Source: Jiulongibacter sediminis (GTDB lineage Bacteria; Bacteroidota; Bacteroidia; Cytophagales; Spirosomataceae). From it: a stretch of 64,000 nt of DNA. Position 1 is the first letter of the stretch, and each line of letters begins with the position of its first letter. The translations under genes and the position numbers were made by a program. This document shows, one piece after another, positions 1-64,000 of this stretch. Location of the stretch: assembly GCF_001306455.1 (NCBI RefSeq), contig NZ_LGTQ01000005.1:1-64000 (forward strand). The letters are read 5' to 3'. Below the pieces are notes generated by a model that saw nothing but the letters and a program-made list of their open reading frames with translations, ran no database searches and had not been told where the DNA came from.

Positions 1-636
1 CTGTCTGATGGCACGAACATCGTTGACCTGACAGACATTACTGTGGATATTGATCCAGCCACCCCTGGAATTCAGGATAGCCTGATTGTGCCGGGAGAAG
101 GAAGATATGATTACGATACGCTGACAGGTGAAGTAACCTTCAATCCTGAGGCAGGCTTCACGACCGATCCAACACCAATCATTTACACCTTGATTGAGAA
201 TGCGACCGGATTGGATAGCACCGCAACGATCACGATCACGTACACCGAAGAGCCACCAGTTGCCGTTAATGACAGCTCATTGGATAACAGGTTCGGGACA
301 AAAGTTTATCTGAACATCATAGCTAACGATAGCTTAAGTGATGGTTCAACAATAATTTCTCTTTCGGATGTTCAAGTGGATATTGACCTTTTAACACCTG
401 GCCTTCAAGATACTTTGGTAGTAGCCGGGCAGGGTGAATGGGTGTATAACTCTTTGACCGGAATTATTTCCTTTGATCCGTTTGGAGGGTTTATTGGAGA
501 TCCTGATGTAATCTCCTACCTGCTTATTGAAGTACAAACCGGGTTGTCAGATACGGCCAATATTATGATTACCTATCTTCCGGAGGAATGCACAGTTATT
601 TGTGTACCCGTGCAAGTCACCAAAGTAAGCAACTAG
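1..636 (+). CDS. C-terminal part of a secreted repeat adhesin (partial)
   Basis: The reading frame is open from the first base of the window, so this is the 3' end of a longer gene. About two copies of a roughly 100-residue repeat are visible. Each carries a DGT/DGST turn, a VDID stretch, a TPG-QD motif, a Y-LTG segment and a final acidic PP-VAVND linker. This layout is typical of Ig-like or cadherin-like beta-sandwich repeats in very large Bacteroidota surface proteins. The protein ends with a Cys-containing CVPVQVTK tail. No catalytic motif is seen, so an adhesion or cell-surface role is inferred. It is convergent with the NUDIX regulator, with only 22 bases between the stop codons and no obvious terminator. 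Confidence 0.75.
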   Translation: MSDGTNIVDLTDITVDIDPATPGIQDSLIVPGEGRYDYDTLTGEVTFNPEAGFTTDPTPIIYTLIENATGLDSTATITITYTEEPPVAVNDSSLDNRFGTKVYLNIIANDSLSDGSTIISLSDVQVDIDLLTPGLQDTLVVAGQGEWVYNSLTGIISFDPFGGFIGDPDVISYLLIEVQTGLSDTANIMITYLPEECTVICVPVQVTKVSN

Positions 637-658
637 AGGCTGCAGAAAATTCCGATGA

Positions 659-1366
659 CTACACAATTCTATCGATACTGGGAACAAAATAGAGATTGGA
701 ACTGGCGGCTTTTACCGTGTTTTGAGAATTTAGTTCATAGAGGAAAGCTCCTTTTTTTGAGAAGCCTTTCTGTTTTTCGTCCAGTTTGGTCAAAAGGCCG
801 CTTGCAAGGATTCTACGGCTAAAGTTTCTTTTGTCAAACTCGGTATCAAAAATCGCTTCATAGAGCTTTTGAAGCTGTGGGATTGTGAATTTGGAAGGAA
901 GTAGCTCAAAGCCCACGGGATGAAATGCTGCCTTATTTCTTAATCTGGAGATTGCATTGTCCACCATTTCCTGATGGTCAAAAAGTAATTCAGGATGCTG
1001 ATCTAAATCAAACCACTCTGCGTGATAACTTCCGGAATCAAAATTCTCATAGTCGGTTGAATTAATCAATGCAAAATAAGTTACGGAAACAGTTCTTTCT
1101 ATTGGATCTCGATCAGGTCTCCCAAATACAGAGAGTTGTTCCAGATAAATATTCTCAAGGCCTGTTAAATCTTTAAGAACGCGGATAGCGGCTTCGTCAA
1201 GGCTTTCATTGGGCTGTAACCAACCACCCATTAATGACCAAATGTTTTTGCTTTCTTCAATTCCCCTTTTTACAAGTAATAGCTTTAGTTTTGAGCCATC
1301 AAATCCGAAAATAATTGAGTCTAAAGCCACCAGACATTTCGTCTGTTTGCCATATTGATCTAACAT
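659..1366 (-). CDS. NUDIX-domain transcriptional regulator with winged helix
   Basis: A 235-residue protein with an N-terminal NUDIX fold (residues 8-140) and a C-terminal winged-helix region (about 145-235), the layout of the NrtR/AraR regulators. The Nudix box is degenerate. The first part fits (GWLQPNE, 48-54), but the helix that should read REUxEE reads RVLKDL (62-67), so the metal-binding glutamates are missing. This fits a ligand-sensing regulator rather than a hydrolase. The ATG at 1366 is preferred because a longer reading frame would run into the divergent ABC ATPase. In Bacteroidota such proteins often control sugar use. The ligand and target are not shown here; the divergent ATPase is the simplest candidate target. 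Confidence 0.8.
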   Translation of the reverse strand: MLDQYGKQTKCLVALDSIIFGFDGSKLKLLLVKRGIEESKNIWSLMGGWLQPNESLDEAAIRVLKDLTGLENIYLEQLSVFGRPDRDPIERTVSVTYFALINSTDYENFDSGSYHAEWFDLDQHPELLFDHQEMVDNAISRLRNKAAFHPVGFELLPSKFTIPQLQKLYEAIFDTEFDKRNFSRRILASGLLTKLDEKQKGFSKKGAFLYELNSQNTVKAASSNLYFVPSIDRIV

Positions 1367-1439
1367 AGGTTTAAAAGGGTCTTCTTTTTCGTCAGGAATT
1401 GAACTTAAACTTAAGACATCGGATTTGAAATAAGTATTA

Positions 1440-2450
1440 TTGAACGAACTTTTTAATCTTTTCACTTTGGCAAACACTCTCAAAGTCGACAAATTGCAAT
1501 ATAGCATTAATGCTAAAAAGATTATTCGAAGCATATCCTTTGAACTGGGTTCTGAAGAGGTTTTGGCTGTTTTAGGTGAAAGTGGTTCGGGTAAATCTAC
1601 TCTTCTTAAACTGATTGCCGGTTTTCTTGATCCGGATAAAGGCACTCTTTTGATCGAAGGAGAGCCGATTCCTTCACCCTCTGAAAAGCTAATTCCTGGT
1701 CACCCTTCTATAAAAATGGTTCGGCAGGATAATCCGCTTTTTCCAAATCATTCACTGAGGGAGAATATTGATTATGAGCTTCGCAAATACAATTCAGAGT
1801 ATCGCAAAGAAAGGGTTAATCATTTACTCAAATTGACAGGTCTTCAAAAAGTGGCTGATCAGTTACCCCGGCAGTCTTCAGAGGGTGAGCAACAACGGGC
1901 TTCTATTGCCAGGGCTCTGGCTGATGAACCTGCATTACTGCTGCTTGACGAACCTTTTAGTAATCTGGATTATGGAAGAAAAAAAGAATTGAAGAAAGCC
2001 ATAAAAGACATCGTTCGAGAAGAAAAAATGGCCTGCATTTTCGTGACTCACGACATTTCCGATGTTTTTGGAACAGCCAATCAGTTGGCTATATTAAAAG
2101 ACGGGAAAATTTCTCAATTGGATGATCCGGTTCAAATCTACAGACATCCGAATTCTCAATATGAAGCAGGCTTAACGGGAGAGTTTAATATTGTCGAAGC
2201 GAAAGAAGCAAATATGATATTGAAACTGAAGTCTTCTGATTTAAAGGTGTTAATAAGGCCTGAAGATATTGAGCTTTTTTCTAATGAAGGGATTGAAGCC
2301 GAGATCGGAGGCATTGTTGATTACGGAGCTTTCCGTCAGATTTCTCTCAAAATTGAGAATCTCTCTTTAACTGCTTTTACCTCTGAGAAGTATCTGAAGC
2401 CTTCTCTGGTCAAGATCAAAATTAACAGGTTTACCGAAATCAATCGATAG
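1440..2450 (+). CDS. Orphan ABC transporter ATP-binding protein with TOBE-like C-terminus
   Basis: An ATPase subunit of an importer-type ABC transporter. Walker A GESGSGKST lies at 46-54, the Q-loop glutamine near 96, Walker B LLLLDEP at 166-172 and the H-loop histidine in FVTHD near 204. After residue 240 the chain resembles the TOBE/accessory region of PotA/CysA/FbpC-type ATPases (LIRPEDIEL). The signature loop reads SSEGEQQR instead of LSGGQQR. No permease or binding protein is adjacent, so the partner must be elsewhere. No ATG fits: the frame starts at TTG 1440, and a second TTG at 1467 would remove nine residues and better match family N-termini. It diverges from the NUDIX regulator and overlaps the next gene tail to tail by 11 bases. 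Confidence 0.85.
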   Translation: MNELFNLFTLANTLKVDKLQYSINAKKIIRSISFELGSEEVLAVLGESGSGKSTLLKLIAGFLDPDKGTLLIEGEPIPSPSEKLIPGHPSIKMVRQDNPLFPNHSLRENIDYELRKYNSEYRKERVNHLLKLTGLQKVADQLPRQSSEGEQQRASIARALADEPALLLLDEPFSNLDYGRKKELKKAIKDIVREEKMACIFVTHDISDVFGTANQLAILKDGKISQLDDPVQIYRHPNSQYEAGLTGEFNIVEAKEANMILKLKSSDLKVLIRPEDIELFSNEGIEAEIGGIVDYGAFRQISLKIENLSLTAFTSEKYLKPSLVKIKINRFTEINR

Positions 2451-3162
2451 TTATAAAACCTGAGCACCAGGTGTTGGCCCCTGGATGTACACCTCCTGTT
2501 TCGGCCGATCTTAGTGTTATTTTCTGACCTTCTGTAATTGCCACGGATCCTGTGTTGGTAACCACTGAAGTTCCATCGGCGTTGTCAATAACCAAAGACA
2601 AAACCGCACTTCCGTTTACCATCACTTCCATCGTTACCTCAGAGCCGCTATCCAATGTTCTGGAACATGAAGCGGAAAGTTTCGAAATAGTACCGCTAAA
2701 CGGTAAAGGCATTTCACTTGACTCAATGGAAGCAGAGTATGAAGTACTGAAAATATTAAATCTGGGGCCATAGTTAGCGGAACTTACATATGCCCTTACC
2801 GGTAAATAGTTTGCAGAGCCTCCACCACCACCGGATAAGCTACTTAAATTCACTGTTTTTGGTGCTTGTCCGTCTCCCGAAAGTGATAAATGGAGCGTTG
2901 TGCCAACCAAGCTTAGTTGATCTACCACCTGAGAATCGGTGTTTGGCCCCAGCTCAGACCATGTCGAATTGTAGTACCATAAGCTTGAGGTACTGGTGTT
3001 ATAAACGACCATACCATCTATAGGACTTGATATGGCGTTCATTTCAGCGGTTGTTTTTGATGGGATTTTGACAGCATCAGGAGTCATCAGGGCATTCTGA
3101 CCAACTGAATAGAAAGAGAGTGAAACAGTAAACAGAATGATGAGTAAAATATTGGCTTTCAT
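2440..3162 (-). CDS. Secreted surface protein, tail-fibre/jelly-roll-like
   Basis: 240 residues with a clear signal peptide (MKANILLIILFTVSLSFYSVGQ). Residues 30-72 carry the IPSKTTAEMNAISSP-GMVVYNT-WYYN pattern, which is frequent at the N-terminus of Bacteroidota secreted proteins (often beginning with a PP-M-T-QRDAI motif). A glycine-rich hinge near 112-117 separates it from a Ser/Thr-rich beta domain that ends in WCSGFITID. The C-terminal half loosely resembles BclA/C1q-like jelly rolls, but that is a guess. No enzyme motif is visible. It faces the ABC ATPase tail to tail and is followed upstream by hpt with a 66-base gap. Confidence 0.6.
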   Translation of the reverse strand: MKANILLIILFTVSLSFYSVGQNALMTPDAVKIPSKTTAEMNAISSPIDGMVVYNTSTSSLWYYNSTWSELGPNTDSQVVDQLSLVGTTLHLSLSGDGQAPKTVNLSSLSGGGGGSANYLPVRAYVSSANYGPRFNIFSTSYSASIESSEMPLPFSGTISKLSASCSRTLDSGSEVTMEVMVNGSAVLSLVIDNADGTSVVTNTGSVAITEGQKITLRSAETGGVHPGANTWCSGFITID

Positions 3163-3228
3163 TTTCAGGCTTTTGGTTCGTGATGAAAATAGAGCCTTCA
3201 GTAATGAAAACGTAATTGATTTTGTAAA

Positions 3229-3759
3229 TCAATCAGACACTTTTACAATTTGATTAAGATTTCGCCCATAGCCATTATAATCTAATCCATAGCCAGCTAC
3301 AAACACATCATCAATCACAAAAGCTTTAAAATCTGGCCTGTAATTCCCCTTAAAAGCAGATTCTTTAAAAAGCATAGTGACTATTTTAATAGAGTTAGGT
3401 TTCTTTTTATCAAAATCAGGCAAAATACGATTTAGTGTAAGCCCGGTATCGACAATATCCTCAACAATGATGACATCACGGTTTTCAATATTCTCCGTCA
3501 GACCGATTAACTCTGTAACCAATCCACTTGAATGCATATTTTCATATGATTTAACCTTGACAAAACTAATTTCACATTGAAAGTCCAGATGTTTGCTTAG
3601 TTCAGACAAAAACATGAAAGAGCCATTCAAAATACCGATGAGCAGTGGATTTTTACCTTTAAATTCTTTGTTCAGTTGTTGAGCCAATATTTCAATCCTT
3701 GACTCTAAAACATCTTTTGGTATCAGAGACACAAACTTTTTGTCTTTGATCGTTATCAT
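3229..3759 (-). CDS. hpt: Hypoxanthine phosphoribosyltransferase
   Basis: A purine-salvage enzyme that joins hypoxanthine or guanine to PRPP to form IMP or GMP in the cytoplasm. The 176-residue length is normal for bacterial Hpt. The PRPP loop VIIVEDIVDTGLTL (about 96-109) is diagnostic. LLIGILNGSFMF near 39-50 and the C-terminal FVIDDVFVAGYGLDYNGYGRNL stretch, split by the substrate pocket, match the family. The ATG at 3759 is the only sensible start. It is divergent from the TPR gene, whose promoter probably lies in the sequence after 3766. It is not part of an evident operon. Confidence 0.93.
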   Translation of the reverse strand: MITIKDKKFVSLIPKDVLESRIEILAQQLNKEFKGKNPLLIGILNGSFMFLSELSKHLDFQCEISFVKVKSYENMHSSGLVTELIGLTENIENRDVIIVEDIVDTGLTLNRILPDFDKKKPNSIKIVTMLFKESAFKGNYRPDFKAFVIDDVFVAGYGLDYNGYGRNLNQIVKVSD

Positions 3760-3800
3760 AGGAGTATGGCAGAAAACCGTTTTTTAGAATGGAAAGGTCG

Positions 3801-3808
3801 TAAATTTG
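3801..3808 (+). promoter_or_regulatory. Bacteroidota -7 promoter box (TAAATTTG)
   Basis: An exact match to the TAnnTTTG consensus, 17 bases upstream of the ATG at 3826. If used, transcription would start around 3812-3814. This rules against the longer upstream start at 3766 for the TPR protein. The -33 element is weak. Confidence 0.5.
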
Positions 3809-3825
3809 GGGCAATTAGATCCTTT

Positions 3826-5034
3826 ATGAATAGAAATATCTTCATCACTTGCCTGGTTCTCATAATGCAGAGCACAGCTTTTGGTCAGCTTTTTTCATGG
3901 TTTGGTTCTGATGATGAGCCGGTGAAAGAACTTTTGATGGATCGCAAAATTCAGATTGAAACCACTGCGGCCATCAATAATATGTACAACTTCAAATTTT
4001 ATGAGGCAGACCGCGAGTTCAAATGGCTATTGGTGAAATATCCAAATCACCCTATTGGCCATTTCTTGCTTGGTCTCAGTGATTGGTGGAAAATTGTGCC
4101 AGACACAGGAATTGAGAGATACGATAAAAGTATTCATGGTCACATGGATGAAACCATTGATCTTGCAGAGGATATGCTTGATGCTAACGGAGGGAGCAAA
4201 GAAGCAGCTTTTTTCATCGCTGCAGCTTATGCTTTCAAAGGCCGTTTATATGCTGAACGCGAAAACTGGGTGAAATCTGCCTGGGCAGGAAAACAGGCCT
4301 TGAAGTATCTTGAGAAAAGCAGAGGGGATGAAAATATAAATCCCGAGTTACTTTTTGGTGATGGCTTGTATAATTTCTATTCTAAATGGATTCATGAGAA
4401 CTATAAGTCGCTTAAACCTCTTCTTACTTTTTTCAGGAAGGGAGACAAGCAACTGGGTATCGCTCAACTGGAAAATGTCAGTCAGAATGCGTTTTACACG
4501 CGAATGGAGGCACGTTACTTTCTTGTTCAAATCTATGCTATGGAAGGCCAAAACAGGAAGGCCCTTAGAATGTCGAGTATGATGCACAGTATTTATCCTG
4601 ATAATTCCTTTTTTCATCGTTATGCGGCAAGAAGTAGTTTTGCCTTGGGCAGAATGCAGGAATCAGAAGTTTTTGCCCGCGAATTACTGGATAATATTAC
4701 TGCAGGAAAGCCCGGATATGGTGATAACGAAGGCCGATATGGAGCCTACATACTTGGCTTTATTTACAATAATTATAAAAGAGATAAGGAAACCGCTAAA
4801 TTCTATTACCAGAAATGTGTGGAATTTGCTCAATCAAATGATTCTGAGGATGCAGGTTACTCACTTAGCTCTCTTTTGGCTCTCGGTAACATTGAAATGG
4901 ATCAAAAGAATTATGAAAAGGCCAAGTCATATTTTGATCTGATACTCGATCAGAAAAACAGGAAATCGAGTAGCTACAAAACCGCAAAAGAAAAGTCGCA
5001 GGAGTTGAAAAAGCTAATCAGAAAACAATCCTGA
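3826..5034 (+). CDS. Secreted tetratricopeptide-repeat protein
   Basis: A 402-residue protein with a signal peptide starting at ATG 3826 (MNRNIFITCLVLIMQSTAFGQ). Most of the chain is helical, with paired TPR-like repeats: YNFKFYEADREFKWLLVKYPNHPIG near the start, then repeats around 165-200, 240-300 and 345-390. The last repeat is the best (LGNIEMDQKNYEKAKSYFDLI). The start at 3766 would put 20 charged residues in front of the signal peptide and is rejected. TPR scaffolds of this kind are usually periplasmic or outer-membrane associated. No partner is obvious from the neighbours, hpt and an Lrp regulator. Confidence 0.75.
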   Translation: MNRNIFITCLVLIMQSTAFGQLFSWFGSDDEPVKELLMDRKIQIETTAAINNMYNFKFYEADREFKWLLVKYPNHPIGHFLLGLSDWWKIVPDTGIERYDKSIHGHMDETIDLAEDMLDANGGSKEAAFFIAAAYAFKGRLYAERENWVKSAWAGKQALKYLEKSRGDENINPELLFGDGLYNFYSKWIHENYKSLKPLLTFFRKGDKQLGIAQLENVSQNAFYTRMEARYFLVQIYAMEGQNRKALRMSSMMHSIYPDNSFFHRYAARSSFALGRMQESEVFARELLDNITAGKPGYGDNEGRYGAYILGFIYNNYKRDKETAKFYYQKCVEFAQSNDSEDAGYSLSSLLALGNIEMDQKNYEKAKSYFDLILDQKNRKSSSYKTAKEKSQELKKLIRKQS

Positions 5035-5036
5035 TT

Positions 5037-5507
5037 TTAAGGAACCGGAAGAACCTTGCTGTTTTTAATGGTTTGAAGAATTACCATTGTTTGTGTGCTG
5101 GAAACCACCTCAATTTCATTAATCGTATCCATGATCAACTGTTGGTAGTGATTAATATCCTTCGCAATAACTTTCAGTAAGAAATCACACTGGCCGGTAA
5201 CGTGATGACACTCAATAATTTCCGGAACCTGATTGATTTTATTTGTAAACGCTTCAATGATGGTTTTTTGATGGCCTTTCAAAGTAACCTGTACATATGT
5301 CAGAACACCTAAGCCTACTTTCTCGCGATTTACCTGGGCATGATAGCTCTGAATAATTCCGGATTGTTCAAGCTTTTTGACACGTTCAAGGGTAGGAGCT
5401 GGGGAGAGACCGACATCTTTCGAAAGTTGGGCATTCGTGATTTTTCCGTTTGCCTGAAGAATTTCTAAAAGTTTGTGATCAATTACGTCTAGTTTACCTT
5501 GTGCCAT
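5037..5507 (-). CDS. Lrp/AsnC-family transcriptional regulator
   Basis: 156 residues: an N-terminal winged helix (DHKLLEILQANGKITNAQLSKDVGLSPAPTLERVKKLE, split here across residues 10-47) and a C-terminal RAM ligand-binding domain (about 68-145, with VTGQCDFLLKV). The family senses amino acids or related small molecules and assembles as octamers on DNA. A 13-base inverted repeat lies directly upstream over its predicted promoter, suggesting autoregulation. It converges with the TPR gene, leaving two bases between stops. The regulated pathway is not shown. Confidence 0.9.
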   Translation of the reverse strand: MAQGKLDVIDHKLLEILQANGKITNAQLSKDVGLSPAPTLERVKKLEQSGIIQSYHAQVNREKVGLGVLTYVQVTLKGHQKTIIEAFTNKINQVPEIIECHHVTGQCDFLLKVIAKDINHYQQLIMDTINEIEVVSSTQTMVILQTIKNSKVLPVP

Positions 5508-5538
5508 GCTTTAATTTGTTTCAGAATATTATTTGGGT

Positions 5539-5546
5539 CAAATCTA
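5539..5546 (-). promoter_or_regulatory. -7 promoter box of the Lrp gene (TAGATTTG)
   Basis: On the minus strand this reads TAGATTTG, a full match to TAnnTTTG, 31 bases upstream of the ATG at 5507. The palindrome at 5550-5577 abuts its upstream side. Confidence 0.5.
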
Positions 5547-5549
5547 CAA

Positions 5550-5577
5550 TAGAAAACTATAATTTTATAATTTTCTA
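5550..5577. promoter_or_regulatory. Candidate Lrp operator: 28-base palindrome
   Basis: Two 13-base arms separated by TT. The left arm TAGAAAACTATAA matches the reverse complement of the right arm at 12 of 13 positions. It is A/T-rich, as Lrp/AsnC operators usually are, and lies just upstream of the regulator's -7 box, where the -33 region would be. Autorepression is the simplest reading. Confidence 0.5.
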
Positions 5578-5642
5578 TAAAAAAATCTAATATTCTAATT
5601 ACAGAGTACAATTTAGAAGAAAGATTATGGCTGGAATATTCC

Positions 5643-5969
5643 TTAAAGCAGCTCTTTCACGGGCTCCCAGTAATGGGCTTCAAAGTCCTGGATTTGATCT
5701 TCTTTTATGGTAAGTCCTTCTTTTTCAAGAAGTTGTTGCATGGTGGATGGTGTTTCAAAAGCATTTTTACCCGTCAGGACTCCCTTGCGGTTAACCACCC
5801 TGTGAGCCGGAACATCTTTACGATGATGAAGTGCATTCATGGCCCAACCCACTAAACGAGCCCCGCCTTTTGAACCGAGGTACTCTGCTATGGCTCCATA
5901 AGATGATACTTTTCCCTTGGGGATGAGTTTCACCACGTCATAGATATCTTCGAATTTATTCTCCTTCAA
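5643..5969 (-). CDS. Alkyltransferase-like (ATL) DNA-damage protein
   Basis: A 108-residue homologue of the O6-methylguanine-DNA methyltransferase C-terminal domain. The active-site motif that is PCHRV in methyltransferases reads PAHRVV here (about residues 54-59), so the alkyl-accepting cysteine is absent. [11 protein letters not shown] (helix-turn-helix) and the arginine-containing [12 protein letters not shown] are kept. ATL proteins bind O6-alkylguanine, flip it and hand the lesion to nucleotide excision repair. No ATG precedes the conserved region, so the start is TTG at 5969, overlapping the DUF3109 gene by 14 bases. This suggests translational coupling. Confidence 0.87.
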
Positions 5970-6519
5970 TTTCTTCTACCAATTGTTGGTACCACTCTTC
6001 TCCATAGGCTTTCTGGAGAGGTACTTTAAGAAATTTGTATACTGGAACACCAAGCTTTTCTCCGAGAGTACAGGCATCACTGCAGATACTCCATTGATCG
6101 TAATTCAGGGCATGATAATTTTCATACTTGGTAATTCTAATAGGGTAAAGGTGACAGGAAATTGGCTTTTGAAAATCAATTTTTTTGTCAATATAGGCTT
6201 GTTCAATCCCGCATTTCAAAATTCCTTTATCATCATAGATGGCATAAGCACATTCACGGCCATTGATCGTAGGTGTGCTATAATCATCTTCGTCGTCATA
6301 TACGTATTCACCTTGTTCCTCAATTGCTTTGATTCCTTCAGGGCTTAAATAAGGTTTGACCAATGGGTAAATTTCCTGAAGAATCGGTAACTCGACTTCT
6401 TCTAAAGGAGCTCCCAGGTCGCCCTCTACGCAGCAGGCTCCTTTGCATTTCTCAAGGTCGCATACAAAATGCTTCTCTTTAATATCGTCACTTATGACTG
6501 TATCATCAATCAATATCAT
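5956..6519 (-). CDS. DUF3109 family cysteine-rich protein
   Basis: 187 residues with an early cysteine cluster ([20 protein letters not shown], about 17-36) and more cysteines at [25 protein letters not shown] and ICSDAC. This is the DUF3109 pattern, related to the YkgJ-type putative zinc or iron-sulfur binding proteins. The biochemical function is unknown. It ends inside the start of the ATL gene and probably forms a two-gene unit with it. A -7 box lies only four bases before its ATG, which predicts a leaderless mRNA. Confidence 0.8.
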
Positions 6520-6523
6520 GGTA

Positions 6524-6531
6524 CAAAAATA
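6524..6531 (-). promoter_or_regulatory. -7 box touching a terminator tail (TATTTTTG)
   Basis: The minus strand reads TATTTTTG, then TACC and the ATG of the DUF3109 gene. The same T-rich bases form the tail of the hairpin terminator at 6533-6562. With a -7 box this close, the transcript would begin at or next to the start codon. Confidence 0.45.
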
Positions 6532-6532
6532 A

Positions 6533-6562
6533 AGAGGTCAGCCTAAAACTAAGCTGACCTTT
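6533..6562 (-). terminator. Intrinsic terminator after the LysM transglycosylase gene
   Basis: A perfect 8-base stem AGGTCAGC/GCTGACCT with a 10-base loop. On the minus strand it is followed by CTTTATTTTTG. It lies 24 bases after the stop of the transglycosylase gene. Confidence 0.75.
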
Positions 6563-6585
6563 CATATTATTTGGAAATATGGCTG

Positions 6586-8679
6586 TTATCTTACCTTTAA
6601 AACCTGTCCTACACTAATCGTGTTACTGCTCAGGTTATTGAGTGATTTTAGCTGGGCCACACTGATATCATTTCGTTTAGCAATACTGAAAAGCGTATCT
6701 CCTTTTTTCACAGTATAGCTAAAGGCTGATGTTGCTGGTTGACTATTACCACCATCAGATACTTTCAGACGTTGGCCTACAGAAATATCTGTTCCGGAAA
6801 GACTGTTCCATCGCTGAATACTGGAAACTGTAGTTCCATATAACTTTGATATGGAGTATAAGGTTTGTCCTCTGCTTACCGTATGATATTCAGCCCGTGA
6901 TGGACTAGGTTCTACCGCTTGACTGGAAACTGAACGACTGATGGTTGTTTGCTGCGACTTTGGGTCGGCACTTACGATTAACTCCTGGTCATATTGCAAG
7001 ACAGAAGATGAGGTCATATTATTCAAGTTTCTCAACTCTTCAACACTTAGACCGTACTTTCTGGCAAGTGAAAATAAAGTTTCACCCTGCTGAACTCGGT
7101 GAGTTGTACCCATTGAGGCAGCTTTTGTCGTTGTTTCTGGTTGCGGTTTGACAACTACTTTTTTAGACTCCTTTGGAGTGGTCTCCATTTTCGTGACCAC
7201 TGGTTTTTCTTCCTCAATGAAACCCTCTTCTTCATTTTTCTCAACAGTAGGAGTAGGCTTCATAACTGCCGGCTTTTCGGTATTCAGATTTGGCTTATCT
7301 AAAGGCATCTCATTGACCTCTTTTTGCCTTTCATAGCTTGAAGCGATCGGAAGATCAGGCTTGTTTTCCTCTTGAGGAAGAGCTTGTTTTATAATTTCGA
7401 CAGGCTTGTTTTTAGGTCTTTTACCCTGAATCCAAACTACCCGGCCAGGTTGAAGCTGCTCAACAGTCTTCAATCTGTTATATTTTAAAACCTTCTTCAG
7501 TCTAATTCCATACATCTGAGAAACATCCCAAAAAGATTGATCAAGACCTGCGGTATGGAACTCGACAGGGGCCTTGTTTCCTTTCTTTTGAAGGTAATAA
7601 ACCTTCCCGGTTTTAATCATATCCCGGTCTGTAAGGTCATTAAACTTCAAAAATTCTTTTAGAGGAACTCTCCCTTTTTTTGCCAGCTGAGCTGCTTCAT
7701 CACCCGGCTGAGCTAAAATTCCGGCCTTGCCATTAATTTCATATAAAATAGGTTCATCATCAGAAGTAGTTGTAGCCGTAATTCTTCTTAGAATCGGGTA
7801 ACCCTTATCGGTAATTGTGAGATCTTGACGTTGGTTAATTTTGAGCATAACTTCGTCAGCTCTTTCGGCATTTACAGGAACAACCACGTTATAATTAGTG
7901 CCTGCCGGTATAGCCGGAGCATACAGCCATGCATTATAACTTCTCAATTCGCTTAAATCGACCGTAAGCTCTACCGCAATTTCAGCCAGTGATTTTGAAT
8001 GAGTAGGGTAGATAACAAGTTTTCTTGGTGAATTTTTAAGACGGTTTAAGCGATACTCAAAGGCAATTCGGTGAGCAAGAGCCTTTATTAAATATTCTGG
8101 TGTGTTTTTGTCAAATTTTACTTCACTGGCGTAAGACCAGTTATCAGGAATTTCCTTTCCGGCACCAGTGGGCCCCTGATTGTATGCATAAATACAGGAG
8201 AGCCAGTTTTTGAAGATAATATTATTCTTTTTGAAGTACTTGGCGGCAGCACGGGTACTTTCAAAAATGTACTTTCTTTCATCTACTTCGCGATTCATTT
8301 TAAGACCTAATTCAGCAGCAGTAGGCTCCTTAAATTGCCAGAAACCCACAGCTCCTGAACTTGACAAAGCATCGGGCATAAGATTACTTTCCTGAACCGC
8401 CAGATATTTTAGGTCATCAGGTACACCCTCTTCTTCTAAAATGGATTCAATGATTGGAAAATACCATTGCATTCTTTCCAATTTAGCGTCCAGATAAGAG
8501 TTTTCCGGTGTGAGTAAATTGAGAATAAGATTGTCAACTTTGCTTTTCGTCTGATCATCAAGACTGACTATGACATTAGCAAATTCTACTCTTGAAGGAG
8601 CCTCAGGCAGGCTGTATTGTGATTGACCTAAGGCAGTGAACGAAATAAAAGTGATGAGGAAAGCAGTCAATCTTTTCAT
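6586..8679 (-). CDS. LysM-containing lytic transglycosylase (MltD-like)
   Basis: 697 residues from ATG 8679, which begins a signal peptide (MKRLTAFLITFISFTALGQ). The SLT domain spans about 60-230: catalytic Glu97 lies in VQESNL, followed by SGAVGFWQF and the AYNQGP motif (AYNAG in most relatives). Two degenerate LysM-like segments lie in the middle. A Pro/Glu/Lys-rich linker then leads to three good LysM repeats at the C-terminus, each with a GETLFSLA, GQTLYSIS or GDTLFSIA core. It should cleave peptidoglycan glycan strands in the periplasm, with the LysM repeats anchoring it to the wall. The longer frame to 8844 overlaps the upstream gene and lacks a sensible N-terminus. It follows the methyltransferase with a four-base gap and ends at a strong terminator. 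Confidence 0.9.
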   Translation of the reverse strand: MKRLTAFLITFISFTALGQSQYSLPEAPSRVEFANVIVSLDDQTKSKVDNLILNLLTPENSYLDAKLERMQWYFPIIESILEEEGVPDDLKYLAVQESNLMPDALSSSGAVGFWQFKEPTAAELGLKMNREVDERKYIFESTRAAAKYFKKNNIIFKNWLSCIYAYNQGPTGAGKEIPDNWSYASEVKFDKNTPEYLIKALAHRIAFEYRLNRLKNSPRKLVIYPTHSKSLAEIAVELTVDLSELRSYNAWLYAPAIPAGTNYNVVVPVNAERADEVMLKINQRQDLTITDKGYPILRRITATTTSDDEPILYEINGKAGILAQPGDEAAQLAKKGRVPLKEFLKFNDLTDRDMIKTGKVYYLQKKGNKAPVEFHTAGLDQSFWDVSQMYGIRLKKVLKYNRLKTVEQLQPGRVVWIQGKRPKNKPVEIIKQALPQEENKPDLPIASSYERQKEVNEMPLDKPNLNTEKPAVMKPTPTVEKNEEEGFIEEEKPVVTKMETTPKESKKVVVKPQPETTTKAASMGTTHRVQQGETLFSLARKYGLSVEELRNLNNMTSSSVLQYDQELIVSADPKSQQTTISRSVSSQAVEPSPSRAEYHTVSRGQTLYSISKLYGTTVSSIQRWNSLSGTDISVGQRLKVSDGGNSQPATSAFSYTVKKGDTLFSIAKRNDISVAQLKSLNNLSSNTISVGQVLKVR

Positions 8680-8683
8680 AATT

Positions 8684-9322
8684 CTATTTTTTTCTGGTAA
8701 CAAAAAGTCCGTCCCGGAATGGGAGAAGGATTTTTTCAGTTCTGGTGTCATTCTTAACTTTTTGATTGAATTCACGTAAGTACTTTGTTTTTTTGTCATT
8801 TTGAGTGGAGTCAAAGACTTTTCCATCCCACAAGACATTGTCACTCAATATCAGGCCTCCGCTACGTACTTTATCGATGACCAAGTCATAATAGAGACCA
8901 TAATTCAGTTTGTCAGCGTCTATAAAGACGAGGTCAATTGGAGTTTCTATCTCGGGAATAATTTCTGCAGCTTTTCCAATTCTCAATTCTATTTGATCAG
9001 TCAACCCCGCTTTCGAAATGTTGGCATTTGCCAAAGTTTCAATCTCCTCATTATAGTCAATGGTAAGAAGGCGTCCGTTTTTCTTCAGGCCTTCGGCCAA
9101 ACAAATGGCAGAATACCCCGTGTAGGTTCCGATTTCAAGAATAAATTCTGGCTTTATCAAATGAGAGATCATTGACAAAAGGCGACCTTGAAAATGGCCG
9201 GAAAGCATTCTTGGCTGCATTACATTGGCATGCGTGTCTCTGTTTATTTCCTGTAAAACAGCAGGTTCAGAGTCACTTAAGGCTTCGCAGTAAGCCTCAG
9301 CATCTGGATTAATTATTAGCAT
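8684..9322 (-). CDS. SAM-dependent O-methyltransferase, COMT/TrmR-like
   Basis: 212 residues of the class I methyltransferase family 3. Motif I is ILEIGTYTGYSAICLAEGL (about 61-79), the acidic loop is LLTIDYNEE (near 84-93), and VFIDADKLNYGLYYDL (about 131-146) holds the metal-binding aspartate. Members methylate catechols, or tRNA wobble uridine derivatives in the TrmR branch. The sequence does not settle which. It is the first gene of a two-gene unit with the transglycosylase. Confidence 0.85.
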   Translation of the reverse strand: MLIINPDAEAYCEALSDSEPAVLQEINRDTHANVMQPRMLSGHFQGRLLSMISHLIKPEFILEIGTYTGYSAICLAEGLKKNGRLLTIDYNEEIETLANANISKAGLTDQIELRIGKAAEIIPEIETPIDLVFIDADKLNYGLYYDLVIDKVRSGGLILSDNVLWDGKVFDSTQNDKKTKYLREFNQKVKNDTRTEKILLPFRDGLFVTRKK

Positions 9323-9420
9323 AGCACGTTTATGTACAGCAAATTAACTGCTTATAATTAGCTTTTGCAAATGTTTGTTTGTATTAAAAGTTCAGAAATA
9401 ATTGAAAAAAATGAACATTT

Positions 9421-9450
9421 AAAAAGACTGTTTTTGAGACAGCCTTTTTA
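9421..9450 (-). terminator. Intrinsic terminator of the rimP-nusA-infB operon
   Basis: A hairpin with CTGT/ACAG at the loop and an A/T-rich lower stem with one A-C mismatch. The minus strand ends in a T-run. It lies five bases after the infB stop codon. Confidence 0.7.
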
Positions 9451-9454
9451 AAGT

Positions 9455-12298
9455 TTATTTCAGCGAGCGTTTAATCTCACGGATTTCGTAAGATTCAATG
9501 ATATCTCCAACCTGAAGGTCATTGAATTTCTCAATATTAATACCGCACTCATATCCGGCTCTCACTTCGCCTACATCGTCTTTGAAACGTTTAAGTTGAG
9601 CAATCTTCCCGTCATGCAAAACAATACCTTCACGAATCACTCGAACGCTATTCTGACGTTTCACATAGCCATCGAGTACGTAGCTACCGGCGATTGTTCC
9701 GATTTTAGAGATCTTGAAGATTTCTCTTACTTCGATATTACCAGTAATTACTTCTTCTTCGGTCGGTGCTAACAGACCTTCCATAGCATCTTTGATCTCA
9801 TTGATGGCATCGTAGATGACTGAGTACAGTCTTATTTCAATTTCTTCTGTATCAGCAATTCTTCGTGCATTTGCGGAAGGTCTCACCTGGAAACCTAGAA
9901 TAATCGCATCTGCGGCACTGGCCAAAAGAACATCAGACTCAGAAATTTGTCCTACCCCTTTGTGAATAATTTTCACCTGAACTTCGTCAGTTGAAAGTTT
10001 AAGAAGGGAATCAGAGAGAGCTTCTACTGAACCATCCACGTCACCTTTCACTATGACACTGAGTTCTTTAAATGAACCTATTGCCTTTCTTCTACCAATC
10101 TCATCTAGTGTGATGTGACGTTTGGCTCTGATACTTTGCTCACGAATGATTTGTTCACGTTTGTTGGCGATTTCTCTGGCCTCACGGTCAGACTCCATTA
10201 CATTAAACTTATCACCCGCCTGAGGAGCTCCTGGTAAACCAAGAATTTGAACCGGAGTTGATGGACCTGCGGTTTTGATTCGCTCACCTACATCGTTGAT
10301 CATGGCTCTTACACGACCGAAATATTGACCGGCAAGAATGATGTCGCCTACGTTCAAAGTACCTGCTTCTACCAGAATGGTTGAAACATAACCTCTTCCT
10401 TTGTCGAGAGAGGCTTCGATTACAGCCCCATTAGCTTTTCTGTCAGGGTTAGCTGTCAACTCAAGCAATTCAGCTTCCAGAAGTACTTTGTCAAGAAGTT
10501 CGTCAATACCAATTCCGGTCTTCGCTGAAACTTCCTGCTCCTGGTACTTACCACCCCATGATTCCACAAGAATATTCTCTTTTGAAAGATCTTCTCTGAT
10601 TTTATCAGGGTTGGCACCCGGCTTATCGATTTTGTTCAGAGCAAATACGATAGGCACATTAGCATTTTTGGCGTGGTTAATGGCCTCACGCGTTTGAGGC
10701 ATCACTGAGTCGTCTGCAGAAATTACAATAATAACCACATCAGTTACCTTGGCTCCACGAGCACGCATAGCGGTAAAGGCTTCGTGACCCGGTGTATCAA
10801 GGAAAGTTACGGACTTGCCTTTATTTTCACCTTCCTGAACTTCTACGTTGTAGGCACCAATGTGCTGGGTGATTCCACCAGCCTCACCACTGGCAACTTT
10901 TGTAGTTCTGATGTAGTCAAGTAAGGATGTCTTACCGTGGTCAACGTGACCCATGATCGTAACGATAGGAGCACGCGGCTTCAGGTCTTCCTCGTCATCT
11001 ACAATTTCAAGGTTGTCTGCCTGAATTTCCTCTTCAGCAGAGATAAACTCAACCTCATAATTGTATTCCATCGCTATCAACTGAATTGATTCAGCATCAA
11101 GACGTTGATTGATAGAAACGAACATGCCTAATTGCATGCAAGTTGAGATAACGTCATTGACAGAAACATCCATCATGGAAGCTAATTCAGAGGCAGATAT
11201 AAACTCTGTTACTTTAAGAATTGTGCTTTCTTCATTAACTCTTGCTTCGTCAAGCTCTGCCTGTTCCGCACGGGTTCTACGTTTCTCTCTTCTGTGTTTT
11301 GCACCAAAATCAGGACCTTTGGCCTTCATCTTGGCCATTGTAGCCTTGATGCTGTCTTTGATATCTTCCTGAGTAAGCTCTTCTTTTTGTCCTTTAGCAG
11401 GACCTTTTCCTTTGTTCTTATTATTACCCTTCTGGTTCTGGCTTCTTCCGCCACCGCCACCTTCGCTTTCTTTCTTTTTGAAATATTGCTGATCGGTGAT
11501 GTCGGTAAGGTTACCCAGACGGCTAACTCTTTTCCTTTTTCTTTTCTTTCGGTCTTCTTTAGACTCCGGTTTCTTTTCAACCGGCAATTCGATTTTGCCG
11601 AGTACTTTAAGGCCGGCAAGTTTATCTCCTTTAGCCTTAATAAGTTGATTTTCGGGCTCCTTGGCTTCTTCCTTCTTTTCTTCTTTTGGAGCCTCAGCTT
11701 TAGCTTCAGCCTTCTCTTCTTTTACAGGCTCTTTAACCTCTTCCTTCTCCTCAGCTTTCGGTGCTTCAGATTTGGCTTCTTCGGCTTTAGGAGCAGCTTG
11801 TTCTTTTACGGGCTCTTCTACCTTAACTTCTTCAGGTGCTGGAGCTGGCTTAGATTCCTGAACCGGTTCAGGAGCAGGAGTTTCTGCCTTTACTTCAGGC
11901 TTTTCCTCCTCAGGTTCAATTGATTTCGGAGCTGGCTTCTTGTCCAGATCAATTTTTCCGACAACTTTTGGCCCGGTTATGTTGTGTTCGAATTTAACCC
12001 GCTCTGGAGCTTTTTCTTCTTTTTTAACCTCAGGCTCTTCTCTGAAATAAAGAATATCTTCATCAGAGCTATGTGTTTTTGGCTTTTCAGAAGGTGATGC
12101 AGCCGCTGGGGCTGCTCCCAATAAGACGTTAGTGTCGTATTCTTTTTCAAGAACCTCGAGCAGGTCCGATCCAATTTTGGCGTTTGGTTTGCGGTCTATT
12201 TCATGACCCTTATTCACAAGGGTATCTACAACCTGAGTCCAGCTCACGTTCAGTTTCCTTGCCACAAGGTTCAATCGCATCTCAGTTGTTTCTGCCAT
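9455..12298 (-). CDS. infB: Translation initiation factor IF-2
   Basis: The GTPase that brings initiator tRNA to the 30S subunit and promotes subunit joining. At 947 residues it is long because of an expanded N-terminal region. Residues 1-60 are an IF2_N-like domain, and about 110-215 is an almost pure Lys/Glu/Pro/Ala stretch. A glycine run and basic linker follow near 280-300. The G domain contains [12 protein letters not shown] (G1), DTPGHEAF (G3) and NKIDKPGA (G4), followed by the two beta-barrel domains and the C-terminal C2 domain. The ATG at 12298 is followed by a normal IF2_N start. It is the last gene of the rimP-nusA-infB operon, 56 bases after nusA. Confidence 0.97.
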
Positions 12299-12354
12299 AT
12301 ATCTTGGTTATCCGATTCTTTTTATTGGATTTGGTATCTACTAATATATTGATT

Positions 12355-13599
12355 CTATTCAAACTCTTTGTTCAGGATGTCCAATACATCCGTCACAGTT
12401 TCTTCTTCAAGTTCAGTTCTTCTTACAAGCTCTTCTTTAGTCAAAGCAAGCACTGATTTTGCTGTGTCAAGGCCAATTTTATGAAGCTCCTGAAGAATCC
12501 ACTCGTCAATTTCGTCAGTGAATTCCATCAAGTCAACATCTTCTTCGATGAAATCCTGTTCAATATCGCGGAAGACGTCAAGTTCCATTCCTATCAGTCT
12601 GCTGGCGAGTTTAATATTTAAACCACCACGACCAATTGCCAAAGACACCTGATCAGGCTTAAGGAATACTGATGCTCTTTCTCCGTTTTCGTCAATCTGA
12701 ACCGAGCTGATTTTTGCCGGGCTTAGTGCACGAGAAATTAGAAGTGGCATATTATCAGTCCATTGAATAACGTCAATGTTCTCGTTTTCCAATTCACGAA
12801 CAATACTGTGAATTCTGCTACCCTTCATACCCACACAAGCTCCCACAGGGTCAATTCTGTCATCAAATGACTCAACTGCTACTTTAGCTCTGTCACCCGG
12901 CTCACGAACGATTTTTTTCACAGAAATTAAACCGTCGAGAATCTCAGGAATCTCAAGCTCAAAAAGTCTCTCAAGGAATACCGGAGAAGTTCTCGACAAT
13001 AGAACACGTGGATTACCATTATTTAGTTCCGCCTTGTGAACCACACAGCGAATACTGTTTCCTTTCCTGAAACGATCTTTAGGGATTTGCTCAAATTTTG
13101 GCAAAGAAAGCTCATTGCCATCCTGATCAAGACAAATCACCTCACGACCAAGAATTTGATAAACCTCAACGGTAATAAGCTCACCAACCTGATCTTTGTA
13201 AAGGTCATACAACATTTCTTTCTCGAGGTCTTTAACCTTTTGAATTAATGTTTGACGTGCTGTCTGAACTACTCTGCGACCGAAGTCTTCAAGCTTAATT
13301 TCTTCAGCTACTTCTTCGCCTATCTCAAAGTCAGGTTCAATTTTCTTCGCTTCCGCCAATGGAATTTTGTCAAAATCCCAGATGTCCTCTGAATTGTCGT
13401 CCACAATTTCACGAGTACGCCACATTTCAAGGTCACCATTTTCGGCGTTCAGAATGATATCAAAGTTACTGTCGTCGTCAAATTTCTTACGAATCATTGT
13501 TCTAAGTACCTCTTCCAGGATAGAAATCATGGTAGGTCTATCAATGTTCTTTTCGCGGGCAAACTCCGCAAATGAAGCAACTAAATCTCCACTGTGCAT
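12355..13599 (-). CDS. nusA: Transcription termination/antitermination factor NusA
   Basis: 414 residues. The N-terminal RNA-polymerase-binding domain is about 1-125, S1 about 130-195, and the two KH domains about 205-345, with the GACVGMKGSRIHSIVREL and LAIGRGGLNIKLASRL loops. The C-terminal tail is acidic, with a helix-hairpin-helix-like WILQELHKIGLDTAKSVLALT. NusA modulates pausing, intrinsic termination and antitermination. It is cotranscribed with rimP and infB. A terminator-like hairpin in the operon leader makes NusA-dependent autoregulation a reasonable hypothesis. Confidence 0.97.
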   Translation of the reverse strand: MHSGDLVASFAEFAREKNIDRPTMISILEEVLRTMIRKKFDDDSNFDIILNAENGDLEMWRTREIVDDNSEDIWDFDKIPLAEAKKIEPDFEIGEEVAEEIKLEDFGRRVVQTARQTLIQKVKDLEKEMLYDLYKDQVGELITVEVYQILGREVICLDQDGNELSLPKFEQIPKDRFRKGNSIRCVVHKAELNNGNPRVLLSRTSPVFLERLFELEIPEILDGLISVKKIVREPGDRAKVAVESFDDRIDPVGACVGMKGSRIHSIVRELENENIDVIQWTDNMPLLISRALSPAKISSVQIDENGERASVFLKPDQVSLAIGRGGLNIKLASRLIGMELDVFRDIEQDFIEEDVDLMEFTDEIDEWILQELHKIGLDTAKSVLALTKEELVRRTELEEETVTDVLDILNKEFE

Positions 13600-13623
13600 A
13601 CGATTTGTCTGTTTCGTTTCTAT

Positions 13624-14085
13624 TTACTTGAAAGAAACCTGAACTACGGCTTCTTTTATCTCATCATATCCAAGCTCTACAGGCTCGGGTTTTGTTTTTT
13701 CTTTCTTCTTTTTGTCAGGCTGAATGGTAAATACATTTTCGCTTGCATTTACAAGTTCACCTTTTACTTCAGTACCATCTTTTTGAATCACTTTAAGCGT
13801 GCGTCCGATGTTTTTAACGAACTGCCTTGAAAGTTTTAGCGGATGGTCAATACCGGGAGAAGAAACTTCAAGCGTGTATGCATTGTCAATTTCTTCATCC
13901 AGAAGTTCACCAAGCTGCCTGCTGATGGTCGAGCATTCATCAATCAGGATACCTTCGTCAGTGTCAACTAATACCGTAATCTTCTGTTTGATTTTCGAGG
14001 TACTTACCTTTAAATCAACAAGATAGAATTTAGAGTCGGCAATAATGCCATCAATAATTCCGGTAATTTGCTCTGCTGTGATCAT
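13624..14085 (-). CDS. rimP: Ribosome maturation factor RimP
   Basis: 153 residues from ATG 14085 (MITAEQITGIIDGIIAD). A longer frame to 14166 would read through the leader hairpin and is rejected. The N-terminal alpha-beta domain carries the LEVSSPGIDHPL motif, typical of RimP, near 80-91. The C-terminal Sm-like domain carries a Lys-rich insertion (DKKKKEKTKPEP). It helps assemble the 30S subunit. Gene order rimP-nusA-infB is conserved across bacteria. Confidence 0.93.
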   Translation of the reverse strand: MITAEQITGIIDGIIADSKFYLVDLKVSTSKIKQKITVLVDTDEGILIDECSTISRQLGELLDEEIDNAYTLEVSSPGIDHPLKLSRQFVKNIGRTLKVIQKDGTEVKGELVNASENVFTIQPDKKKKEKTKPEPVELGYDEIKEAVVQVSFK

Positions 14086-14119
14086 TGCCAAAATGGTAAT
14101 AAACGAAATGTTGTGTAAC

Positions 14120-14145
14120 AAAAAAGGAGGATTGACGCCCTCCTT
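14120..14145 (-). terminator. Terminator-like hairpin in the rimP operon leader
   Basis: On the minus strand, stem AAGGAGG, loop GCGTCAAT and stem CCTCCTT are followed by further T residues. It lies between the predicted promoter (14164-14194) and the rimP ATG (14085), and no minus-strand gene lies upstream that it could serve. It looks like an attenuator, though a pure structural role cannot be excluded. The stem also contains an SD-like GGAGG. Confidence 0.6.
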
Positions 14146-14163
14146 AACACTCCAATTCTTCTG

Positions 14164-14194
14164 CAAAATTAGTCTAATATTTGGTTTTGCCCAA
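14164..14194 (-). promoter_or_regulatory. Promoter of the rimP-nusA-infB operon
   Basis: On the minus strand a -33 TTG (14194-14192) is followed after 20 bases by TAATTTTG (14171-14164), a full match to the TAnnTTTG box with good spacing. The predicted start near 14158 gives a leader of about 75 bases that contains the hairpin. Confidence 0.65.
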
Positions 14195-14282
14195 GTTTTG
14201 TCTTCAAATTTAAACTAATGATAAACTGGCAGAAAGAGTCCGGTATTTTAATTCTATCTTTCGGCGTGCATTCTTTTTTACT

Positions 14283-15377
14283 GTGCGATTTTTAAGAGAT
14301 TTTATCACCAAGTTTTTCTTTCTGCTGAATTTTCTGGCAGCTCTGTATGCCCTTCTGGTATTTCAGATTTCTTATGCTGCAGATATAAGACATTGGCTTG
14401 GTGGTTTTCTAATGCTCTCAATTCCGTTTGCCTTTGCCATAAATCTTTTTTTTCTCTTTACGTATGCTTTTTCACGTTCGTGGAAATTTGTGGTGTCACT
14501 GGTGGTACTCATTATTGGGTACCCACTGATGGAACGAACACTTAAGTTCTCTCTTCGCTCTGAAACAGAGCTGGGCGATCAAAGGCTTTCAGTGATGAGC
14601 TATAACGTGATGTATCTGAATCATGCAGATAGGTCAGATGATGGAAAAGCCTTGGCTGCAAGAATTAGCAATGACCTTGACACTCTCAGGGCTGATATAA
14701 AATGCTTTCAGGAAATAATGAACAGCCCTCAGGAACCCCTTTTTGATACCTTTGATCGCCTGAAAAAAGTGAATAAGCATTTCACGTATATGCACTCTGA
14801 AATTGACCCGAAAAGTGAATTTGGTGCTGTAGGCCTTGCCACTTTTTCAAAATATCCGATTGTAGCCAAAAAGGAGATTTCATGGAAAATCAATAATAAT
14901 GGTGTCCTGATAACAGATATAAAGGTCAAAGAGGATACTGTCAGGGTGTTTAACCTGCAGTTTAAATCTATGGGTATACGGGTTCAAAAGGCGATTACGG
15001 CGGATGAAATTAAACGGAAACAGGAAGCACGTAATATTCTGAGCCAACTTAAATCTGGTTTTGAGGATCGTGCTCTTCAGGTAGACCAGGTGGAGGAATT
15101 AATAAAGGAAAGTCCTTATCCTGTTATTTTGGCCGGTGATTTTAATGAATTGCCATATGGGTATGCCTATGGCCGAGTTAGAAAAGAGCTGGCAAATGCA
15201 TTTGAAGAAGCCGGTTTTGGATTTGGTTTTACCTATCACAAGCTACCCAGTTTCATCAGAATTGATAATATCTTTTTTGACTCGGATAAATTTGAAGTAC
15301 TAAACTTCAAAACCTTTAACGAGCTCAAAGGTTCTGATCATTATCCAATCAAGGCAAGTCTCAAAATTAGAAACTAG
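14283..15377 (+). CDS. Membrane-anchored endonuclease/exonuclease/phosphatase family protein
   Basis: 364 residues. Three hydrophobic N-terminal segments (about 8-30, 36-60 and 67-85) anchor it in the inner membrane. The rest is an EEP fold: VMSYNVMYLN, KCFQEIM (metal-binding Glu), LAGDFNELP, RIDNIFF and SDHYPIKASL are the ordered catalytic motifs. The family includes nucleases, inositol-phosphate and sphingolipid phosphodiesterases, so the substrate is open. No ATG is available; the start is GTG at 14283. It is divergent from rimP and overlaps nadE tail to tail by four bases. Confidence 0.85.
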   Translation: MRFLRDFITKFFFLLNFLAALYALLVFQISYAADIRHWLGGFLMLSIPFAFAINLFFLFTYAFSRSWKFVVSLVVLIIGYPLMERTLKFSLRSETELGDQRLSVMSYNVMYLNHADRSDDGKALAARISNDLDTLRADIKCFQEIMNSPQEPLFDTFDRLKKVNKHFTYMHSEIDPKSEFGAVGLATFSKYPIVAKKEISWKINNNGVLITDIKVKEDTVRVFNLQFKSMGIRVQKAITADEIKRKQEARNILSQLKSGFEDRALQVDQVEELIKESPYPVILAGDFNELPYGYAYGRVRKELANAFEEAGFGFGFTYHKLPSFIRIDNIFFDSDKFEVLNFKTFNELKGSDHYPIKASLKIRN

Positions 15378-17410
15378 CCTTTTTGCCGAAAACCAATTTT
15401 CGTTTTAGTTGGTCTGTTTTTACCCGAAAGATAGTCGTCCAATTCTTCCAACTCTTTGGTAAAGCCACCACTAAGAATTGGGAAACGACACCAGCTTCTT
15501 GGATCCAGATTTCGATTATCCAGATGGAAAGATGGAGCATATCGTTCACGTTTCCACTGGTTACGACTCCATAATTGATAGAAACGTTTTACGTAACCGC
15601 CGAGGTGCTCTTTTGAATATTGCTCATGGAAAAGCACTTCCATGTATTTCATGGCTTCGATTGGAGATTTCTTGTCTTTAATGGCCACCTTTTCAATGGC
15701 ATCAAGAACCTCGTAGGGCATCAGGTCTTTTTCGTCGGTTTGATCGTACTCTTTAGGACGAAGCTCAGCAGTAGGGTGCAAAGCATTTACGTATTTTAAA
15801 CCTTCAATTTTGATATGCTTGCCTTTGACTTCACAACCGGTTTTCTCGAGCCATATCAACCATTGACGCAACCAATGTTTATCTATTCCGGCGATTGGAC
15901 TGATGCTGCCCGCTGTATCACCATCCATTGTGGCGTAACCAACGGCCACTTCAGAACGATTTGAGGTGGCTAAAAGTAGATGGCCTGTCAAATTGGTAAG
16001 AAGCCAAACACCTGGAGCACGCACTCTGGCTTGTATATTTTGTAAAGGTATGTCGTCGGTCTCCCAGCTCAGCTTGCGATGAATCTGAGCCTCAATCATC
16101 TCAGTATATTGCTCAACTATGCCATTGATTTTGACATCAAAAAACTGGGCACCCATTGATTCTGCCAGTGCCTTTGCCGAGTTTCGGGTTTCGTCAGAGC
16201 TGTTTTCTGAGCCTTGATATATGGTATGTATGATCTCATGAGCCATCGCTTCTTCAGTTTTTGCTTTGGCAATTTTTGAGATATGACTCAGCTTCTTTTT
16301 TGTATTTTCAAAACCAATACTTTCATCTGCCAAACGAATCATCAAGCCGCAGAGAGCCGTGCATGCACTTGAATCGGCCCCGCCTGAAAGTGAAATGGTA
16401 AAACCCTGAGACCTTGATTTTCTCAGATAATCAAACAGACCCAAACAAACGGCCCGGGCAAATTCTTCTTCTTTGAGATAACCACCTCTTTCAAAAGGCT
16501 CAAGGTCGGCCACATGGTAACTCACCTCTACATCTGTTGGGAAAATAAAGTTTGATTTGATCAGGTTGTTCACCAGGGTAGCCTTTGATTTGATTTTGAC
16601 CGCATCTACCAAAGCCACATCGGTATCAATAACCGCTGTGGTTAAGGTATGATTTGCATAACTAAAACGGGGGCTACTTTCTAATAATACCCCATTATTG
16701 GCTATCTGAGCATCACCATCAAAAATTAATCGGCCGGATTCGTTGCCCAATAAATTGGCATAAACATAGGTGCAGGCATGACTTCTTGAAGACTCAATAA
16801 TCAGATTTTCGCGAGTCTGAAATTTGAAAAACTCAAACGGCGAGGCACTTGGATTCAAAATGATGTCTGCTCCCTTGGCAAAATGTCGATCTGCCGGTCT
16901 GCCCGGTACCCAGGCATCTTCGCAAATCTCAATGCCAATTTTCAGACCATCCAATTCAAAAATTAAATCGCCAACGGGGTAGGAGATATTCTTCAGATTC
17001 ACTTCTGATTTAACTCCCCCGGGCCAGCGTTGAAACCAGCGGTCCTCATAGAAGAGTCCGTAATTTGGTAAATGCTGTTTACAAGTAAAACCAAGAATTT
17101 GCTTATTCGCAATAAGGCAGGCCGTATTGAAGAGTTTATTGTCAATTTCAAGTGGCAGCCCCACACAAACCACCATATCAGCAGTGTAATCAAGAAGCTC
17201 AAATAGAGACTCCAAAGCCTGCTTTCTCAGATCCGGCGAGTAAAAAGCATCTTCACAACCATAGCCCGTTAGTGCTAACTCAGGCAAACAAAGTACACTC
17301 ACGTTTTCAACTCTGGCTTCCTCTATGACATCGAGACAGTTCCTGAGATTCTGTCGCCAATCCATTGGAGTTTGGTTAACTACGCCTGAGCCTACCTTGA
17401 TAATCTTCAT
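15374..17410 (-). CDS. nadE: Glutamine-dependent NAD+ synthetase
   Basis: 678 residues, the two-domain form similar in length to the mycobacterial enzyme. The N-terminal nitrilase-fold glutaminase has the catalytic triad Glu44 (LPELALTGYG), Lys111 (KQHLPNYGLF) and Cys163 (EICEDAWVP). It supplies ammonia to the C-terminal synthetase, marked by the SLSGGADSS ATP loop near residue 340. The product is NAD+ from deamido-NAD+. It stands alone, with a -7-type TAAATTTG box about 32 bases upstream of the ATG. Confidence 0.94.
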   Translation of the reverse strand: MKIIKVGSGVVNQTPMDWRQNLRNCLDVIEEARVENVSVLCLPELALTGYGCEDAFYSPDLRKQALESLFELLDYTADMVVCVGLPLEIDNKLFNTACLIANKQILGFTCKQHLPNYGLFYEDRWFQRWPGGVKSEVNLKNISYPVGDLIFELDGLKIGIEICEDAWVPGRPADRHFAKGADIILNPSASPFEFFKFQTRENLIIESSRSHACTYVYANLLGNESGRLIFDGDAQIANNGVLLESSPRFSYANHTLTTAVIDTDVALVDAVKIKSKATLVNNLIKSNFIFPTDVEVSYHVADLEPFERGGYLKEEEFARAVCLGLFDYLRKSRSQGFTISLSGGADSSACTALCGLMIRLADESIGFENTKKKLSHISKIAKAKTEEAMAHEIIHTIYQGSENSSDETRNSAKALAESMGAQFFDVKINGIVEQYTEMIEAQIHRKLSWETDDIPLQNIQARVRAPGVWLLTNLTGHLLLATSNRSEVAVGYATMDGDTAGSISPIAGIDKHWLRQWLIWLEKTGCEVKGKHIKIEGLKYVNALHPTAELRPKEYDQTDEKDLMPYEVLDAIEKVAIKDKKSPIEAMKYMEVLFHEQYSKEHLGGYVKRFYQLWSRNQWKRERYAPSFHLDNRNLDPRSWCRFPILSGGFTKELEELDDYLSGKNRPTKTKIGFRQKG

Positions 17411-17441
17411 GTATGGTTCTTTTCTTTGGAATGATGCTGAG

Positions 17442-17449
17442 CAAATTTA
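17442..17449 (-). promoter_or_regulatory. -7 promoter box of nadE (TAAATTTG)
   Basis: The minus strand matches TAnnTTTG exactly, 31 bases upstream of the nadE ATG. No clear -33 TTG is seen at the usual distance. Confidence 0.45.
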
Positions 17450-17519
17450 GTACAAAATTCGGTGACCACTTGATAATGATATTCAGAAGCTGTAGTCCGC
17501 CTTTTAAACTATATTTTGC

Positions 17520-17990
17520 CTAATAAAGCTCAAACTGTGCTTCAATCTCAACCGTAATATTCTGGGGTAAAGACCCAAACCCAACAGCGGATCTTGATCC
17601 CACTCCATTTTCATTACCCCACACTTCTTCAAAAAGCTCACTGCAGCCATTAATAACGTATGGATGATTCTCAAAGTCAGCATCGGCATTTACCATACCC
17701 AGAACTTTAATTACTCTCTTCACCTTTGAAAGACTACCGAGATGTGCCCGAAGAGTTGCTAAAATGGCCAAACCAGTTTGTAAGGCGGCATCTTTGCCAT
17801 ATTCCTGTGAAACGGCAATTCCTATTCGTCCGCAAATGAGCTCATTATCGCTACCCGGAGGGTTTACAGGACCATGTCCACTGACAAAGGCCATGTTACC
17901 TGTAACGATCATGGGTTTATAGACTCCCTTTGGTTTTGGAGGTTCTGGTAGCCGGTCTGCGTACTTATCGAAAATCTGGTCTAAAAGCAT
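17520..17990 (-). CDS. RidA/YjgF-family protein
   Basis: 156 residues of the RidA-like fold, the longer subgroup that begins with a KYADRLPEPPKPKGVYKP segment before the core. FVSGHGPVNP, the central GLAILATLRAHLGSL helix and the C-terminal VEIEAQFELY strand are typical. Classical RidA deaminates reactive enamine intermediates. The active arginine of that clade is not at the usual RSAVGFGSLP position with certainty, so the activity is unproven. It follows the esterase gene after six bases and probably shares its transcript. Confidence 0.82.
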   Translation of the reverse strand: MLLDQIFDKYADRLPEPPKPKGVYKPMIVTGNMAFVSGHGPVNPPGSDNELICGRIGIAVSQEYGKDAALQTGLAILATLRAHLGSLSKVKRVIKVLGMVNADADFENHPYVINGCSELFEEVWGNENGVGSRSAVGFGSLPQNITVEIEAQFELY

Positions 17991-17996
17991 ATCTGA

Positions 17997-18776
17997 TTAT
18001 TTGGTAAACTGAAACATCCAGCCGGGGTAGTCTTTCTCCCCGAATGTATTATCCCAGCTATTATGATTGACGTTTGGGTACTCCTTATAGATGACATTCG
18101 CCCCTAGTTCCTGAAGTTTTGCATAGGCCTCCTGAGAATGTTTTACCGGAACCACGCCATCTTCTGAGCCGTGGAAAATATAAAACGGCACCCTGGCTTG
18201 CTTCTTTCCGTAGCTGCTTAAATCAGCTCCACCACAAATGGGCATTGCAGCAGCAAAGAGTTTTGGGTATCGGGCGACGGCTTCAAAAGTACCCATACCT
18301 CCCATAGAAAGGCCAGTTATGTAAATTCTCTTTTTATCTGCTTTTTTTGACTTTACAAAGGAGTTTACAAGTTCAATTGCCGCATGAAGAGACTCTTTTT
18401 CGTTGTAGTCGTAATTGAAGTCAAGATCAAGCGGATATTTGGTTCTTTCAAATTTGACTGATGACCAGTAATTATCTTTAGGACATTGCGGTGCAATCAC
18501 AATGCAGGGATGATTTTTTTGAAGTTTCTCGAAGACCTTCATGGCTCCGTTTTTTAATTGAGAAACGTTGTCATCTCCTCTTTCGCCCGCACCGTGAAGA
18601 AAAAGAACCAATGGATACTGTTCAGACGCATCGTAATTCTCAGGATATAATATTCTGTATTTTAGTTCTGTGCCTTTACTGTCGGTAAATTGATCGGAGT
18701 CAAATTGAGCGTTTGCGATAAATCCAACAACAAGAAAAGTCAGGCTTATTATCGTTCGGCAGAAGAGATGATTCAT
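17997..18776 (-). CDS. Secreted alpha/beta-hydrolase, PHB-depolymerase/prolyl-oligopeptidase-like esterase
   Basis: 259 residues with a signal peptide ending in FIANAQ. The alpha/beta-hydrolase core shows VLFLHGAGERGDDN (oxyanion region, about 58-71), the nucleophile elbow GLSMGGMG (serine near 157), the aspartate in FHGSEDGVVP and the histidine in NVNHNSW. This pattern fits the LpqC/PHB-depolymerase-like esterases that Bacteroidota use in polysaccharide loci. The substrate is unknown. It precedes the RidA-like gene. Confidence 0.85.
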   Translation of the reverse strand: MNHLFCRTIISLTFLVVGFIANAQFDSDQFTDSKGTELKYRILYPENYDASEQYPLVLFLHGAGERGDDNVSQLKNGAMKVFEKLQKNHPCIVIAPQCPKDNYWSSVKFERTKYPLDLDFNYDYNEKESLHAAIELVNSFVKSKKADKKRIYITGLSMGGMGTFEAVARYPKLFAAAMPICGGADLSSYGKKQARVPFYIFHGSEDGVVPVKHSQEAYAKLQELGANVIYKEYPNVNHNSWDNTFGEKDYPGWMFQFTK

Positions 18777-18921
18777 AAGTGGAATCCATTGATAGGTTAG
18801 TTCGTGCGAATATATGACTCATCTGAGTATTTTTTTAATTCGTGTTGGATTATCCTGTGGAAGCAAACAAAAAATGCCCTGTTTGATAATGAAGAGATAA
18901 GATTACTCCGCATTAGTATGA

Positions 18922-19239
18922 TTACCCAAATAAACTGTATTTCTCTGCCCGGGGTATAATCGTCTGTAATCTTCTTCTTGATACCTTCGTTTTTGTTCCG
19001 TCGGAGAGTCGAATGTCAAAAGTGCTATCTTGTTTGATGATCCGATCAATGTATTTTGGATTCAGGAGATAAGCTCGGTTTACTCTTAAAAATCCTTTTA
19101 GTTCAGGTTTTTCCTGGTGATGCTTCAATGTAAACCCCGAAATATCTTTTTCGCCATTGGTAAACTCAAATATGGTGTAGTTAGAGTCTGCTTTTAAGTA
19201 AATGATCTCGTTTGGCTCGTTTTTTCTCAATTTGTGCAT
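18922..19239 (-). CDS. Stand-alone LytTR DNA-binding protein
   Basis: 105 residues made up of little more than a LytTR domain: EIIYLKADSNYTIFEFTNGE, the GFLRVNRAYLLNPKYI core and the LSDGTKTKVSRRR loop are characteristic. There is no receiver domain, unlike the AgrA/LytR type. The ATG at 19239 is preferred to a TTG at 19269 that would overlap the previous gene; from the ATG the gap is 17 bases. It follows a large secreted protein in the same transcript and may control surface or export genes, but no target is visible. Confidence 0.85.
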   Translation of the reverse strand: MHKLRKNEPNEIIYLKADSNYTIFEFTNGEKDISGFTLKHHQEKPELKGFLRVNRAYLLNPKYIDRIIKQDSTFDIRLSDGTKTKVSRRRLQTIIPRAEKYSLFG

Positions 19240-19256
19240 TCTTAAAAGGAGGTTTT

Positions 19257-21632
19257 TTAGTTGGAACAATCGTTTATTTCTGCCTTCACTACAGCTCCAT
19301 CTTCAGTACTGAAACCCGGCAAAAATTCTATTGCATTACCCGCAGTTAGTATAACTCTTGAATTAGTATGATTGACGTTTTCTGCCTGGATATACCCTGA
19401 GGCCTGATACATTTCTTCTGTATTTGAAGCACTTTTAATCAGTTGAGTATGGTCACATGCCCCGGTTTGACTAAATGCAATTTGATTCAGGTCGAAATCA
19501 AAATTTTTAAAGTTGACATTATCACTAATAACTGAAAATGTGATGGCCTGAATGTCTGAAAGGTCAATTCCGTTTCCATTAATATCCTTAAAATCGCAAA
19601 GCTTTAACTGAAACCTTTTCGTGTTTTCTGTAAGTGTGATAAAAGCTCTGGCCTGGTGATTCCAGTTTTCGACAGACTCTTTGCTCAGTACTATTTCAAG
19701 TGTGGACGATCTGGTTCCGGTGAATTGAAGGTAGCTGTAAGCCGTCAGATCCACTGGTCTTAGTCCGAGTCTTAACGGACGGTGGGCTGAATAGTAGTTC
19801 TTGACCTGGCCACTGGCGGTTATACCTCTTTCAACATAATACTTTTTCGATTCGGTTTCGTTAAGGGCACTTTGATAATGAACTTTAAGAGAGGTTTCGG
19901 CCACATTTTCAGGTTCATAATTCGCTACCCATGCACCATCAGCCAGATAAATGGCATCTTTATCTTCAATACCTTCTTCTTCGATAAACAGTCCGGCGTC
20001 AAAAATCCCGGATTTACTGATTTCAAAGCTTTGAAAAAGAGAGCCATCCAATACAAGGTTCGTTTCGTAAGGCAGCTGGGGGCCATTCTCGTATTCTCGG
20101 TAAGAGCCCCAAAGTTTTACCGTTTCTTTAACTTTATTGGTGTTTTTTATATCCAGCCGCAGTTTTCCCTGTTTGTATTCACCAGATCTCATTAAAATTG
20201 TAGGTGAAGAACTATATCCGGCTTCTTCTTCGATCCAAAACTTTTTTAAAAGGTTTTCAATACTTGCTTCGGCCAGAAAGAAAGAAAATGAAGGCTCAAT
20301 AGCCCAAACCTGAATATTGTAGTATTCATAACCTATAGGGTAGTCTTCCGGACTCCAGTGTGATTCAAATTGATAAGTGCTGTCATTGATTTTCCTGAAC
20401 GTAAAATTTAAGGAGTACTCAAGATCTCCGTTTGGTTTTTCAACGGTAAATAATGTACAAGGGTATTGACCTGATATTCTGATTTGTTTTGAATCAATCA
20501 CCGAAGAGCCAGCCACTCTGTCGCAGATGGCTTTATTATGCTGGTATGCCTCTTCTTCAGTTTTGGTAATCAAACAAACCGCTTTGCGTTCAGTGTTTTT
20601 AAAGTAGTCAACGCTAAAAACGTCGGTTGCATTTGTAATATCTATCAGGTCTTCAGGAGTGGTTATATAGGCCATTGTGCTATCAGGACCTAGTACTGGT
20701 GGTATGAATTCTAATTCGCCTGCTGATGATATTTTGTTTTTGACGAAGGCCTTCATGGTAGATGGCCGGCTGAAATCTTTCTTTTCTTCCAGCAGTTCTC
20801 TCTTAATATTTCTTTTAGCGATTTTTTCAGCTAGAGAGCCGTTACTTTCTAAGCCTCCATCATTACCTGAGCTTACTGAGGTTCTGACTTTTGTAGTAAT
20901 ATTGATATTGCTGACATCAACAGCTTCCTGACTTGAAGTAGTAACAAAGAAAATGGCATCATTAAAATCGTGATCACAGCTACTGTAATCTCTTCGTATA
21001 TCCTCAAAACCAAGAATAATTCTTTTGGTTTCCTCATCAAATAGCAGAACATTATGGTAACGTTGATATTCAAGAGGTTCCGGATTATACTGAATGTTTG
21101 AAAAAAGTCTTGAGTTACCCCAACCAACCAGCTGTGTAGTGCTGTTCCATCCATTGGCTATCAGTACCCAGCCAATTGAAGTGCCAGGGGTGAAAGTGCC
21201 CAGATTTACTTTGTCTCCGGCCGTTAATCCTCCACCACTTCCGATCGCTGAAGCGTTCGGGAAAATGATATTGAGATTAGAAATGTCAATGGTTGGGGGA
21301 GGGTTTCCTGTCGGATAGGTATAAAAGCCTAAAGAGTTTTTGAAACCTGCCCCTTCAGCCACAAATGTCACCCAGACATCGGTCGTTTCCTCTACATCAA
21401 TGTTAGTGGCTACTCCTGAACTAATGTATTGGGGGTTATAGTTGGGGACAGGGTAACTCTCTGGTAGGGATGCGTTTACCATCGAAAGAAAGCTGGTACT
21501 TAGCAGGTCGCTTGTAGTCAGATAATCCGGTACACCTTGGGAGTCATAAGTGCCCATGTAGGTATAATTTTGTCCATCAACTTCTGTAAATTTAATGCCT
21601 ATCAAGGCAATTAAAATAAATGCGTACTTCAT
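19257..21632 (-). CDS. Secreted DUF4114-domain protein
   Basis: 791 residues from ATG 21632 (MKYAFILIALIGIKFTEVDGQ, a signal peptide). The first third has a DUF4114 domain: GWVLIANGWN, then NVLLFDEETKRIILGFEDI and DHDFNDAIFFV, an acidic, probably calcium-binding ending. A CBM-like beta region with FQLKLCDFKDINGNGID lies near 660-720. The tail has a GNAIEFLPGFSTEDGAVVKAEIN segment, common at the C-terminus of Bacteroidota extracellular proteins. It probably acts at the cell surface. Its partner in the operon is a LytTR regulator. Confidence 0.75.
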   Translation of the reverse strand: MKYAFILIALIGIKFTEVDGQNYTYMGTYDSQGVPDYLTTSDLLSTSFLSMVNASLPESYPVPNYNPQYISSGVATNIDVEETTDVWVTFVAEGAGFKNSLGFYTYPTGNPPPTIDISNLNIIFPNASAIGSGGGLTAGDKVNLGTFTPGTSIGWVLIANGWNSTTQLVGWGNSRLFSNIQYNPEPLEYQRYHNVLLFDEETKRIILGFEDIRRDYSSCDHDFNDAIFFVTTSSQEAVDVSNINITTKVRTSVSSGNDGGLESNGSLAEKIAKRNIKRELLEEKKDFSRPSTMKAFVKNKISSAGELEFIPPVLGPDSTMAYITTPEDLIDITNATDVFSVDYFKNTERKAVCLITKTEEEAYQHNKAICDRVAGSSVIDSKQIRISGQYPCTLFTVEKPNGDLEYSLNFTFRKINDSTYQFESHWSPEDYPIGYEYYNIQVWAIEPSFSFFLAEASIENLLKKFWIEEEAGYSSSPTILMRSGEYKQGKLRLDIKNTNKVKETVKLWGSYREYENGPQLPYETNLVLDGSLFQSFEISKSGIFDAGLFIEEEGIEDKDAIYLADGAWVANYEPENVAETSLKVHYQSALNETESKKYYVERGITASGQVKNYYSAHRPLRLGLRPVDLTAYSYLQFTGTRSSTLEIVLSKESVENWNHQARAFITLTENTKRFQLKLCDFKDINGNGIDLSDIQAITFSVISDNVNFKNFDFDLNQIAFSQTGACDHTQLIKSASNTEEMYQASGYIQAENVNHTNSRVILTAGNAIEFLPGFSTEDGAVVKAEINDCSN

Positions 21633-21652
21633 GTTTATACTCTTCAATTCAC

Positions 21653-21667
21653 AACCATTCAATGGTT
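21653..21667. promoter_or_regulatory. Perfect 7+7 palindrome upstream of the DUF4114 gene
   Basis: AACCATT-C-AATGGTT, 21 bases before the ATG at 21632. It could be an operator or a 5' UTR hairpin. There is no known factor to assign. Confidence 0.3.
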
Positions 21668-21911
21668 TGCAATTGGATTGCCACAAACTTGATATTTCAA
21701 TTTTAAGGCATTAAGTATTTGGTAGACAGTTGTTTAAATCTGATTAAAATTAAATGGATGGTTCTGGGAATTTCCAGAAATTGGAAGGCGGCTCTAAGGG
21801 GTGGAATTGAAGTGCCTTTTTTGAGGAACTTAATTCCGAATCAAGATTTCTTCATAGGTGTGCCAAAGAGAATAAATAGAGACTGCGGGGTTTGTCTAGC
21901 TACTAAAAAAG

Positions 21912-22379
21912 TTAAAAGACTCTCAAAAGCGGCCTGCTGGTTAATGGCAAAAACGACCATGGAATAGAACTCAGAATTAGAAGGAGGCCTATACTATACC
22001 AAACGTAAATTGTGTTGAATTTTTCTCTATCCGCGTGTTTTCTTTTGGCTTTCATGGAGCCAATCGTAATGACGAGAATGGCAAAGATCATAACCGTAAT
22101 ATGCTCCATCCCGAAAAAACGGATTTCTCTGAGATGAACCGCTTCGCCAAAATTATTCAGGAAATAAGTGACAATGGGACTTATGAAGTATAACCAAAAA
22201 CCCAGCATCAGCTGAATATGGCAAATAGTTGCCGTCATGTGGCGAAGTTTATTGTCAAAAGTTGTAAAGGTTAATTTATTCCTCCGGCCAAACCAGGCAC
22301 GGCCAATAGTGATAATTAAGCTAATTAAGACCGCCCATCTAAACCAGGAGTGTATGGTCAAAAGTGAAGAATAGTTCAT
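21912..22379 (-). CDS. Small four-helix membrane protein
   Basis: 155 residues with four hydrophobic segments (about 12-28, 56-76, 90-108 and 128-148). It has histidines in IHSWFRW, MTATICHIQ and GMEHITVM that could bind a cofactor such as heme, but no family motif is certain. Similar proteins are usually annotated as hypothetical membrane proteins in this phylum. It overlaps the end of the helicase gene by four bases (ATGA), so the two are probably translated together. Confidence 0.65.
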   Translation of the reverse strand: MNYSSLLTIHSWFRWAVLISLIITIGRAWFGRRNKLTFTTFDNKLRHMTATICHIQLMLGFWLYFISPIVTYFLNNFGEAVHLREIRFFGMEHITVMIFAILVITIGSMKAKRKHADREKFNTIYVWYSIGLLLILSSIPWSFLPLTSRPLLRVF

Positions 22380-23689
22380 TGGTTTTCAAGAATGCTAATT
22401 CTGACCTTCTTTTTCTTCAGTCTGGAGTTGTTAAGTTTATCTATAATAACTGAGGCTTTTTCCTTATGAACGGCAACAAATGCACAGTCTTTTTTGAGCT
22501 CTATATGACCTAATTCCTCATTACTGAGCCCTCCTTGCTTTAAGAAAAGACCCGCGATATCGCCTTTTGAAATTTTGTCTTTACGGCCTCCTGAGATAAA
22601 AAGAGTTTCCCATGTACTTACAGGGATTGGGAGGGAAATAGGCTTTAGGTCCTCTGTCTCAAAATCCTGAATGAAGTCGGGCAGGTTACGGTTTTTAGAA
22701 TTCAAGATATAAGCGACGCCATCAGCGTGCATTCTTGCCGTTCGGCCATTTCGGTGGGTAAACTCTTCTTTTTTGAAAGGAATTTCATAATGAATGATAG
22801 AGTCAATCTCAGGCACATCAATTCCTCGGGCAGCCAGATCAGTAGCTAAAAGGTAAGGACTGCTCCCGTTTCTGAATCTGATAAGAGCACGTTCCCGGTC
22901 AATTTGCTCAAGCCCTCCGTAGAATAAAGAATGCTGAATTTGATGGCCTTCCAGAAACGCACTGACTTCCTGAATACTATCCTTGAAATTGCAAAAAATA
23001 ATTCCTCTGCCTTGACCAATTTGGGAAAGAAGCCGTACCAAATCCTTAAGTTTTTGATCCTCTTTGGTTTCAATTACTTTAATGTCAAGATTTTTCGATT
23101 TTTCGGCGGTAAAATCCAGTTGAAAAGGGTGATTGAGATGCAAAAAGGAAGGAATGCCTACCTTTTGAGTCGCCGAAGTCAGGATTTTCCGTTTTGCCCT
23201 TGGCAGGGCTTCTGTTATCTCTCTCATTTCCTTCTCAAAGCCGATTTCAAGTGACTTATCAAATTCATCCAGGACAAGGGTTTGAATATCAAAGGTTTCA
23301 ATATTTTCGCGACGGATATGATCAGCCACCCGGCCAGGAGTGCCGATAAGAATTTGAGGGGTATGCTGCAAGTCGATTTTATCCTTGCTGCCTGCCCGAC
23401 CACCGTAAACGGCATTTACTTTAAAACCACTTCCAATTTCTCGCAAAATTGTTTCTATCTGAATGGCCAGCTCACGAGAGGGTACAATGATCAGGGCCTG
23501 TATTTTCTCTTCGTCTAAATTTAGTTTACCAAGCAAGGGAAGAAGAAAGGCCAGCGTTTTGCCAGTGCCGGTAGGGGAGAGCAAAATGACCTCTTCATGC
23601 TTCTCTAAGGCCTCTTGAGTGGCCAATTGCATTTGATTGAGCTCTTTTATTCCTAATTTTTGAAGGATTTCAGCCGTTGATTTTACCAT
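22376..23689 (-). CDS. DEAD-box RNA helicase with DbpA-like C-terminus
   Basis: 437 residues. The helicase motifs run in order: Q-motif region, SPTGTGKT (38-45), PSRELAIQ, TPGR, DEFD near 142 (DEAD in most members), SAT, RGID and HRNGRTAR (HRIGRTGR in most). The last 75 residues resemble the DbpA RNA-binding RRM (KGDIAGLFLKQGGLSNEELG), which binds 23S rRNA in the DbpA family. A role in 50S ribosome assembly is inferred. A -7 box four bases before the ATG predicts a leaderless message. It shares its last four bases with the next membrane gene. Confidence 0.88.
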   Translation of the reverse strand: MVKSTAEILQKLGIKELNQMQLATQEALEKHEEVILLSPTGTGKTLAFLLPLLGKLNLDEEKIQALIIVPSRELAIQIETILREIGSGFKVNAVYGGRAGSKDKIDLQHTPQILIGTPGRVADHIRRENIETFDIQTLVLDEFDKSLEIGFEKEMREITEALPRAKRKILTSATQKVGIPSFLHLNHPFQLDFTAEKSKNLDIKVIETKEDQKLKDLVRLLSQIGQGRGIIFCNFKDSIQEVSAFLEGHQIQHSLFYGGLEQIDRERALIRFRNGSSPYLLATDLAARGIDVPEIDSIIHYEIPFKKEEFTHRNGRTARMHADGVAYILNSKNRNLPDFIQDFETEDLKPISLPIPVSTWETLFISGGRKDKISKGDIAGLFLKQGGLSNEELGHIELKKDCAFVAVHKEKASVIIDKLNNSRLKKKKVRISILENQ

Positions 23690-23693
23690 TTTG

Positions 23694-23701
23694 CAAAACT
23701 A
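23694..23701 (-). promoter_or_regulatory. -7 promoter box four bases before the helicase ATG (TAGTTTTG)
   Basis: The minus strand reads TAGTTTTG then CAAA and ATG. With the usual distance from the -7 box, transcription would start at or beside the start codon. Confidence 0.45.
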
Positions 23702-23749
23702 GTTAATAATCGTGGCCTGAGTGTATTTGTTCTCTCCATCGGTTAAAAC

Positions 23750-23777
23750 AAAAGCCCGGCGATTTTCGCCGGGCTTT
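23750..23777 (-). terminator. Strong intrinsic terminator after the sugar isomerase gene
   Basis: A perfect AAAGCCCGGCGA/TCGCCGGGCTTT stem with a short loop, GC-rich and flanked by A and T runs. It acts on the minus strand for the gene ending at 23801. Confidence 0.9.
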
Positions 23778-23800
23778 AAGAAGTATTTTGTGGGTCAGAA

Positions 23801-24796
23801 TTATAATTCTGCGATCACCTTCTCTAAAAGAGCTTTGGTCGCCAGGATTCCTTCTTTTTCAGTCATACCGTTACCTTCATACTCGACACCAATGGTACCC
23901 TTAAAACCAGAATCTTTAACAATGTTCATGATTCTTACGAAGTCTTTGTCAGTCTCATTTCCGTTCTCATCGAAATTGTGCGTTTTAGCTGAAACGCCGA
24001 TAGCGTGAGGCATAAGCTCAGTAATACCTTTGTACATATCGTACTCATTGGCACAGCCATCCGGAGTTCTTTCAATACAAAAATTACCAAAATCTGGCAG
24101 AGTGCCTACGTTTTCCATGTCAACGGCTTCCATCACACCGGCAAGCCATTCGCCGTTTGAGCTGTATCCTCCGTGGTTTTCGACCACTACATTAATGCCT
24201 TTTTCAGCAGCATAGGTAGCAAGTTTTGCCAAACCATCTGCAGCATTCGTTGCTACTTCTTCAGCTGTACCTTCACCGGCAGCATTGACACGAATAGTGT
24301 GAGCTCCTAACATAGCAGCAATATCAATCCAAGGGTAATGGTTTTCAACGGTCTTCATTCTCTCTACTGAATCTGCATTACCAAGGTTGCCCAGGGCATC
24401 ACACATGATAAGGCCAACTTCAACTCCTGCTTCATCACATTTGGCTTTGAAACCTTCCCAGAATTCAGTGTCATTAGCTTTGCTGAAATAGAAAGTGTTC
24501 ACCAGTTCAATGGTGTTAAAACCCATTTCTTTAGCAATAGATGGAAAATCGTTAGGGTCAAGTTCGCCCTGAAGCAATGAATCAGGAGACTCCATCAATA
24601 GTCTTCCGAATTCAGCCCAGTTACCATTTAAAGCATCACCAAAGAAGCTTTTATGAAGTGACCATTGGGCCAGAGATATTTTATAATCTGAAGTTTCTTC
24701 AGCTGTCTGCTCAGACTCCGTTGAAGAATTACATGCTGTAAACAGCAAAGTGAACGAAAGGAAAAGTCCCAGAATACCGAGAGCTTGTTTTTTCAT
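23801..24796 (-). CDS. Lipoprotein sugar-phosphate isomerase/epimerase-like TIM barrel
   Basis: 331 residues. The lipobox LLFTAC gives a lipid-anchored protein, so it works outside the inner membrane. The barrel has xylose-isomerase-like features: ISLAQWSLHKSFF, FNTIELVNTF, GLIMCDALGNLG, IDIAAMLGAHTIRVNAAG, VVVENHGGYS, GTLPDFGNFC and TIGVEYEGN. The Glu/Asp/His set for a divalent metal is kept. Periplasmic members act on 3-keto sugars or related compounds in recent studies of Bacteroidota; that link is inference here. It has its own promoter and a strong terminator, so it is monocistronic. Confidence 0.8.
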   Translation of the reverse strand: MKKQALGILGLFLSFTLLFTACNSSTESEQTAEETSDYKISLAQWSLHKSFFGDALNGNWAEFGRLLMESPDSLLQGELDPNDFPSIAKEMGFNTIELVNTFYFSKANDTEFWEGFKAKCDEAGVEVGLIMCDALGNLGNADSVERMKTVENHYPWIDIAAMLGAHTIRVNAAGEGTAEEVATNAADGLAKLATYAAEKGINVVVENHGGYSSNGEWLAGVMEAVDMENVGTLPDFGNFCIERTPDGCANEYDMYKGITELMPHAIGVSAKTHNFDENGNETDKDFVRIMNIVKDSGFKGTIGVEYEGNGMTEKEGILATKALLEKVIAEL

Positions 24797-24821
24797 AGGT
24801 TTAATAGGTTTAATTGAGTTA

Positions 24822-24829
24822 CAAAGCTA
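24822..24829 (-). promoter_or_regulatory. -7 promoter box of the sugar isomerase gene (TAGCTTTG)
   Basis: An exact TAnnTTTG match on the minus strand, 25 bases before the ATG. The leader contains a short AAACCTATTAAACCTAT direct repeat. Confidence 0.5.
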
Positions 24830-25039
24830 AGAAGTATTGTCTCTTTTGGAAACAATGGATGGTTCAGCAAAGGAAAGCGTCGACGGCGGGCCTGTTTTTT
24901 AAGGTTGTCTTGTCAAATTGCGATTCAGTTTCTAAAAGTCTGAGGTTTTAGGTCAATGAAAGAAGTTTTGCCCGCATTCGTCTTTTTGAAGCGTAATTCA
25001 GGGATTTATTCAATAATTTAAACCTGAAAAATCAACCCT

Positions 25040-26197
25040 ATGCATAGAAAACAGTTTTTCTTGATCGCTTTTTTGTCTTTTGGTACCAATATTTTTGCTC
25101 AGCAAGAGCAGGTAAACATTGACTGGAGGCCTCACCGGAAAACGCTCGATATCCCGATTCCCTACAGTGCTGGTGTGGTATCGCCGCTGGTGCATGATGA
25201 TCGTACGGTAACCATCAAACTCAAAGCACCTGAAGCCAGCTCGGTTTCGGTAGTTGGTTTACCCGGTGGGGAGCGTGAATTATCTCTTCAAGATGAAGGT
25301 ATTTGGGAAGTGAAACTTGGTCCGCTTGAACCGGACATTTATATCTACCGCTTGAAGGTGGACGGTGTGACTGCCCCGGATCCGAATAACAGTTTTGTAG
25401 GTATGGCTAACCAGCCTCCCTACAGTAAGCTTTATGTACATGGTAATGAACCTCAGTACTTTGATATCAAGAACGTGCCTCACGGAAGTGTCACCCGTCA
25501 TTTTTATCATTCTGATGTAACCAATGGTACACGTGAACTGTTTGTCTATACTCCACCAGGATATGATGCGGCTAATGAATATCCTGTGCTTTATCTCGCT
25601 GGTGGAAGCGGAGAATTAGCTCAGAATTGGATGATAGAAGGTCGTGCTAATTTTATCATGGATAACCTTCTGGCTGATGGAAAAGTTGAGCCCATGCTGA
25701 TTGTGGTACCCAATAATCAGCTGTTACACAGGATGCATCCTGATCATGTTAACCTTACTTTTGATCTTTTTGAAAGAGACTTGAAGGAGCACATTATCCC
25801 ATTTGTGGATTCCAATTACAGCACCATAGAAAACAAGCATGGTCGGGCACTGAGTGGACTCTCTATGGGTGGCCGACATAGCATGATCATTGGTCTCAGA
25901 AACCTCGATACTTTTGGCTCGTTCGGAATCATGAGTGCCGGTGATGCCGAGGCAGAAGAGACCTTAAAGGACTTTTTGAATGATCCCGCGGCGAATGAAA
26001 AAGTAGATTATCTGCTTGTGGGTCAGGGACCTTTGGAGGCCACAAACCGCATGGGTGAAAGGGTGTTTGCTTTAACAAAAGCTTTTGATAATCATGGGAT
26101 TAAATACGAATACTATGATGAAAAAGGCGGAGCTCATGAATGGAAAACCTGGCGTCAGCTTTTGTATGCTAAATTATTACCTGAGCTCTGGCGTTAA
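25040..26197 (+). CDS. Secreted CE1-like esterase with N-terminal beta domain
   Basis: 385 residues with a signal peptide (ending NIFAQ). Residues 35-125 form an early-set/CBM48-like beta domain (TVTIKLKAPEASSVSVVG, LEPDIYIYRLKVDG). The C-terminal catalytic part is an Esterase-D/feruloyl-esterase fold with LFVYTPPGYD, VLYLAGGSGE and the serine elbow GLSMGGRH. The histidine is in GGAHEW. This arrangement is common in xylan or pectin loci, where the enzyme removes acyl or feruloyl groups. It is followed after 35 bases by the DUF2264 gene, probably in one operon. Confidence 0.87.
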   Translation: MHRKQFFLIAFLSFGTNIFAQQEQVNIDWRPHRKTLDIPIPYSAGVVSPLVHDDRTVTIKLKAPEASSVSVVGLPGGERELSLQDEGIWEVKLGPLEPDIYIYRLKVDGVTAPDPNNSFVGMANQPPYSKLYVHGNEPQYFDIKNVPHGSVTRHFYHSDVTNGTRELFVYTPPGYDAANEYPVLYLAGGSGELAQNWMIEGRANFIMDNLLADGKVEPMLIVVPNNQLLHRMHPDHVNLTFDLFERDLKEHIIPFVDSNYSTIENKHGRALSGLSMGGRHSMIIGLRNLDTFGSFGIMSAGDAEAEETLKDFLNDPAANEKVDYLLVGQGPLEATNRMGERVFALTKAFDNHGIKYEYYDEKGGAHEWKTWRQLLYAKLLPELWR

Positions 26198-26232
26198 ATG
26201 GCAATGATAATTTTAAATCCTAAACCTTTACC

Positions 26233-27435
26233 ATGAACCTGAAATTTTTACTCGTTTCTTTTTTTCTTGTAACTCAGCTAAATGCTCAAACCATTCGTGA
26301 TCGATGGGTTGAAGAATTAGACAAAGTGGCCCGGCCGGTTCTTGAAAATCTGGCACAAGATCAGCTCAAAGCCCAAATGCCTGTTGAGCTTTCAGCACAT
26401 ATTGATAACCCGGATTCACGAAAACAGGTAGCCTACCTTGAAGCCGTTGGTAGAACAATCTCAGGCATATCCCCCTGGCTCATGAGCGAAGGTGGCTCTG
26501 AAAAAGAGATCACTTTGAGGGAAAAGTATAAACAATGGACTTTGGCCGGAATCAGGAATGCCGTTAACCCTAAGGCAAAAGATTATTTGCTGTGGGATGG
26601 TGGTCAACCATTGGTGGACGCTTCTTTTTTTGCATTAGGACTGGTTCGCTGCCCATGGATTTGGGAGAACCTCGATCAGGAAACAAAAGCCATGACGGTT
26701 GCCGCTCTCAACCAATCCCAGCATATCGTGCCGGTCTACAGTAATTGGATCCTTTTTTCAGCCATGATTGAAGCTTTTTATGCTCAAAATGAGCTGACCT
26801 ATGATCCGGTAAGAATTGAATACGGAATCCGGGAATTTACAGAGCACTGGAGTGTGGGAGATGGCCTTTTTTCAGACGGGAACAGTTTCGCTATGGACTA
26901 CTATAACAGTTATGTTATTCATCCGTATCTGTCGGCTATTGTGGAGGTAATGAGCAAAAAGACCCGGCGATATGATAAGCAAACTGAAAAAATTACCGAA
27001 ATGGGGCAAAGATATGCTCAGATTCAGGAAAGAAGCATTGCTCCAGATGGTTCATATCCGCTATATGGCCGGTCAATTGTTTACCGAGGAGGAGCTTTCC
27101 AGCATTTAGCCGATGCCGCTCTCAGAGAGAAACTGCCGTCTTCAATATCACCTTCACAGGTGAGGTCGGCCCTAACAGCTGTGCTGGAAAAAACTCTGGC
27201 TTGCCCTGACACTTATAATGACCAGGGCTGGCTGAATATCGGAGTCTGCGGATATCAGCCGGAAATCGCTGACTTTTATATCACAACAGGAAGCCTGTAC
27301 CTCTGTGCTAATATTTTTCTTCCATTGGGTCTGAATGCCGATCATGATTTCTGGACGACTCAAGAAGAGCCTTGGACTTCTAGAAAGGTTTTCGACGGAA
27401 TTGATGTTCCGGGTGATCATGCTTTACACAAGTAA
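26233..27435 (+). CDS. Secreted DUF2264 protein, putative carbohydrate-active enzyme
   Basis: 400 residues with a signal peptide (MNLKFLLVSFFLVTQLNAQ). The chain has an alpha/alpha-toroid look with conserved YLEAVGRTISGISPWL, YLLWDGGQPLVDASFFALG and SDGNSFAMDYYNSYVIHP blocks, the DUF2264 pattern. From memory, some members have been placed among glycoside hydrolases acting on uronic acids; this was not checked. It pairs with the upstream esterase, which supports a role in plant or algal polysaccharide breakdown. Confidence 0.8.
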   Translation: MNLKFLLVSFFLVTQLNAQTIRDRWVEELDKVARPVLENLAQDQLKAQMPVELSAHIDNPDSRKQVAYLEAVGRTISGISPWLMSEGGSEKEITLREKYKQWTLAGIRNAVNPKAKDYLLWDGGQPLVDASFFALGLVRCPWIWENLDQETKAMTVAALNQSQHIVPVYSNWILFSAMIEAFYAQNELTYDPVRIEYGIREFTEHWSVGDGLFSDGNSFAMDYYNSYVIHPYLSAIVEVMSKKTRRYDKQTEKITEMGQRYAQIQERSIAPDGSYPLYGRSIVYRGGAFQHLADAALREKLPSSISPSQVRSALTAVLEKTLACPDTYNDQGWLNIGVCGYQPEIADFYITTGSLYLCANIFLPLGLNADHDFWTTQEEPWTSRKVFDGIDVPGDHALHK

Positions 27436-27483
27436 ACAATGGCGGGAAATAAGTTTTTGCGTTCAGGGGAATAGCAAATGCAT

Positions 27484-27511
27484 AAAAAAAGCAGTCATTA
27501 AATGACCGCTT
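27484..27511 (-). terminator. Intrinsic terminator for the AraC gene
   Basis: On the minus strand, AGCGGTCATT/AATGACTGCT (one mismatch) is followed by seven T residues. It lies about 220 bases beyond the AraC stop codon, so the transcript has a long untranslated tail. Confidence 0.6.
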
Positions 27512-27541
27512 CCTGAAAAATTATAATGGACTTCTCGGCAG

Positions 27542-27571
27542 AAAAGGGGACTATCAGAAAGCCCCGTTTTC
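27542..27571 (+). terminator. Probable terminator for the esterase-DUF2264 unit
   Basis: AAAAGGGG/CCCCGTTTT with one bulged base, followed by CTATT. The loop is about 12 bases. It stands 107 bases after the DUF2264 stop codon. Confidence 0.45.
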
Positions 27572-27732
27572 TATTACACTAAATGTTATCAGGGCTATAC
27601 TCAAGATTTTCGTGTGGACTTACAGCGAAATGTCAAACGACATTTTAGATAACCTGTGCCAAAGATAATTCTTGGTTAGCTGAAATAACTTACTGAAATT
27701 GGCCAATAGCTTATGAAAAAGGTTCAAAGTGA

Positions 27733-28578
27733 CTATGGTTTCTTAAGCTGGTTTGGGCTGTAGCCAAATTTCTTTTTGAAAGCCGCACTAAAGTTTGATA
27801 AGTTTTTATATCCAAAGTCCAGATAAATATCAGTGGATTTTAGTTTGCCTTCTTCAAGAATAGCTTTGGCCCTTTGTAGCCTTTGATCCTGAAAATATTT
27901 TCCGGGAGCCACACCGTACTCATTAAAAAAATGTCTTTTGAAAGTGGAAAGACTCATATGGCATAAAAATGCCAGTTCTTCTATTTTGAGGTTTGCGAAG
28001 ATGTTTTGCTCAATTACCCTGCTGAAGTCTGAGGTGTGTGGTGATATTAAAGAGAACAGGTAGTCCTCGAACTTTTTATCATATTTATTGAGAAGGTAAA
28101 GTAAGAGTTCTTCCAGTTTTACCGAATTCATGTCATGAGCACGCGTAGTTGCTGATGAATTAATTGCTGATAGTGAATTAAGGTAAGAGTGAATGTATAA
28201 GTCATTCTCTATAATAAAATAAGCCTCTGATCGTCGGGAAGGTCTTTTCTTAATACAAGTTTTATCCAGAAAGTTTCGCAGTTGCTTATCAGAGAAGAAC
28301 AAGAGTTTACAGTAGTATAAATCAGAATTCTCCACCAGCATTTCTGACCAGAGCCAATTTCCTTTTTTAACAAGAAGAGACTGACCCATGTCTACCATAA
28401 CCGATGAATCAGCAAAGTGTATTTCTTTTCTTCCATTTTGAAGAAAACTAAACATATGCTGGCTAAGATTTACCTTGGTCTTGAAGACATCATTACTCAT
28501 CTTGAAATCATAGACCAAAATTTCCGGTTTAGGCGTATCCTGATTCAGGAACACTTCCGGTACATTCTGAATTGGCAT
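27733..28578 (-). CDS. AraC-family transcriptional regulator
   Basis: 281 residues. The C-terminal 100 residues are a standard double helix-turn-helix: LKIEELAFLCHMSLSTFKR, then STDIYLDFGYKNLSNFSAAFKKKFGYSPNQLKK in two pieces. The N-terminal 170 residues form a cupin-like sensor without a clear motif. It converges with the esterase-DUF2264 pair and may regulate it or a more distant locus. The effector is unknown. Confidence 0.9.
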   Translation of the reverse strand: MPIQNVPEVFLNQDTPKPEILVYDFKMSNDVFKTKVNLSQHMFSFLQNGRKEIHFADSSVMVDMGQSLLVKKGNWLWSEMLVENSDLYYCKLLFFSDKQLRNFLDKTCIKKRPSRRSEAYFIIENDLYIHSYLNSLSAINSSATTRAHDMNSVKLEELLLYLLNKYDKKFEDYLFSLISPHTSDFSRVIEQNIFANLKIEELAFLCHMSLSTFKRHFFNEYGVAPGKYFQDQRLQRAKAILEEGKLKSTDIYLDFGYKNLSNFSAAFKKKFGYSPNQLKKP

Positions 28579-28666
28579 TTGTTTTGGTAGTGGGTTACGG
28601 TCAAAATAAGGCTGAAAGTTAAATCAAAAAAATGGAATAAGTCTTTCGTATACAGGTAGTAAAGTG

Positions 28667-29053
28667 TCAGTTTTTCCAGTCTTGCCCACAGTTTAAGCAG
28701 CCAAACCTTTCTTTGGTGAAGGAGAATGGTAATCCCAGAAACAATTTTGATAACAAAAGAGCGACGCCCGTTTTCTTTTCTTTTTCTATGTTTTCTGAAC
28801 TACAATTTGGGCAGATAGGGCCTTCCGGTTTTTGAATTAATCCGGCTTCATTGAGGTGTTTTTTGGCCAGTTCCAGATCTTCCTGTTTTACCATGAGTTT
28901 AACACCCCCGAATGCCGGGCTTAAAAAGTGCTGAGCCTGAACGGTAAGCTCGTCTTTAAGGTAGGAGTGGATGCCTTCAGCATCCAGTTTTAGTTTCGCT
29001 ACCTGAGCCTCATGAGGGTAGGTGTAGGAGGTAAGGATGATCATTTCGCTCAT
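28667..29053 (-). CDS. DUF2007 protein with C-terminal zinc ribbon
   Basis: 128 residues. Residues 4-72 match the DUF2007 (putative signal-transducing, PII-like) pattern, with YPHEAQVAKLKLDAEGI, an FGGVKLMV strand and an ELAKKHLNEAGL helix. The C-terminus has two CxxC pairs (CPNCSSEN and CLNCGQDW), a zinc ribbon. It is separated by 20 bases from the DUF2185 gene. No pathway is assigned to the family. Confidence 0.75.
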   Translation of the reverse strand: MSEMIILTSYTYPHEAQVAKLKLDAEGIHSYLKDELTVQAQHFLSPAFGGVKLMVKQEDLELAKKHLNEAGLIQKPEGPICPNCSSENIEKEKKTGVALLLSKLFLGLPFSFTKERFGCLNCGQDWKN

Positions 29054-29073
29054 ATTGCTCTCTTTTCATATGA

Positions 29074-29397
29074 TTAATCCCTGAGTCGTCTGAAGTAGTC
29101 CTGCCCTTCGGCCCTTTCCCATTCAGAGCCTATTGGCTTTTTAATCATTGGAATTATGGCTTTATCATAATTCGCCACCACATTAATATCACAGACCAGA
29201 GTATTCTCAGGGTCTGCCATGTAATTCTCATCTTCTGTACCTGACATAAACCGCCAGCCTGAGTCGTTTTCATCATCCGGCATTTCGCGATACATAAAGC
29301 CCACTTTCATGCCTTCAACAGTTATTTTATCTGTCACCATGCAGGTTTTCCCAGTGTCTAAGAGGTCTTCAAAGTCGGTAATAAGGTATTTTTTCAT
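29074..29397 (-). CDS. DUF2185 family protein
   Basis: 107 residues with the DUF2185 signature: KTCMVTDKITVEGMKVGFMYRE, GWRFMSGTEDENYM, NVVANYDKAIIPMI and GSEWERAEG (in pieces). Members are scattered in bacteria, sometimes as immunity proteins to toxins, but no toxin gene lies beside this one. It is probably cotranscribed with the DUF2007 gene. Function unknown. Confidence 0.7.
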   Translation of the reverse strand: MKKYLITDFEDLLDTGKTCMVTDKITVEGMKVGFMYREMPDDENDSGWRFMSGTEDENYMADPENTLVCDINVVANYDKAIIPMIKKPIGSEWERAEGQDYFRRLRD

Positions 29398-29485
29398 TTG
29401 ATTCGTAAAGACAATCGTTTTGTAAGTCTTGTAAAGATAGGACCTTAAAATTGACTTTTTTTGAATTTAGATTCAAAGGCGGGCA

Positions 29486-30103
29486 CTATTCCAGAATGGT
29501 AAAAAAGCCTCTCAATCCGCTAAGGATACTTTGTACTGCGTAGGAGGCCAGAATTAACCCCATAATTTTACTAATGACTGTAATGCCGTATTCACCAATT
29601 CTTTTTTGAACAAAGTTTGCCCCCAAAAGGATTAACATGGTGATAGCGACTACCACCATTACTAGTACAGTAGTAATAGCTTGTTGATCAATAGTGTACA
29701 GATGATTATCGGTTAATAAGACGACAGCCATTATTGCCCCCGGAGAGGCTATTGAAGGTATGGCTACAGGAAATATGGTGACATGTTTATAATCAGAAAT
29801 CATCATTTTTTCGGATTCTGGCTTGCCATCACCAAAGATCATGGTCAAGGCAAACAAAAAGAGAATAACTCCACCTGAAATCTGAAAGGCATCAAGGGTT
29901 ACTTCCATACCTTCAAGGATAATCTGACCCACCACAATGAAGAACAGTAGAATGAAAAAGGCAACGATTGAAGCTCTGATAGCCACTTTTGTCTTATGTT
30001 TCTGATCCAATTGCTTTGTTGCTTCCAGATAGACAGGAACAGAGCCAAGGGGGTCAATAACAGCAACGAGGAAAAGGATTTTTGTGATAATTTCGGTGAG
30101 CAT
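29486..30103 (-). CDS. MarC-family integral membrane protein
   Basis: 205 residues with six hydrophobic segments. The family marks are FLVAVIDPLGSVPVYL near the N-terminus, the second-half AIPSIASPGAIMAVVLLT motif, and the GANFVQKRIGEYGITVISKIMGLILASYAVQ region (seen in pieces). The true role of MarC proteins is unresolved, in spite of the old link to multiple antibiotic resistance. It stands alone. Confidence 0.88.
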   Translation of the reverse strand: MLTEIITKILFLVAVIDPLGSVPVYLEATKQLDQKHKTKVAIRASIVAFFILLFFIVVGQIILEGMEVTLDAFQISGGVILFLFALTMIFGDGKPESEKMMISDYKHVTIFPVAIPSIASPGAIMAVVLLTDNHLYTIDQQAITTVLVMVVVAITMLILLGANFVQKRIGEYGITVISKIMGLILASYAVQSILSGLRGFFTILE

Positions 30104-30286
30104 TTTAATTCTGGCTTTAGGATACCATTGATTACAATTTTAAGTGGGAAGGGGTTCGGCGGGAATTGAGAAAATTTTATGTCTGTAGTAGTCACTATAT
30201 CTCCGGATTACTTTCTCAAAATCATTGTTCCGTCAAGTAAATCATGAGATCATTTTGTATTTGCTGGAAGACAAACAATGGAATAT

Positions 30287-31585
30287 TTAATGATCCAGAA
30301 CAGAGCCGTCCTTATCCCACATTTCAGGGAATTCCCATTCAGGAACATTCCGTTCATTCTCAAAAATGTTTTCATCCAATTCAAGGCCAAGGCCCGGTCC
30401 GTCAAAATTACCTTTTACCATGATTTCGCCATTATTCATTGTTAGCGGTTTGGTAATATAACTTTTGCCTAAGTAGCTGCGTTCTACTCCATCGTCAGGG
30501 GCGGCCTGAAGACTCGGAAGCTCATGGCAAAGAAAATTAGGGATAGAGGCTGCCACATGCATAGAAGCCACGGCTCCTATCATTCCTTCTTTAGCATGTG
30601 GCAACATTCCAGCGTAATGTGCTTCAGCCAGAGTTGCTATCGATTTGAGCTCTGTTATGCCGCCGCAGTGGGTTATGTCCGGCTGCAAAAGAGAGGCTGC
30701 TTTGAGTTCGAGTAATTCTCTAAACTGCCATTTAGTGACCATTCTTTCACCTGTTGCAAAAGGTATATGCGTCTTTTTTGACATTTCGGCCATCAGTGGC
30801 AAATTTTGAAACTGTATCGGTTCTTCATAGAACCAAGGTTGAAATTTTTCCAAAGCCTTGATGATTAGCATTGAGGTTTGTGGCTGATGGTCGCCATGAA
30901 GCTCAATCCCCATATCCACCTTTGGCCCTATCACCTCACGAATAGCCGCAATGTTTTCTTCAATACCCTGAATAAAATCAGGGCTTTCTGCATATCGTGA
31001 AAGGCGACCACGGCTTGATGTAACCCCTACTTTCATTGAAGTGTAGCCCTCTGCCATAACTTTCTTTGCACCTTCGGGTGTTTGGGCCTGGCCATAGACT
31101 CTGATTCGGTCTCGGGTGAGTCCACCCAAAAGCTCATATATGGGTACTCCCAAGGCCTTTCCTTTGATATCCCACATCGCGATATCCACCGCAGATAAAG
31201 CGGAGGTCAGTATTATGCCGCCCCTGTAAAAGGCATGACGATAAATAGCCTGCCAGTGATGAGCCACTAGTCTGGGGTCTTTGCCAATCAGATATTTCTC
31301 AAGTTCCTGTATGGCGGCCATGGTTGTGGGTATGCGACCTTCAACTGTTCCTTCTCCCAAACCAATAATGCCTGCGTTAGTATACATTTTTACGAAAATG
31401 GTACGGAGCGTATGCACGGGGATGATCTCAAGTTTTGTGATTTTAAGATCATCTTTTGGGTCAATCAGGGCTTTGCTGTGATTTAACTTTTCTGGTTTAC
31501 CGGCATTTGCCTTTTCACTTAAGGCCAAAGAAGCCACGCCGGCAGAAATACCTTTGATCCAGTTTCGGCGGGAGAAGTTTTTCAT
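30287..31585 (-). CDS. Enolase-superfamily dehydratase, D-galactonate dehydratase-like
   Basis: 432 residues. A twin-arginine-type leader (SRRNWIKGISAG) predicts export through Tat. The mandelate racemase/muconate lactonizing N- and C-domains follow. The active-site marks are GIELHGDHQP (acidic ligand and histidine), WFYEEPI (second ligand), ATGERMVTKW (third ligand), PDITHCGGITE and the MLPHAKEG histidine, the pattern of the galactonate/gluconate dehydratase group. The exported location is unusual for that reaction. The order near GntP and myo-inositol oxygenase fits sugar-acid catabolism. The exact substrate is not shown. Confidence 0.82.
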   Translation of the reverse strand: MKNFSRRNWIKGISAGVASLALSEKANAGKPEKLNHSKALIDPKDDLKITKLEIIPVHTLRTIFVKMYTNAGIIGLGEGTVEGRIPTTMAAIQELEKYLIGKDPRLVAHHWQAIYRHAFYRGGIILTSALSAVDIAMWDIKGKALGVPIYELLGGLTRDRIRVYGQAQTPEGAKKVMAEGYTSMKVGVTSSRGRLSRYAESPDFIQGIEENIAAIREVIGPKVDMGIELHGDHQPQTSMLIIKALEKFQPWFYEEPIQFQNLPLMAEMSKKTHIPFATGERMVTKWQFRELLELKAASLLQPDITHCGGITELKSIATLAEAHYAGMLPHAKEGMIGAVASMHVAASIPNFLCHELPSLQAAPDDGVERSYLGKSYITKPLTMNNGEIMVKGNFDGPGLGLELDENIFENERNVPEWEFPEMWDKDGSVLDH

Positions 31586-31951
31586 TTCAAAAAGGGTTTG
31601 TTTTCAGTAAGATACATGGCTTGAAAGGCTTTTCAAACTCAACAAAACCTACCCCTAAAATGAATAGATCAATGGTGGTTTTTAAGTTGATTCTTTAAGA
31701 GGTTCGACTTAATAAAAATTCAAACACAACTTTTATCTCCGCAAAACTTGAGTTGCAACACTTGGAGTAATATTAGTTTTCTTTTAGCTTGATGAATACC
31801 CGAAGAATTCAGTGATCATTAAAGAACAGGATGAATACAACTTCACAGGCCCCATGCGGGTCAGAAAGACTATGATCCTTGAGAAAGGTACCATTACCAA
31901 AGGCGAATTTGTAGTTGATCCTTAACGAATTATGGGTTAGATCATATTGTT
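31586..31951. other. Gene-poor interval
   Basis: 366 bases between two minus-strand genes. It holds the orphan reading-frame fragment at 31788-31925. The rest, A/T-rich, has no convincing promoter, hairpin or gene. Confidence 0.6.
31788..31925 (+). pseudogene. Possible gene remnant or very short ORF
   Basis: An open frame with no ATG start encodes about 45 residues, with a coding-like sequence: DEYPKNSVIIKEQDEYNFTG, then PMRVRKTMILEKGTITKG, then EFVVDP and a stop. It is preceded by a TAG at 31785-31787. A GTG at 31812 could give 37 residues. It reads like the end of a beta-strand-rich protein on the strand opposite both neighbours. It was not matched to any family. Confidence 0.3.
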
Positions 31952-33463
31952 CTAGTTCGTCTGCCCAGCCTGCTTTTCAGCCTCTCTTTTAAGTTTTCTG
32001 ATAAGATACACGGCATAATCCAGCTGTGTATCACGACCTGAAATCAGCTGTAAAATAGTGGGGGTATATTGAACGTGAGGCTGAACTCCTTCAAACTCGT
32101 CTCCGTAACAAGTGGTATAATCCTTTGAGGTTGACATACCCACTGCCAGACCTGACCGGTTAAGTTCTATGTAGATAGGGTTGGCTCTGAAGATTTTAGT
32201 GCCGCCCGTCTCTTCGCCAATAATCAGGCCCATCTGGTAACATTGAAAAGTAGAGGCAAAACAAGAGGCAGCTGAGTAAGAATCACGATTGGTTAGAAGG
32301 TAGGTTTGACCTTTAAATTCTTCAATTTCTGTCTGTGGAGATTCATTATAGACCAGGGTCTCATCTGCAAAACTGCCGATAGGATTTCGTAGTAAGGCAT
32401 TCATGTCTAAATAATGCCTGCCGCCACTCAAAAAGTAGTAATTTGGTAAAGCGGGGTCAAGTTCAAGAAGTTTGTTTCGGTAGGTATCACTGATTTTCTG
32501 ACTGGTTTGAGCCATTGTTTTGAAATGATTCTCAGTGATATAATGAAAAAGCCCTGACGAAACCTTTGGCCAGCCGCCATAATTTCCTCTGATATCAATG
32601 ATCAGAGAGTGAATTTCATCTCTTCTGATTTTGCTAAATGTTTGAGCCAGAAATACCTGATAGGAGTTATAATCTGGTACCCGGAAAGCGAATATGCTGA
32701 TGAGGCCGATTCCATCAGCAATTTTCTCATAGTTATACGGCTCACTGGTACTGAGCTTAAGTTCACGGTCTTTTCTGTTTTCTTTCACGGCCTTTTTCCA
32801 TTCGCGGTAATCCATATTCTTAACACTCACCTTTTCAGGCCGTTCTACAAAATACTCCAGCTCAGTATCTGCTGAGTGATCAAAGGCTGCATAAAGAAAA
32901 CTCTCAAAAGAATTATCAATCAACGTATTTCTGAAAGGCGTTAGCTCGTATGAAATGTAGGGATCAATTCTATTGAGAAAGCTATCTACGCTTATTCCGT
33001 TTATAGCCAGAATTTTAGCTCCTTCCGGAATCTCCTGAGTGCCGTAATTCTTAATGATATAAAGTTGATTGTCATTGGTTAGATGAACCTTTAGCGGAAA
33101 AGCCCCCACCTCTTTTCTTGCGGTGTTTACCCACATTTCCGGAAGTCGCACAGAGCTATGCCCGTCTTTGATTAAAGCGATCATGGAAGCAGCTTCTCTG
33201 TAGAAGTCGAGCTTGGTATGAGGCTGGTCAAAAGTAGCCTTGATTTCTTCTGCTTTCTTTAAAAATTCTTCCTCTGAAATATGTGTGTACGGATCTGGGT
33301 GAGCCTCAACACTCTTGAGCAAAACCTCAAAATCAATCTCTAAATCATGTTGAGAAAGCTCTTTAAAAAGCTGAGCAAAAGAAGATTGGATGGTAAGAAA
33401 TAGAAAAATGAGAAGAAGGGTGGTTCTTTTGAAAGTCAATGTGCTAGTGGTTTTTCTTTGCAA
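31952..33463 (-). CDS. Secreted S41-family (tail-specific protease-like) peptidase
   Basis: 503 residues. The N-terminal signal peptide ends in SSFAQ. A helical cap domain (about 38-120) precedes an S41 core: IGLISIFAFRVPDY, SLIIDIRGNYGG, the nucleophile region TNRDSYSAASCFAS and GEETGGTKIF. A PDZ-like stretch with GAKILAINGISVDSF lies in the middle. Members of this Bacteroidota group process secreted proteins; the substrate is unknown. The frame starts with TTG at 33463, and another TTG at 33439 gives an equally good signal peptide, so the start is uncertain. Confidence 0.82.
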   Translation of the reverse strand: MQRKTTSTLTFKRTTLLLIFLFLTIQSSFAQLFKELSQHDLEIDFEVLLKSVEAHPDPYTHISEEEFLKKAEEIKATFDQPHTKLDFYREAASMIALIKDGHSSVRLPEMWVNTARKEVGAFPLKVHLTNDNQLYIIKNYGTQEIPEGAKILAINGISVDSFLNRIDPYISYELTPFRNTLIDNSFESFLYAAFDHSADTELEYFVERPEKVSVKNMDYREWKKAVKENRKDRELKLSTSEPYNYEKIADGIGLISIFAFRVPDYNSYQVFLAQTFSKIRRDEIHSLIIDIRGNYGGWPKVSSGLFHYITENHFKTMAQTSQKISDTYRNKLLELDPALPNYYFLSGGRHYLDMNALLRNPIGSFADETLVYNESPQTEIEEFKGQTYLLTNRDSYSAASCFASTFQCYQMGLIIGEETGGTKIFRANPIYIELNRSGLAVGMSTSKDYTTCYGDEFEGVQPHVQYTPTILQLISGRDTQLDYAVYLIRKLKREAEKQAGQTN

Positions 33464-33575
33464 AATATTGAATGTGTGGTTGGTTTCAAAAAGTTGGCAC
33501 TACTAAAGTAAAGTATTGATATCGTGGGCAGAGTTAGTTTGGCCATTACCTCTTTTGTAATGGGTGAGCCTGACT

Positions 33576-33657
33576 GTTCTAGACTCAGCTCGAACTGACG
33601 GTAAGATTAAAGCTTTTTAGCTTTTATTAGTTGTCAGTTCGAGCGAGAGTTGAGAAC
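33576..33657. repeat. REP-like palindromic element
   Basis: Imperfect 24-25 base inverted arms: the left contains GCTCGAACTGAC, the right its complement GTCAGTTCGAGC, and both extend outward to GTTCT/AGAAC ends. Between them is a second hairpin, AAAGCT-TTTT-AGCTTT. Elements with this TCAGTTCGAGC core are common between genes in Bacteroidota genomes. Only one copy is seen in this window. It may also terminate gntP, which ends 58 bases away. Confidence 0.65.
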
Positions 33658-33714
33658 CTCTTCTTAGTACAAAGGCTAAGGCCCAAATGTTTGATAGGAT
33701 GTACTTTTTTAAAT

Positions 33715-35022
33715 TTAAACCACCCAGCTCAAAACCAAAACCCCAATCAATCCAATCACAGAAACAAGGGTTTCCATTACTGTCCAGGTGCGGAGAGTGT
33801 CTTTAATTGAGAGGTTAAAGTATTCTTTGAAAAGCCAGAAACCGCCGTCATTCATATGGCCCATGATAAGGCTTCCGCTACCGATAGCTAATACCATGAG
33901 TTCAGGTTGAAAGTCAGGGTTTGAGGCAAAAAGAGGGGCTAGTATACCTACAGCCGTCAGGCCCGAGACCGTTGCCGAGCCTACACACACACGAATAAAC
34001 GCAGCCGTAGCCCAGCCTAAAACTAGCGGGTTGATGTTTACACCTTGCAGCATTTCACCAATGTATGTGGAGGTGCCCGTAGCAGAAAGGATTTCTTTCA
34101 ATGCCCCAGCACCGGCGATGATCAGTAGAATCACCGAAATGTCTTTGAAAGATTCTGCCAGCGATTTTGAGATGTCTTCCAGCGTGCGACCTTGTCTCAT
34201 TCCTAAAAAGTAAACGGCAAAAAATACGGAGAGCAACATGCCGAAATACGGTTCAGCCAAAAGTTTGACAATGGCATTATCCGGGAAATTGCCTTTGATT
34301 ACTGAAAACGCCGAAAGTAAAATTACTGGCATCAAAGCCACCAAAAGACTGATGCCAAGCCCCGGTTGATTGTCTTTATTGACCGTCTTAAAACCAAAAA
34401 ACGAAGGATCAGGATTGACATCGAAATTCTTTAAGGTTTTTCCAAAAATAGGTCCTGCAATGGCGATAGCAGGGATAGAGACAATTAGGCCGTAAATCAA
34501 AGTTTTACCCAAATCGGCATTCAACTGAGAAGCAATAGCCGCCGGCGATGGGTGAGGAGGCAGGTAGCCGTGAGCTACAGAAAGCGAGGCCAGCATCGGG
34601 ATACCTACGTAAAGCATATTATAACCGGAAGCCTGAGCCACGGCAAAAATTAACGGAATCACGATGATAAAACCGGCATTGTAAAACAGCGGAATACCAA
34701 TCACAAAACCCGCGATAGCGAGGCCCCATTGCAGGTTTTTCTTACCCATCATGCCAATAAGAGCATCCGTGATTTTATGTGCTGCTCCGCTTTCAGCCAC
34801 GAGTTTACCGAGCATGGCACCAAAACCTACAATCAGAGTCAAATCACCGAGTGTTCCACCCACGCCGCCTTGAATGGCCTTGCCGATCTCAATGACATCG
34901 AGACCACTGACCAGCCCAATACCGATGGAAACAATAATGAAAGAAAGGAAGGTGTCTAATTTTACGACGGCAATGAGGAGAATCAAAGCCAAAATCCCCA
35001 GAAGGGCAATAACTAAAGGCAT
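33715..35022 (-). CDS. GntP-family gluconate/organic-acid permease
   Basis: 435 residues, all membrane protein, with about 12 hydrophobic segments. Family marks are GGVGGTLGDLTLIVGFGAMLGKL (in pieces), AHGYLPPHPSP, VCVGSATVSGLTA and GHMNDGGFWLFKEYF. GntP members import gluconate, galactonate and related acids in symport with protons. Nearby sugar-acid genes make such a substrate likely. A MarR regulator follows 308 bases upstream on the same strand. Confidence 0.92.
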   Translation of the reverse strand: MPLVIALLGILALILLIAVVKLDTFLSFIIVSIGIGLVSGLDVIEIGKAIQGGVGGTLGDLTLIVGFGAMLGKLVAESGAAHKITDALIGMMGKKNLQWGLAIAGFVIGIPLFYNAGFIIVIPLIFAVAQASGYNMLYVGIPMLASLSVAHGYLPPHPSPAAIASQLNADLGKTLIYGLIVSIPAIAIAGPIFGKTLKNFDVNPDPSFFGFKTVNKDNQPGLGISLLVALMPVILLSAFSVIKGNFPDNAIVKLLAEPYFGMLLSVFFAVYFLGMRQGRTLEDISKSLAESFKDISVILLIIAGAGALKEILSATGTSTYIGEMLQGVNINPLVLGWATAAFIRVCVGSATVSGLTAVGILAPLFASNPDFQPELMVLAIGSGSLIMGHMNDGGFWLFKEYFNLSIKDTLRTWTVMETLVSVIGLIGVLVLSWVV

Positions 35023-35330
35023 TTCAGTAAAGGGTTGAGTTTTAGAAAGACCGAAAAACGTGATTTTTTATGGCTTGAGCAAACGGGTGAGGAAGTTTGA
35101 AAATTTATAAGTCTGTTAGTTAAAAAGTTTTGTGTTCAGGGAATATATTTTTTCCCGACTTAAAATAGTGGAGAAGCTTGACACCAGACTCCTAAAACTT
35201 CCAAATTCTCAAACTTAAAAACTCTTAAACTTAGAACTACATAAACCAGTCAAGTCCGTTTAACCGTGTATCTACCTGCCACGAATTAGAAACTTCTCAA
35301 CTTTCAGACTTAAAAACTCTTAAACTTGGA
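35023..35330. other. 308-base intergenic region with direct repeats
   Basis: It holds a 20-base exact direct repeat (ACTTAAAAACTCTTAAACTT at 35213-35232 and 35308-35327) in an A/C/T-rich stretch, a small hairpin GGGAA-TATATTTT-TTCCC near 35139-35156, and a TAAGTTTG -7-like box on the minus strand at 35210-35217. No gene or strong terminator is seen. Confidence 0.5.
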
Positions 35331-35768
35331 TCACACAATTTCCAGATTCCCGTAAATGGTATCCATAATACGGACGAGCTCTGTAAAATCTTCATCAGAG
35401 AGGCGGCCCCAGGCTTTGGTTCTCACCTCGGCTACTATGGGGAAAGCACGGGTATGCATTTCTTTGCCGGCATCGGTGAGAAATAGCATTGATTTCCGGC
35501 GATCCAGCTTAGCCATCTGGCGTTCTATTAAACCTTTTTTGATGAGAATATCCAGAATTCGCGTAGTCGTGGGAGCGTCTTTGGCTGTGGCCTGTGCCAG
35601 GTCATTTTGTGAAATTCCCGGAGAGGGGTAAAGGTGATCTAAAACAACCCATTGATCAACAGTTAGATCAATTCCTTCCTGATTAAGCTGCTTTTGAAGA
35701 TAGTTTCTTACCCGTTTAACCGTAGTGTCAATCTTGAAAAAATAAGCTCGCTTATCTGAATGGGTCAT
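35331..35768 (-). CDS. MarR-family transcriptional regulator
   Basis: 145 residues of the winged-helix MarR fold: LTVDQWVVLDHLYPSPGISQNDLAQ (recognition helix region), TTTRILDILIKKGLIER and the beta-wing DRRKSMLFLTDAGKE. It probably senses a small molecule. It is divergent from the porin-like gene and upstream of gntP. A TATATTTG promoter box lies 23 bases before its ATG. Confidence 0.9.
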   Translation of the reverse strand: MTHSDKRAYFFKIDTTVKRVRNYLQKQLNQEGIDLTVDQWVVLDHLYPSPGISQNDLAQATAKDAPTTTRILDILIKKGLIERQMAKLDRRKSMLFLTDAGKEMHTRAFPIVAEVRTKAWGRLSDEDFTELVRIMDTIYGNLEIV

Positions 35769-35791
35769 CTCGAAATCAAAGAGTTAAGAGG

Positions 35792-35799
35792 CAAATATA
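35792..35799 (-). promoter_or_regulatory. -7 promoter box of the MarR gene (TATATTTG)
   Basis: An exact TAnnTTTG match on the minus strand, 23 bases upstream of the ATG at 35768. Confidence 0.45.
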
Positions 35800-35919
35800 C
35801 AAGGATAATTTATTGCTGCATTTTTTCTCTTAACGATGCCTTAACAATCGCCCTGAAAACCCTGAGAGCTTTGTCCGCATCCAAGAAACAGAACTAACAA
35901 AAAGAATAAATCAATAGAT

Positions 35920-36591
35920 ATGAAAAAGCTATTATCACTTGTTTTAATTGCCTTGAGTTTCGGAGCTGTTGGCCAAACCTCAATTGGAGTAAGAGGTGCC
36001 ATTACGGGCTCAACATTTACACGTTTTGATCTCATCGAAAACATTACACCAGAATTTAGATTTATGCCTGCAGCTGGCGGAGCAGTCTTCGTCGAAATAC
36101 CGGTCAGTAGCCATTTCTCTGTTCAACCTGAGCTATCTTATATACAAAAAGGTTTTGCGGTAAGAGAAGGTATTATTGTTGGCGGAGAATTTCTTGGGGT
36201 TGATATTCCAGTAAACGGGAAGGTCAATTTCAGATCACATTATGTAGAGATGCCGGTTTTAGCCAAATTTCATATTGGCGATAAAGAGGCCGCTCATTAT
36301 TATCTGGCTCTTGGCCCGTCTGTTGGCTATTTAGCTGATGCTGATATGCGTATCAAAGTCTTAGATATCTTTCCGGTAACAGCGAATATTAATGAGAACT
36401 TTTACAAGCCTTTTGAGTTTAGTGGTGTGGCCGCACTAGGCTTTGAATTACCTGTTGCTAAGAAAATCGTGGCTTTTACAGAAGCCCGTTACACTCACGG
36501 TTTTAGCCGGGTGCTGGACACTCCAGTGGTAGATTTGCCTGTTAGAAGCAGAACACTTGCAGGAGGAGCTGGGATAAAGATTAAACTATAG
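35920..36591 (+). CDS. Outer-membrane beta-barrel protein, PorT-like
   Basis: 223 residues. A signal peptide (MKKLLSLVLIALSFGAVGQ) precedes an eight-stranded barrel pattern with alternating hydrophobic residues (FSVQPELSYIQKGF, YVEMPVLAKFHI, YLALGPSVGYL, KIVAFTEARYTHGF). It ends in a strand with terminal leucine, as outer-membrane barrels do. No ligand is known. It has its own terminator at 36647-36674. Confidence 0.8.
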   Translation: MKKLLSLVLIALSFGAVGQTSIGVRGAITGSTFTRFDLIENITPEFRFMPAAGGAVFVEIPVSSHFSVQPELSYIQKGFAVREGIIVGGEFLGVDIPVNGKVNFRSHYVEMPVLAKFHIGDKEAAHYYLALGPSVGYLADADMRIKVLDIFPVTANINENFYKPFEFSGVAALGFELPVAKKIVAFTEARYTHGFSRVLDTPVVDLPVRSRTLAGGAGIKIKL

Positions 36592-36646
36592 GATTACACC
36601 GATTTTGATAGGTCTGAGGTTTAGGCATTTTTAGAAAAAGTAAAGT

Positions 36647-36674
36647 AAAGGCTACCGTTTGAGGTGGCCTTTTA
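36647..36674 (+). terminator. Intrinsic terminator after the porin gene
   Basis: AAAGGCTACC/GGTGGCCTTT stem (one G-U pair), loop GTTTGA, then TTTAT. It lies 56 bases after the stop. Confidence 0.8.
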
Positions 36675-36737
36675 TCATTTTTCCAGAGCAATAAATTATC
36701 GTCTTTTGATCGGTTTTAGTACGAATCCATCCTCTGC

Positions 36738-36768
36738 TTTGCAATCTCTCAAAACTTCTCTACTTTCG
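36738..36768 (+). promoter_or_regulatory. Promoter of the symporter/inositol oxygenase operon
   Basis: -33 TTTG (36738-36741), 19 bases, then TACTTTCG (36761-36768), seven of eight matches to the TAnnTTTG box with ideal spacing. It predicts a start near 36773 and a short leader to the ATG at 36786. Confidence 0.65.
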
Positions 36769-36785
36769 GGTACAACCCTATACCT

Positions 36786-38354
36786 ATGACCAATACTATT
36801 CTGGGCTTTTTAGCCTTTACGCTGGCCGTAATTATCTACGTCTGGTACAAGCTCCGCAAAGAAAATCTCGGAACCGAGAAAGGTTATTTTCTAGCAGGCA
36901 AAAGCCTCACAGGACCTATCATTGCTGGCTCAATGCTACTGACCAATATTTCAACAGAGCATCTCATTGGAATGAATGGGAACGCCTATAAAAACGGAAT
37001 TCTGGTAATGGCCTGGGAGGTGACATCTGCGGTCGCACTGGTGATAGCAGCCATCTGGTTTATTCCCAAATACATAAGAATGGGCCTCACAACTATTCCG
37101 GAGTACCTCGAAAACCGCTTTGACAAACTCACCCGAACATTGGTAGCAGCTTTTTTGATGATCTCTTTTGTCGTGACTCTGTTACCCATTGTTTTATATA
37201 CAGGAGCCCTGAATATTGAAGGAATTTTTGAAGTTTCATCTCAATTGAACATCAGCAAAACGGAGGGGCTTTGGTATACCGTATTGGCCATTGGAGGCAT
37301 TGGTTCACTTTACGCCATTTTTGGAGGGCTCAAAGCTGTCGCTTTTTCGGATACGTTAAACGGTATCGGTCTGTTTCTAGGGGGGCTTTTGATCACCTAT
37401 TTGGCTCTGAAACAAGTGGATGCCGGTAGTGCCTGGCAGGGTTTAAAGATCGTCTACAGCTCAAACCCTGAGAAATTTAATATGATAGGAGGACCTGAGA
37501 CTGTATTACCCTTTTCAACCCTTTTCACCGGTTTAATGATTAATCAATTGTACTTCTGGGGGATGAATCAATCGATCATTCAGCGGGCTTTTGGAGCCAA
37601 AAACCTTGTTGAGGCCCAAAAAGGTCTCATCTACACCGGTGTTCTCAAGCTTTTTGTGCCGGTCATTATTGTTTTGCCGGGTTTGGTAGCTTTTCATCTA
37701 TACGGCGATCAATTCTTTGAAAATCCTGATTTAATTTATCCGGTTCTGGTCAAAAGAGTTTTACCAGCCGGACTTACCGGCTTCTTTGCCGCTGTTATTC
37801 TCGGGGCTGTTTTGAGTACTTTTAATTCAGTGCTCAATTCTGCCAGTACTATCTTCTGCATTGACTTGTATAAACCATATTTCGCAAAAAAAGCCGATCA
37901 GAAAAAAATGGTTAGAGCCGGAAAGTGGGTGGCTCTTATTCTTGCTGTTTTTTCTATCGCAGCTGCCCCACTCGTGGCCGGGGCTCCGGATGGCCTGTAT
38001 CAAATGCTCCAGCAGTTAAATGGGATATTCTTTATACCCATAGCTTCTATTATGTTTGCCGGGCTTTTTGTGAAACAAATCAATGCGAATGGTGCTAAGG
38101 CAGGCCTTCTTGTCGGACTTATTTTCTATTTGCTTACCACTTTTGTTTTTGAAGTTGACATACATTTTGTCCATATCTGGGGAATTGAGTTTGTACTCAA
38201 CTTTCTTGTCATGATCATTATTTCAAGACTGATGCCGACGGATAAGGTGGTGGTAGATATTCAAAAAGATGACAGCCCTCAGTGGCCGCATGTCAAAACT
38301 GTCGGATTAATTTTGGTGGTGCTTACATTGCTGATATACATACTTTTATCCTAA
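36786..38354 (+). CDS. Sodium:solute symporter (SSS/SLC5), probable myo-inositol transporter
   Basis: 522 residues with about 13-14 membrane segments. SSS marks are LLTNISTEHLIGMNGNAY, TTIPEYLENRF, YAIFGGLKAVAFSDTLNGIGLFLGGL (in pieces) and AVILGAVLSTFNSVLNSAS. The family uses the sodium gradient to import sugars and polyols. It is 24 bases upstream of myo-inositol oxygenase and shares its promoter, so inositol import is the natural guess. The specificity residues cannot be read from sequence alone. Confidence 0.85.
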   Translation: MTNTILGFLAFTLAVIIYVWYKLRKENLGTEKGYFLAGKSLTGPIIAGSMLLTNISTEHLIGMNGNAYKNGILVMAWEVTSAVALVIAAIWFIPKYIRMGLTTIPEYLENRFDKLTRTLVAAFLMISFVVTLLPIVLYTGALNIEGIFEVSSQLNISKTEGLWYTVLAIGGIGSLYAIFGGLKAVAFSDTLNGIGLFLGGLLITYLALKQVDAGSAWQGLKIVYSSNPEKFNMIGGPETVLPFSTLFTGLMINQLYFWGMNQSIIQRAFGAKNLVEAQKGLIYTGVLKLFVPVIIVLPGLVAFHLYGDQFFENPDLIYPVLVKRVLPAGLTGFFAAVILGAVLSTFNSVLNSASTIFCIDLYKPYFAKKADQKKMVRAGKWVALILAVFSIAAAPLVAGAPDGLYQMLQQLNGIFFIPIASIMFAGLFVKQINANGAKAGLLVGLIFYLLTTFVFEVDIHFVHIWGIEFVLNFLVMIIISRLMPTDKVVVDIQKDDSPQWPHVKTVGLILVVLTLLIYILLS

Positions 38355-38378
38355 TTTTGTCAAAACATTCAATAACCT

Positions 38379-39239
38379 ATGAGCGATTTTGAAAAGAATC
38401 CATTGCAGGATCTTGATCACTGGGAAGATGATCTGCTGAAAAGATATCCTGAGCCTGAAGTAAAGGCGAAAGAAGATTACAGAAACTACGTGGATTCTGA
38501 GCGTCAGAATACCGTTCGTGAGTTTTACCGACTCAATCATAAGTATCAAACCTATGATTTTGTAAAGGAGAAAGAAGCGGAGTTTTTGCAATTCAACAAA
38601 CGAAAAATGTCAATCTGGGAGGCTGTTGACTTTCTCAATACTCTTGTAGATGACAGTGACCCTGATACCGATCTGGACCAGTTTCAACACCTTTTGCAAA
38701 CCTCAGAGGCCATCAGAGCTGACGGTCATCCTGATTGGTTTGTCCTCACGGGTTTTCTGCACGATTTAGGCAAGGTTCTTTGTCTTTTCGGTGAACCGCA
38801 ATGGGCAGTGGTAGGTGATACTTTTCCTGTCGGCTGTAAGCATTCTGACAAGATTGTATATCCTGAGTTCTTTGAGGACAATCCTGATAGCAAAGATGAA
38901 AGATACAATACAAAATATGGTGTTTATGAGGCCAACTGCGGACTTGATAATGTAAAAATGAGCTGGGGACATGATGAGTATATTTACCAGATCATGAAAG
39001 ATTATCTACCGGAAGAAGGTTTGTACATGCTTCGATATCATTCCTTCTATCCGCAGCATCGCGAAAATGCTTATGATCACTTAATGAGCAAACACGACCA
39101 TGAGATGTTCAAATGGGTTGATAAATTTAACCCGTATGATTTATACTCAAAAGTGCCTACCCCTCCTGATGCCAGGGCATTGAAGCCATATTATGAAGAT
39201 TTAGCGGCTAAATATCTGCCGGATGTACTAGCCTTCTGA
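38379..39239 (+). CDS. Myo-inositol oxygenase
   Basis: 286 residues, the length of the eukaryotic enzyme. It opens myo-inositol with O2 to D-glucuronate, using a mixed-valent di-iron site. All six expected ligands are present: His117 (DGHPDW), His128 and Asp129 (FLHDLGK), the His of MSWGHDEYIYQ, the His of MLRYHSFYPQHR and the Asp of FNPYDLYSK. VVGDTFPVGCKHSD and NCGLDNVKMSWG are further family hallmarks. Bacterial examples are uncommon compared with the dehydrogenase route (IolG). It overlaps the convergent M1 peptidase gene by 12 bases. Confidence 0.95.
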   Translation: MSDFEKNPLQDLDHWEDDLLKRYPEPEVKAKEDYRNYVDSERQNTVREFYRLNHKYQTYDFVKEKEAEFLQFNKRKMSIWEAVDFLNTLVDDSDPDTDLDQFQHLLQTSEAIRADGHPDWFVLTGFLHDLGKVLCLFGEPQWAVVGDTFPVGCKHSDKIVYPEFFEDNPDSKDERYNTKYGVYEANCGLDNVKMSWGHDEYIYQIMKDYLPEEGLYMLRYHSFYPQHRENAYDHLMSKHDHEMFKWVDKFNPYDLYSKVPTPPDARALKPYYEDLAAKYLPDVLAF

Positions 39240-40850
39240 TCTCCAACTGGTTTCTATATAAAAGTCTTCGTCCACTATCAGGCCGGAGACTTTTATTTTT
39301 TGCGGCTTCCTGGTGGGGCATATTCTCTTAGTTTCTCCATTGACCTTGATATCAACAGGCATTGAAAAACCGGAAACTACATTCTCCCAATGGTATTTTA
39401 TTTTTTTACCTTTTTGAGTTAAGACCAGTTTCGGAATTTTAGTTGTTCTCAAATATTGGTCAAAGACCTTACTGAGATCAATTCCGCTTTTTTCACTGAT
39501 ATAATTTTCAACCTGAGCCGTGGTAACGGTTTGGTGATAGAAGTCTTTATTGAGACCTCTCAATATACTTCTCCATTTTTCATCGTCATTGATGATCTGA
39601 CGTATAGTATGCAGCATATTGCCACCTTTGTAATACATATCAGAGGAACCGGATTGACTTACTTTATAATCTCCTATAATCGGGCGGTCATTTTGAATTA
39701 GCCTGCGGGTGCCTCTGACATATTCTGCTCCGGCTTCTTTGCCATAAAAGTATTCTGTAAACAGATTTTCGGAGTAATTGGTGAATCCTTCATGGATCCA
39801 CATATCGGCTTTGTCTTTGTTGGTAATATTATTGGCAAACCATTCATGACCGCTTTCGTGAACGATGATGAAATCCCATTTCAGACCCCAACCGGTGCCG
39901 GAGAGGTCAGTTCCTTTATAACCATTGCTAAAGCCATTACCGTAAGTAACAGAGCTCTGGTGTTCCATTCCCAGATAGGGCACTTGTACCAATTTGTAGC
40001 CATCTTCATAAAAAGGGTAGGGGCCAAACCAGTGTTCGAGTGCTTCCAGTGTACGATAGGCATCAGTAAACTGAGCTTTGGCTTTTGGGAGGTCTTGTTC
40101 TAAAACATAGAATGAAACATCCAGAGGCCCTTTTTCTCCTTGATAAACATCTTTCCAGCTGACGTAGTTGCCAATGTTAATGTTGACCCCGTAGTTATTG
40201 ATAGGGTTATTAACAAACCAGGTGGTACTTCTTTTTCCGTCACCGGAGAGCTGCATATCACGCATCTGACCGTTAGAAATATTCCATAGTTCATCAGGAA
40301 CAGTTACTCTGATTTGCAGACTATCCACTTCATCTGCCGGGTGGTCTTTGCAAGGCCACCAAATACTGGCACCTATCCCTTGATTTGCCGTGGCTACAAA
40401 CGGTTTTCCATTACTGTCTCGGGTGAAAACCACTCCGCCATCCCAGGGAGCATTTTTAGCCTCATGCGGCTGCCCCTCAAAATAAATTTTAATGGCACTT
40501 AACTGTCCTTTGACTATAGGTTCATTAAAAAAGATATGATAAGTATTCTTAGCAACTTTATTGAACTTCAAAACCAAATCTGCCTGAGAGACGTCCGTAA
40601 TTTTCATCGGAGGCTGAAGATCGATCTGCATGACAGAACCCTCTTCTAAGGCTTGAAAAAGGATGACATTGGAACCTTTGAAAAATTTATTTTCAATGTC
40701 TACCTCAACATCAAGATCATAATATTTCAAATCCCACCAGGTTCTTTCAGGCGTAATGACGCCCATCAGACTGTCGTCTTTGGTGTACTGAGAAAAAACC
40801 TGACTCGTGAATACGAGCAGTACTAAAGTAATGAAGGCTTCTTTTTTCAT
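39228..40850 (-). CDS. Secreted M1-family metallopeptidase
   Basis: 540 residues with a signal peptide ending VFSQ. It has an aminopeptidase N-like N-terminal beta domain and a thermolysin-like catalytic domain. The zinc site is HESGHEW followed by the glutamate of MWIHEGFTNY (HExxH-18-E), preceded by GMEHQSS, a change from the GAMEN motif. It lacks the C-terminal helical domains of long aminopeptidases. It is the last gene of the hemC run, 20 bases after the SDR gene. Confidence 0.9.
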   Translation of the reverse strand: MKKEAFITLVLLVFTSQVFSQYTKDDSLMGVITPERTWWDLKYYDLDVEVDIENKFFKGSNVILFQALEEGSVMQIDLQPPMKITDVSQADLVLKFNKVAKNTYHIFFNEPIVKGQLSAIKIYFEGQPHEAKNAPWDGGVVFTRDSNGKPFVATANQGIGASIWWPCKDHPADEVDSLQIRVTVPDELWNISNGQMRDMQLSGDGKRSTTWFVNNPINNYGVNINIGNYVSWKDVYQGEKGPLDVSFYVLEQDLPKAKAQFTDAYRTLEALEHWFGPYPFYEDGYKLVQVPYLGMEHQSSVTYGNGFSNGYKGTDLSGTGWGLKWDFIIVHESGHEWFANNITNKDKADMWIHEGFTNYSENLFTEYFYGKEAGAEYVRGTRRLIQNDRPIIGDYKVSQSGSSDMYYKGGNMLHTIRQIINDDEKWRSILRGLNKDFYHQTVTTAQVENYISEKSGIDLSKVFDQYLRTTKIPKLVLTQKGKKIKYHWENVVSGFSMPVDIKVNGETKRICPTRKPQKIKVSGLIVDEDFYIETSWRSEG

Positions 40851-40870
40851 AAGAAGCCCAAAATAGCAAA

Positions 40871-41773
40871 TTACTTTTTGATTTGCTCTGCCAGCAGGGC
40901 AATCCCTTCCTGAAAACTTTTTGGTTGGTAACCCAATACCTTTTTGGCTTTTGAAATATCAAAACCTGTTTTTGGCGGTCTTTTGGCGGGTTGTGAGAAA
41001 GTAGCTGCCGTGGCCTCAGCAATAAGCGTTTTGTCCAGGTTAAAGAAATCGGCAGTCAAATTGGCCATTTGATACGGGTTCAAAAGCTGTTCGCCTGAGA
41101 TATTGAATATGCCCGCAGCCTCTTTTTCGGCAATGAGTGCACAGCCTTTAGCCAGATCCTCAGCAAGTGTTGGAGTTCGCCATTGATCGGTAACCACATT
41201 GATTTTTTTGCCTTCTTCCAGCGATTTTTTCACCCAAAGGATGATATTTGACCTGCTCATATCATGAGCAATTCCATAGACTAAAACAGTACGGGCAATG
41301 GCCCATTTGATATCAGAATGGAGGATCAGCTTTTCGCCGGCCCACTTGCTCCAGCCGTAAAAACTTAATGGATTGGCTTCGGCTTCTTCTTTGTAGGGGC
41401 CCTCAGTTCCATCAAAAATAAAATCAGTGGAGAGATGGAGAAGAAATGAATCGCTTGCTTTGCAGGCTTCAATCAGATATTCAACAGCCGTAACATTCTG
41501 TGCCCAGCAGTTGTCTTTGTCAGACTCACACTGGTCCACGTTGGTCATGGCCGCAGTATTGATAACCACATCCGGTTTGGCTGCTTTTATAACAGACAAA
41601 ACTTCTTCCCGGTCGGTGATATCCATTTTTTTGAAGGTGTAACCATCGGTATAAGGCAGACGGTTTTCTCCTCTGGCGGTAGCAATAATCTCTGATTTTC
41701 CTTCATTTTTGAGAAGTTCTACCAGTTTTTGACCAAGAAGTCCGTTTGAGCCTGTGATTAAAATTTTCTTCAT
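40871..41773 (-). CDS. SDR-family reductase, RmlD-like
   Basis: 300 residues of extended SDR fold: GSNGLLGQKLVELL (nucleotide loop), NTAAMTNVDQCE, LSTDFIFDGTEGPY, and the catalytic YGWSKWAGE with Tyr and Lys. It is closest in pattern to dTDP-4-dehydrorhamnose reductase. The neighbours are not sugar-nucleotide genes, so the substrate is uncertain. It overlaps the cyclophilin gene by four bases. Confidence 0.85.
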   Translation of the reverse strand: MKKILITGSNGLLGQKLVELLKNEGKSEIIATARGENRLPYTDGYTFKKMDITDREEVLSVIKAAKPDVVINTAAMTNVDQCESDKDNCWAQNVTAVEYLIEACKASDSFLLHLSTDFIFDGTEGPYKEEAEANPLSFYGWSKWAGEKLILHSDIKWAIARTVLVYGIAHDMSRSNIILWVKKSLEEGKKINVVTDQWRTPTLAEDLAKGCALIAEKEAAGIFNISGEQLLNPYQMANLTADFFNLDKTLIAEATAATFSQPAKRPPKTGFDISKAKKVLGYQPKSFQEGIALLAEQIKK

Positions 41774-42489
41774 TCTGGGTAGGCGTATCCGTATAAATTC
41801 GAAATCTTTTTCTTACTCATTCTTTTGGCAGAGATGTTCATTTTAACATCTTCCAGAGGTCTTTCTGCACCATCAGTCTCCATTTTTTCTATGGTTTCGG
41901 CCACCTCAATTCCTTGGATGATTTCTCCAAAAACAGTGTAATTATTATCAAGGAAGGGTGTTCCACCGATAGTTTGGTAAGCCTTGTATTGTTCAGGAGT
42001 GTATTCAAGTTCTATCCGAGGGGTGTTCCCGCTGACTTGTCGTGCTTCAATTGCTTTCAGTTGTTGCTCTTCGTATTTTTTTCCGGTAACAATGTAAAAC
42101 TGGCAACCACTGGATTCTTTTCTTGGATTGTTCGTCCTTGCCGCTGCCAACGCTCCTTTTGTATGCACATGCTTCGCGGTGAATTCATAGGGAACTTTCG
42201 GTAGGTTACTACCTCCGGCTCCCAGTCTTGCTCCTTTTCTGGCATTCTTAGAGTCCGGATCTCCCCCCTGTATCATAAACTCATTCACGATTCTGTGAAA
42301 AAGTAAATCCTGATAAAATCCGGATTCTGTCAGTTTGAGAAAATTTGCTTTGTGTTTTGGCGTATCATCAAAAAGAACGGCATGCATGGTTCCCTTTGAT
42401 GTTTCAATGGTAATCAGATAGTCTTTTTTGCTCTTCTTCTGTGCAAAAACAGATGTGCTTAAAAGTATTAGCAGAAGCAGTCTGGTCAT
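41770..42489 (-). CDS. Secreted cyclophilin-type peptidyl-prolyl isomerase
   Basis: 239 residues from ATG 42489 (MTRLLLLILLSTSVFAQ signal peptide). The start at 42516 would run into the VOC gene and is rejected. The cyclophilin core has FHRIVNEFMIQGGDP (active-site Arg region), SSGCQFYIVTG and NYTVFGEIIQG. A Gln/Glu-rich insertion lies between the two halves. It would catalyse proline isomerisation in the periplasm. Confidence 0.92.
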   Translation of the reverse strand: MTRLLLLILLSTSVFAQKKSKKDYLITIETSKGTMHAVLFDDTPKHKANFLKLTESGFYQDLLFHRIVNEFMIQGGDPDSKNARKGARLGAGGSNLPKVPYEFTAKHVHTKGALAAARTNNPRKESSGCQFYIVTGKKYEEQQLKAIEARQVSGNTPRIELEYTPEQYKAYQTIGGTPFLDNNYTVFGEIIQGIEVAETIEKMETDGAERPLEDVKMNISAKRMSKKKISNLYGYAYPE

Positions 42490-42494
42490 AGTGC

Positions 42495-42878
42495 TTATTT
42501 TTTTGGCGGTTCCCAAAGTTCAATCTTTCGCCCTTCCGGGTCAATAATCCATCCGAAATTGCCAAAGTCGGAGTTTTCTCTTTCTGACATAACCTCTACT
42601 CCTTCCTTTTCAAGTGTTGTGAGAAGTTCGTCCAGATTTTCAACCTGAAAGTTGATCATAAAGTCAACATTTGAAGGCTTCATATAATCGCCTTTATCAT
42701 CAAAAATGCTAAAAGCCGTGTATTTATTACCTGCCGGATTTTCAGGGGTATCCCATTGGAAGACGGCTCCCCATTCTTCCATGGCAATGCCGAGGTGTTT
42801 CTGGTACCATTCCATCAGGCCTTTTCTGTCTTTTGATTTGAAGAAAATACCGCCTATTCCTGTGACTCTGTTCTTCAT
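42495..42878 (-). CDS. VOC (glyoxalase-like) family protein
   Basis: 127 residues with the paired beta-alpha-beta-beta-beta modules of the vicinal oxygen chelate fold (GIGGIFFKSKDRKGLMEWYQ, NVDFMINFQVENLDELLTTLE in parts, GWIIDPEGRKIELWEPP). Metal ligands and substrate are not certain. It overlaps hemC by four bases. Confidence 0.85.
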   Translation of the reverse strand: MKNRVTGIGGIFFKSKDRKGLMEWYQKHLGIAMEEWGAVFQWDTPENPAGNKYTAFSIFDDKGDYMKPSNVDFMINFQVENLDELLTTLEKEGVEVMSERENSDFGNFGWIIDPEGRKIELWEPPKK

Positions 42879-43798
42879 AAAGCTGAATTTAGTTGGTTCC
42901 TGATTTCCTTGAGTATTTCTTTTCCACCCTGATCCATCAGTTTTTTGGCCGTATCTATGCCCAGCTGTTCAGGATCATCAAGCAAAGTGCTTACCCGAAT
43001 AATCTTTTTGCCGTCCAGGCTCACAATCCCCGCATTGAGTTCAAGCAGATAATCATCAAACCAATTGCAATATCCGAATACGGGAATGCTACAGCCTCCA
43101 TTGATTTCTTTCAGAAAACTTCTTTCAGCCCTCAGGCATATCTCTGTTAACGGATGGTTACAGGCATGGATGATCAATTCACGCTTTTCCTTATCAAGAT
43201 TGACACTTGATTCTACAGCCACGGAGCCTTGTCCTACCGCAGGTGTAAAACGTTTAACAGGTAGTTTCTCTTTGATTTTATCATGATAGCCCATGCGGTG
43301 GACACCGGCGTAGGCAAGCAACAAGGCATCACAGTCTCCTGCTTCCATTTTACCAATCCGAGTTTGCAGGTTGCCACGCATATCCACAATATTGATATGA
43401 GGGTAAAAGGCTTTCAGCATGGCTACACGACGTGTGCTGGAGGTGCCTACTGTAAAAGAGGACTCCATGTTGAGCTCTTTATGACTCACCAAAACGTCAT
43501 TAACTTCTTCACGCTCTGTAAAAGCAATGATTTCGAAATCTTCGTCAAGTGATGATTGAAGGTCTTTGGCACTGTGGACGGCTATATCGATTTCACCTGA
43601 GCGAAGCTGATCTTCCAGCTCCTCTGTAAAAACACCTTTGCTCCCGATTTTTGAAAGTGAGCGATCCAGAATTTTATCCCCTTTGGTATGGATGATTTTT
43701 ATCTCTACCTGGGCACCGGCTTCTTTGAGTTTTTCCTCAATGTAATAAGCCTGCCAAAGTGCGAGTTTACTTCCCCGGGTTCCGATGGTTATAGTCAT
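42875..43798 (-). CDS. hemC: Hydroxymethylbilane synthase (porphobilinogen deaminase)
   Basis: 307 residues. It condenses four porphobilinogens to hydroxymethylbilane in heme synthesis. Marks are IGTRGSKLALWQA, HTKGDKILDRSLSKIGSKGVFTEELE (in parts), IDIAVHSAKDL, GTSSTRR, DMRGNLQTRI and the dipyrromethane cofactor cysteine in NGGCSIPV. No other heme gene is near. It lies two bases after the PAP2-like membrane gene. Confidence 0.96.
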   Translation of the reverse strand: MTITIGTRGSKLALWQAYYIEEKLKEAGAQVEIKIIHTKGDKILDRSLSKIGSKGVFTEELEDQLRSGEIDIAVHSAKDLQSSLDEDFEIIAFTEREEVNDVLVSHKELNMESSFTVGTSSTRRVAMLKAFYPHINIVDMRGNLQTRIGKMEAGDCDALLLAYAGVHRMGYHDKIKEKLPVKRFTPAVGQGSVAVESSVNLDKEKRELIIHACNHPLTEICLRAERSFLKEINGGCSIPVFGYCNWFDDYLLELNAGIVSLDGKKIIRVSTLLDDPEQLGIDTAKKLMDQGGKEILKEIRNQLNSAL

Positions 43799-43800
43799 AT

Positions 43801-44424
43801 CTAAATATAAAAGACGCCAAATATACTAATGAAAAGACCCAGCAGAAAGCCTGCTGCTATTTGCAAGGGCGTGTGAGCGTTGAGTTTTAAACGAGCTGAG
43901 AGTACCAGGCCACCAATAAACAGAGCCGTAAAAAAAGGTACACTTAATAAAGACTCGTCATAATGAATTCTGAGGGTGAAGAATGCTCCGATAACCCCGC
44001 CGATAGCTGCCGAATGAGCTGAAATTTTCCATTTCAGGTTTATGACGGCTACAAGGGCAATAACCAAAGTAATGAGCCCGATAATTAGTGCAGAAGGCAA
44101 AAGCATACTCGATTTCTGAGCGAAGAAATAAGCCAGAAAACCGGAGCTTACCACCGTTATCAGATAGGGGATTCTTCGCTCTTTGGGTTCTTCCATTGTA
44201 AGACTCTTTATTTGACCTCTTTTATACAGCCAGTAGACCATTAATGACGGAAAAATGAAAGTGTACAAGAGAACAAAAAATAGCAGTAGAAGCTTAGCAA
44301 CAGTAGGGTAGCCCTCAATAGAAACAAGATATGGTGCCACGAAATACAAAACAGCCAGCAGGTAGGTGGGTATGAGCCCCGGGTAAAAAAGATAAGAAAT
44401 ATAAGCTGCTGTCTTTTGGCTCAA
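43801..44424 (-). CDS. PAP2-like integral membrane protein
   Basis: 207 residues with six hydrophobic segments. A short KISAHSAAIGG motif resembles the PSGH part of PAP2 phosphatases, while the other two PAP2 motifs are poor, so activity is doubtful. No ATG is available upstream of the first membrane helix; the frame starts at TTG 44424, right after the T-run of the rpoN terminator. It heads the hemC run. Confidence 0.6.
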   Translation of the reverse strand: MSQKTAAYISYLFYPGLIPTYLLAVLYFVAPYLVSIEGYPTVAKLLLLFFVLLYTFIFPSLMVYWLYKRGQIKSLTMEEPKERRIPYLITVVSSGFLAYFFAQKSSMLLPSALIIGLITLVIALVAVINLKWKISAHSAAIGGVIGAFFTLRIHYDESLLSVPFFTALFIGGLVLSARLKLNAHTPLQIAAGFLLGLFISIFGVFYI

Positions 44425-44464
44425 AAAAAAAGAGTTTCTGACGCAAATATAGCATCAGAAACTC
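44424..44464 (-). terminator. Intrinsic terminator of rpoN
   Basis: On the minus strand, a perfect 10-base stem GAGTTTCTGA/TCAGAAACTC with a 13-base loop is followed by nine T residues. It starts 20 bases after the rpoN stop. Confidence 0.85.
44444..44451 (-). promoter_or_regulatory. -7 promoter box inside the rpoN terminator loop (TATATTTG)
   Basis: The loop of the terminator hairpin reads TATATTTG on the minus strand, an exact -7 box, about 20 bases upstream of the TTG start at 44424. No TTG lies at -33. If active, it would start the hemC run from within the terminator. Confidence 0.4.
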
Positions 44465-44483
44465 CTCTAAGGTAATGTTTTGA

Positions 44484-45965
44484 TTACAATTGTTTCCGAA
44501 GGCGGGCAACGGGTATGTTTAACTGCTCACGGTATTTTGCCACTGTTCTTCTGGCAATCTTATAGCCACGCTTTTTCAATTGCTTCTCCAGCTTATCATC
44601 AGAAAGTGGGGCGTGCTTAGGTTCTGAATCAATTAGCTCTTTCAGAATATTCTTAACCTCACGGCTTGATGCATCTTCGCCGGATTCTGTAGAGATACCC
44701 TCTGAGAAGAAATATTTAAGCGGATAAATACCGAAATCTGTCTGAACGGCTTTGCTGTTAGCAACTCTTGATACAGTAGAGATATCCATGTCAATCTTCT
44801 CAGCTATATCCTTCAAAATCATCGGCTTAAGCTTGCTCTCATCGCCATCCTGGAAGAACTCTTCCTGATATTTAACGATAGCTTCCATGGTCTTGAGTAA
44901 AGTTTGCTGACGCTGCTTAATAGCATCTATAAACCATTTTGCTGCATTTAATTTCTGCTTTACAAAAGTGACTGTTTCTTTAACTTCTTTATTCTTTTTG
45001 TCGCTTTTGTCATAGGTGTCAAGCATTTCTGAAAATGATCTGCTAACCCTTAGCTCCGGTGCATTCTTTGAATTAAGAATGATTTCAAGCTTGTTGTTTT
45101 CTGAGGTAACAATGAAGTCAGGCATCAGGTACTTGGCTGTGCCTTCGTTACCTGAAATTCCACCTGGTTTTGGGTTTAATCGGGTAATCAGGTCAATAGC
45201 ATCTTTAAGCGTTTCCTGATCTGTCCCTAGCTTTTTACGAATTACCTCAAAGTGTTTTTTAGTAAACTCCTCAAAATAATTCTCAATAATATCGATGGCA
45301 TACAGGCACTCCTGAGTGTGACATTTCATTCTTTCCAACTGTAGGCTCAGGCACTCCTTCAAGTCACGTGCACCAATACCAGCTGGTTCAAATTTCTGAA
45401 CTTTGTGAAGTACGTCCTCAACCTCTTCCTCACTCACATAAAGGTTCTGACTGAAAGCCAGATCATTACAAATGGAGCGGACAGGTCTTCTAATATAGCC
45501 GTCGTCATCAATACTACCGATCAGCTGTTTGCCAATACTTTCTTGTTTTTCATTCAGTTTCAGAAATCCGAGTTGCTGCTCGAGTGATTCCATTAAACTG
45601 CTAATAGAAACCACCGGCATAACTTCACGATCTTCATCCCATCCATCGCTGTACATTTTGTAACCAGAATAATCATCCTGGTTCATATATTCTTTAACGT
45701 CAAACCGCTCGCTTGAATCAAGACTTTCGTAGTCACTGAAATCATCACCATAGTCGTCTTTGTCATCATAGCTGTCATCAGAGTAATCGTCTTCCTTGTT
45801 TTTCTCCTGCATTTCTTTTCCTTCTTCAAGGGCAGGGTTAATTTCAAGTTCTTCTTCGATTCTTTGGTCCAGCTCGGCAGTAGGGATTTGTAACAGTTTA
45901 ATGAACTGAATCTGTTGCGGCGAAAGACGCTGCTGGAGGGATTGGCTGAAAGTTAATTTTTGCAT
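44484..45965 (-). CDS. rpoN: RNA polymerase sigma-54 factor
   Basis: 493 residues. Region I is glutamine-rich (SQSLQQRLSPQQIQFIKLLQIP) and binds enhancer activators. Region II is a very acidic Asp/Tyr/Ser stretch (about 55-90). The core-binding and DNA-binding region follows. The RpoN box is ARRTVAKYREQLNIP near the C-terminus, and FVEPAGIG appears as FEPAGIGARDL. It reads -24/-12 promoters together with AAA+ activators. It ends at the strong hairpin at 44424-44464. Confidence 0.97.
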   Translation of the reverse strand: MQKLTFSQSLQQRLSPQQIQFIKLLQIPTAELDQRIEEELEINPALEEGKEMQEKNKEDDYSDDSYDDKDDYGDDFSDYESLDSSERFDVKEYMNQDDYSGYKMYSDGWDEDREVMPVVSISSLMESLEQQLGFLKLNEKQESIGKQLIGSIDDDGYIRRPVRSICNDLAFSQNLYVSEEEVEDVLHKVQKFEPAGIGARDLKECLSLQLERMKCHTQECLYAIDIIENYFEEFTKKHFEVIRKKLGTDQETLKDAIDLITRLNPKPGGISGNEGTAKYLMPDFIVTSENNKLEIILNSKNAPELRVSRSFSEMLDTYDKSDKKNKEVKETVTFVKQKLNAAKWFIDAIKQRQQTLLKTMEAIVKYQEEFFQDGDESKLKPMILKDIAEKIDMDISTVSRVANSKAVQTDFGIYPLKYFFSEGISTESGEDASSREVKNILKELIDSEPKHAPLSDDKLEKQLKKRGYKIARRTVAKYREQLNIPVARLRKQL

Positions 45966-46123
45966 CGTAAGTCAAGTTTCTTCAAAGTATATCAGGATAG
46001 TTGTTTATGCTTGATCATTAACCGTGCCAAACATTTTTTTTCTTTTCAGATTGACAGCCTGAATACATCTGTTAAACTTGTTTGGTTTAATATAGGAATT
46101 TGCGTAAGCCTTTGATTTTTAGA

Positions 46124-46143
46124 CAACTATATTCAAATAGTTG
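46124..46143. promoter_or_regulatory. Inverted repeat between rpoN and menF
   Basis: CAACTAT-ATTCAA-ATAGTTG, perfect 7-base arms, about 160 bases upstream of the rpoN ATG. Possible operator; unassigned. Confidence 0.25.
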
Positions 46144-46224
46144 CACCCAAATCAAATGTTTTATAATGATACAAAAAAAAACTGAAAATGAAGCAATGAT
46201 TAGCCTGAGTATGAAAAATGCTCC

Positions 46225-47409
46225 TTAACCTATAATGGTTTTTAATTTCATTTCTGTCTCTTTCCATTCTTTTTCAGGAACAGAGTCGGCGGTGATTCCG
46301 CAGCCGCCGAAGAGGCTGATTTTATGATCAGCAATACATAAACTTCTAAGATTTACGAAGAGAGTGGTTCTTTGATTTAAGTTGACCGGCCCAAGGTATC
46401 CACTATAAAGGCCGCGATTGTATGGTTCATTTTCTTTAATAAACCCTAAGGCCTCTTCTTTCGGCATACCACAAACAGCGGAGGTTGGGTGCAGTAGCTC
46501 AAGCATGACTGAAGCTATCTGTGGAAAGTTAATTTTGTGAGAATCCACTTTGAAAGTGGTTTGTAGATGCATCAGGTTTCCGGCCTGAATAGTTTTAGGG
46601 CCTATTTCATCAAACTCACGCACTCTTATTTTCTTGAAGCAATTGATGATGTATCGACTAACCAACGCCTGTTCTTCAATTTCTTTCTGACGCCAAAGAG
46701 CCTCACTGCAAGAAATCAGCTCACCATTCTGGTCGTAAGCTGATTGAGTGCCGGCAAGAGCCATAGTTTCAAAAATGCCCTGATCGTCCTGAGTTACAAG
46801 AATCTCCGGAGATGCTCCTATCCATATTTGATTTTCCTGAGGCAAGTAAACCAATGAGCAAAACAGAGAGGCATACTTTTGACAAATTGACCTGAAGTGC
46901 TCAAGGGCGTCAAAATTTTCAGGAATGTCAATTTCTTTTTTCCTCGAAAGAACTACTTTCTGGAAAGAATCAGTTTCCTCAATTTTAGTTACAGCCCTCT
47001 CCACAAGTTCTTCAAAAGCTCTTTGTTCTCCTGCCTCAGACAGAAAGTTGATTTTAACTTCAGGTTTGCTTTTTGAAGGCGTCTGATTTTCAGTTATGAC
47101 GAGCCCAAGTTCCTCCTCAATAAAGGTTAGTACTTTCTCCGGTGTCTGCTCATTTAGACTTGTGAGCTGAACCCATAAATCTGCCAGAATAAAATGAGAC
47201 GCTTCCGAATCCTCAAAGGGAGTCATCAGAAAACCACCCGGAAGCTCTTCAAGGTCAGTTTTGAATACTTTTTGTTCCTGATTGGAGGAGAGGACAAGAT
47301 TTATATCTTTTTGATTCGGTAACCGCCAAAGAGCAAAAGGGAACTGTCCGGTCATCAATTGCTTCAATGTCTGGAGAGTATTGATCTCTTTGGTTTTGGT
47401 TGGAATCAT
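46225..47409 (-). CDS. menF: Isochorismate synthase, menaquinone-type
   Basis: 394 residues of the chorismate-utilising family. It converts chorismate to isochorismate, the first step of menaquinone synthesis. Motifs are FQKVVLSRKKEI, IGASPEILV, ALAGTQ, LHPTSAVCGMPKEEAL and the SGYLGPVN and GGCGITADSVPEKEWKE segments near the C-terminus. Its ATG overlaps the ccmE stop (TAATG), so it belongs to the ccm operon. Confidence 0.92.
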   Translation of the reverse strand: MIPTKTKEINTLQTLKQLMTGQFPFALWRLPNQKDINLVLSSNQEQKVFKTDLEELPGGFLMTPFEDSEASHFILADLWVQLTSLNEQTPEKVLTFIEEELGLVITENQTPSKSKPEVKINFLSEAGEQRAFEELVERAVTKIEETDSFQKVVLSRKKEIDIPENFDALEHFRSICQKYASLFCSLVYLPQENQIWIGASPEILVTQDDQGIFETMALAGTQSAYDQNGELISCSEALWRQKEIEEQALVSRYIINCFKKIRVREFDEIGPKTIQAGNLMHLQTTFKVDSHKINFPQIASVMLELLHPTSAVCGMPKEEALGFIKENEPYNRGLYSGYLGPVNLNQRTTLFVNLRSLCIADHKISLFGGCGITADSVPEKEWKETEMKLKTIIG

Positions 47410-47852
47410 TATTCGTTTTCAATCATTGCTGTTTCTTCCACTTCTAATCCTTCATTATTGTATTTTGAAGGGCATTTCAGTAGAATTTGCTCAGCTTCAA
47501 AGTATTGGTTCTCAAGGTTCATTGACCCCACAACCACTACCTTTTCAGAACGCTCCAAATCCTGAGGTTTCGGCTTGTTGAAAACAACTTTGGATTCATT
47601 CTGAAGGGAATCAATCATCATAAATTCAAAACGGTTAGGATCAACTGAAGGCTCGTAAACCATTCCAGTAATGTTTCCCATTCCGTCTTTTTTGAGCTCT
47701 CCCACGACATGAACGGCATTTGAATTACCATCTTCAGCCATTCTTTTTGCTTCACCAAAATCAGAGTAGGTGCTGGCGTCACCAACGGTTGATATGATCA
47801 TGGCAACAGCCACGGCTATAACCGCCAGAGCAATTATATGTGATTTCTTCAT
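47409..47852 (-). CDS. ccmE: Cytochrome c maturation protein CcmE, CxxxY variant
   Basis: 147 residues: an N-terminal anchor (about 5-22) and a periplasmic OB-fold (VHVVGELKKDGMGNITGM to VVVVGSMNLENQYFEAEQIL). The heme-binding motif that is HxxxY in proteobacteria reads Cys127-Pro-Ser-Lys-Tyr131 here, the CxxxY form known from some sulfate reducers and archaea. It chaperones heme to apocytochromes. It is coupled on both sides: ATGA overlap with ccmD and TAATG overlap with menF. Confidence 0.92.
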   Translation of the reverse strand: MKKSHIIALAVIAVAVAMIISTVGDASTYSDFGEAKRMAEDGNSNAVHVVGELKKDGMGNITGMVYEPSVDPNRFEFMMIDSLQNESKVVFNKPKPQDLERSEKVVVVGSMNLENQYFEAEQILLKCPSKYNNEGLEVEETAMIENE

Positions 47853-48025
47853 TGTTTTTCCAGTTTGCTAACTCGTTTGTCTAACAAAAATAAATAGAGT
47901 AAAATTCCTAAAGTTACCACCGCCACGACAGCGATAACCACCCAGAATTTTCCATCCTGACGAAGGCCGTCAGCCATTACCACGTCAGATTGAAGTAATA
48001 TTGATAAAATAAGATCAAGAGACAT
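47849..48025 (-). CDS. ccmD: CcmD-like small membrane protein (58 residues)
   Basis: Found by reading the gap between ccmC and ccmE. The protein starts MSLDLILSILLQSDVVMADG, followed by LRQDGKFWVVIAVVAVVTLG and ILLYLFLLDKRVSKLEKQ, and has one membrane helix with a basic C-terminal tail, as CcmD proteins do. CcmD helps release heme-loaded CcmE from CcmABC. The ATG overlaps the ccmC stop by one base (TAATG), and its TGA overlaps the ccmE ATG (ATGA). Confidence 0.85.
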   Translation of the reverse strand: MSLDLILSILLQSDVVMADGLRQDGKFWVVIAVVAVVTLGILLYLFLLDKRVSKLEKQ

Positions 48026-48693
48026 TATTGATTCAGTTTATTGTATTCCAATTTGATAATTCTGGCCTTTAAAGAGGCTACCCAGATGCCTACTAAAACC
48101 CACCCGATAACAGCGGGGTAGAAAACCATTCGCATTTGATTGTCCATGTCGTACTTTCCGAAAGCAGGGTTGCCTCCGTTACCAGGGTGAAGCGAATCTG
48201 TAACACGAGGTAAAATCCAAACGAGTGGCATAAAAGCTGCAAAGGCAAAAATGTTGTAAACCGCTGAGAGTCTCGCTTTTTTCTGTTCATCCTCAAAAGA
48301 GCCTCTCAAAATGAAATAGGCGGCATAAATGAGCAAACCTACTTCTACGGCAATGAGTTTTGGGTCGGCCGGTAAGGCAGAGCCCCAGGTGAATTTGCCC
48401 CAGATGGCACCAGTGATGAAACCCAAAATTCCCAGATAAAATGCTGTACTGGCAAAAGCGATGGCCTGCTGGTCACGTATGATGTCTCCGGTTCGCAAAT
48501 ACTGAATTGATCTCCAGACCGAAATCGTCATCAAAGTCATCATTGAAAACCACATGGGTACGTGGAAATAAACGTTTCTGATGGTTTCATTGAGAATGGG
48601 CTGGCGAGGAACCTCACCCGCAAGACCCATTATAGAGACATATACCAGAAGAATGGCTCCCAGAATTTTCCACCATGTATTTTTTAGTGTCAT
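48025..48693 (-). CDS. ccmC: Heme-handling membrane protein CcmC, degenerate WWD motif
   Basis: 222 residues with six membrane segments. The two outer histidines expected to hold heme are present (NVYFHVPMWF and DSLHPGNGGNP). The tryptophan-rich WWD region, normally WG-x-WW-x-W/N-D, reads KFTWGSALPADPKLIAVE, so two Trp and one Asp positions differ. Family identity rests on the pattern, length and operon. CcmC loads heme onto CcmE. Confidence 0.87.
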   Translation of the reverse strand: MTLKNTWWKILGAILLVYVSIMGLAGEVPRQPILNETIRNVYFHVPMWFSMMTLMTISVWRSIQYLRTGDIIRDQQAIAFASTAFYLGILGFITGAIWGKFTWGSALPADPKLIAVEVGLLIYAAYFILRGSFEDEQKKARLSAVYNIFAFAAFMPLVWILPRVTDSLHPGNGGNPAFGKYDMDNQMRMVFYPAVIGWVLVGIWVASLKARIIKLEYNKLNQ

Positions 48694-48713
48694 TTTTTTG
48701 ATGAATCAAACGT

Positions 48714-49376
48714 TTAGCTTCTCCATAAAAACGGGAAAAGAATAAAACTAAGAGCCAGAACTATGGCATCAAGGCCCAACAAAGTTAATATTTCGTCCTG
48801 ACTGACACTGAATGCCAGCCCGTCCATAGCGTTTTTTGAAAGCCTCATGAGCATCAGCAACATGGGAATAATGATGGGGAAACTCAACAAGGCCATTATT
48901 GAAGTTGTATTTTCAGCTTTCGAAGCAATGCCCGAGATAAGGGTTAAAGTTCCCGAAAATCCCAAAGCTCCCAAAACCACCGATAAGATGTACATTGGCA
49001 TATCCTGAACAGGATTTTGAAGAAAAGCCAGATAAATACCAAAGCCCACCACCGCCAGAAAAAGCATCAGGATGAAATTATAAATAAGTTTCGAGATGAT
49101 AATGGCCTCCGGGCTGGCAAGCGTAAAATAGTAAGCTTGTCTGTTTTGGTTCTCCTGAGCAAAACTCTTAGCCATTGCGTTTATGGCTGTAAATAAGATA
49201 ATTATCCAGAAAAGTGTATTCCAAACGACCGGGCTCAGACTGTTAGCCTTAATACGAAAACTTAGAAAACAGATGAAAACAGTAGAGACCAGATAGAGAA
49301 TCATACCATTGAAAGCGTACTTATTTCGCCATTCAAGGGTGATGTCTTTCTGCAATAAAGCCAATATTTCTCTCAT
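48714..49376 (-). CDS. ccmB: Heme exporter subunit CcmB
   Basis: 220 residues from ATG 49376 (MREILALLQKDITLEWRNKYA). A TTG at 49394 would add six residues and is less likely. Six membrane segments; QENQNRQAYYFTLASPEAIIISKL (in parts) and the C-terminal FPIIIPMLLML match CcmB. It forms the membrane part of the CcmABCD complex. No ccmA is present in this operon. Confidence 0.9.
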   Translation of the reverse strand: MREILALLQKDITLEWRNKYAFNGMILYLVSTVFICFLSFRIKANSLSPVVWNTLFWIIILFTAINAMAKSFAQENQNRQAYYFTLASPEAIIISKLIYNFILMLFLAVVGFGIYLAFLQNPVQDMPMYILSVVLGALGFSGTLTLISGIASKAENTTSIMALLSFPIIIPMLLMLMRLSKNAMDGLAFSVSQDEILTLLGLDAIVLALSFILFPFLWRS

Positions 49377-49380
49377 CGAT

Positions 49381-49412
49381 CTTCCCCGACTCAATGCGGG
49401 AAGGCAAAGTTA
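49381..49412 (-). promoter_or_regulatory. ccm operon promoter box and 5' UTR hairpin
   Basis: TAACTTTG (minus strand, 49412-49405) fits the -7 box. The short leader that follows is almost entirely a CTTCCC-GCATTGAGTCG-GGGAAG hairpin, directly before the ccmB ATG, so it could control translation. Confidence 0.4.
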
Positions 49413-49493
49413 CAGTCAAAAAGCTTCGTGACATACCCTTTTGTCTAAAAAACTCCAACTCAAGAGGCTGATTTATCTCATATTCAGAACCGT

Positions 49494-50312
49494 CTATTTC
49501 TTGTACTGATGACTAAGGTCAAGGAGTTTAATATTTCTGAACCAAACGGGGTGACCTTCAGCCTGTAAGGCAATGTATCCTTCTTTTAATGGTTTGCCAA
49601 GGTTTTCAATATACCATGTTTTATCCTCAACCCACTGCGTTTCATCTTCCTGCTCCCACCCTCCAATTTGAGGTTTTGTGTAGGTTAATACAGTATCGCC
49701 TTCTACAATATGATGAACTATGGAGTCACCTAAAACCACGGCTTCAATACTTACCCATTGGTCTTCAAAGGTCGGCCCATCAGCATACATCATATGGTCA
49801 GTCCAAAGTTTCCCGTCTTTCACAACATGAGTTCCTGGATTGGCAAGGTTGCCTGTGGCACGATCCGATGAGTCAATTCTGGAAAGAAACTGAAATTCGA
49901 TGGAAGCCGGGAAGTTCTGATTCAACTCCTGACTGGCGGCTGATTGCGAATGTAACATAATGCCGCTATTTGCCTCAGCATAATAAGGACTCCCAGGTGT
50001 GAGTTCTCCAAAAATCCGATATTCCATTTTTAGCCGGTAGTGCGAGAATGGCTTATTGTAATAAAGGTGACCAAACTCATGAGTGAAGGTATCGTACTCG
50101 GCATAGTTGACCTTAATGATGCTATCCTCTACAATAAATGTGTTGTTATAATTATCGTTAAGCTCATGTCCGGAGATTTTAATATCCCAGCCGGTAAGGT
50201 CTTTTCCATTAAAAAGAGAAATCCAGTTTTCACTTTCCTTCGGGTTTTCTTTACAGTTGGTAAAAGCAATTAAAAATAGGAGTAAAACTGAAAGGATTTT
50301 GAAATTCTTCAT
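49494..50312 (-). CDS. DUF1080 lipoprotein (3-keto-disaccharide hydrolase family)
   Basis: 272 residues. The lipobox is FTNC. The concanavalin-like DUF1080 fold opens with WISLFNGKDLTGWDIK, and ANSGIMLHS, ASIEFQFLS and GYIALQAEGHPVWFRNIKL (in parts) are the usual blocks. The family includes hydrolases of 3-keto-glycosides. It is divergent from susC, sharing a 236-base control region, and likely belongs to the same locus. Confidence 0.88.
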   Translation of the reverse strand: MKNFKILSVLLLFLIAFTNCKENPKESENWISLFNGKDLTGWDIKISGHELNDNYNNTFIVEDSIIKVNYAEYDTFTHEFGHLYYNKPFSHYRLKMEYRIFGELTPGSPYYAEANSGIMLHSQSAASQELNQNFPASIEFQFLSRIDSSDRATGNLANPGTHVVKDGKLWTDHMMYADGPTFEDQWVSIEAVVLGDSIVHHIVEGDTVLTYTKPQIGGWEQEDETQWVEDKTWYIENLGKPLKEGYIALQAEGHPVWFRNIKLLDLSHQYKK

Positions 50313-50477
50313 GTCAATGGGTTCGGGTTGAAATGATTGATAGTTAGGGTTGAAAAAATTACGTATATGGATTGCGTTAGCAAAGAGTGTTCAAGGTTCG
50401 TATTTGCAATCACAGCAAATATCCAGAAATTTCAATAAAAGATATTCTTTTAATGCAGTATATGCAGTTATTGTTTT

Positions 50478-50485
50478 TACATTTG
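50478..50485 (+). promoter_or_regulatory. -7 promoter box of susC (TACATTTG)
   Basis: An exact TAnnTTTG match, 63 bases upstream of the susC ATG. It continues as ACATTTGCAT, identical to one half of the LacI-type palindrome at 63199-63214, which suggests a half-operator over the promoter. Confidence 0.5.
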
Positions 50486-50548
50486 CATCAACCTAATACT
50501 ACCTAAACGGTCTGCTTTAAAGAATATTCACCTTAAACTATTTGTTGT

Positions 50549-53500
50549 ATGACAAAAAGATCTACTTTTTGGAAAGTAGACAAAGGCATACCACAGTATT
50601 CTAGCAGGAAATCGTTTTCTAAAAGTTTATTGTCTGTCCTTTGTCTTATGCTGTTTGTTCTGCAGGTTAAGGCTGCTCAGCGTATTTCCGGAACGGTAAC
50701 TGACGAATCAGGTATTGGAATGCCTGGTGTTAACGTTACCGAAAAAGGAACTACTAATGGAGCCGTAACTGATGTAGATGGAAAGTACACGCTCACTGTT
50801 GAAGGGGCGAACTCTGTACTCGTTTTCTCTTTTGTTGGTTACGAAAGTCAGGAAGTAACCGTTGGGTCTCAAACCGTAATTAATGCTTCTCTTGCTCCTG
50901 ATTCAGGCACGCTTGAAGAGGTAGTGGTTGTTGGTTATGGTACTCAAAAGAAAGTAACTGTTACCGGTGCGGTTACAGCTATTAAAGGTACTGAAATTGT
51001 TAAGTCACCTGCGGTTGACATGTCAAACTCTCTTGCTGGTCGTTTGCCGGGTCTTGTTGTGATCCAGACAAGCGGTGAGCCAGGTTATGATGGAGCCAGA
51101 GTTCGTATCAGAGGTAATAACACACTGGGTAACAGTGAGCCTTTGATCGTAATTGATGGTATTCCTGACAGAGCTGGTGGACTTGGTCGTTTAAACCCGA
51201 AAGACATTGAGTCTATCTCTGTTTTGAAAGATGCCTCTGCAGCAATTTACGGTGCCAGAGCGGCGAATGGAGCGATTTTGATTACTACTAAAAGAGGTAA
51301 GTCAGGCAAGCCGACAATCTCTTACGATTTTAACCAAGGTTTTTCTCAGCCAGGAACTATCCCTCAAATGTCTAATGCTTATGAGTACATGAGTATTATG
51401 AATGAGCTACCGATTTATAAAACTGTACCGGTAGATGAGTGGGGAAATGCATGGCAATCAATTCAGTCAACAGGGACCTATGATTCACCGACAGCTGGTG
51501 TTTCTACCATTAACTCTCGTTACCCGTCTGATTTAGTTGAGCGTTATCGCACTGGTAACAGTGATCCGTGGTTCTACCCTGATACTGACTGGTATGATGA
51601 TACTTTCAGAGACTGGGCTCCACAGGGACGTCACAATCTTCAGATTTCTGGTGGTGCAGAGAGTATTCGCTATATGGCTTCAATGGGTATTGTGAATCAG
51701 GAAGCGATCTACAATAATTCAGCGACCAAGTACAATCAGTATAATTTCAGAACAAATCTGGATGCCAATATCAATAAGTACATAAACACAAGTTTAGGTG
51801 TCTTGGTCAGAAGAGAGCAACGTAAATTCCCAACTGTGGGTGCCGGAGCTATCTTCCGTATGTTGATGCGTGGTCGTCCTAACGAGCCGGCTGTCTGGCC
51901 TACGGGTGAGCCAGGTCCTGATATTGAAAATGGGCAAAACCCTTATGCGGTTACTACAAACGCTACAGGTTATGTAGATGATCCTACAGATTATACACAG
52001 GCTCAAGGTGCCATTAATATCACCAACCCATGGATTGATGGTTTGAAACTGACACTTTCTGGTGCTATTGACAAAACCAACCGTACTACCAAGACCTTTG
52101 AAACTCCATGGAAATTATGGAAATGGGATGGTGAAACTGTTGGTGCTGATGGTTTACCTGTTCTTGAAGGTGCAATTCGCTCAAACTTCACTGATCCACG
52201 TCTTCGTCAGCGTTTTGAGTCGACATTGAATACTAACGCTACAGCGATGTTGAGCTATGATAAATCATTTAACAGTGGTATTCATAACCTTAATATGTTA
52301 GCGGGTGTTACTCGTGAGACATTCCAGGGTGAAAACTTCTCAGCATACAGAAGAAACTATATCTCTTCTGCAATTGATCAGATTTTCGCTGGTGGAACAG
52401 AAGGTCAGCAGACAGGTGGTAGTGCATACGAAAGAGCTCGTTTAGGTTACTATGGTCGTGCTCAGTATAACTTCAAAGAGAAATATCTTGCTGAGTTTAT
52501 CTGGCGTTATGATGGCTCTTATATCTTCCCTGAGTCAGGTAGATTCGGTTTCTTCCCGGGAGTTTTGGTTGGTTACAACATCTCTGAAGAAGACTTCTTT
52601 AACGTAAGCGGAGTAGATTTCATGAAGTTAAGAGGGTCTTTCGGCCAGATGGGTAATGATCAGGTATTCTACAATGGTCAGCTTCAGGAGTATGCGTTCT
52701 TATCTACTTATGGTTTTGGTCAGTATCCGATCAATAATGCAGTAGTAAATACTCTTCGTGAAACGGTTTTAGCTAACCCTAACTTTACATGGGAAAGAGC
52801 GAATAATTTAAACGTAGGTTTAGATGCAGGATTCCTGAATAATAAGCTCGACCTTACTTTAGAGTACTTTGTGAATAAGCGTGACCAGATTTTGATTCAG
52901 AAAACAGGTTCAACACCAGCTTCTTCTGGTATCAGTTCTCTTCTACCTCCTGTAAACGCAGGTAAAGTAGAAAACAGAGGATTTGAATTTGCTCTGGGTT
53001 ATAATGGTAGCACAAGAAGAGACCTTCGTTTCCGTGCAGGTGTAAATGGTGGCTATGCCAAGAACAAGATCATCTTTATGGATGAGGTTCCTGGTGCACC
53101 AGACTATCAAAGACAGGAGGGTAACCCTATTGGTGCTCCGTTGGTTTATCTATCTGATGGTGTTTTCCAAAGCGTAGCTGATATTGATGCCAATAACATC
53201 GATTACAGTGCAGTGACTTCTCAATTGCTTCCAGGTGATATGAAGTTTGTAGATTATAATAATGATGGTAAAATTGATGGAGATGATGCTGTTCGTTATG
53301 ATAAGAATACAACTCCTACCTTCAACTATGGAGCTACTTTTGATCTGAACTACAAGAATTTTGATCTGGCTATTCTTTTGCAAGGTGCAATGGGTGCGGC
53401 TATCAGAGTTCAGACAGAGTCAGGTGATATTGGAAACTATTTGAGATATGACTACGAGAACCGTTGGTCAATTGACAATCCAAGTGCTACAAGCCCGCGT

Positions 53501-53788
53501 TTAGCAAGTAGAGGTGATACCTACTATACCGGTGGTAACTATGGAAACAATACATACTATCTGTTCAGCAAAGATTATATCCGTCTGAAAAACATTGAGT
53601 TGGGTTATACCTTGCCAAACACAGTGCTTGAGAAGGCTGGAATTGGAAATGTACGTTTGTACGTGAATGGCTTGAATGTGTTCACATTTGCTAAGCAGAA
53701 AGTGTTTGATCCTGAATTTGAGTCAGGTAGCGGTCAGTATTATCCGCAAAGTAGAGTGATTAATACAGGCTTAACTTTAACTTTCTAA
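50549..53788 (+). CDS. SusC/RagA-type TonB-dependent outer-membrane transporter
   Basis: 1079 residues. An unusually long basic N-terminus (about 25 residues) precedes the signal peptide. A carboxypeptidase-like regulatory domain (about 46-105, GTVTDESGIGMPGVNV) is followed by the TonB-box-like EEVVVVGYGTQKK, the plug (LIVIDGIPDR, ISVLKDASAAIYGARAANG) and a 22-strand-type barrel ending in GLTLTF. It imports oligomers or other ligands as a complex with the SusD partner. The ligand is not known. It is the first gene after the promoter at 50478. Confidence 0.96.
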   Translation: MTKRSTFWKVDKGIPQYSSRKSFSKSLLSVLCLMLFVLQVKAAQRISGTVTDESGIGMPGVNVTEKGTTNGAVTDVDGKYTLTVEGANSVLVFSFVGYESQEVTVGSQTVINASLAPDSGTLEEVVVVGYGTQKKVTVTGAVTAIKGTEIVKSPAVDMSNSLAGRLPGLVVIQTSGEPGYDGARVRIRGNNTLGNSEPLIVIDGIPDRAGGLGRLNPKDIESISVLKDASAAIYGARAANGAILITTKRGKSGKPTISYDFNQGFSQPGTIPQMSNAYEYMSIMNELPIYKTVPVDEWGNAWQSIQSTGTYDSPTAGVSTINSRYPSDLVERYRTGNSDPWFYPDTDWYDDTFRDWAPQGRHNLQISGGAESIRYMASMGIVNQEAIYNNSATKYNQYNFRTNLDANINKYINTSLGVLVRREQRKFPTVGAGAIFRMLMRGRPNEPAVWPTGEPGPDIENGQNPYAVTTNATGYVDDPTDYTQAQGAINITNPWIDGLKLTLSGAIDKTNRTTKTFETPWKLWKWDGETVGADGLPVLEGAIRSNFTDPRLRQRFESTLNTNATAMLSYDKSFNSGIHNLNMLAGVTRETFQGENFSAYRRNYISSAIDQIFAGGTEGQQTGGSAYERARLGYYGRAQYNFKEKYLAEFIWRYDGSYIFPESGRFGFFPGVLVGYNISEEDFFNVSGVDFMKLRGSFGQMGNDQVFYNGQLQEYAFLSTYGFGQYPINNAVVNTLRETVLANPNFTWERANNLNVGLDAGFLNNKLDLTLEYFVNKRDQILIQKTGSTPASSGISSLLPPVNAGKVENRGFEFALGYNGSTRRDLRFRAGVNGGYAKNKIIFMDEVPGAPDYQRQEGNPIGAPLVYLSDGVFQSVADIDANNIDYSAVTSQLLPGDMKFVDYNNDGKIDGDDAVRYDKNTTPTFNYGATFDLNYKNFDLAILLQGAMGAAIRVQTESGDIGNYLRYDYENRWSIDNPSATSPRLASRGDTYYTGGNYGNNTYYLFSKDYIRLKNIELGYTLPNTVLEKAGIGNVRLYVNGLNVFTFAKQKVFDPEFESGSGQYYPQSRVINTGLTLTF

Positions 53789-53800
53789 ATCGTATTAAGA

Positions 53801-55678
53801 ATGAAGAAAATAAAACAAAAAATAGGCTTATTAGTAGCTCTGTTTGTCGTGAGTTTCTCATGTGATACGGAGTTCCTGAATACGCGGCCTTTAGATAAAA
53901 TATCGAGTGATGCTACCTGGGCTGACGGTCCTTTGGCTGAAGCGTTTATTTTTAATATTTATTCCTTTTTGGGATATGGTGGTTTTGAGGAGCAAGCCTT
54001 GGCGGCTTACACTGATGAGGCCATGTTTACCCACTCTGGTCGTAATATCAATACCTTTACTGAAGGTACTGAGAGTCCAAATAACGTTGCCTGGGTTTCG
54101 GGAACGTATGAGTGGGGCAATATGTATCTTGCCATTCGTCAAGCCAATACGGCTATTCAGAACCTTCCTGATGCATCCTTTGATGATCAGGGTCTGAAAG
54201 ACCGTCTGATGGGTGAAGCTCACTTCTTGAGAGCGTATTACTATCAGCAGTTATTGCGTTTTTATGGTGGTATCCCAATCATCGACAGACCTTATGGTTT
54301 GGATGAAGATTATAGTATTGCCAGAAACACTTATGAAGAGTGCGTGAATTTCATTGTTGCTGACCTTGACAAGGCCGCTTCTCTTTTGGACGGCAAGTCA
54401 AGAATTCCGGGACGTGCTTCAAGATTAGCTGCAATGGCTTTGAAAGCAAGAGTATTGCTTTATGCAGCTAGTGACTTGCACGATGCTGGTAAGGCTCAGG
54501 CGAATAGCTCAACGCTGGCTGGTTATTCTGATATCGCTCTTGTAGCTTACACTTCTGGTGATCAGACAACTCGTTATAATGCTGCAAAAAATGCAGCTAA
54601 AGCTGTTTTGGATGAACTTCCTGGCTATAAGCTGGATTTGTCAGCTCCTGTTTCAGAGAGTGAAGGACGTTCAAACTATAAGTCAATCGCTATGGGTGGT
54701 CGTTCTGCAATCGGTGACCCTGCCGCAGAAGCAGAGTTGATCTTTGAGCGTACGCACACTCCATTGTACACTCAGGAAGATAATTGGCCTTTGGGTGGTA
54801 TTCACTATGGTATCAATAACGGACCAAACGGTTATCATAACTGGGCCGGAAATACTCCGATTCAGCAATTGGTTGATGACTATGAAATGATGGATGGTTC
54901 GTCTTTTGACTGGAATAACGGCGAGCACGCCTCGGCTCCATACCAAAACCGTGACCCACGTTTTTATGCAACTGTTCTTTTTGATGGAGCAGACTGGAAG
55001 CCAAGACCTGCCGATGTGGCTCCGCTTGACCCGGTAAATCAAATTCAGACTGGTTTCTACGATGATGGGAATGGTGGTGTAATTAATGGTATAGATACCC
55101 GTAAATCAGTTATTGAAGACTGGAACGGTACCCGTACACATTATTATACTCATAAGTTTATTGATGCTGATCCGGCTTTGGCTGACAATCAGTCTAACGC
55201 TCAGGTGATTCCATGGCCGTTTATCAGAGTTACAGAAATGGCTCTTTCTTATGCGGAGGCCGCCTTTAAAACAGGCGATGAAGCTTCGGCTAGAGAGTGG
55301 ATTAACAAGATTAGATTCAGAGCAGGTATGCCGGCTATCAATGATAGCGGAGCAGACCTTTGGGCTCGTATTATAAATGAAAGACGTGTAGAATTGGCCT
55401 ATGAAGAGCATCGTTATCATGATGCCCGTCGTTGGATGATTGCCCCTGAAACCCTTGGTCGAGGTATCAAAGCCATTGATGTCAAGGCTACTTTGAAGCC
55501 GGGTGCTACAGCTCATTCGCCATACAGGTATGACCCTGAAGTGTATAATTATACATACACGGTGGTAGATGAAACAACCAACGAATCCCGTAAATGGGAT
55601 GACAAAATGTATTATCGTGTTTTGACTCGTGATGAGGTAAACAGAAACAACCTGTTGGTGCAAAACCCGGGATACTAA
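53801..55678 (+). CDS. SusD/RagB-family surface lipoprotein
   Basis: 625 residues. The lipobox is SFSC at residues 18-21. SusD marks are FLNTRPLDKISSDATWADG, FLRAYYYQQLLRFYGGIPII and the C-terminal DARRWMIAPE and INERRVELAYEEHRYHD blocks, with TPR-like helices between. It caps the transporter and binds the ligand at the surface. It is 12 bases after susC; a strong terminator follows. Confidence 0.95.
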   Translation: MKKIKQKIGLLVALFVVSFSCDTEFLNTRPLDKISSDATWADGPLAEAFIFNIYSFLGYGGFEEQALAAYTDEAMFTHSGRNINTFTEGTESPNNVAWVSGTYEWGNMYLAIRQANTAIQNLPDASFDDQGLKDRLMGEAHFLRAYYYQQLLRFYGGIPIIDRPYGLDEDYSIARNTYEECVNFIVADLDKAASLLDGKSRIPGRASRLAAMALKARVLLYAASDLHDAGKAQANSSTLAGYSDIALVAYTSGDQTTRYNAAKNAAKAVLDELPGYKLDLSAPVSESEGRSNYKSIAMGGRSAIGDPAAEAELIFERTHTPLYTQEDNWPLGGIHYGINNGPNGYHNWAGNTPIQQLVDDYEMMDGSSFDWNNGEHASAPYQNRDPRFYATVLFDGADWKPRPADVAPLDPVNQIQTGFYDDGNGGVINGIDTRKSVIEDWNGTRTHYYTHKFIDADPALADNQSNAQVIPWPFIRVTEMALSYAEAAFKTGDEASAREWINKIRFRAGMPAINDSGADLWARIINERRVELAYEEHRYHDARRWMIAPETLGRGIKAIDVKATLKPGATAHSPYRYDPEVYNYTYTVVDETTNESRKWDDKMYYRVLTRDEVNRNNLLVQNPGY

Positions 55679-55700
55679 AATTTGTCAAAATCATTTTGAA

Positions 55701-55740
55701 ATAGAAAAATCTATCCCTGAAAATTGGGATAGATTTTTTT
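55701..55740 (+). terminator. Intrinsic terminator after susD
   Basis: AATCTATCCC/GGGATAGATT stem with an 8-base loop and a run of seven T. A near -7 box, TACTTTTA at 55740-55747, starts in the last T, eight bases before the next ATG. Confidence 0.85.
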
Positions 55741-55754
55741 ACTTTTAGAGCTAT

Positions 55755-58700
55755 ATGCAAAAGCCCTTAAGTATCATAACTCCCTTTTTTCTTTTCCTCT
55801 TTTTGAGTGGCCTTTCTTCTTGTGACAGGTCCGGAGGCGGATCTGAAAAAAACACAGATGAAGGAGAAAAACTATTTACGCTATTATACCCGACACACAC
55901 CAATATTAATTTCCAAAACTCCCTGACCGAAGGCCTGAATACGAATATATTGATGTATGAGTATTTCTATAATGGCGGGGGAGTAGCGGCGGCAGATTTT
56001 AATGGAGATGGCCTTGACGATCTCTACTTTACTGCAAACATGAGTGAAAATAAGTTGTATCAAAACAACGGCGATTTTCGCTTCCAGGACATAACGGGAA
56101 TCGCCGGTGTCAGCGGAAGGCCAGGGCCGTGGAAAACCGGGGTTTCGGTTGTGGATATCAATGCGGATGGCAAAATGGACATATACCTCTGCTACTCAGG
56201 GGCTCTGCCACCTCATAAACGGGTCAATCAGCTATTTGTTAATCAGGGTAATAATGATCAGGGGGTTCCCCAATTTAAAGAAGCAGCCGAAGAGTACGGA
56301 CTCGCCAGTGCTGGCTACAGTAATCAGGCCTACTTTTTTGATGCTGACCTCGATGGTGATTTGGATATGCTGCTACTCAATCACAATCCTAAAAATCTCC
56401 CGATTTTAAATGAAGCAGGTACCCGTCAATTGATGGCCAAAGATGATCCTGAAATGGGCCTTCGTTACTACAGAAATGATGAAGGTCTTTTTAAAGACGT
56501 TACCACTCAAAGTGGAATTAATGGCTCTGCTTTAAGCTATGGTTTAGGCCTTGGAATTTCTGATTTTAATCAGGATGGTCTCCCTGATTTTTATGTCTCA
56601 AATGACTACTCCGTTCCTGATTATTTATATCTCAATCTGGGAGGAGGTAAATTCAAGAACCAATTAGAAGAAAGTCTCAGACACACCAGTCAGTTCTCCA
56701 TGGGAAATGATGTCGCGGATTATAATAATGATGGCCTGACCGACATTTTCACCCTTGACATGCTACCTGAGGATAATAAACGTCAAAAGCTTCTTCTGGC
56801 TCCTGACAACTGGAATAAATTTGACCTCAACTTAAGAAGCGGTTTCTATTATCAATATATGAGAAACATGCTTCAGCAGAATAATGGAGACGGTACTTTT
56901 AGTGAAATAGGCCAGCAAATGGGTGTATCTAACACTGACTGGAGTTGGTCTGCTTTACTGGCTGACTATAATAATGACGGCTTTAAAGATCTGTTCATAT
57001 CAAATGGCTATTTCAGAGACTATACCAACCTCGACTTCATCAAATACATGGATGATTTTGTAAAGGAAAAGGGTAGACTTCAACGAGAAGACGTTCTTGA
57101 AATAATTAAGCAAATGCCCTCTTCTAATGTTGTCAACTATGCCTTTGAAAACCAAAATGGAAAAGGTTTTACCAACAAAACCGCTGAGTGGGGAGTTGGT
57201 GAGGTGGCCAATAGCAATGGAGCGGCCTACACTGACCTTGACAACGACGGAGATCTTGATTTGGTGGTCAATAATATTAATAAAGCGGCTTTTGTTTTTA
57301 AAAATGAGTCAAAGTCAAACTATCTCAAAATAAAATTCAAAGGCTCAGAAAAGAATCCTGACGGCCTTGGTGCGGCAGTGGAAATCAGGTCTTCGGCTGG
57401 TATGCAAAGACTTGAGCAAAATCCATACAGAGGTTACCTTTCAACCATGTCAAAGGAATTGATTTTTGGTCTGGGTGACCAGAAGCAGATTGACGAACTC
57501 ATGGTGCAATGGCCAGATGGGAAAACACAGCGATTGGCTTCGGTGAAAGCTAATCAGGTTATAGAACTGGATTATAAAAATGCTTCAGAAAAAGTTAAAG
57601 GAGAAAAGGATAGCCAGAGGCTTTTTGACGAGGTAAAGGCTCCGTCTTTTGAGCATCAAAACAGAACTATTCGCGACTATGACAGGCAGTCGCTTTTGAT
57701 TAATGAACTTTCATTTTCCGGCCCTTCATTAGCCAAAGCTGATGTGAACGGTGATGGCCTTGAAGATATTTTTGTCGGAGGAAATGCCGGGCAAAGTTCC
57801 ACTATCTTTTACCAGAACGCTTCCGGCGGTTTTACCTCAAATTCAGACTCATTTAAGGCGGATGCAAGTTCTTCTGATGATATTGCTGCATTTGCTGATG
57901 TAGATGGCGACGGAGATTTTGATCTCTATGTTGGCGGTGGAGGCTACCATGATTTCAAAAAAGATGATAAAGTTTTGCAGGATCGTCTATACCTGAATGA
58001 CGGAAAAGGTAATTTCACGAAATCCTCCGGTTTACCGGAGATGCTTACCTCTACCGGTGCCGTGGCTTTTTCAGATATCAATGGAGATGGTGCACAAGAT
58101 CTCTTTGTGGGAGGAAGGGTGATTCCCGGTGGGTACCCTGAAAGTCCTCGATCTTATATTTTGATTAATGACGGCAAGGGAAGTTTTACCGATAAAACAC
58201 TCGATTTTAATCAGGAACTCGGCTACATAGGTATGGTGTCAACAGCTCAATGGGCGGATTTAAATGCTGATGGAAGTAAAGAACTCATTCTGGCGGGAGA
58301 ATGGATGCCACTTTCTGTGTTTGAGTTAAAGGCTGGCAAACTAGAGAATCAGACCCAAAAATATTTCGGTAAAGAACTAAAAGGCTGGTGGAATACTTTT
58401 GAAATCGCAGACCTGAACAAAGATGGCTTACCCGATATAATTGCTGGAAATATGGGTTTGAACACTCAATTTAAGGCGAGTAAAAAGGAGCCTTTGGAAC
58501 TGTACTTTGATGATTTTGATGAAAACGGATCAATTGATCCTATTTTCAATTTTTATGTTCAAGGGAAAAGCTATCCGTACTTAACCAGAGATGAGCTGGT
58601 TAATCAAATTCCGAAATTCAAGACTCAGTTTAATACTTTTGAAAGTTACTCTACCGTAGGACTTGATAAGTTCTTAACCACAACTCAAATTGAAAAAGCA

Positions 58701-59093
58701 GGTCATCTCGCGGCCAACTTCATGGAAACTGCCATCTTTTTGAACCAAAAGGGTGGGACCTTCTCCAAAGTAACTTTGCCTGCACAGGCTCAATACTCAC
58801 CAGTATATTCGATTCAGGTTCTTGATGCTGATAAAGACGGAGATCAGGATATTCTTTTATTTGGTAATAATAGCCATACTAAACTCCGTTTTGGAAAGTT
58901 TGATGCTAATTACGGTGTTTTGCTAAGGGGTGATGGAAAAGGTGGTTTTGAATACGCCAGTCAATCGGATTCAGGTTTTAGTGTGCGTGGAGATGTGAGA
59001 TCCTCGGTTTTATTGAAGGATTATTTAATTTTGGGAATCAACGGAAAGTCGCTCAAAGCGTATAAGAACATTGAGAAACAACAAAATATTTAA
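55755..59093 (+). CDS. Lipoprotein with FG-GAP (VCBS) repeats and ASPIC/UnbV domain
   Basis: 1112 residues. The lipobox is GLSSC. More than ten FG-GAP/VCBS calcium-binding repeats (pattern D-x-N/D-x-D-G-x-x-D, for example ADFNGDGLDDLYF) form two beta-propeller-like sets. An ASPIC/UnbV domain (about 535-610, with NPYRGYLSTMSKELIFGLG and MVQWPDG) separates them. This family is common in Bacteroidota but its role is unsettled; integrin-like ligand binding is inferred. It starts 14 bases after the terminator and overlaps the haloperoxidase gene by 23 bases. Confidence 0.9.
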   Translation: MQKPLSIITPFFLFLFLSGLSSCDRSGGGSEKNTDEGEKLFTLLYPTHTNINFQNSLTEGLNTNILMYEYFYNGGGVAAADFNGDGLDDLYFTANMSENKLYQNNGDFRFQDITGIAGVSGRPGPWKTGVSVVDINADGKMDIYLCYSGALPPHKRVNQLFVNQGNNDQGVPQFKEAAEEYGLASAGYSNQAYFFDADLDGDLDMLLLNHNPKNLPILNEAGTRQLMAKDDPEMGLRYYRNDEGLFKDVTTQSGINGSALSYGLGLGISDFNQDGLPDFYVSNDYSVPDYLYLNLGGGKFKNQLEESLRHTSQFSMGNDVADYNNDGLTDIFTLDMLPEDNKRQKLLLAPDNWNKFDLNLRSGFYYQYMRNMLQQNNGDGTFSEIGQQMGVSNTDWSWSALLADYNNDGFKDLFISNGYFRDYTNLDFIKYMDDFVKEKGRLQREDVLEIIKQMPSSNVVNYAFENQNGKGFTNKTAEWGVGEVANSNGAAYTDLDNDGDLDLVVNNINKAAFVFKNESKSNYLKIKFKGSEKNPDGLGAAVEIRSSAGMQRLEQNPYRGYLSTMSKELIFGLGDQKQIDELMVQWPDGKTQRLASVKANQVIELDYKNASEKVKGEKDSQRLFDEVKAPSFEHQNRTIRDYDRQSLLINELSFSGPSLAKADVNGDGLEDIFVGGNAGQSSTIFYQNASGGFTSNSDSFKADASSSDDIAAFADVDGDGDFDLYVGGGGYHDFKKDDKVLQDRLYLNDGKGNFTKSSGLPEMLTSTGAVAFSDINGDGAQDLFVGGRVIPGGYPESPRSYILINDGKGSFTDKTLDFNQELGYIGMVSTAQWADLNADGSKELILAGEWMPLSVFELKAGKLENQTQKYFGKELKGWWNTFEIADLNKDGLPDIIAGNMGLNTQFKASKKEPLELYFDDFDENGSIDPIFNFYVQGKSYPYLTRDELVNQIPKFKTQFNTFESYSTVGLDKFLTTTQIEKAGHLAANFMETAIFLNQKGGTFSKVTLPAQAQYSPVYSIQVLDADKDGDQDILLFGNNSHTKLRFGKFDANYGVLLRGDGKGGFEYASQSDSGFSVRGDVRSSVLLKDYLILGINGKSLKAYKNIEKQQNI

Positions 59094-60411
59094 TCTAATA
59101 ACCTTGTTGGTGGCTTTCTTAGCGACCATATCTTGTCAGGATAAGTCCGAGCCAATTTCTGAAAATGATGTAGCGGTTTCTTGGGCCAAAATGACTTTGT
59201 ATTTGACCCAGTACACGCCGGCTAATTCTCCAACCTATGCCTCCAGAGCCATTGGTTATATAGGGCTTACTATGTATGAGTCGGTAGTGCCAGGTTACCC
59301 TGATTATCAATCTGTTCAGCCTCAGTTAAATGGATTGCCGGAATTGCCAAAACCTGAGGATGGTCTTGAGTATAACTGGGCAGCATCTTTCAATGCCGGC
59401 CAGGCTGAAATATTGAAAGGTATTTATATGCAAACCTCTGATGCTAATAAACTCAAAATTGACTCGTTGGAGGCTTTGATTGAGAAGAGATTGACTGATC
59501 ATACTGAGGACAAAGCTATTATTGAACGATCCAAGGCTTTTGGCCAAAAAATCGCAGCCGCCATTTACGAATGGTCAAAAACAGACGGTGGTCATCGTGC
59601 TTACCTTCATAATTTTGATAAAGAACTTGAGCATCCTGATTTCCCTGGCTCCTGGAAACCACCCCTATATGCCCAGTCGTTCAGTCATCATCCTTTACAT
59701 CCTTATTGGGGCGAAAATCGAACATTTTTGAAAGAAAATGACAGTCTGGCCACGCCTTATATGATTCCCTATGATCCATCAAAAGGCTCAGATTATTATA
59801 ATCAGTATCTGGCCGTTTATGAAAAGGATTTGGAGCTGACTCAGGAAGATAAGGAAGTGGCCATATGGTGGGGCGATGACCCTGATGACACCTTCACGCC
59901 ACCTGGTCATTCATTTTATGTAGCGACTAAAGCCGTTGAACATTATAACGTACCATTGATAAAAGCTGCTGAGACTTATGCTCGTGTCGGTATGGCTGTC
60001 GCTGACGCTTTTAGAAACTGTTGGAAATGGAAATATCATTTCTTTTCTGAACGGCCAAATACCTTTATTCCGGCCAATATTGATGAAAGTTGGGAGTCCT
60101 TCTGGCCGGATCCGCCTTTTCCAGCTTTTCCGTCAGGTCATGCCATAAATGCCGGGGCAATGGCTACTGTAATGGAAGATCTGTATGATCCGTTTACGTT
60201 TACAGACAGTTCACACGTCAATCGGGAGCGTGACCATGTACGTGATGTTGATTTTGTACCTCGTACTTTCAACGATTTCTGGTCTGTGGCCAAAGAGACG
60301 GCTGATTCGCGTTTTTATGGAGGAATTCATACTCCTCAGGATAATGAAGTTGGTCTGGAAGAAGGCCGAAAAATTGCGGGACATGTGAATAACTTGAAAT
60401 GGAAAAAATGA
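59071..60411 (+). CDS. Lipoprotein vanadium-dependent haloperoxidase/PAP2-type enzyme
   Basis: 446 residues, TTG start at 59071, giving a lipobox LATISC. All three vanadate/phosphate-binding motifs of the haloperoxidase-acid phosphatase superfamily are intact: Lys321-x6-Arg328-Pro329, PSGH 354-357 and Ser413-Arg414-x5-His420-x3-Asp424. The length and spacing fit vanadium-dependent haloperoxidases more than small PAP2 phosphatases. It could oxidise halides or hydrolyse phosphoesters. It lies between two FG-GAP/ASPIC genes with overlaps on both sides. Confidence 0.9.
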   Translation: MRNNKIFNLITLLVAFLATISCQDKSEPISENDVAVSWAKMTLYLTQYTPANSPTYASRAIGYIGLTMYESVVPGYPDYQSVQPQLNGLPELPKPEDGLEYNWAASFNAGQAEILKGIYMQTSDANKLKIDSLEALIEKRLTDHTEDKAIIERSKAFGQKIAAAIYEWSKTDGGHRAYLHNFDKELEHPDFPGSWKPPLYAQSFSHHPLHPYWGENRTFLKENDSLATPYMIPYDPSKGSDYYNQYLAVYEKDLELTQEDKEVAIWWGDDPDDTFTPPGHSFYVATKAVEHYNVPLIKAAETYARVGMAVADAFRNCWKWKYHFFSERPNTFIPANIDESWESFWPDPPFPAFPSGHAINAGAMATVMEDLYDPFTFTDSSHVNRERDHVRDVDFVPRTFNDFWSVAKETADSRFYGGIHTPQDNEVGLEEGRKIAGHVNNLKWKK

Positions 60412-62111
60412 GAACCAGATTATTCATCATACTGCTCCTTTTTTTGCTTCCTCTAGCTAATAGGGCCCAGAAGGCATTTACAGATGTTACTCAATTAACA
60501 GGCATAAATCATCAATTTAGGGTTTATGAGGGGATGTTTGGTGGTGGTGTGTGCGTTTTTGACTTCAATAAGGATGGCTTTGAAGACCTATATATCACCG
60601 GGGGCATGAATGATGATGCCCTTTACCAAAATCAGGGTGATGGTACTTTTAAAAACGTTTTTGTGGGTAGCGGTCTGGAGCGAACACGCGACTTTGTTAC
60701 TCAGGGAGTAGTTTCAGCTGATTTCAATAAAGATGGTTTTCGTGATTTGTTAGTCACTACCATCACTAGCAGAAATGAGAAAAAGGTAATTCCAAGAGCT
60801 ATAAACCTACTTTTTCTTGGAAAAGAAGGTGGAGTTTTTGAGGACGTTACGGAGGATTTTGATCTTGATAAAATCAACACTTTCAGTACAGGTGCAAATG
60901 TGGGTGATTTCAACGGAGACGGCTGGCCTGATGTTTACATCGCTAATTATTTCAATCAATTTGAAGGTGAATTGAGTGAAATCAATGATGCCACGGTGGT
61001 AGGTGCGAATCAAATTGCAGAAGGTAATCTTCTACTGAATGTTAAAGGCAACTATTTTAAAGACGTTTATGCCGATTATGGCCTGGACATGAAAGGCTTT
61101 GGCTTTGGTGGTCTTTTTACTGATTTTGATAACGATGGAGACCAGGATTTGCTGGTCAATCATGATTTTGGCTACAAGCGAACGCCTAATCTTCTCCTGC
61201 AGAATAATTATCCCGAAAAGAACTTTAAGAATGTTGCTAAAGAACTTGATATTAATTTGAGGATCAATGCCATGGGCTCGGCGGCAGGCGATTACAATAA
61301 TGATGGCCTGATGGACTATTATATGACCAACATCCGTTTCAATCAGTTTGTGGTCAATCAGGGAGCTGGGAAACCCTTCAAAAAGATGGATAAAGAACTG
61401 GGAATGGATTTCGTCTCTATCAGTTGGGGGGCTAACTGGGCTGATTTTGATCATGACGGAGACCTTGATCTTTTTGTCTCTAATGGGGATCTCAATCCTA
61501 ATTGCGTACCCATGGCCAATTACTATTTTGAAAATCTGGGTGGGCGTTTTGAGGATCATGCTCGTGAAAAGGGGTTAAATGGCTACGAAATAGGGCGAGG
61601 CTCAGCCATTTTTGACCTTGAAAATGATGGTGACATGGATATTATTGTGGTGAGCCAAAAACCGGTTTATGACAATTATCCCATGGAGTCAATGACCAGA
61701 GTTTACAGAAATGATAGTGTCTCTGGACATTGGTTAAAAGTTAAACTCAAAGGCACAAATGCTGAAGCAGATGGTTTTGGTTCGAAAGTTCAATTGATAG
61801 CCGGTGGCAAAATATTTATAAAGGAAATTGATGGAGGAGGTTCAAGTCATATTTCTCAAAACTCGTCCATTGCTCACTTTGGTTTGGGTGATATTCAGAC
61901 GATTGACACATTGAAAGTTTACTGGACAGGTGGCTCAACTCAAATTATGACCAATATTAAGGCCGATCAGTTGCTAGAAATTATCCAACCTTATACCGAA
62001 CCAAAGGCAAATCCGAATCTTTGGAAAGTGGGGGTCTTGGGTTTACTTTTATTTGCGGCCAGCAGTTATTATGCTCTCAGGCTTTACCGTAAGAAGAAAG
62101 AAAATGTTTAG
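60408..62111 (+). CDS. FG-GAP/ASPIC (CRTAC1-like) protein with C-terminal membrane helix
   Basis: 567 residues. The ATG at 60408 overlaps the upstream stop as ATGA; an in-frame ATG at 60399 is the alternative. A signal peptide (ending NRAQ) is followed by FG-GAP repeats (FDFNKDGFEDLYI, GDFNGDGWPDVYI, TDFDNDGDQDLLV, ADFDHDGDLDLFV) and an ASPIC/UnbV domain (GFGSKVQLIAGG, HFGLGDIQTID). It ends in a hydrophobic helix and basic tail (GVLGLLLFAASSYYALRLYR), so it is membrane-tethered. It closes the locus and overlaps lacI tail to tail by four bases. Confidence 0.9.
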   Translation: MRTRLFIILLLFLLPLANRAQKAFTDVTQLTGINHQFRVYEGMFGGGVCVFDFNKDGFEDLYITGGMNDDALYQNQGDGTFKNVFVGSGLERTRDFVTQGVVSADFNKDGFRDLLVTTITSRNEKKVIPRAINLLFLGKEGGVFEDVTEDFDLDKINTFSTGANVGDFNGDGWPDVYIANYFNQFEGELSEINDATVVGANQIAEGNLLLNVKGNYFKDVYADYGLDMKGFGFGGLFTDFDNDGDQDLLVNHDFGYKRTPNLLLQNNYPEKNFKNVAKELDINLRINAMGSAAGDYNNDGLMDYYMTNIRFNQFVVNQGAGKPFKKMDKELGMDFVSISWGANWADFDHDGDLDLFVSNGDLNPNCVPMANYYFENLGGRFEDHAREKGLNGYEIGRGSAIFDLENDGDMDIIVVSQKPVYDNYPMESMTRVYRNDSVSGHWLKVKLKGTNAEADGFGSKVQLIAGGKIFIKEIDGGGSSHISQNSSIAHFGLGDIQTIDTLKVYWTGGSTQIMTNIKADQLLEIIQPYTEPKANPNLWKVGVLGLLLFAASSYYALRLYRKKKENV

Positions 62112-63115
62112 TGAATTATTAATTCGGTTTTGATAATAATTTCTTGATAGTCAAGCTCTGACTCTTGATTCTGAAGGCACTTGAGAAGCAAGTTTGCCGC
62201 CTGAGCTCCCATTTTAGAGGCAAACTGCTCAACCGAGGCAATGGGTGGGTTTTCAAGAAAACTGGTAATTGGCAGGTTTGCGAAGCTTACAAAGAGGATA
62301 TCTTTGTTTGGCTCTACACCGGCCTTCCTGCAAGCCGACATCGCATAAAGGGCCACATAATCATTAAAAGTAAGTACAGCTTGCGGTCGGTCTTCAAGAG
62401 CCAGTAACTCCATCATACATTGCTCCGTCTCCTCACGGGTAAGATTACCCGATTTGATATAATGCTGTCGGGCATCAATACCGAATTCCATGGCTGCTTC
62501 CAGATACCCATTTAGTCGCTCGCCAGAAACTTCCAGATTGCCGGGGCCATTAATTAGTCCAATTTTAGTAACTCCTTTGTTTACCAAAAATCGCATGGCT
62601 TCTTTAGCTCCCTGTGTAACACTATTACGGACCTTGTGGCATTTAATATTACGAGGTACTCTGTCAAAGAATACCACCGGGATACCATATTCTTCAAGAG
62701 CCTTGAAGTGCCCGTAATGGTTTGTTTCTGCTGATACCGAGGCAATAAGACCATCCACTCTACTGGCAATAAAGGATTCTATCATTTTCTTCTCCCGCTC
62801 CAGGCTATCTCTGGATTGACTAATCAGTACATGGTAGTCCTCTGGCATCAGAGTGTCCTCAATTGCCGAGATAGCCAGTGAAAAAAACTCTTCTTTGAGG
62901 AAAGGAAGCAAGACCCCGATGGTGTACGTTTTATTCTTCTTAAGTAATAAGGCCGCCGGGTTAGGAACATAATGCAATTTTTCAGCGAGTTCTTTTACTC
63001 TACTTTTGGTTTTTTCGCTAATTCTAGGATGATCATTGAGAGCTCGTGAGACAGTGCTCACTGAAACTCTGAGTTGCTCAGCTATGGCTTTTAAGGTGGC
63101 CGGACTCTTTTGCAT
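62108..63115 (-). CDS. LacI-family transcriptional regulator
   Basis: 335 residues. The helix-turn-helix and hinge are TLKAIAEQLRVSVSTVSRALNDHP (in parts), VPNPAALLLKK, followed by the periplasmic-binding-protein-like sensor (GVLLPFLKEEFFSLA, FFDRVPRN, VFTFNDYVAL-type block reads VLTFNDYVALYA). It converges with the FG-GAP gene. Two palindromes upstream fit LacI-family operators, and a half-site lies over the susC promoter. Sugar effector unknown; galK suggests a link to galactose or a related sugar. Confidence 0.93.
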   Translation of the reverse strand: MQKSPATLKAIAEQLRVSVSTVSRALNDHPRISEKTKSRVKELAEKLHYVPNPAALLLKKNKTYTIGVLLPFLKEEFFSLAISAIEDTLMPEDYHVLISQSRDSLEREKKMIESFIASRVDGLIASVSAETNHYGHFKALEEYGIPVVFFDRVPRNIKCHKVRNSVTQGAKEAMRFLVNKGVTKIGLINGPGNLEVSGERLNGYLEAAMEFGIDARQHYIKSGNLTREETEQCMMELLALEDRPQAVLTFNDYVALYAMSACRKAGVEPNKDILFVSFANLPITSFLENPPIASVEQFASKMGAQAANLLLKCLQNQESELDYQEIIIKTELIIH

Positions 63116-63154
63116 TACTGTAAATTTTCTTCAATAACGATCTTTTTATGATGA

Positions 63155-63172
63155 TGTGCAAAAGATTGCACA
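63155..63172. promoter_or_regulatory. LacI-type palindrome 1
   Basis: TGTGCAA-AAGA-TTGCACA, perfect 7-base arms, 40 bases upstream of the lacI ATG. Confidence 0.6.
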
Positions 63173-63198
63173 ACAAGGTCTGAAGCATAATAAGGCCT

Positions 63199-63214
63199 AT
63201 GCAAACATTTGCAT
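63199..63214. promoter_or_regulatory. LacI-type palindrome 2
   Basis: ATGCAAA-CA-TTTGCAT, perfect 7-base arms. It matches the general LacI/PurR operator form (TGCAAACG-like). It shares the TGCAA/TTGCA halves with palindrome 1, 44 bases away from start to start. Confidence 0.65.
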
Positions 63215-63270
63215 TCTCCGTAATGGTATTTTATGAATAATTTATTAGACAGAATAAAGTAGGCTTTTCT

Positions 63271-63387
63271 TAGCTTTGTATTAGGCCAATCTTACGCTTT
63301 TCATCGGGAGTATCCTGATAAAGTTTAAGGTTAAAATTTAGGTAGACAATAAGAAACTATGCTGATGTTGTCGGCATAGTTTTTTTG
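63271..63387 (+). ncRNA. Candidate terminated leader or small RNA before galK
   Basis: A -7 box TAGCTTTG (63271-63278) and an intrinsic terminator (63354-63387: AAACTATGC/GCATAGTTT then T-run) define a transcript of about 100 bases on the plus strand. Inside, ATCGGG-AGTAT-CCTGAT forms another hairpin. No plus-strand protein gene lies upstream, so the terminator needs an explanation. No known RNA family was recognised. Confidence 0.4.
63354..63387 (+). terminator. Intrinsic terminator upstream of galK
   Basis: Nine-base perfect stem AAACTATGC/GCATAGTTT, an 11-base loop and a T-run. Because no plus-strand gene lies upstream in this interval, it should end a leader or small RNA. Confidence 0.7.
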
Positions 63388-63395
63388 TATTTTTG
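63388..63395 (+). promoter_or_regulatory. -7 promoter box of galK (TATTTTTG)
   Basis: An exact TAnnTTTG match directly after the terminator T-run, with TTG 17 bases upstream (63368-63370), slightly short for a -33 box. It is about 60 bases before the galK ATG. Confidence 0.5.
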
Positions 63396-63456
63396 ACCAT
63401 TAATTATTTCTCATCCTTGCAAAAGGAACCTGATCCTATTGAATCAGAATTTTACA

Positions 63457-64000
63457 ATGAACGCCTCACTAATCGCTAAATCATTTCAGGAGAAATTCAA
63501 TGCCACACCCACTTTACAAGTTAAAGCTCCAGGTCGTATCAATCTTATTGGGGAGCATACAGATTATAATGATGGTTTTGTGTTGCCAGCAGCAATAGAC
63601 AAGGCTATTTATTTTTCTTTAAAGCCTCGGGAAGATGACCAAATCAGACTTTATGCTGTAGACTTAAATGATGAAATAAACCTAGACCTTCAAAATCTAA
63701 AAAAATCGAAAAAAGCCTGGGCTAATTTTTTGATTGGAGTAATCAATGAACTTTTGGAGCGGGGAGCTCAGATTACTAACGGTTTTGACCTCGCATTTGG
63801 AGGAGACGTACCTCTTGGTGCCGGAATGTCCTCTTCTGCGGCCATTGAAAGTGGGATGGGTTTTGCTCTAAACCAAATGTTTGAATTAGGCCTTAGCCGT
63901 CTTCAATTGGCGAAAATTGCCCAATTGGCAGAGCATAATTTTGCCGGTGTAAAATGTGGCATAATGGATATGTATGCTTCCCTTTTTGGTAAATCAGAGC
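63457..64000 (+). CDS. galK: Galactokinase (N-terminal part; runs off the window)
   Basis: The first 181 codons are present from ATG 63457. The galactokinase signature GRINLIGEHTDYNDGFVLP is near residues 26-44 and the ATP-binding GHMP motif PLGAGMSSSAA is near 115-125. The HNFAGVKCGIMDMYAS block follows. It phosphorylates D-galactose at C1 using ATP, the entry to the Leloir pathway. It is divergent from lacI and shares its control region. Confidence 0.95.
   Translation, partial: MNASLIAKSFQEKFNATPTLQVKAPGRINLIGEHTDYNDGFVLPAAIDKAIYFSLKPREDDQIRLYAVDLNDEINLDLQNLKKSKKAWANFLIGVINELLERGAQITNGFDLAFGGDVPLGAGMSSSAAIESGMGFALNQMFELGLSRLQLAKIAQLAEHNFAGVKCGIMDMYASLFGKSE

Follow-up and report, generated by a model that had tools for sequence, protein, structure and literature searches.

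A short promoter-linked hairpin precedes rimP-nusA-infB across Bacteroidota and probably acts as a transcription attenuator

The rimP-leader was called the most ubiquitous attenuator by Naville & Gautheret (2010, PMC2965389), whose main text proposes NusA as the regulator, citing NusA repression of the operon, and likewise notes no antiterminator. The authors name Firmicutes and Gammaproteobacteria; Bacteroidetes are not named in the main text of that paper, supplements aside. In B. subtilis, as summarized in a 2025 review (PMC12288461), NusA stimulates termination in the leader of its own gene and so autoregulates nusA; the review describes NusA as most active where a terminator hairpin is weak or its U-tract interrupted. 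Closer to the present locus, Flavobacterium psychrophilum has a structured 5′ transcribed region ahead of rimP that is reported as kept in other Flavobacteriaceae genera and has no Rfam match (PMC9723704); the portion of that article describing the element gives no mechanism and sets its range at the family. Beyond these, the literature searched, which lay mostly outside subscription papers, yielded no description of a rimP attenuator in Bacteroidota.

The window analyzed here is the whole 64,000-nucleotide stretch at the start of Jiulongibacter sediminis contig NZ_LGTQ01000005.1. On its minus strand, the first gene of the operon is rimP (13,627–14,085, the end given without the stop codon), assigned by two Pfam models that cleared their cut-offs, PF02576 at 67.1 bits and PF17384 at 33.3 bits; the NCBIfam model PRK02001.1 scored 115 bits, under its cut-off of 123. 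It is followed on the same strand by nusA (12,355–13,599; TIGR01953, 373 bits, over cut-off), the presumed source of feedback, and by infB, encoding IF2 (9,455–12,298; TIGR00487, 808 bits, over cut-off). Directly after infB, a 14-pair hairpin with a T-rich tail (9,418–9,452, minus strand) forms a candidate operon-end terminator. In all 62 loci long enough to test, nusA came after rimP on the same strand.

The leader itself is compact. Its promoter, read from the sequence, comprises a TTG at 14,194–14,192, a 20-nt spacer and TAATTTTG at 14,171–14,164 (minus strand, 14,164–14,194 in all). We take the TTG-N20-TAATTTTG arrangement to be a promoter of the main sigma type of Bacteroidota, judged by its consensus. 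From this arrangement, rimP transcription probably starts 5–7 nt past TAATTTTG. A 5′ flank of the leader RNA (14,146–14,158, minus strand), near-invariant in two same-genus species, leads into a terminator hairpin at 14,124–14,145 (minus strand), predicted from the sequence, a terminator scan and folding. Its arms, AAGGAGG (14,145–14,139) and CCTCCTT (14,130–14,124), form seven Watson-Crick pairs and one inner G-U pair around a loop of six. The interrupted T-run TTTTTTGTT (14,117–14,125, minus strand) consists of T6 at 14,125–14,120 followed by GTT, and the rimP ATG lies at 14,085, 38 nt from the hairpin. Re-reading the sequence confirmed in its details the order given by the sequence-only reading, namely promoter, 7-base-stem hairpin, T-run and rimP ATG. 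The same reading had noted that no gene precedes the hairpin for it to terminate, and this is correct: the neighboring gene, with a profile match to Exo_endo_phos (14,283–15,377, plus strand), is divergent. The box motif used below, TAnnTTTG, is also named in the F. psychrophilum article (PMC9723704).

The main text of Naville & Gautheret (PMC2965389) allows a direct comparison with the rimP-leader. Shared features are an intrinsic terminator before rimP-nusA-infB with a G-rich 5′ arm and a C-rich 3′ arm, a location in the 5′ UTR, a hairpin followed by a U-stretch and no antiterminator; the published distance of 4–130 nt from the gene start also encompasses the 38 nt found here and the 7–123 nt found in relatives. 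The published signature GGGc..gCCC differs, since the window has GGAGG/CCTCC in its place, and was present in only 1/86 and 7/59 leaders of the two sets described below. Length differs as well: the B. subtilis leader is reported at 180 nt, whereas the Bacteroidota hairpin is locked 10–31 nt past the promoter box. The B. subtilis nusA leader (Mondal 2016, as summarized in PMC12288461) likewise carries an intrinsic terminator, and NusA feedback was demonstrated there; it belongs to another phylum, its leader is far longer than the one here, and a NusA effect would carry over by analogy. The F. psychrophilum element (PMC9723704) shares both phylum and gene with ours. The Rfam family RF01770 (rimP, Gammaproteobacteria) covers the same operon leader with a longer model of 102 positions. 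It gave no match in the window at its gathering score (47 bits) and none at E values up to 5 in 13,980–14,300, and it exceeded the cut-off in 0/39 relatives and 1/14 control genomes, so an Rfam identity for this leader was rejected. The kind of attenuator is already known, and the form seen in the window would be a variant of it, without GGGc..gCCC and outside RF01770.

Folding energy by itself does not set the leader apart, the values being modest (−10.3 kcal/mol over 44 nt, z −1.5; −16.4 kcal/mol over 71 nt, z −2.25). The rimP hairpin was among the top sites of a generic scan for terminator-like structures, which, taken alone, is weak evidence given its high background (20 sites in 14 kb vs 12.6 expected). 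Leaders were therefore compared between species in two sets. Set 1 held 86 rimP loci (our own, 52 from relatives drawn from 59 genomes, 6 of which gave no rimP match, and 33 from named Bacteroidota contigs), and set 2 added 59 loci from across the phylum (61 minus L098 and L104, repeats of set 1). Start codons come from automatic assignment, which leaves some of them uncertain. Under a strict rule (stem of at least 5 with at least 4 GC pairs and at most 1 G-U, loop of 3–9, at least 5 T in 8), a hairpin lay upstream of rimP in 81/86 loci of set 1 against about 1.5–1.65 expected from dinucleotide shuffles, and in 45/59 loci of set 2 against 2.1 expected; the relatives' genomes and named contigs may overlap, and 112 strict hairpins were left after near-identical segments were removed. 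A relaxed rule (loop up to 16, at least 3 GC pairs) gave 85/86 vs 9.2 expected and 59/59 vs 9.1 expected, with a sizeable chance rate of about 9 per set and 18/145 overall. The strict rule missed L010, L022, L054, L066 and L086 in set 1, of which L066 missed the relaxed rule too. In controls, the strict rule found a hairpin in 1/86 rimP coding sequences, in 3/85 regions at −650 to −400 and in 1/30 recA leaders (from 30 of the 59 relatives' genomes). On the antisense strand it matched 26/86 leaders because the A-rich 5′ arms mirror a T-run. The predicted leader hairpin is thus above chance, and it is the interspecies comparison that carries the case, not folding energy.

Pairing outlasts the sequence of the stem. 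When 3′ arms were dealt among sequences, pairing fell from 100%, a starting value fixed by the construction of the search, to 70% for 37 distinct stems and to 61% for 51 stems. Covariation was judged by this dealing of arms, since loop differences kept the 5′ arms out of register when 73 hairpins were aligned with MAFFT. Comparative evidence of this kind indicates that the stem sequence turns over in a compensatory manner while predicted pairing is retained, and the stem pairing expected of an attenuator in relatives' rimP leaders was accordingly upheld.

Position relative to the promoter is the second conserved property. TAnnTTTG lay upstream of the hairpin in 76/81 strict matches, and in 75 of those 76 the stem began 10–31 nt past the box; therefore, the hairpin belongs to the rimP promoter. 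A TTG was present another 15–25 nt upstream in 62/75 leaders, compared with 22% of random 10-mers. If transcription starts 5 nt after TTTG, the stopped RNA would measure 33–56 nt (median 47, 75 leaders). Across 464 kb of our own genome, both strands and 485 TAnnTTTG sites, only rimP had a hairpin and T-run at 10–31 nt, by a scan slightly stricter than the leader rule in requiring a stem of 6 or more and no fewer than 6 T in 8. The bare stem AGGRGG/CCYCCTTTTTT recurs elsewhere in a pattern search of the 59 genomes, with 3 matches in 2 places in our own. The bare hairpin is not unique, and the arrangement of promoter plus hairpin is the distinctive part.

The hairpin and tail also differ from those at gene ends. 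The stem of our own leader folds at −9.8 kcal/mol vs a median of −16.05 kcal/mol for 48 gene-end hairpins, and an interrupted tail of the form TT[GA]TT occurred in 43/81 rimP tails vs 7/48 gene-end tails; the gene-end set, selected automatically downstream of open reading frames of 150 codons or more, may contain false hairpins. The weak hairpin (−9.8 kcal/mol) and interrupted U-tract (TTTTTTGTT) that mark NusA-autoregulated attenuators are both found here, and because the hairpin is weak, release should depend on NusA.

Premature termination in the rimP leader is well supported by these comparisons, and the hairpin and T-run probably stop much transcription ahead of the first gene. In the proposed mechanism, RNA polymerase would start about 5–7 nt past TAATTTTG and transcribe a flank of 12–13 nt; at the hairpin and interrupted U-run, a share of polymerases would release an RNA of about 40–45 nt before rimP. 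NusA would assist hairpin formation in the exit channel, so that high NusA would lower rimP-nusA-infB transcription and low NusA would let polymerase pass, a feedback modeled on the B. subtilis and E. coli precedents. We favor the reading, with a probability of roughly 0.6, that NusA limits its own operon by way of a promoter-proximal attenuator in this leader. Of the suggestions made by the sequence-only reading, that of premature termination is sustained by a hairpin, T-run and near-fixed promoter distance kept phylum-wide, and the role of NusA as regulator would follow strong precedent (as reviewed in PMC12288461). If NusA does read the leader, the element could serve in Bacteroidota as a ready reporter of how active NusA is, and would be a clear example of a factor feeding back on the earliest phase of elongation. 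The comparison extends a published attenuator to a whole phylum in which termination control has been little studied, in its simplest version: promoter, hairpin, T-run, gene.

An unlikely alternative is a promoter-proximal terminator or pause site without regulation, which would pass a fixed fraction of polymerases and exert no feedback. An RNA of 33–56 nt is too short to hold a cis sensor, the stem sequence is free to change and an antiterminator is absent: pairing of the 5′ flank with the 3′ arm exceeded 95% of shuffles in only 2/75 leaders and averaged 7.27 vs 7.62 in shuffles, which is not above chance, and therefore neither an antiterminator nor a general alternative fold is indicated. 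The alternative fold through GGAGG that had been suggested from the window's stem was accordingly rejected as a general feature, GGAGG being replaced in most relatives. These properties would suit a fixed terminator; however, near-universal retention at an operon that encodes a termination factor fits feedback better, as do the uniqueness of the arrangement within 464 kb and the B. subtilis precedent.

It is possible, and we propose it tentatively, that the phylum carries a minimal promoter-locked attenuator with no room for a sensor, in which the early elongation complex and NusA would be the sensor and the single-stranded 5′ flank and the loop of this genus would form a binding site, such as one for NusA's RNA-binding domains. 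Flank and loop included, the 57-nt stretch that begins at TAATTTTG and ends with the T-run was 95–96% identical between our own species and two same-genus species, in which rimP itself was 61–67% identical and its third positions 35–44%. From the box to the ATG, identity was 81–83% for rimP vs 56–72% for recA, the one control gene, in the same three genomes. This same-genus identity exceeds the needs of a hairpin and may mark a binding site. Across the phylum, a sequence-reading protein is not implied by the comparison, the published signature being mostly absent and some clades having inverse arms. A conserved word in the 5′ flank was sought and rejected: [GC]A[AT]TT was only weakly enriched (24/85 vs 9.2 in shuffles), lies near the start site and may belong to promoters in general. 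The minus-strand segment 14,158–14,115 was near-identical to its counterparts in the same-genus loci L002 and L003 in flank, loop and T-run despite a diverged rimP.

We consider it improbable that the hairpin chiefly controls rimP translation or mRNA stability, by masking the start region or the 5′ end, with termination minor. In many relatives the hairpin ends 7–20 nt from the ATG, where it could hinder 30S binding, yet it lies anywhere between 7 and 123 nt from the ATG but keeps within 10–31 nt of the promoter, and the T-run directly 3′ of the stem is retained.

Sensing of ribosome assembly, with the GGAGG arm pairing to the free 3′ end of 16S rRNA or RimP binding the leader and so opening the terminator, appears more doubtful still. 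The operon encodes RimP and IF2, and the 16S tail of this genus, being the complement of AAGGAGG, could pair with that arm. Against this, most relatives carry GAGGGGAC, AAGTGGGG, TCGCCC or other arms in place of GGAGG, and no literature was found pointing to RimP binding. Anti-Shine-Dalgarno pairing was rejected as a general mechanism, GGAGG not being retained in relatives, and no evidence was found for the control by ribosome-assembly status that had been put forward alongside NusA. That the hairpin is an ordinary terminator for transcripts arriving from upstream, or marks where a distinct small RNA ends, is very hard to sustain: it would suit L035, where a tRNA-Gln ends 57 nt before the ATG, the hairpin falls in that interval and TAnnTTTG is missing nearby, but the upstream gene in the window is divergent, the promoter lies between that gene and the hairpin, and the promoter-then-hairpin order held in 75/76 relatives with a promoter box.

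Several variants were observed among the loci. Inverse arms, C-rich on the 5′ side and G-rich on the 3′ side, occurred in 12/59 set 2 loci, including L099, L100, L102, L103, L106, L109, L110 and L111, and resemble the upstream terminator of Gammaproteobacteria reported in the main text of PMC2965389. Hairpins with long loops and similar loop words before the T-run were seen in L097, L113, L123, L155 and L156 and in L177, L181, L183 and L184; these clades possibly represent separate leader subtypes. In 7/145 loci (L035, L045, L050, L055, L057, L059 and L060), a tRNA-Gln gene on the same strand preceded rimP by 57–295 nt; in L035, the stretch from this gene to the hairpin contained no TAnnTTTG. 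These upstream genes resemble metY, a tRNA gene within the E. coli nusA operon leader.
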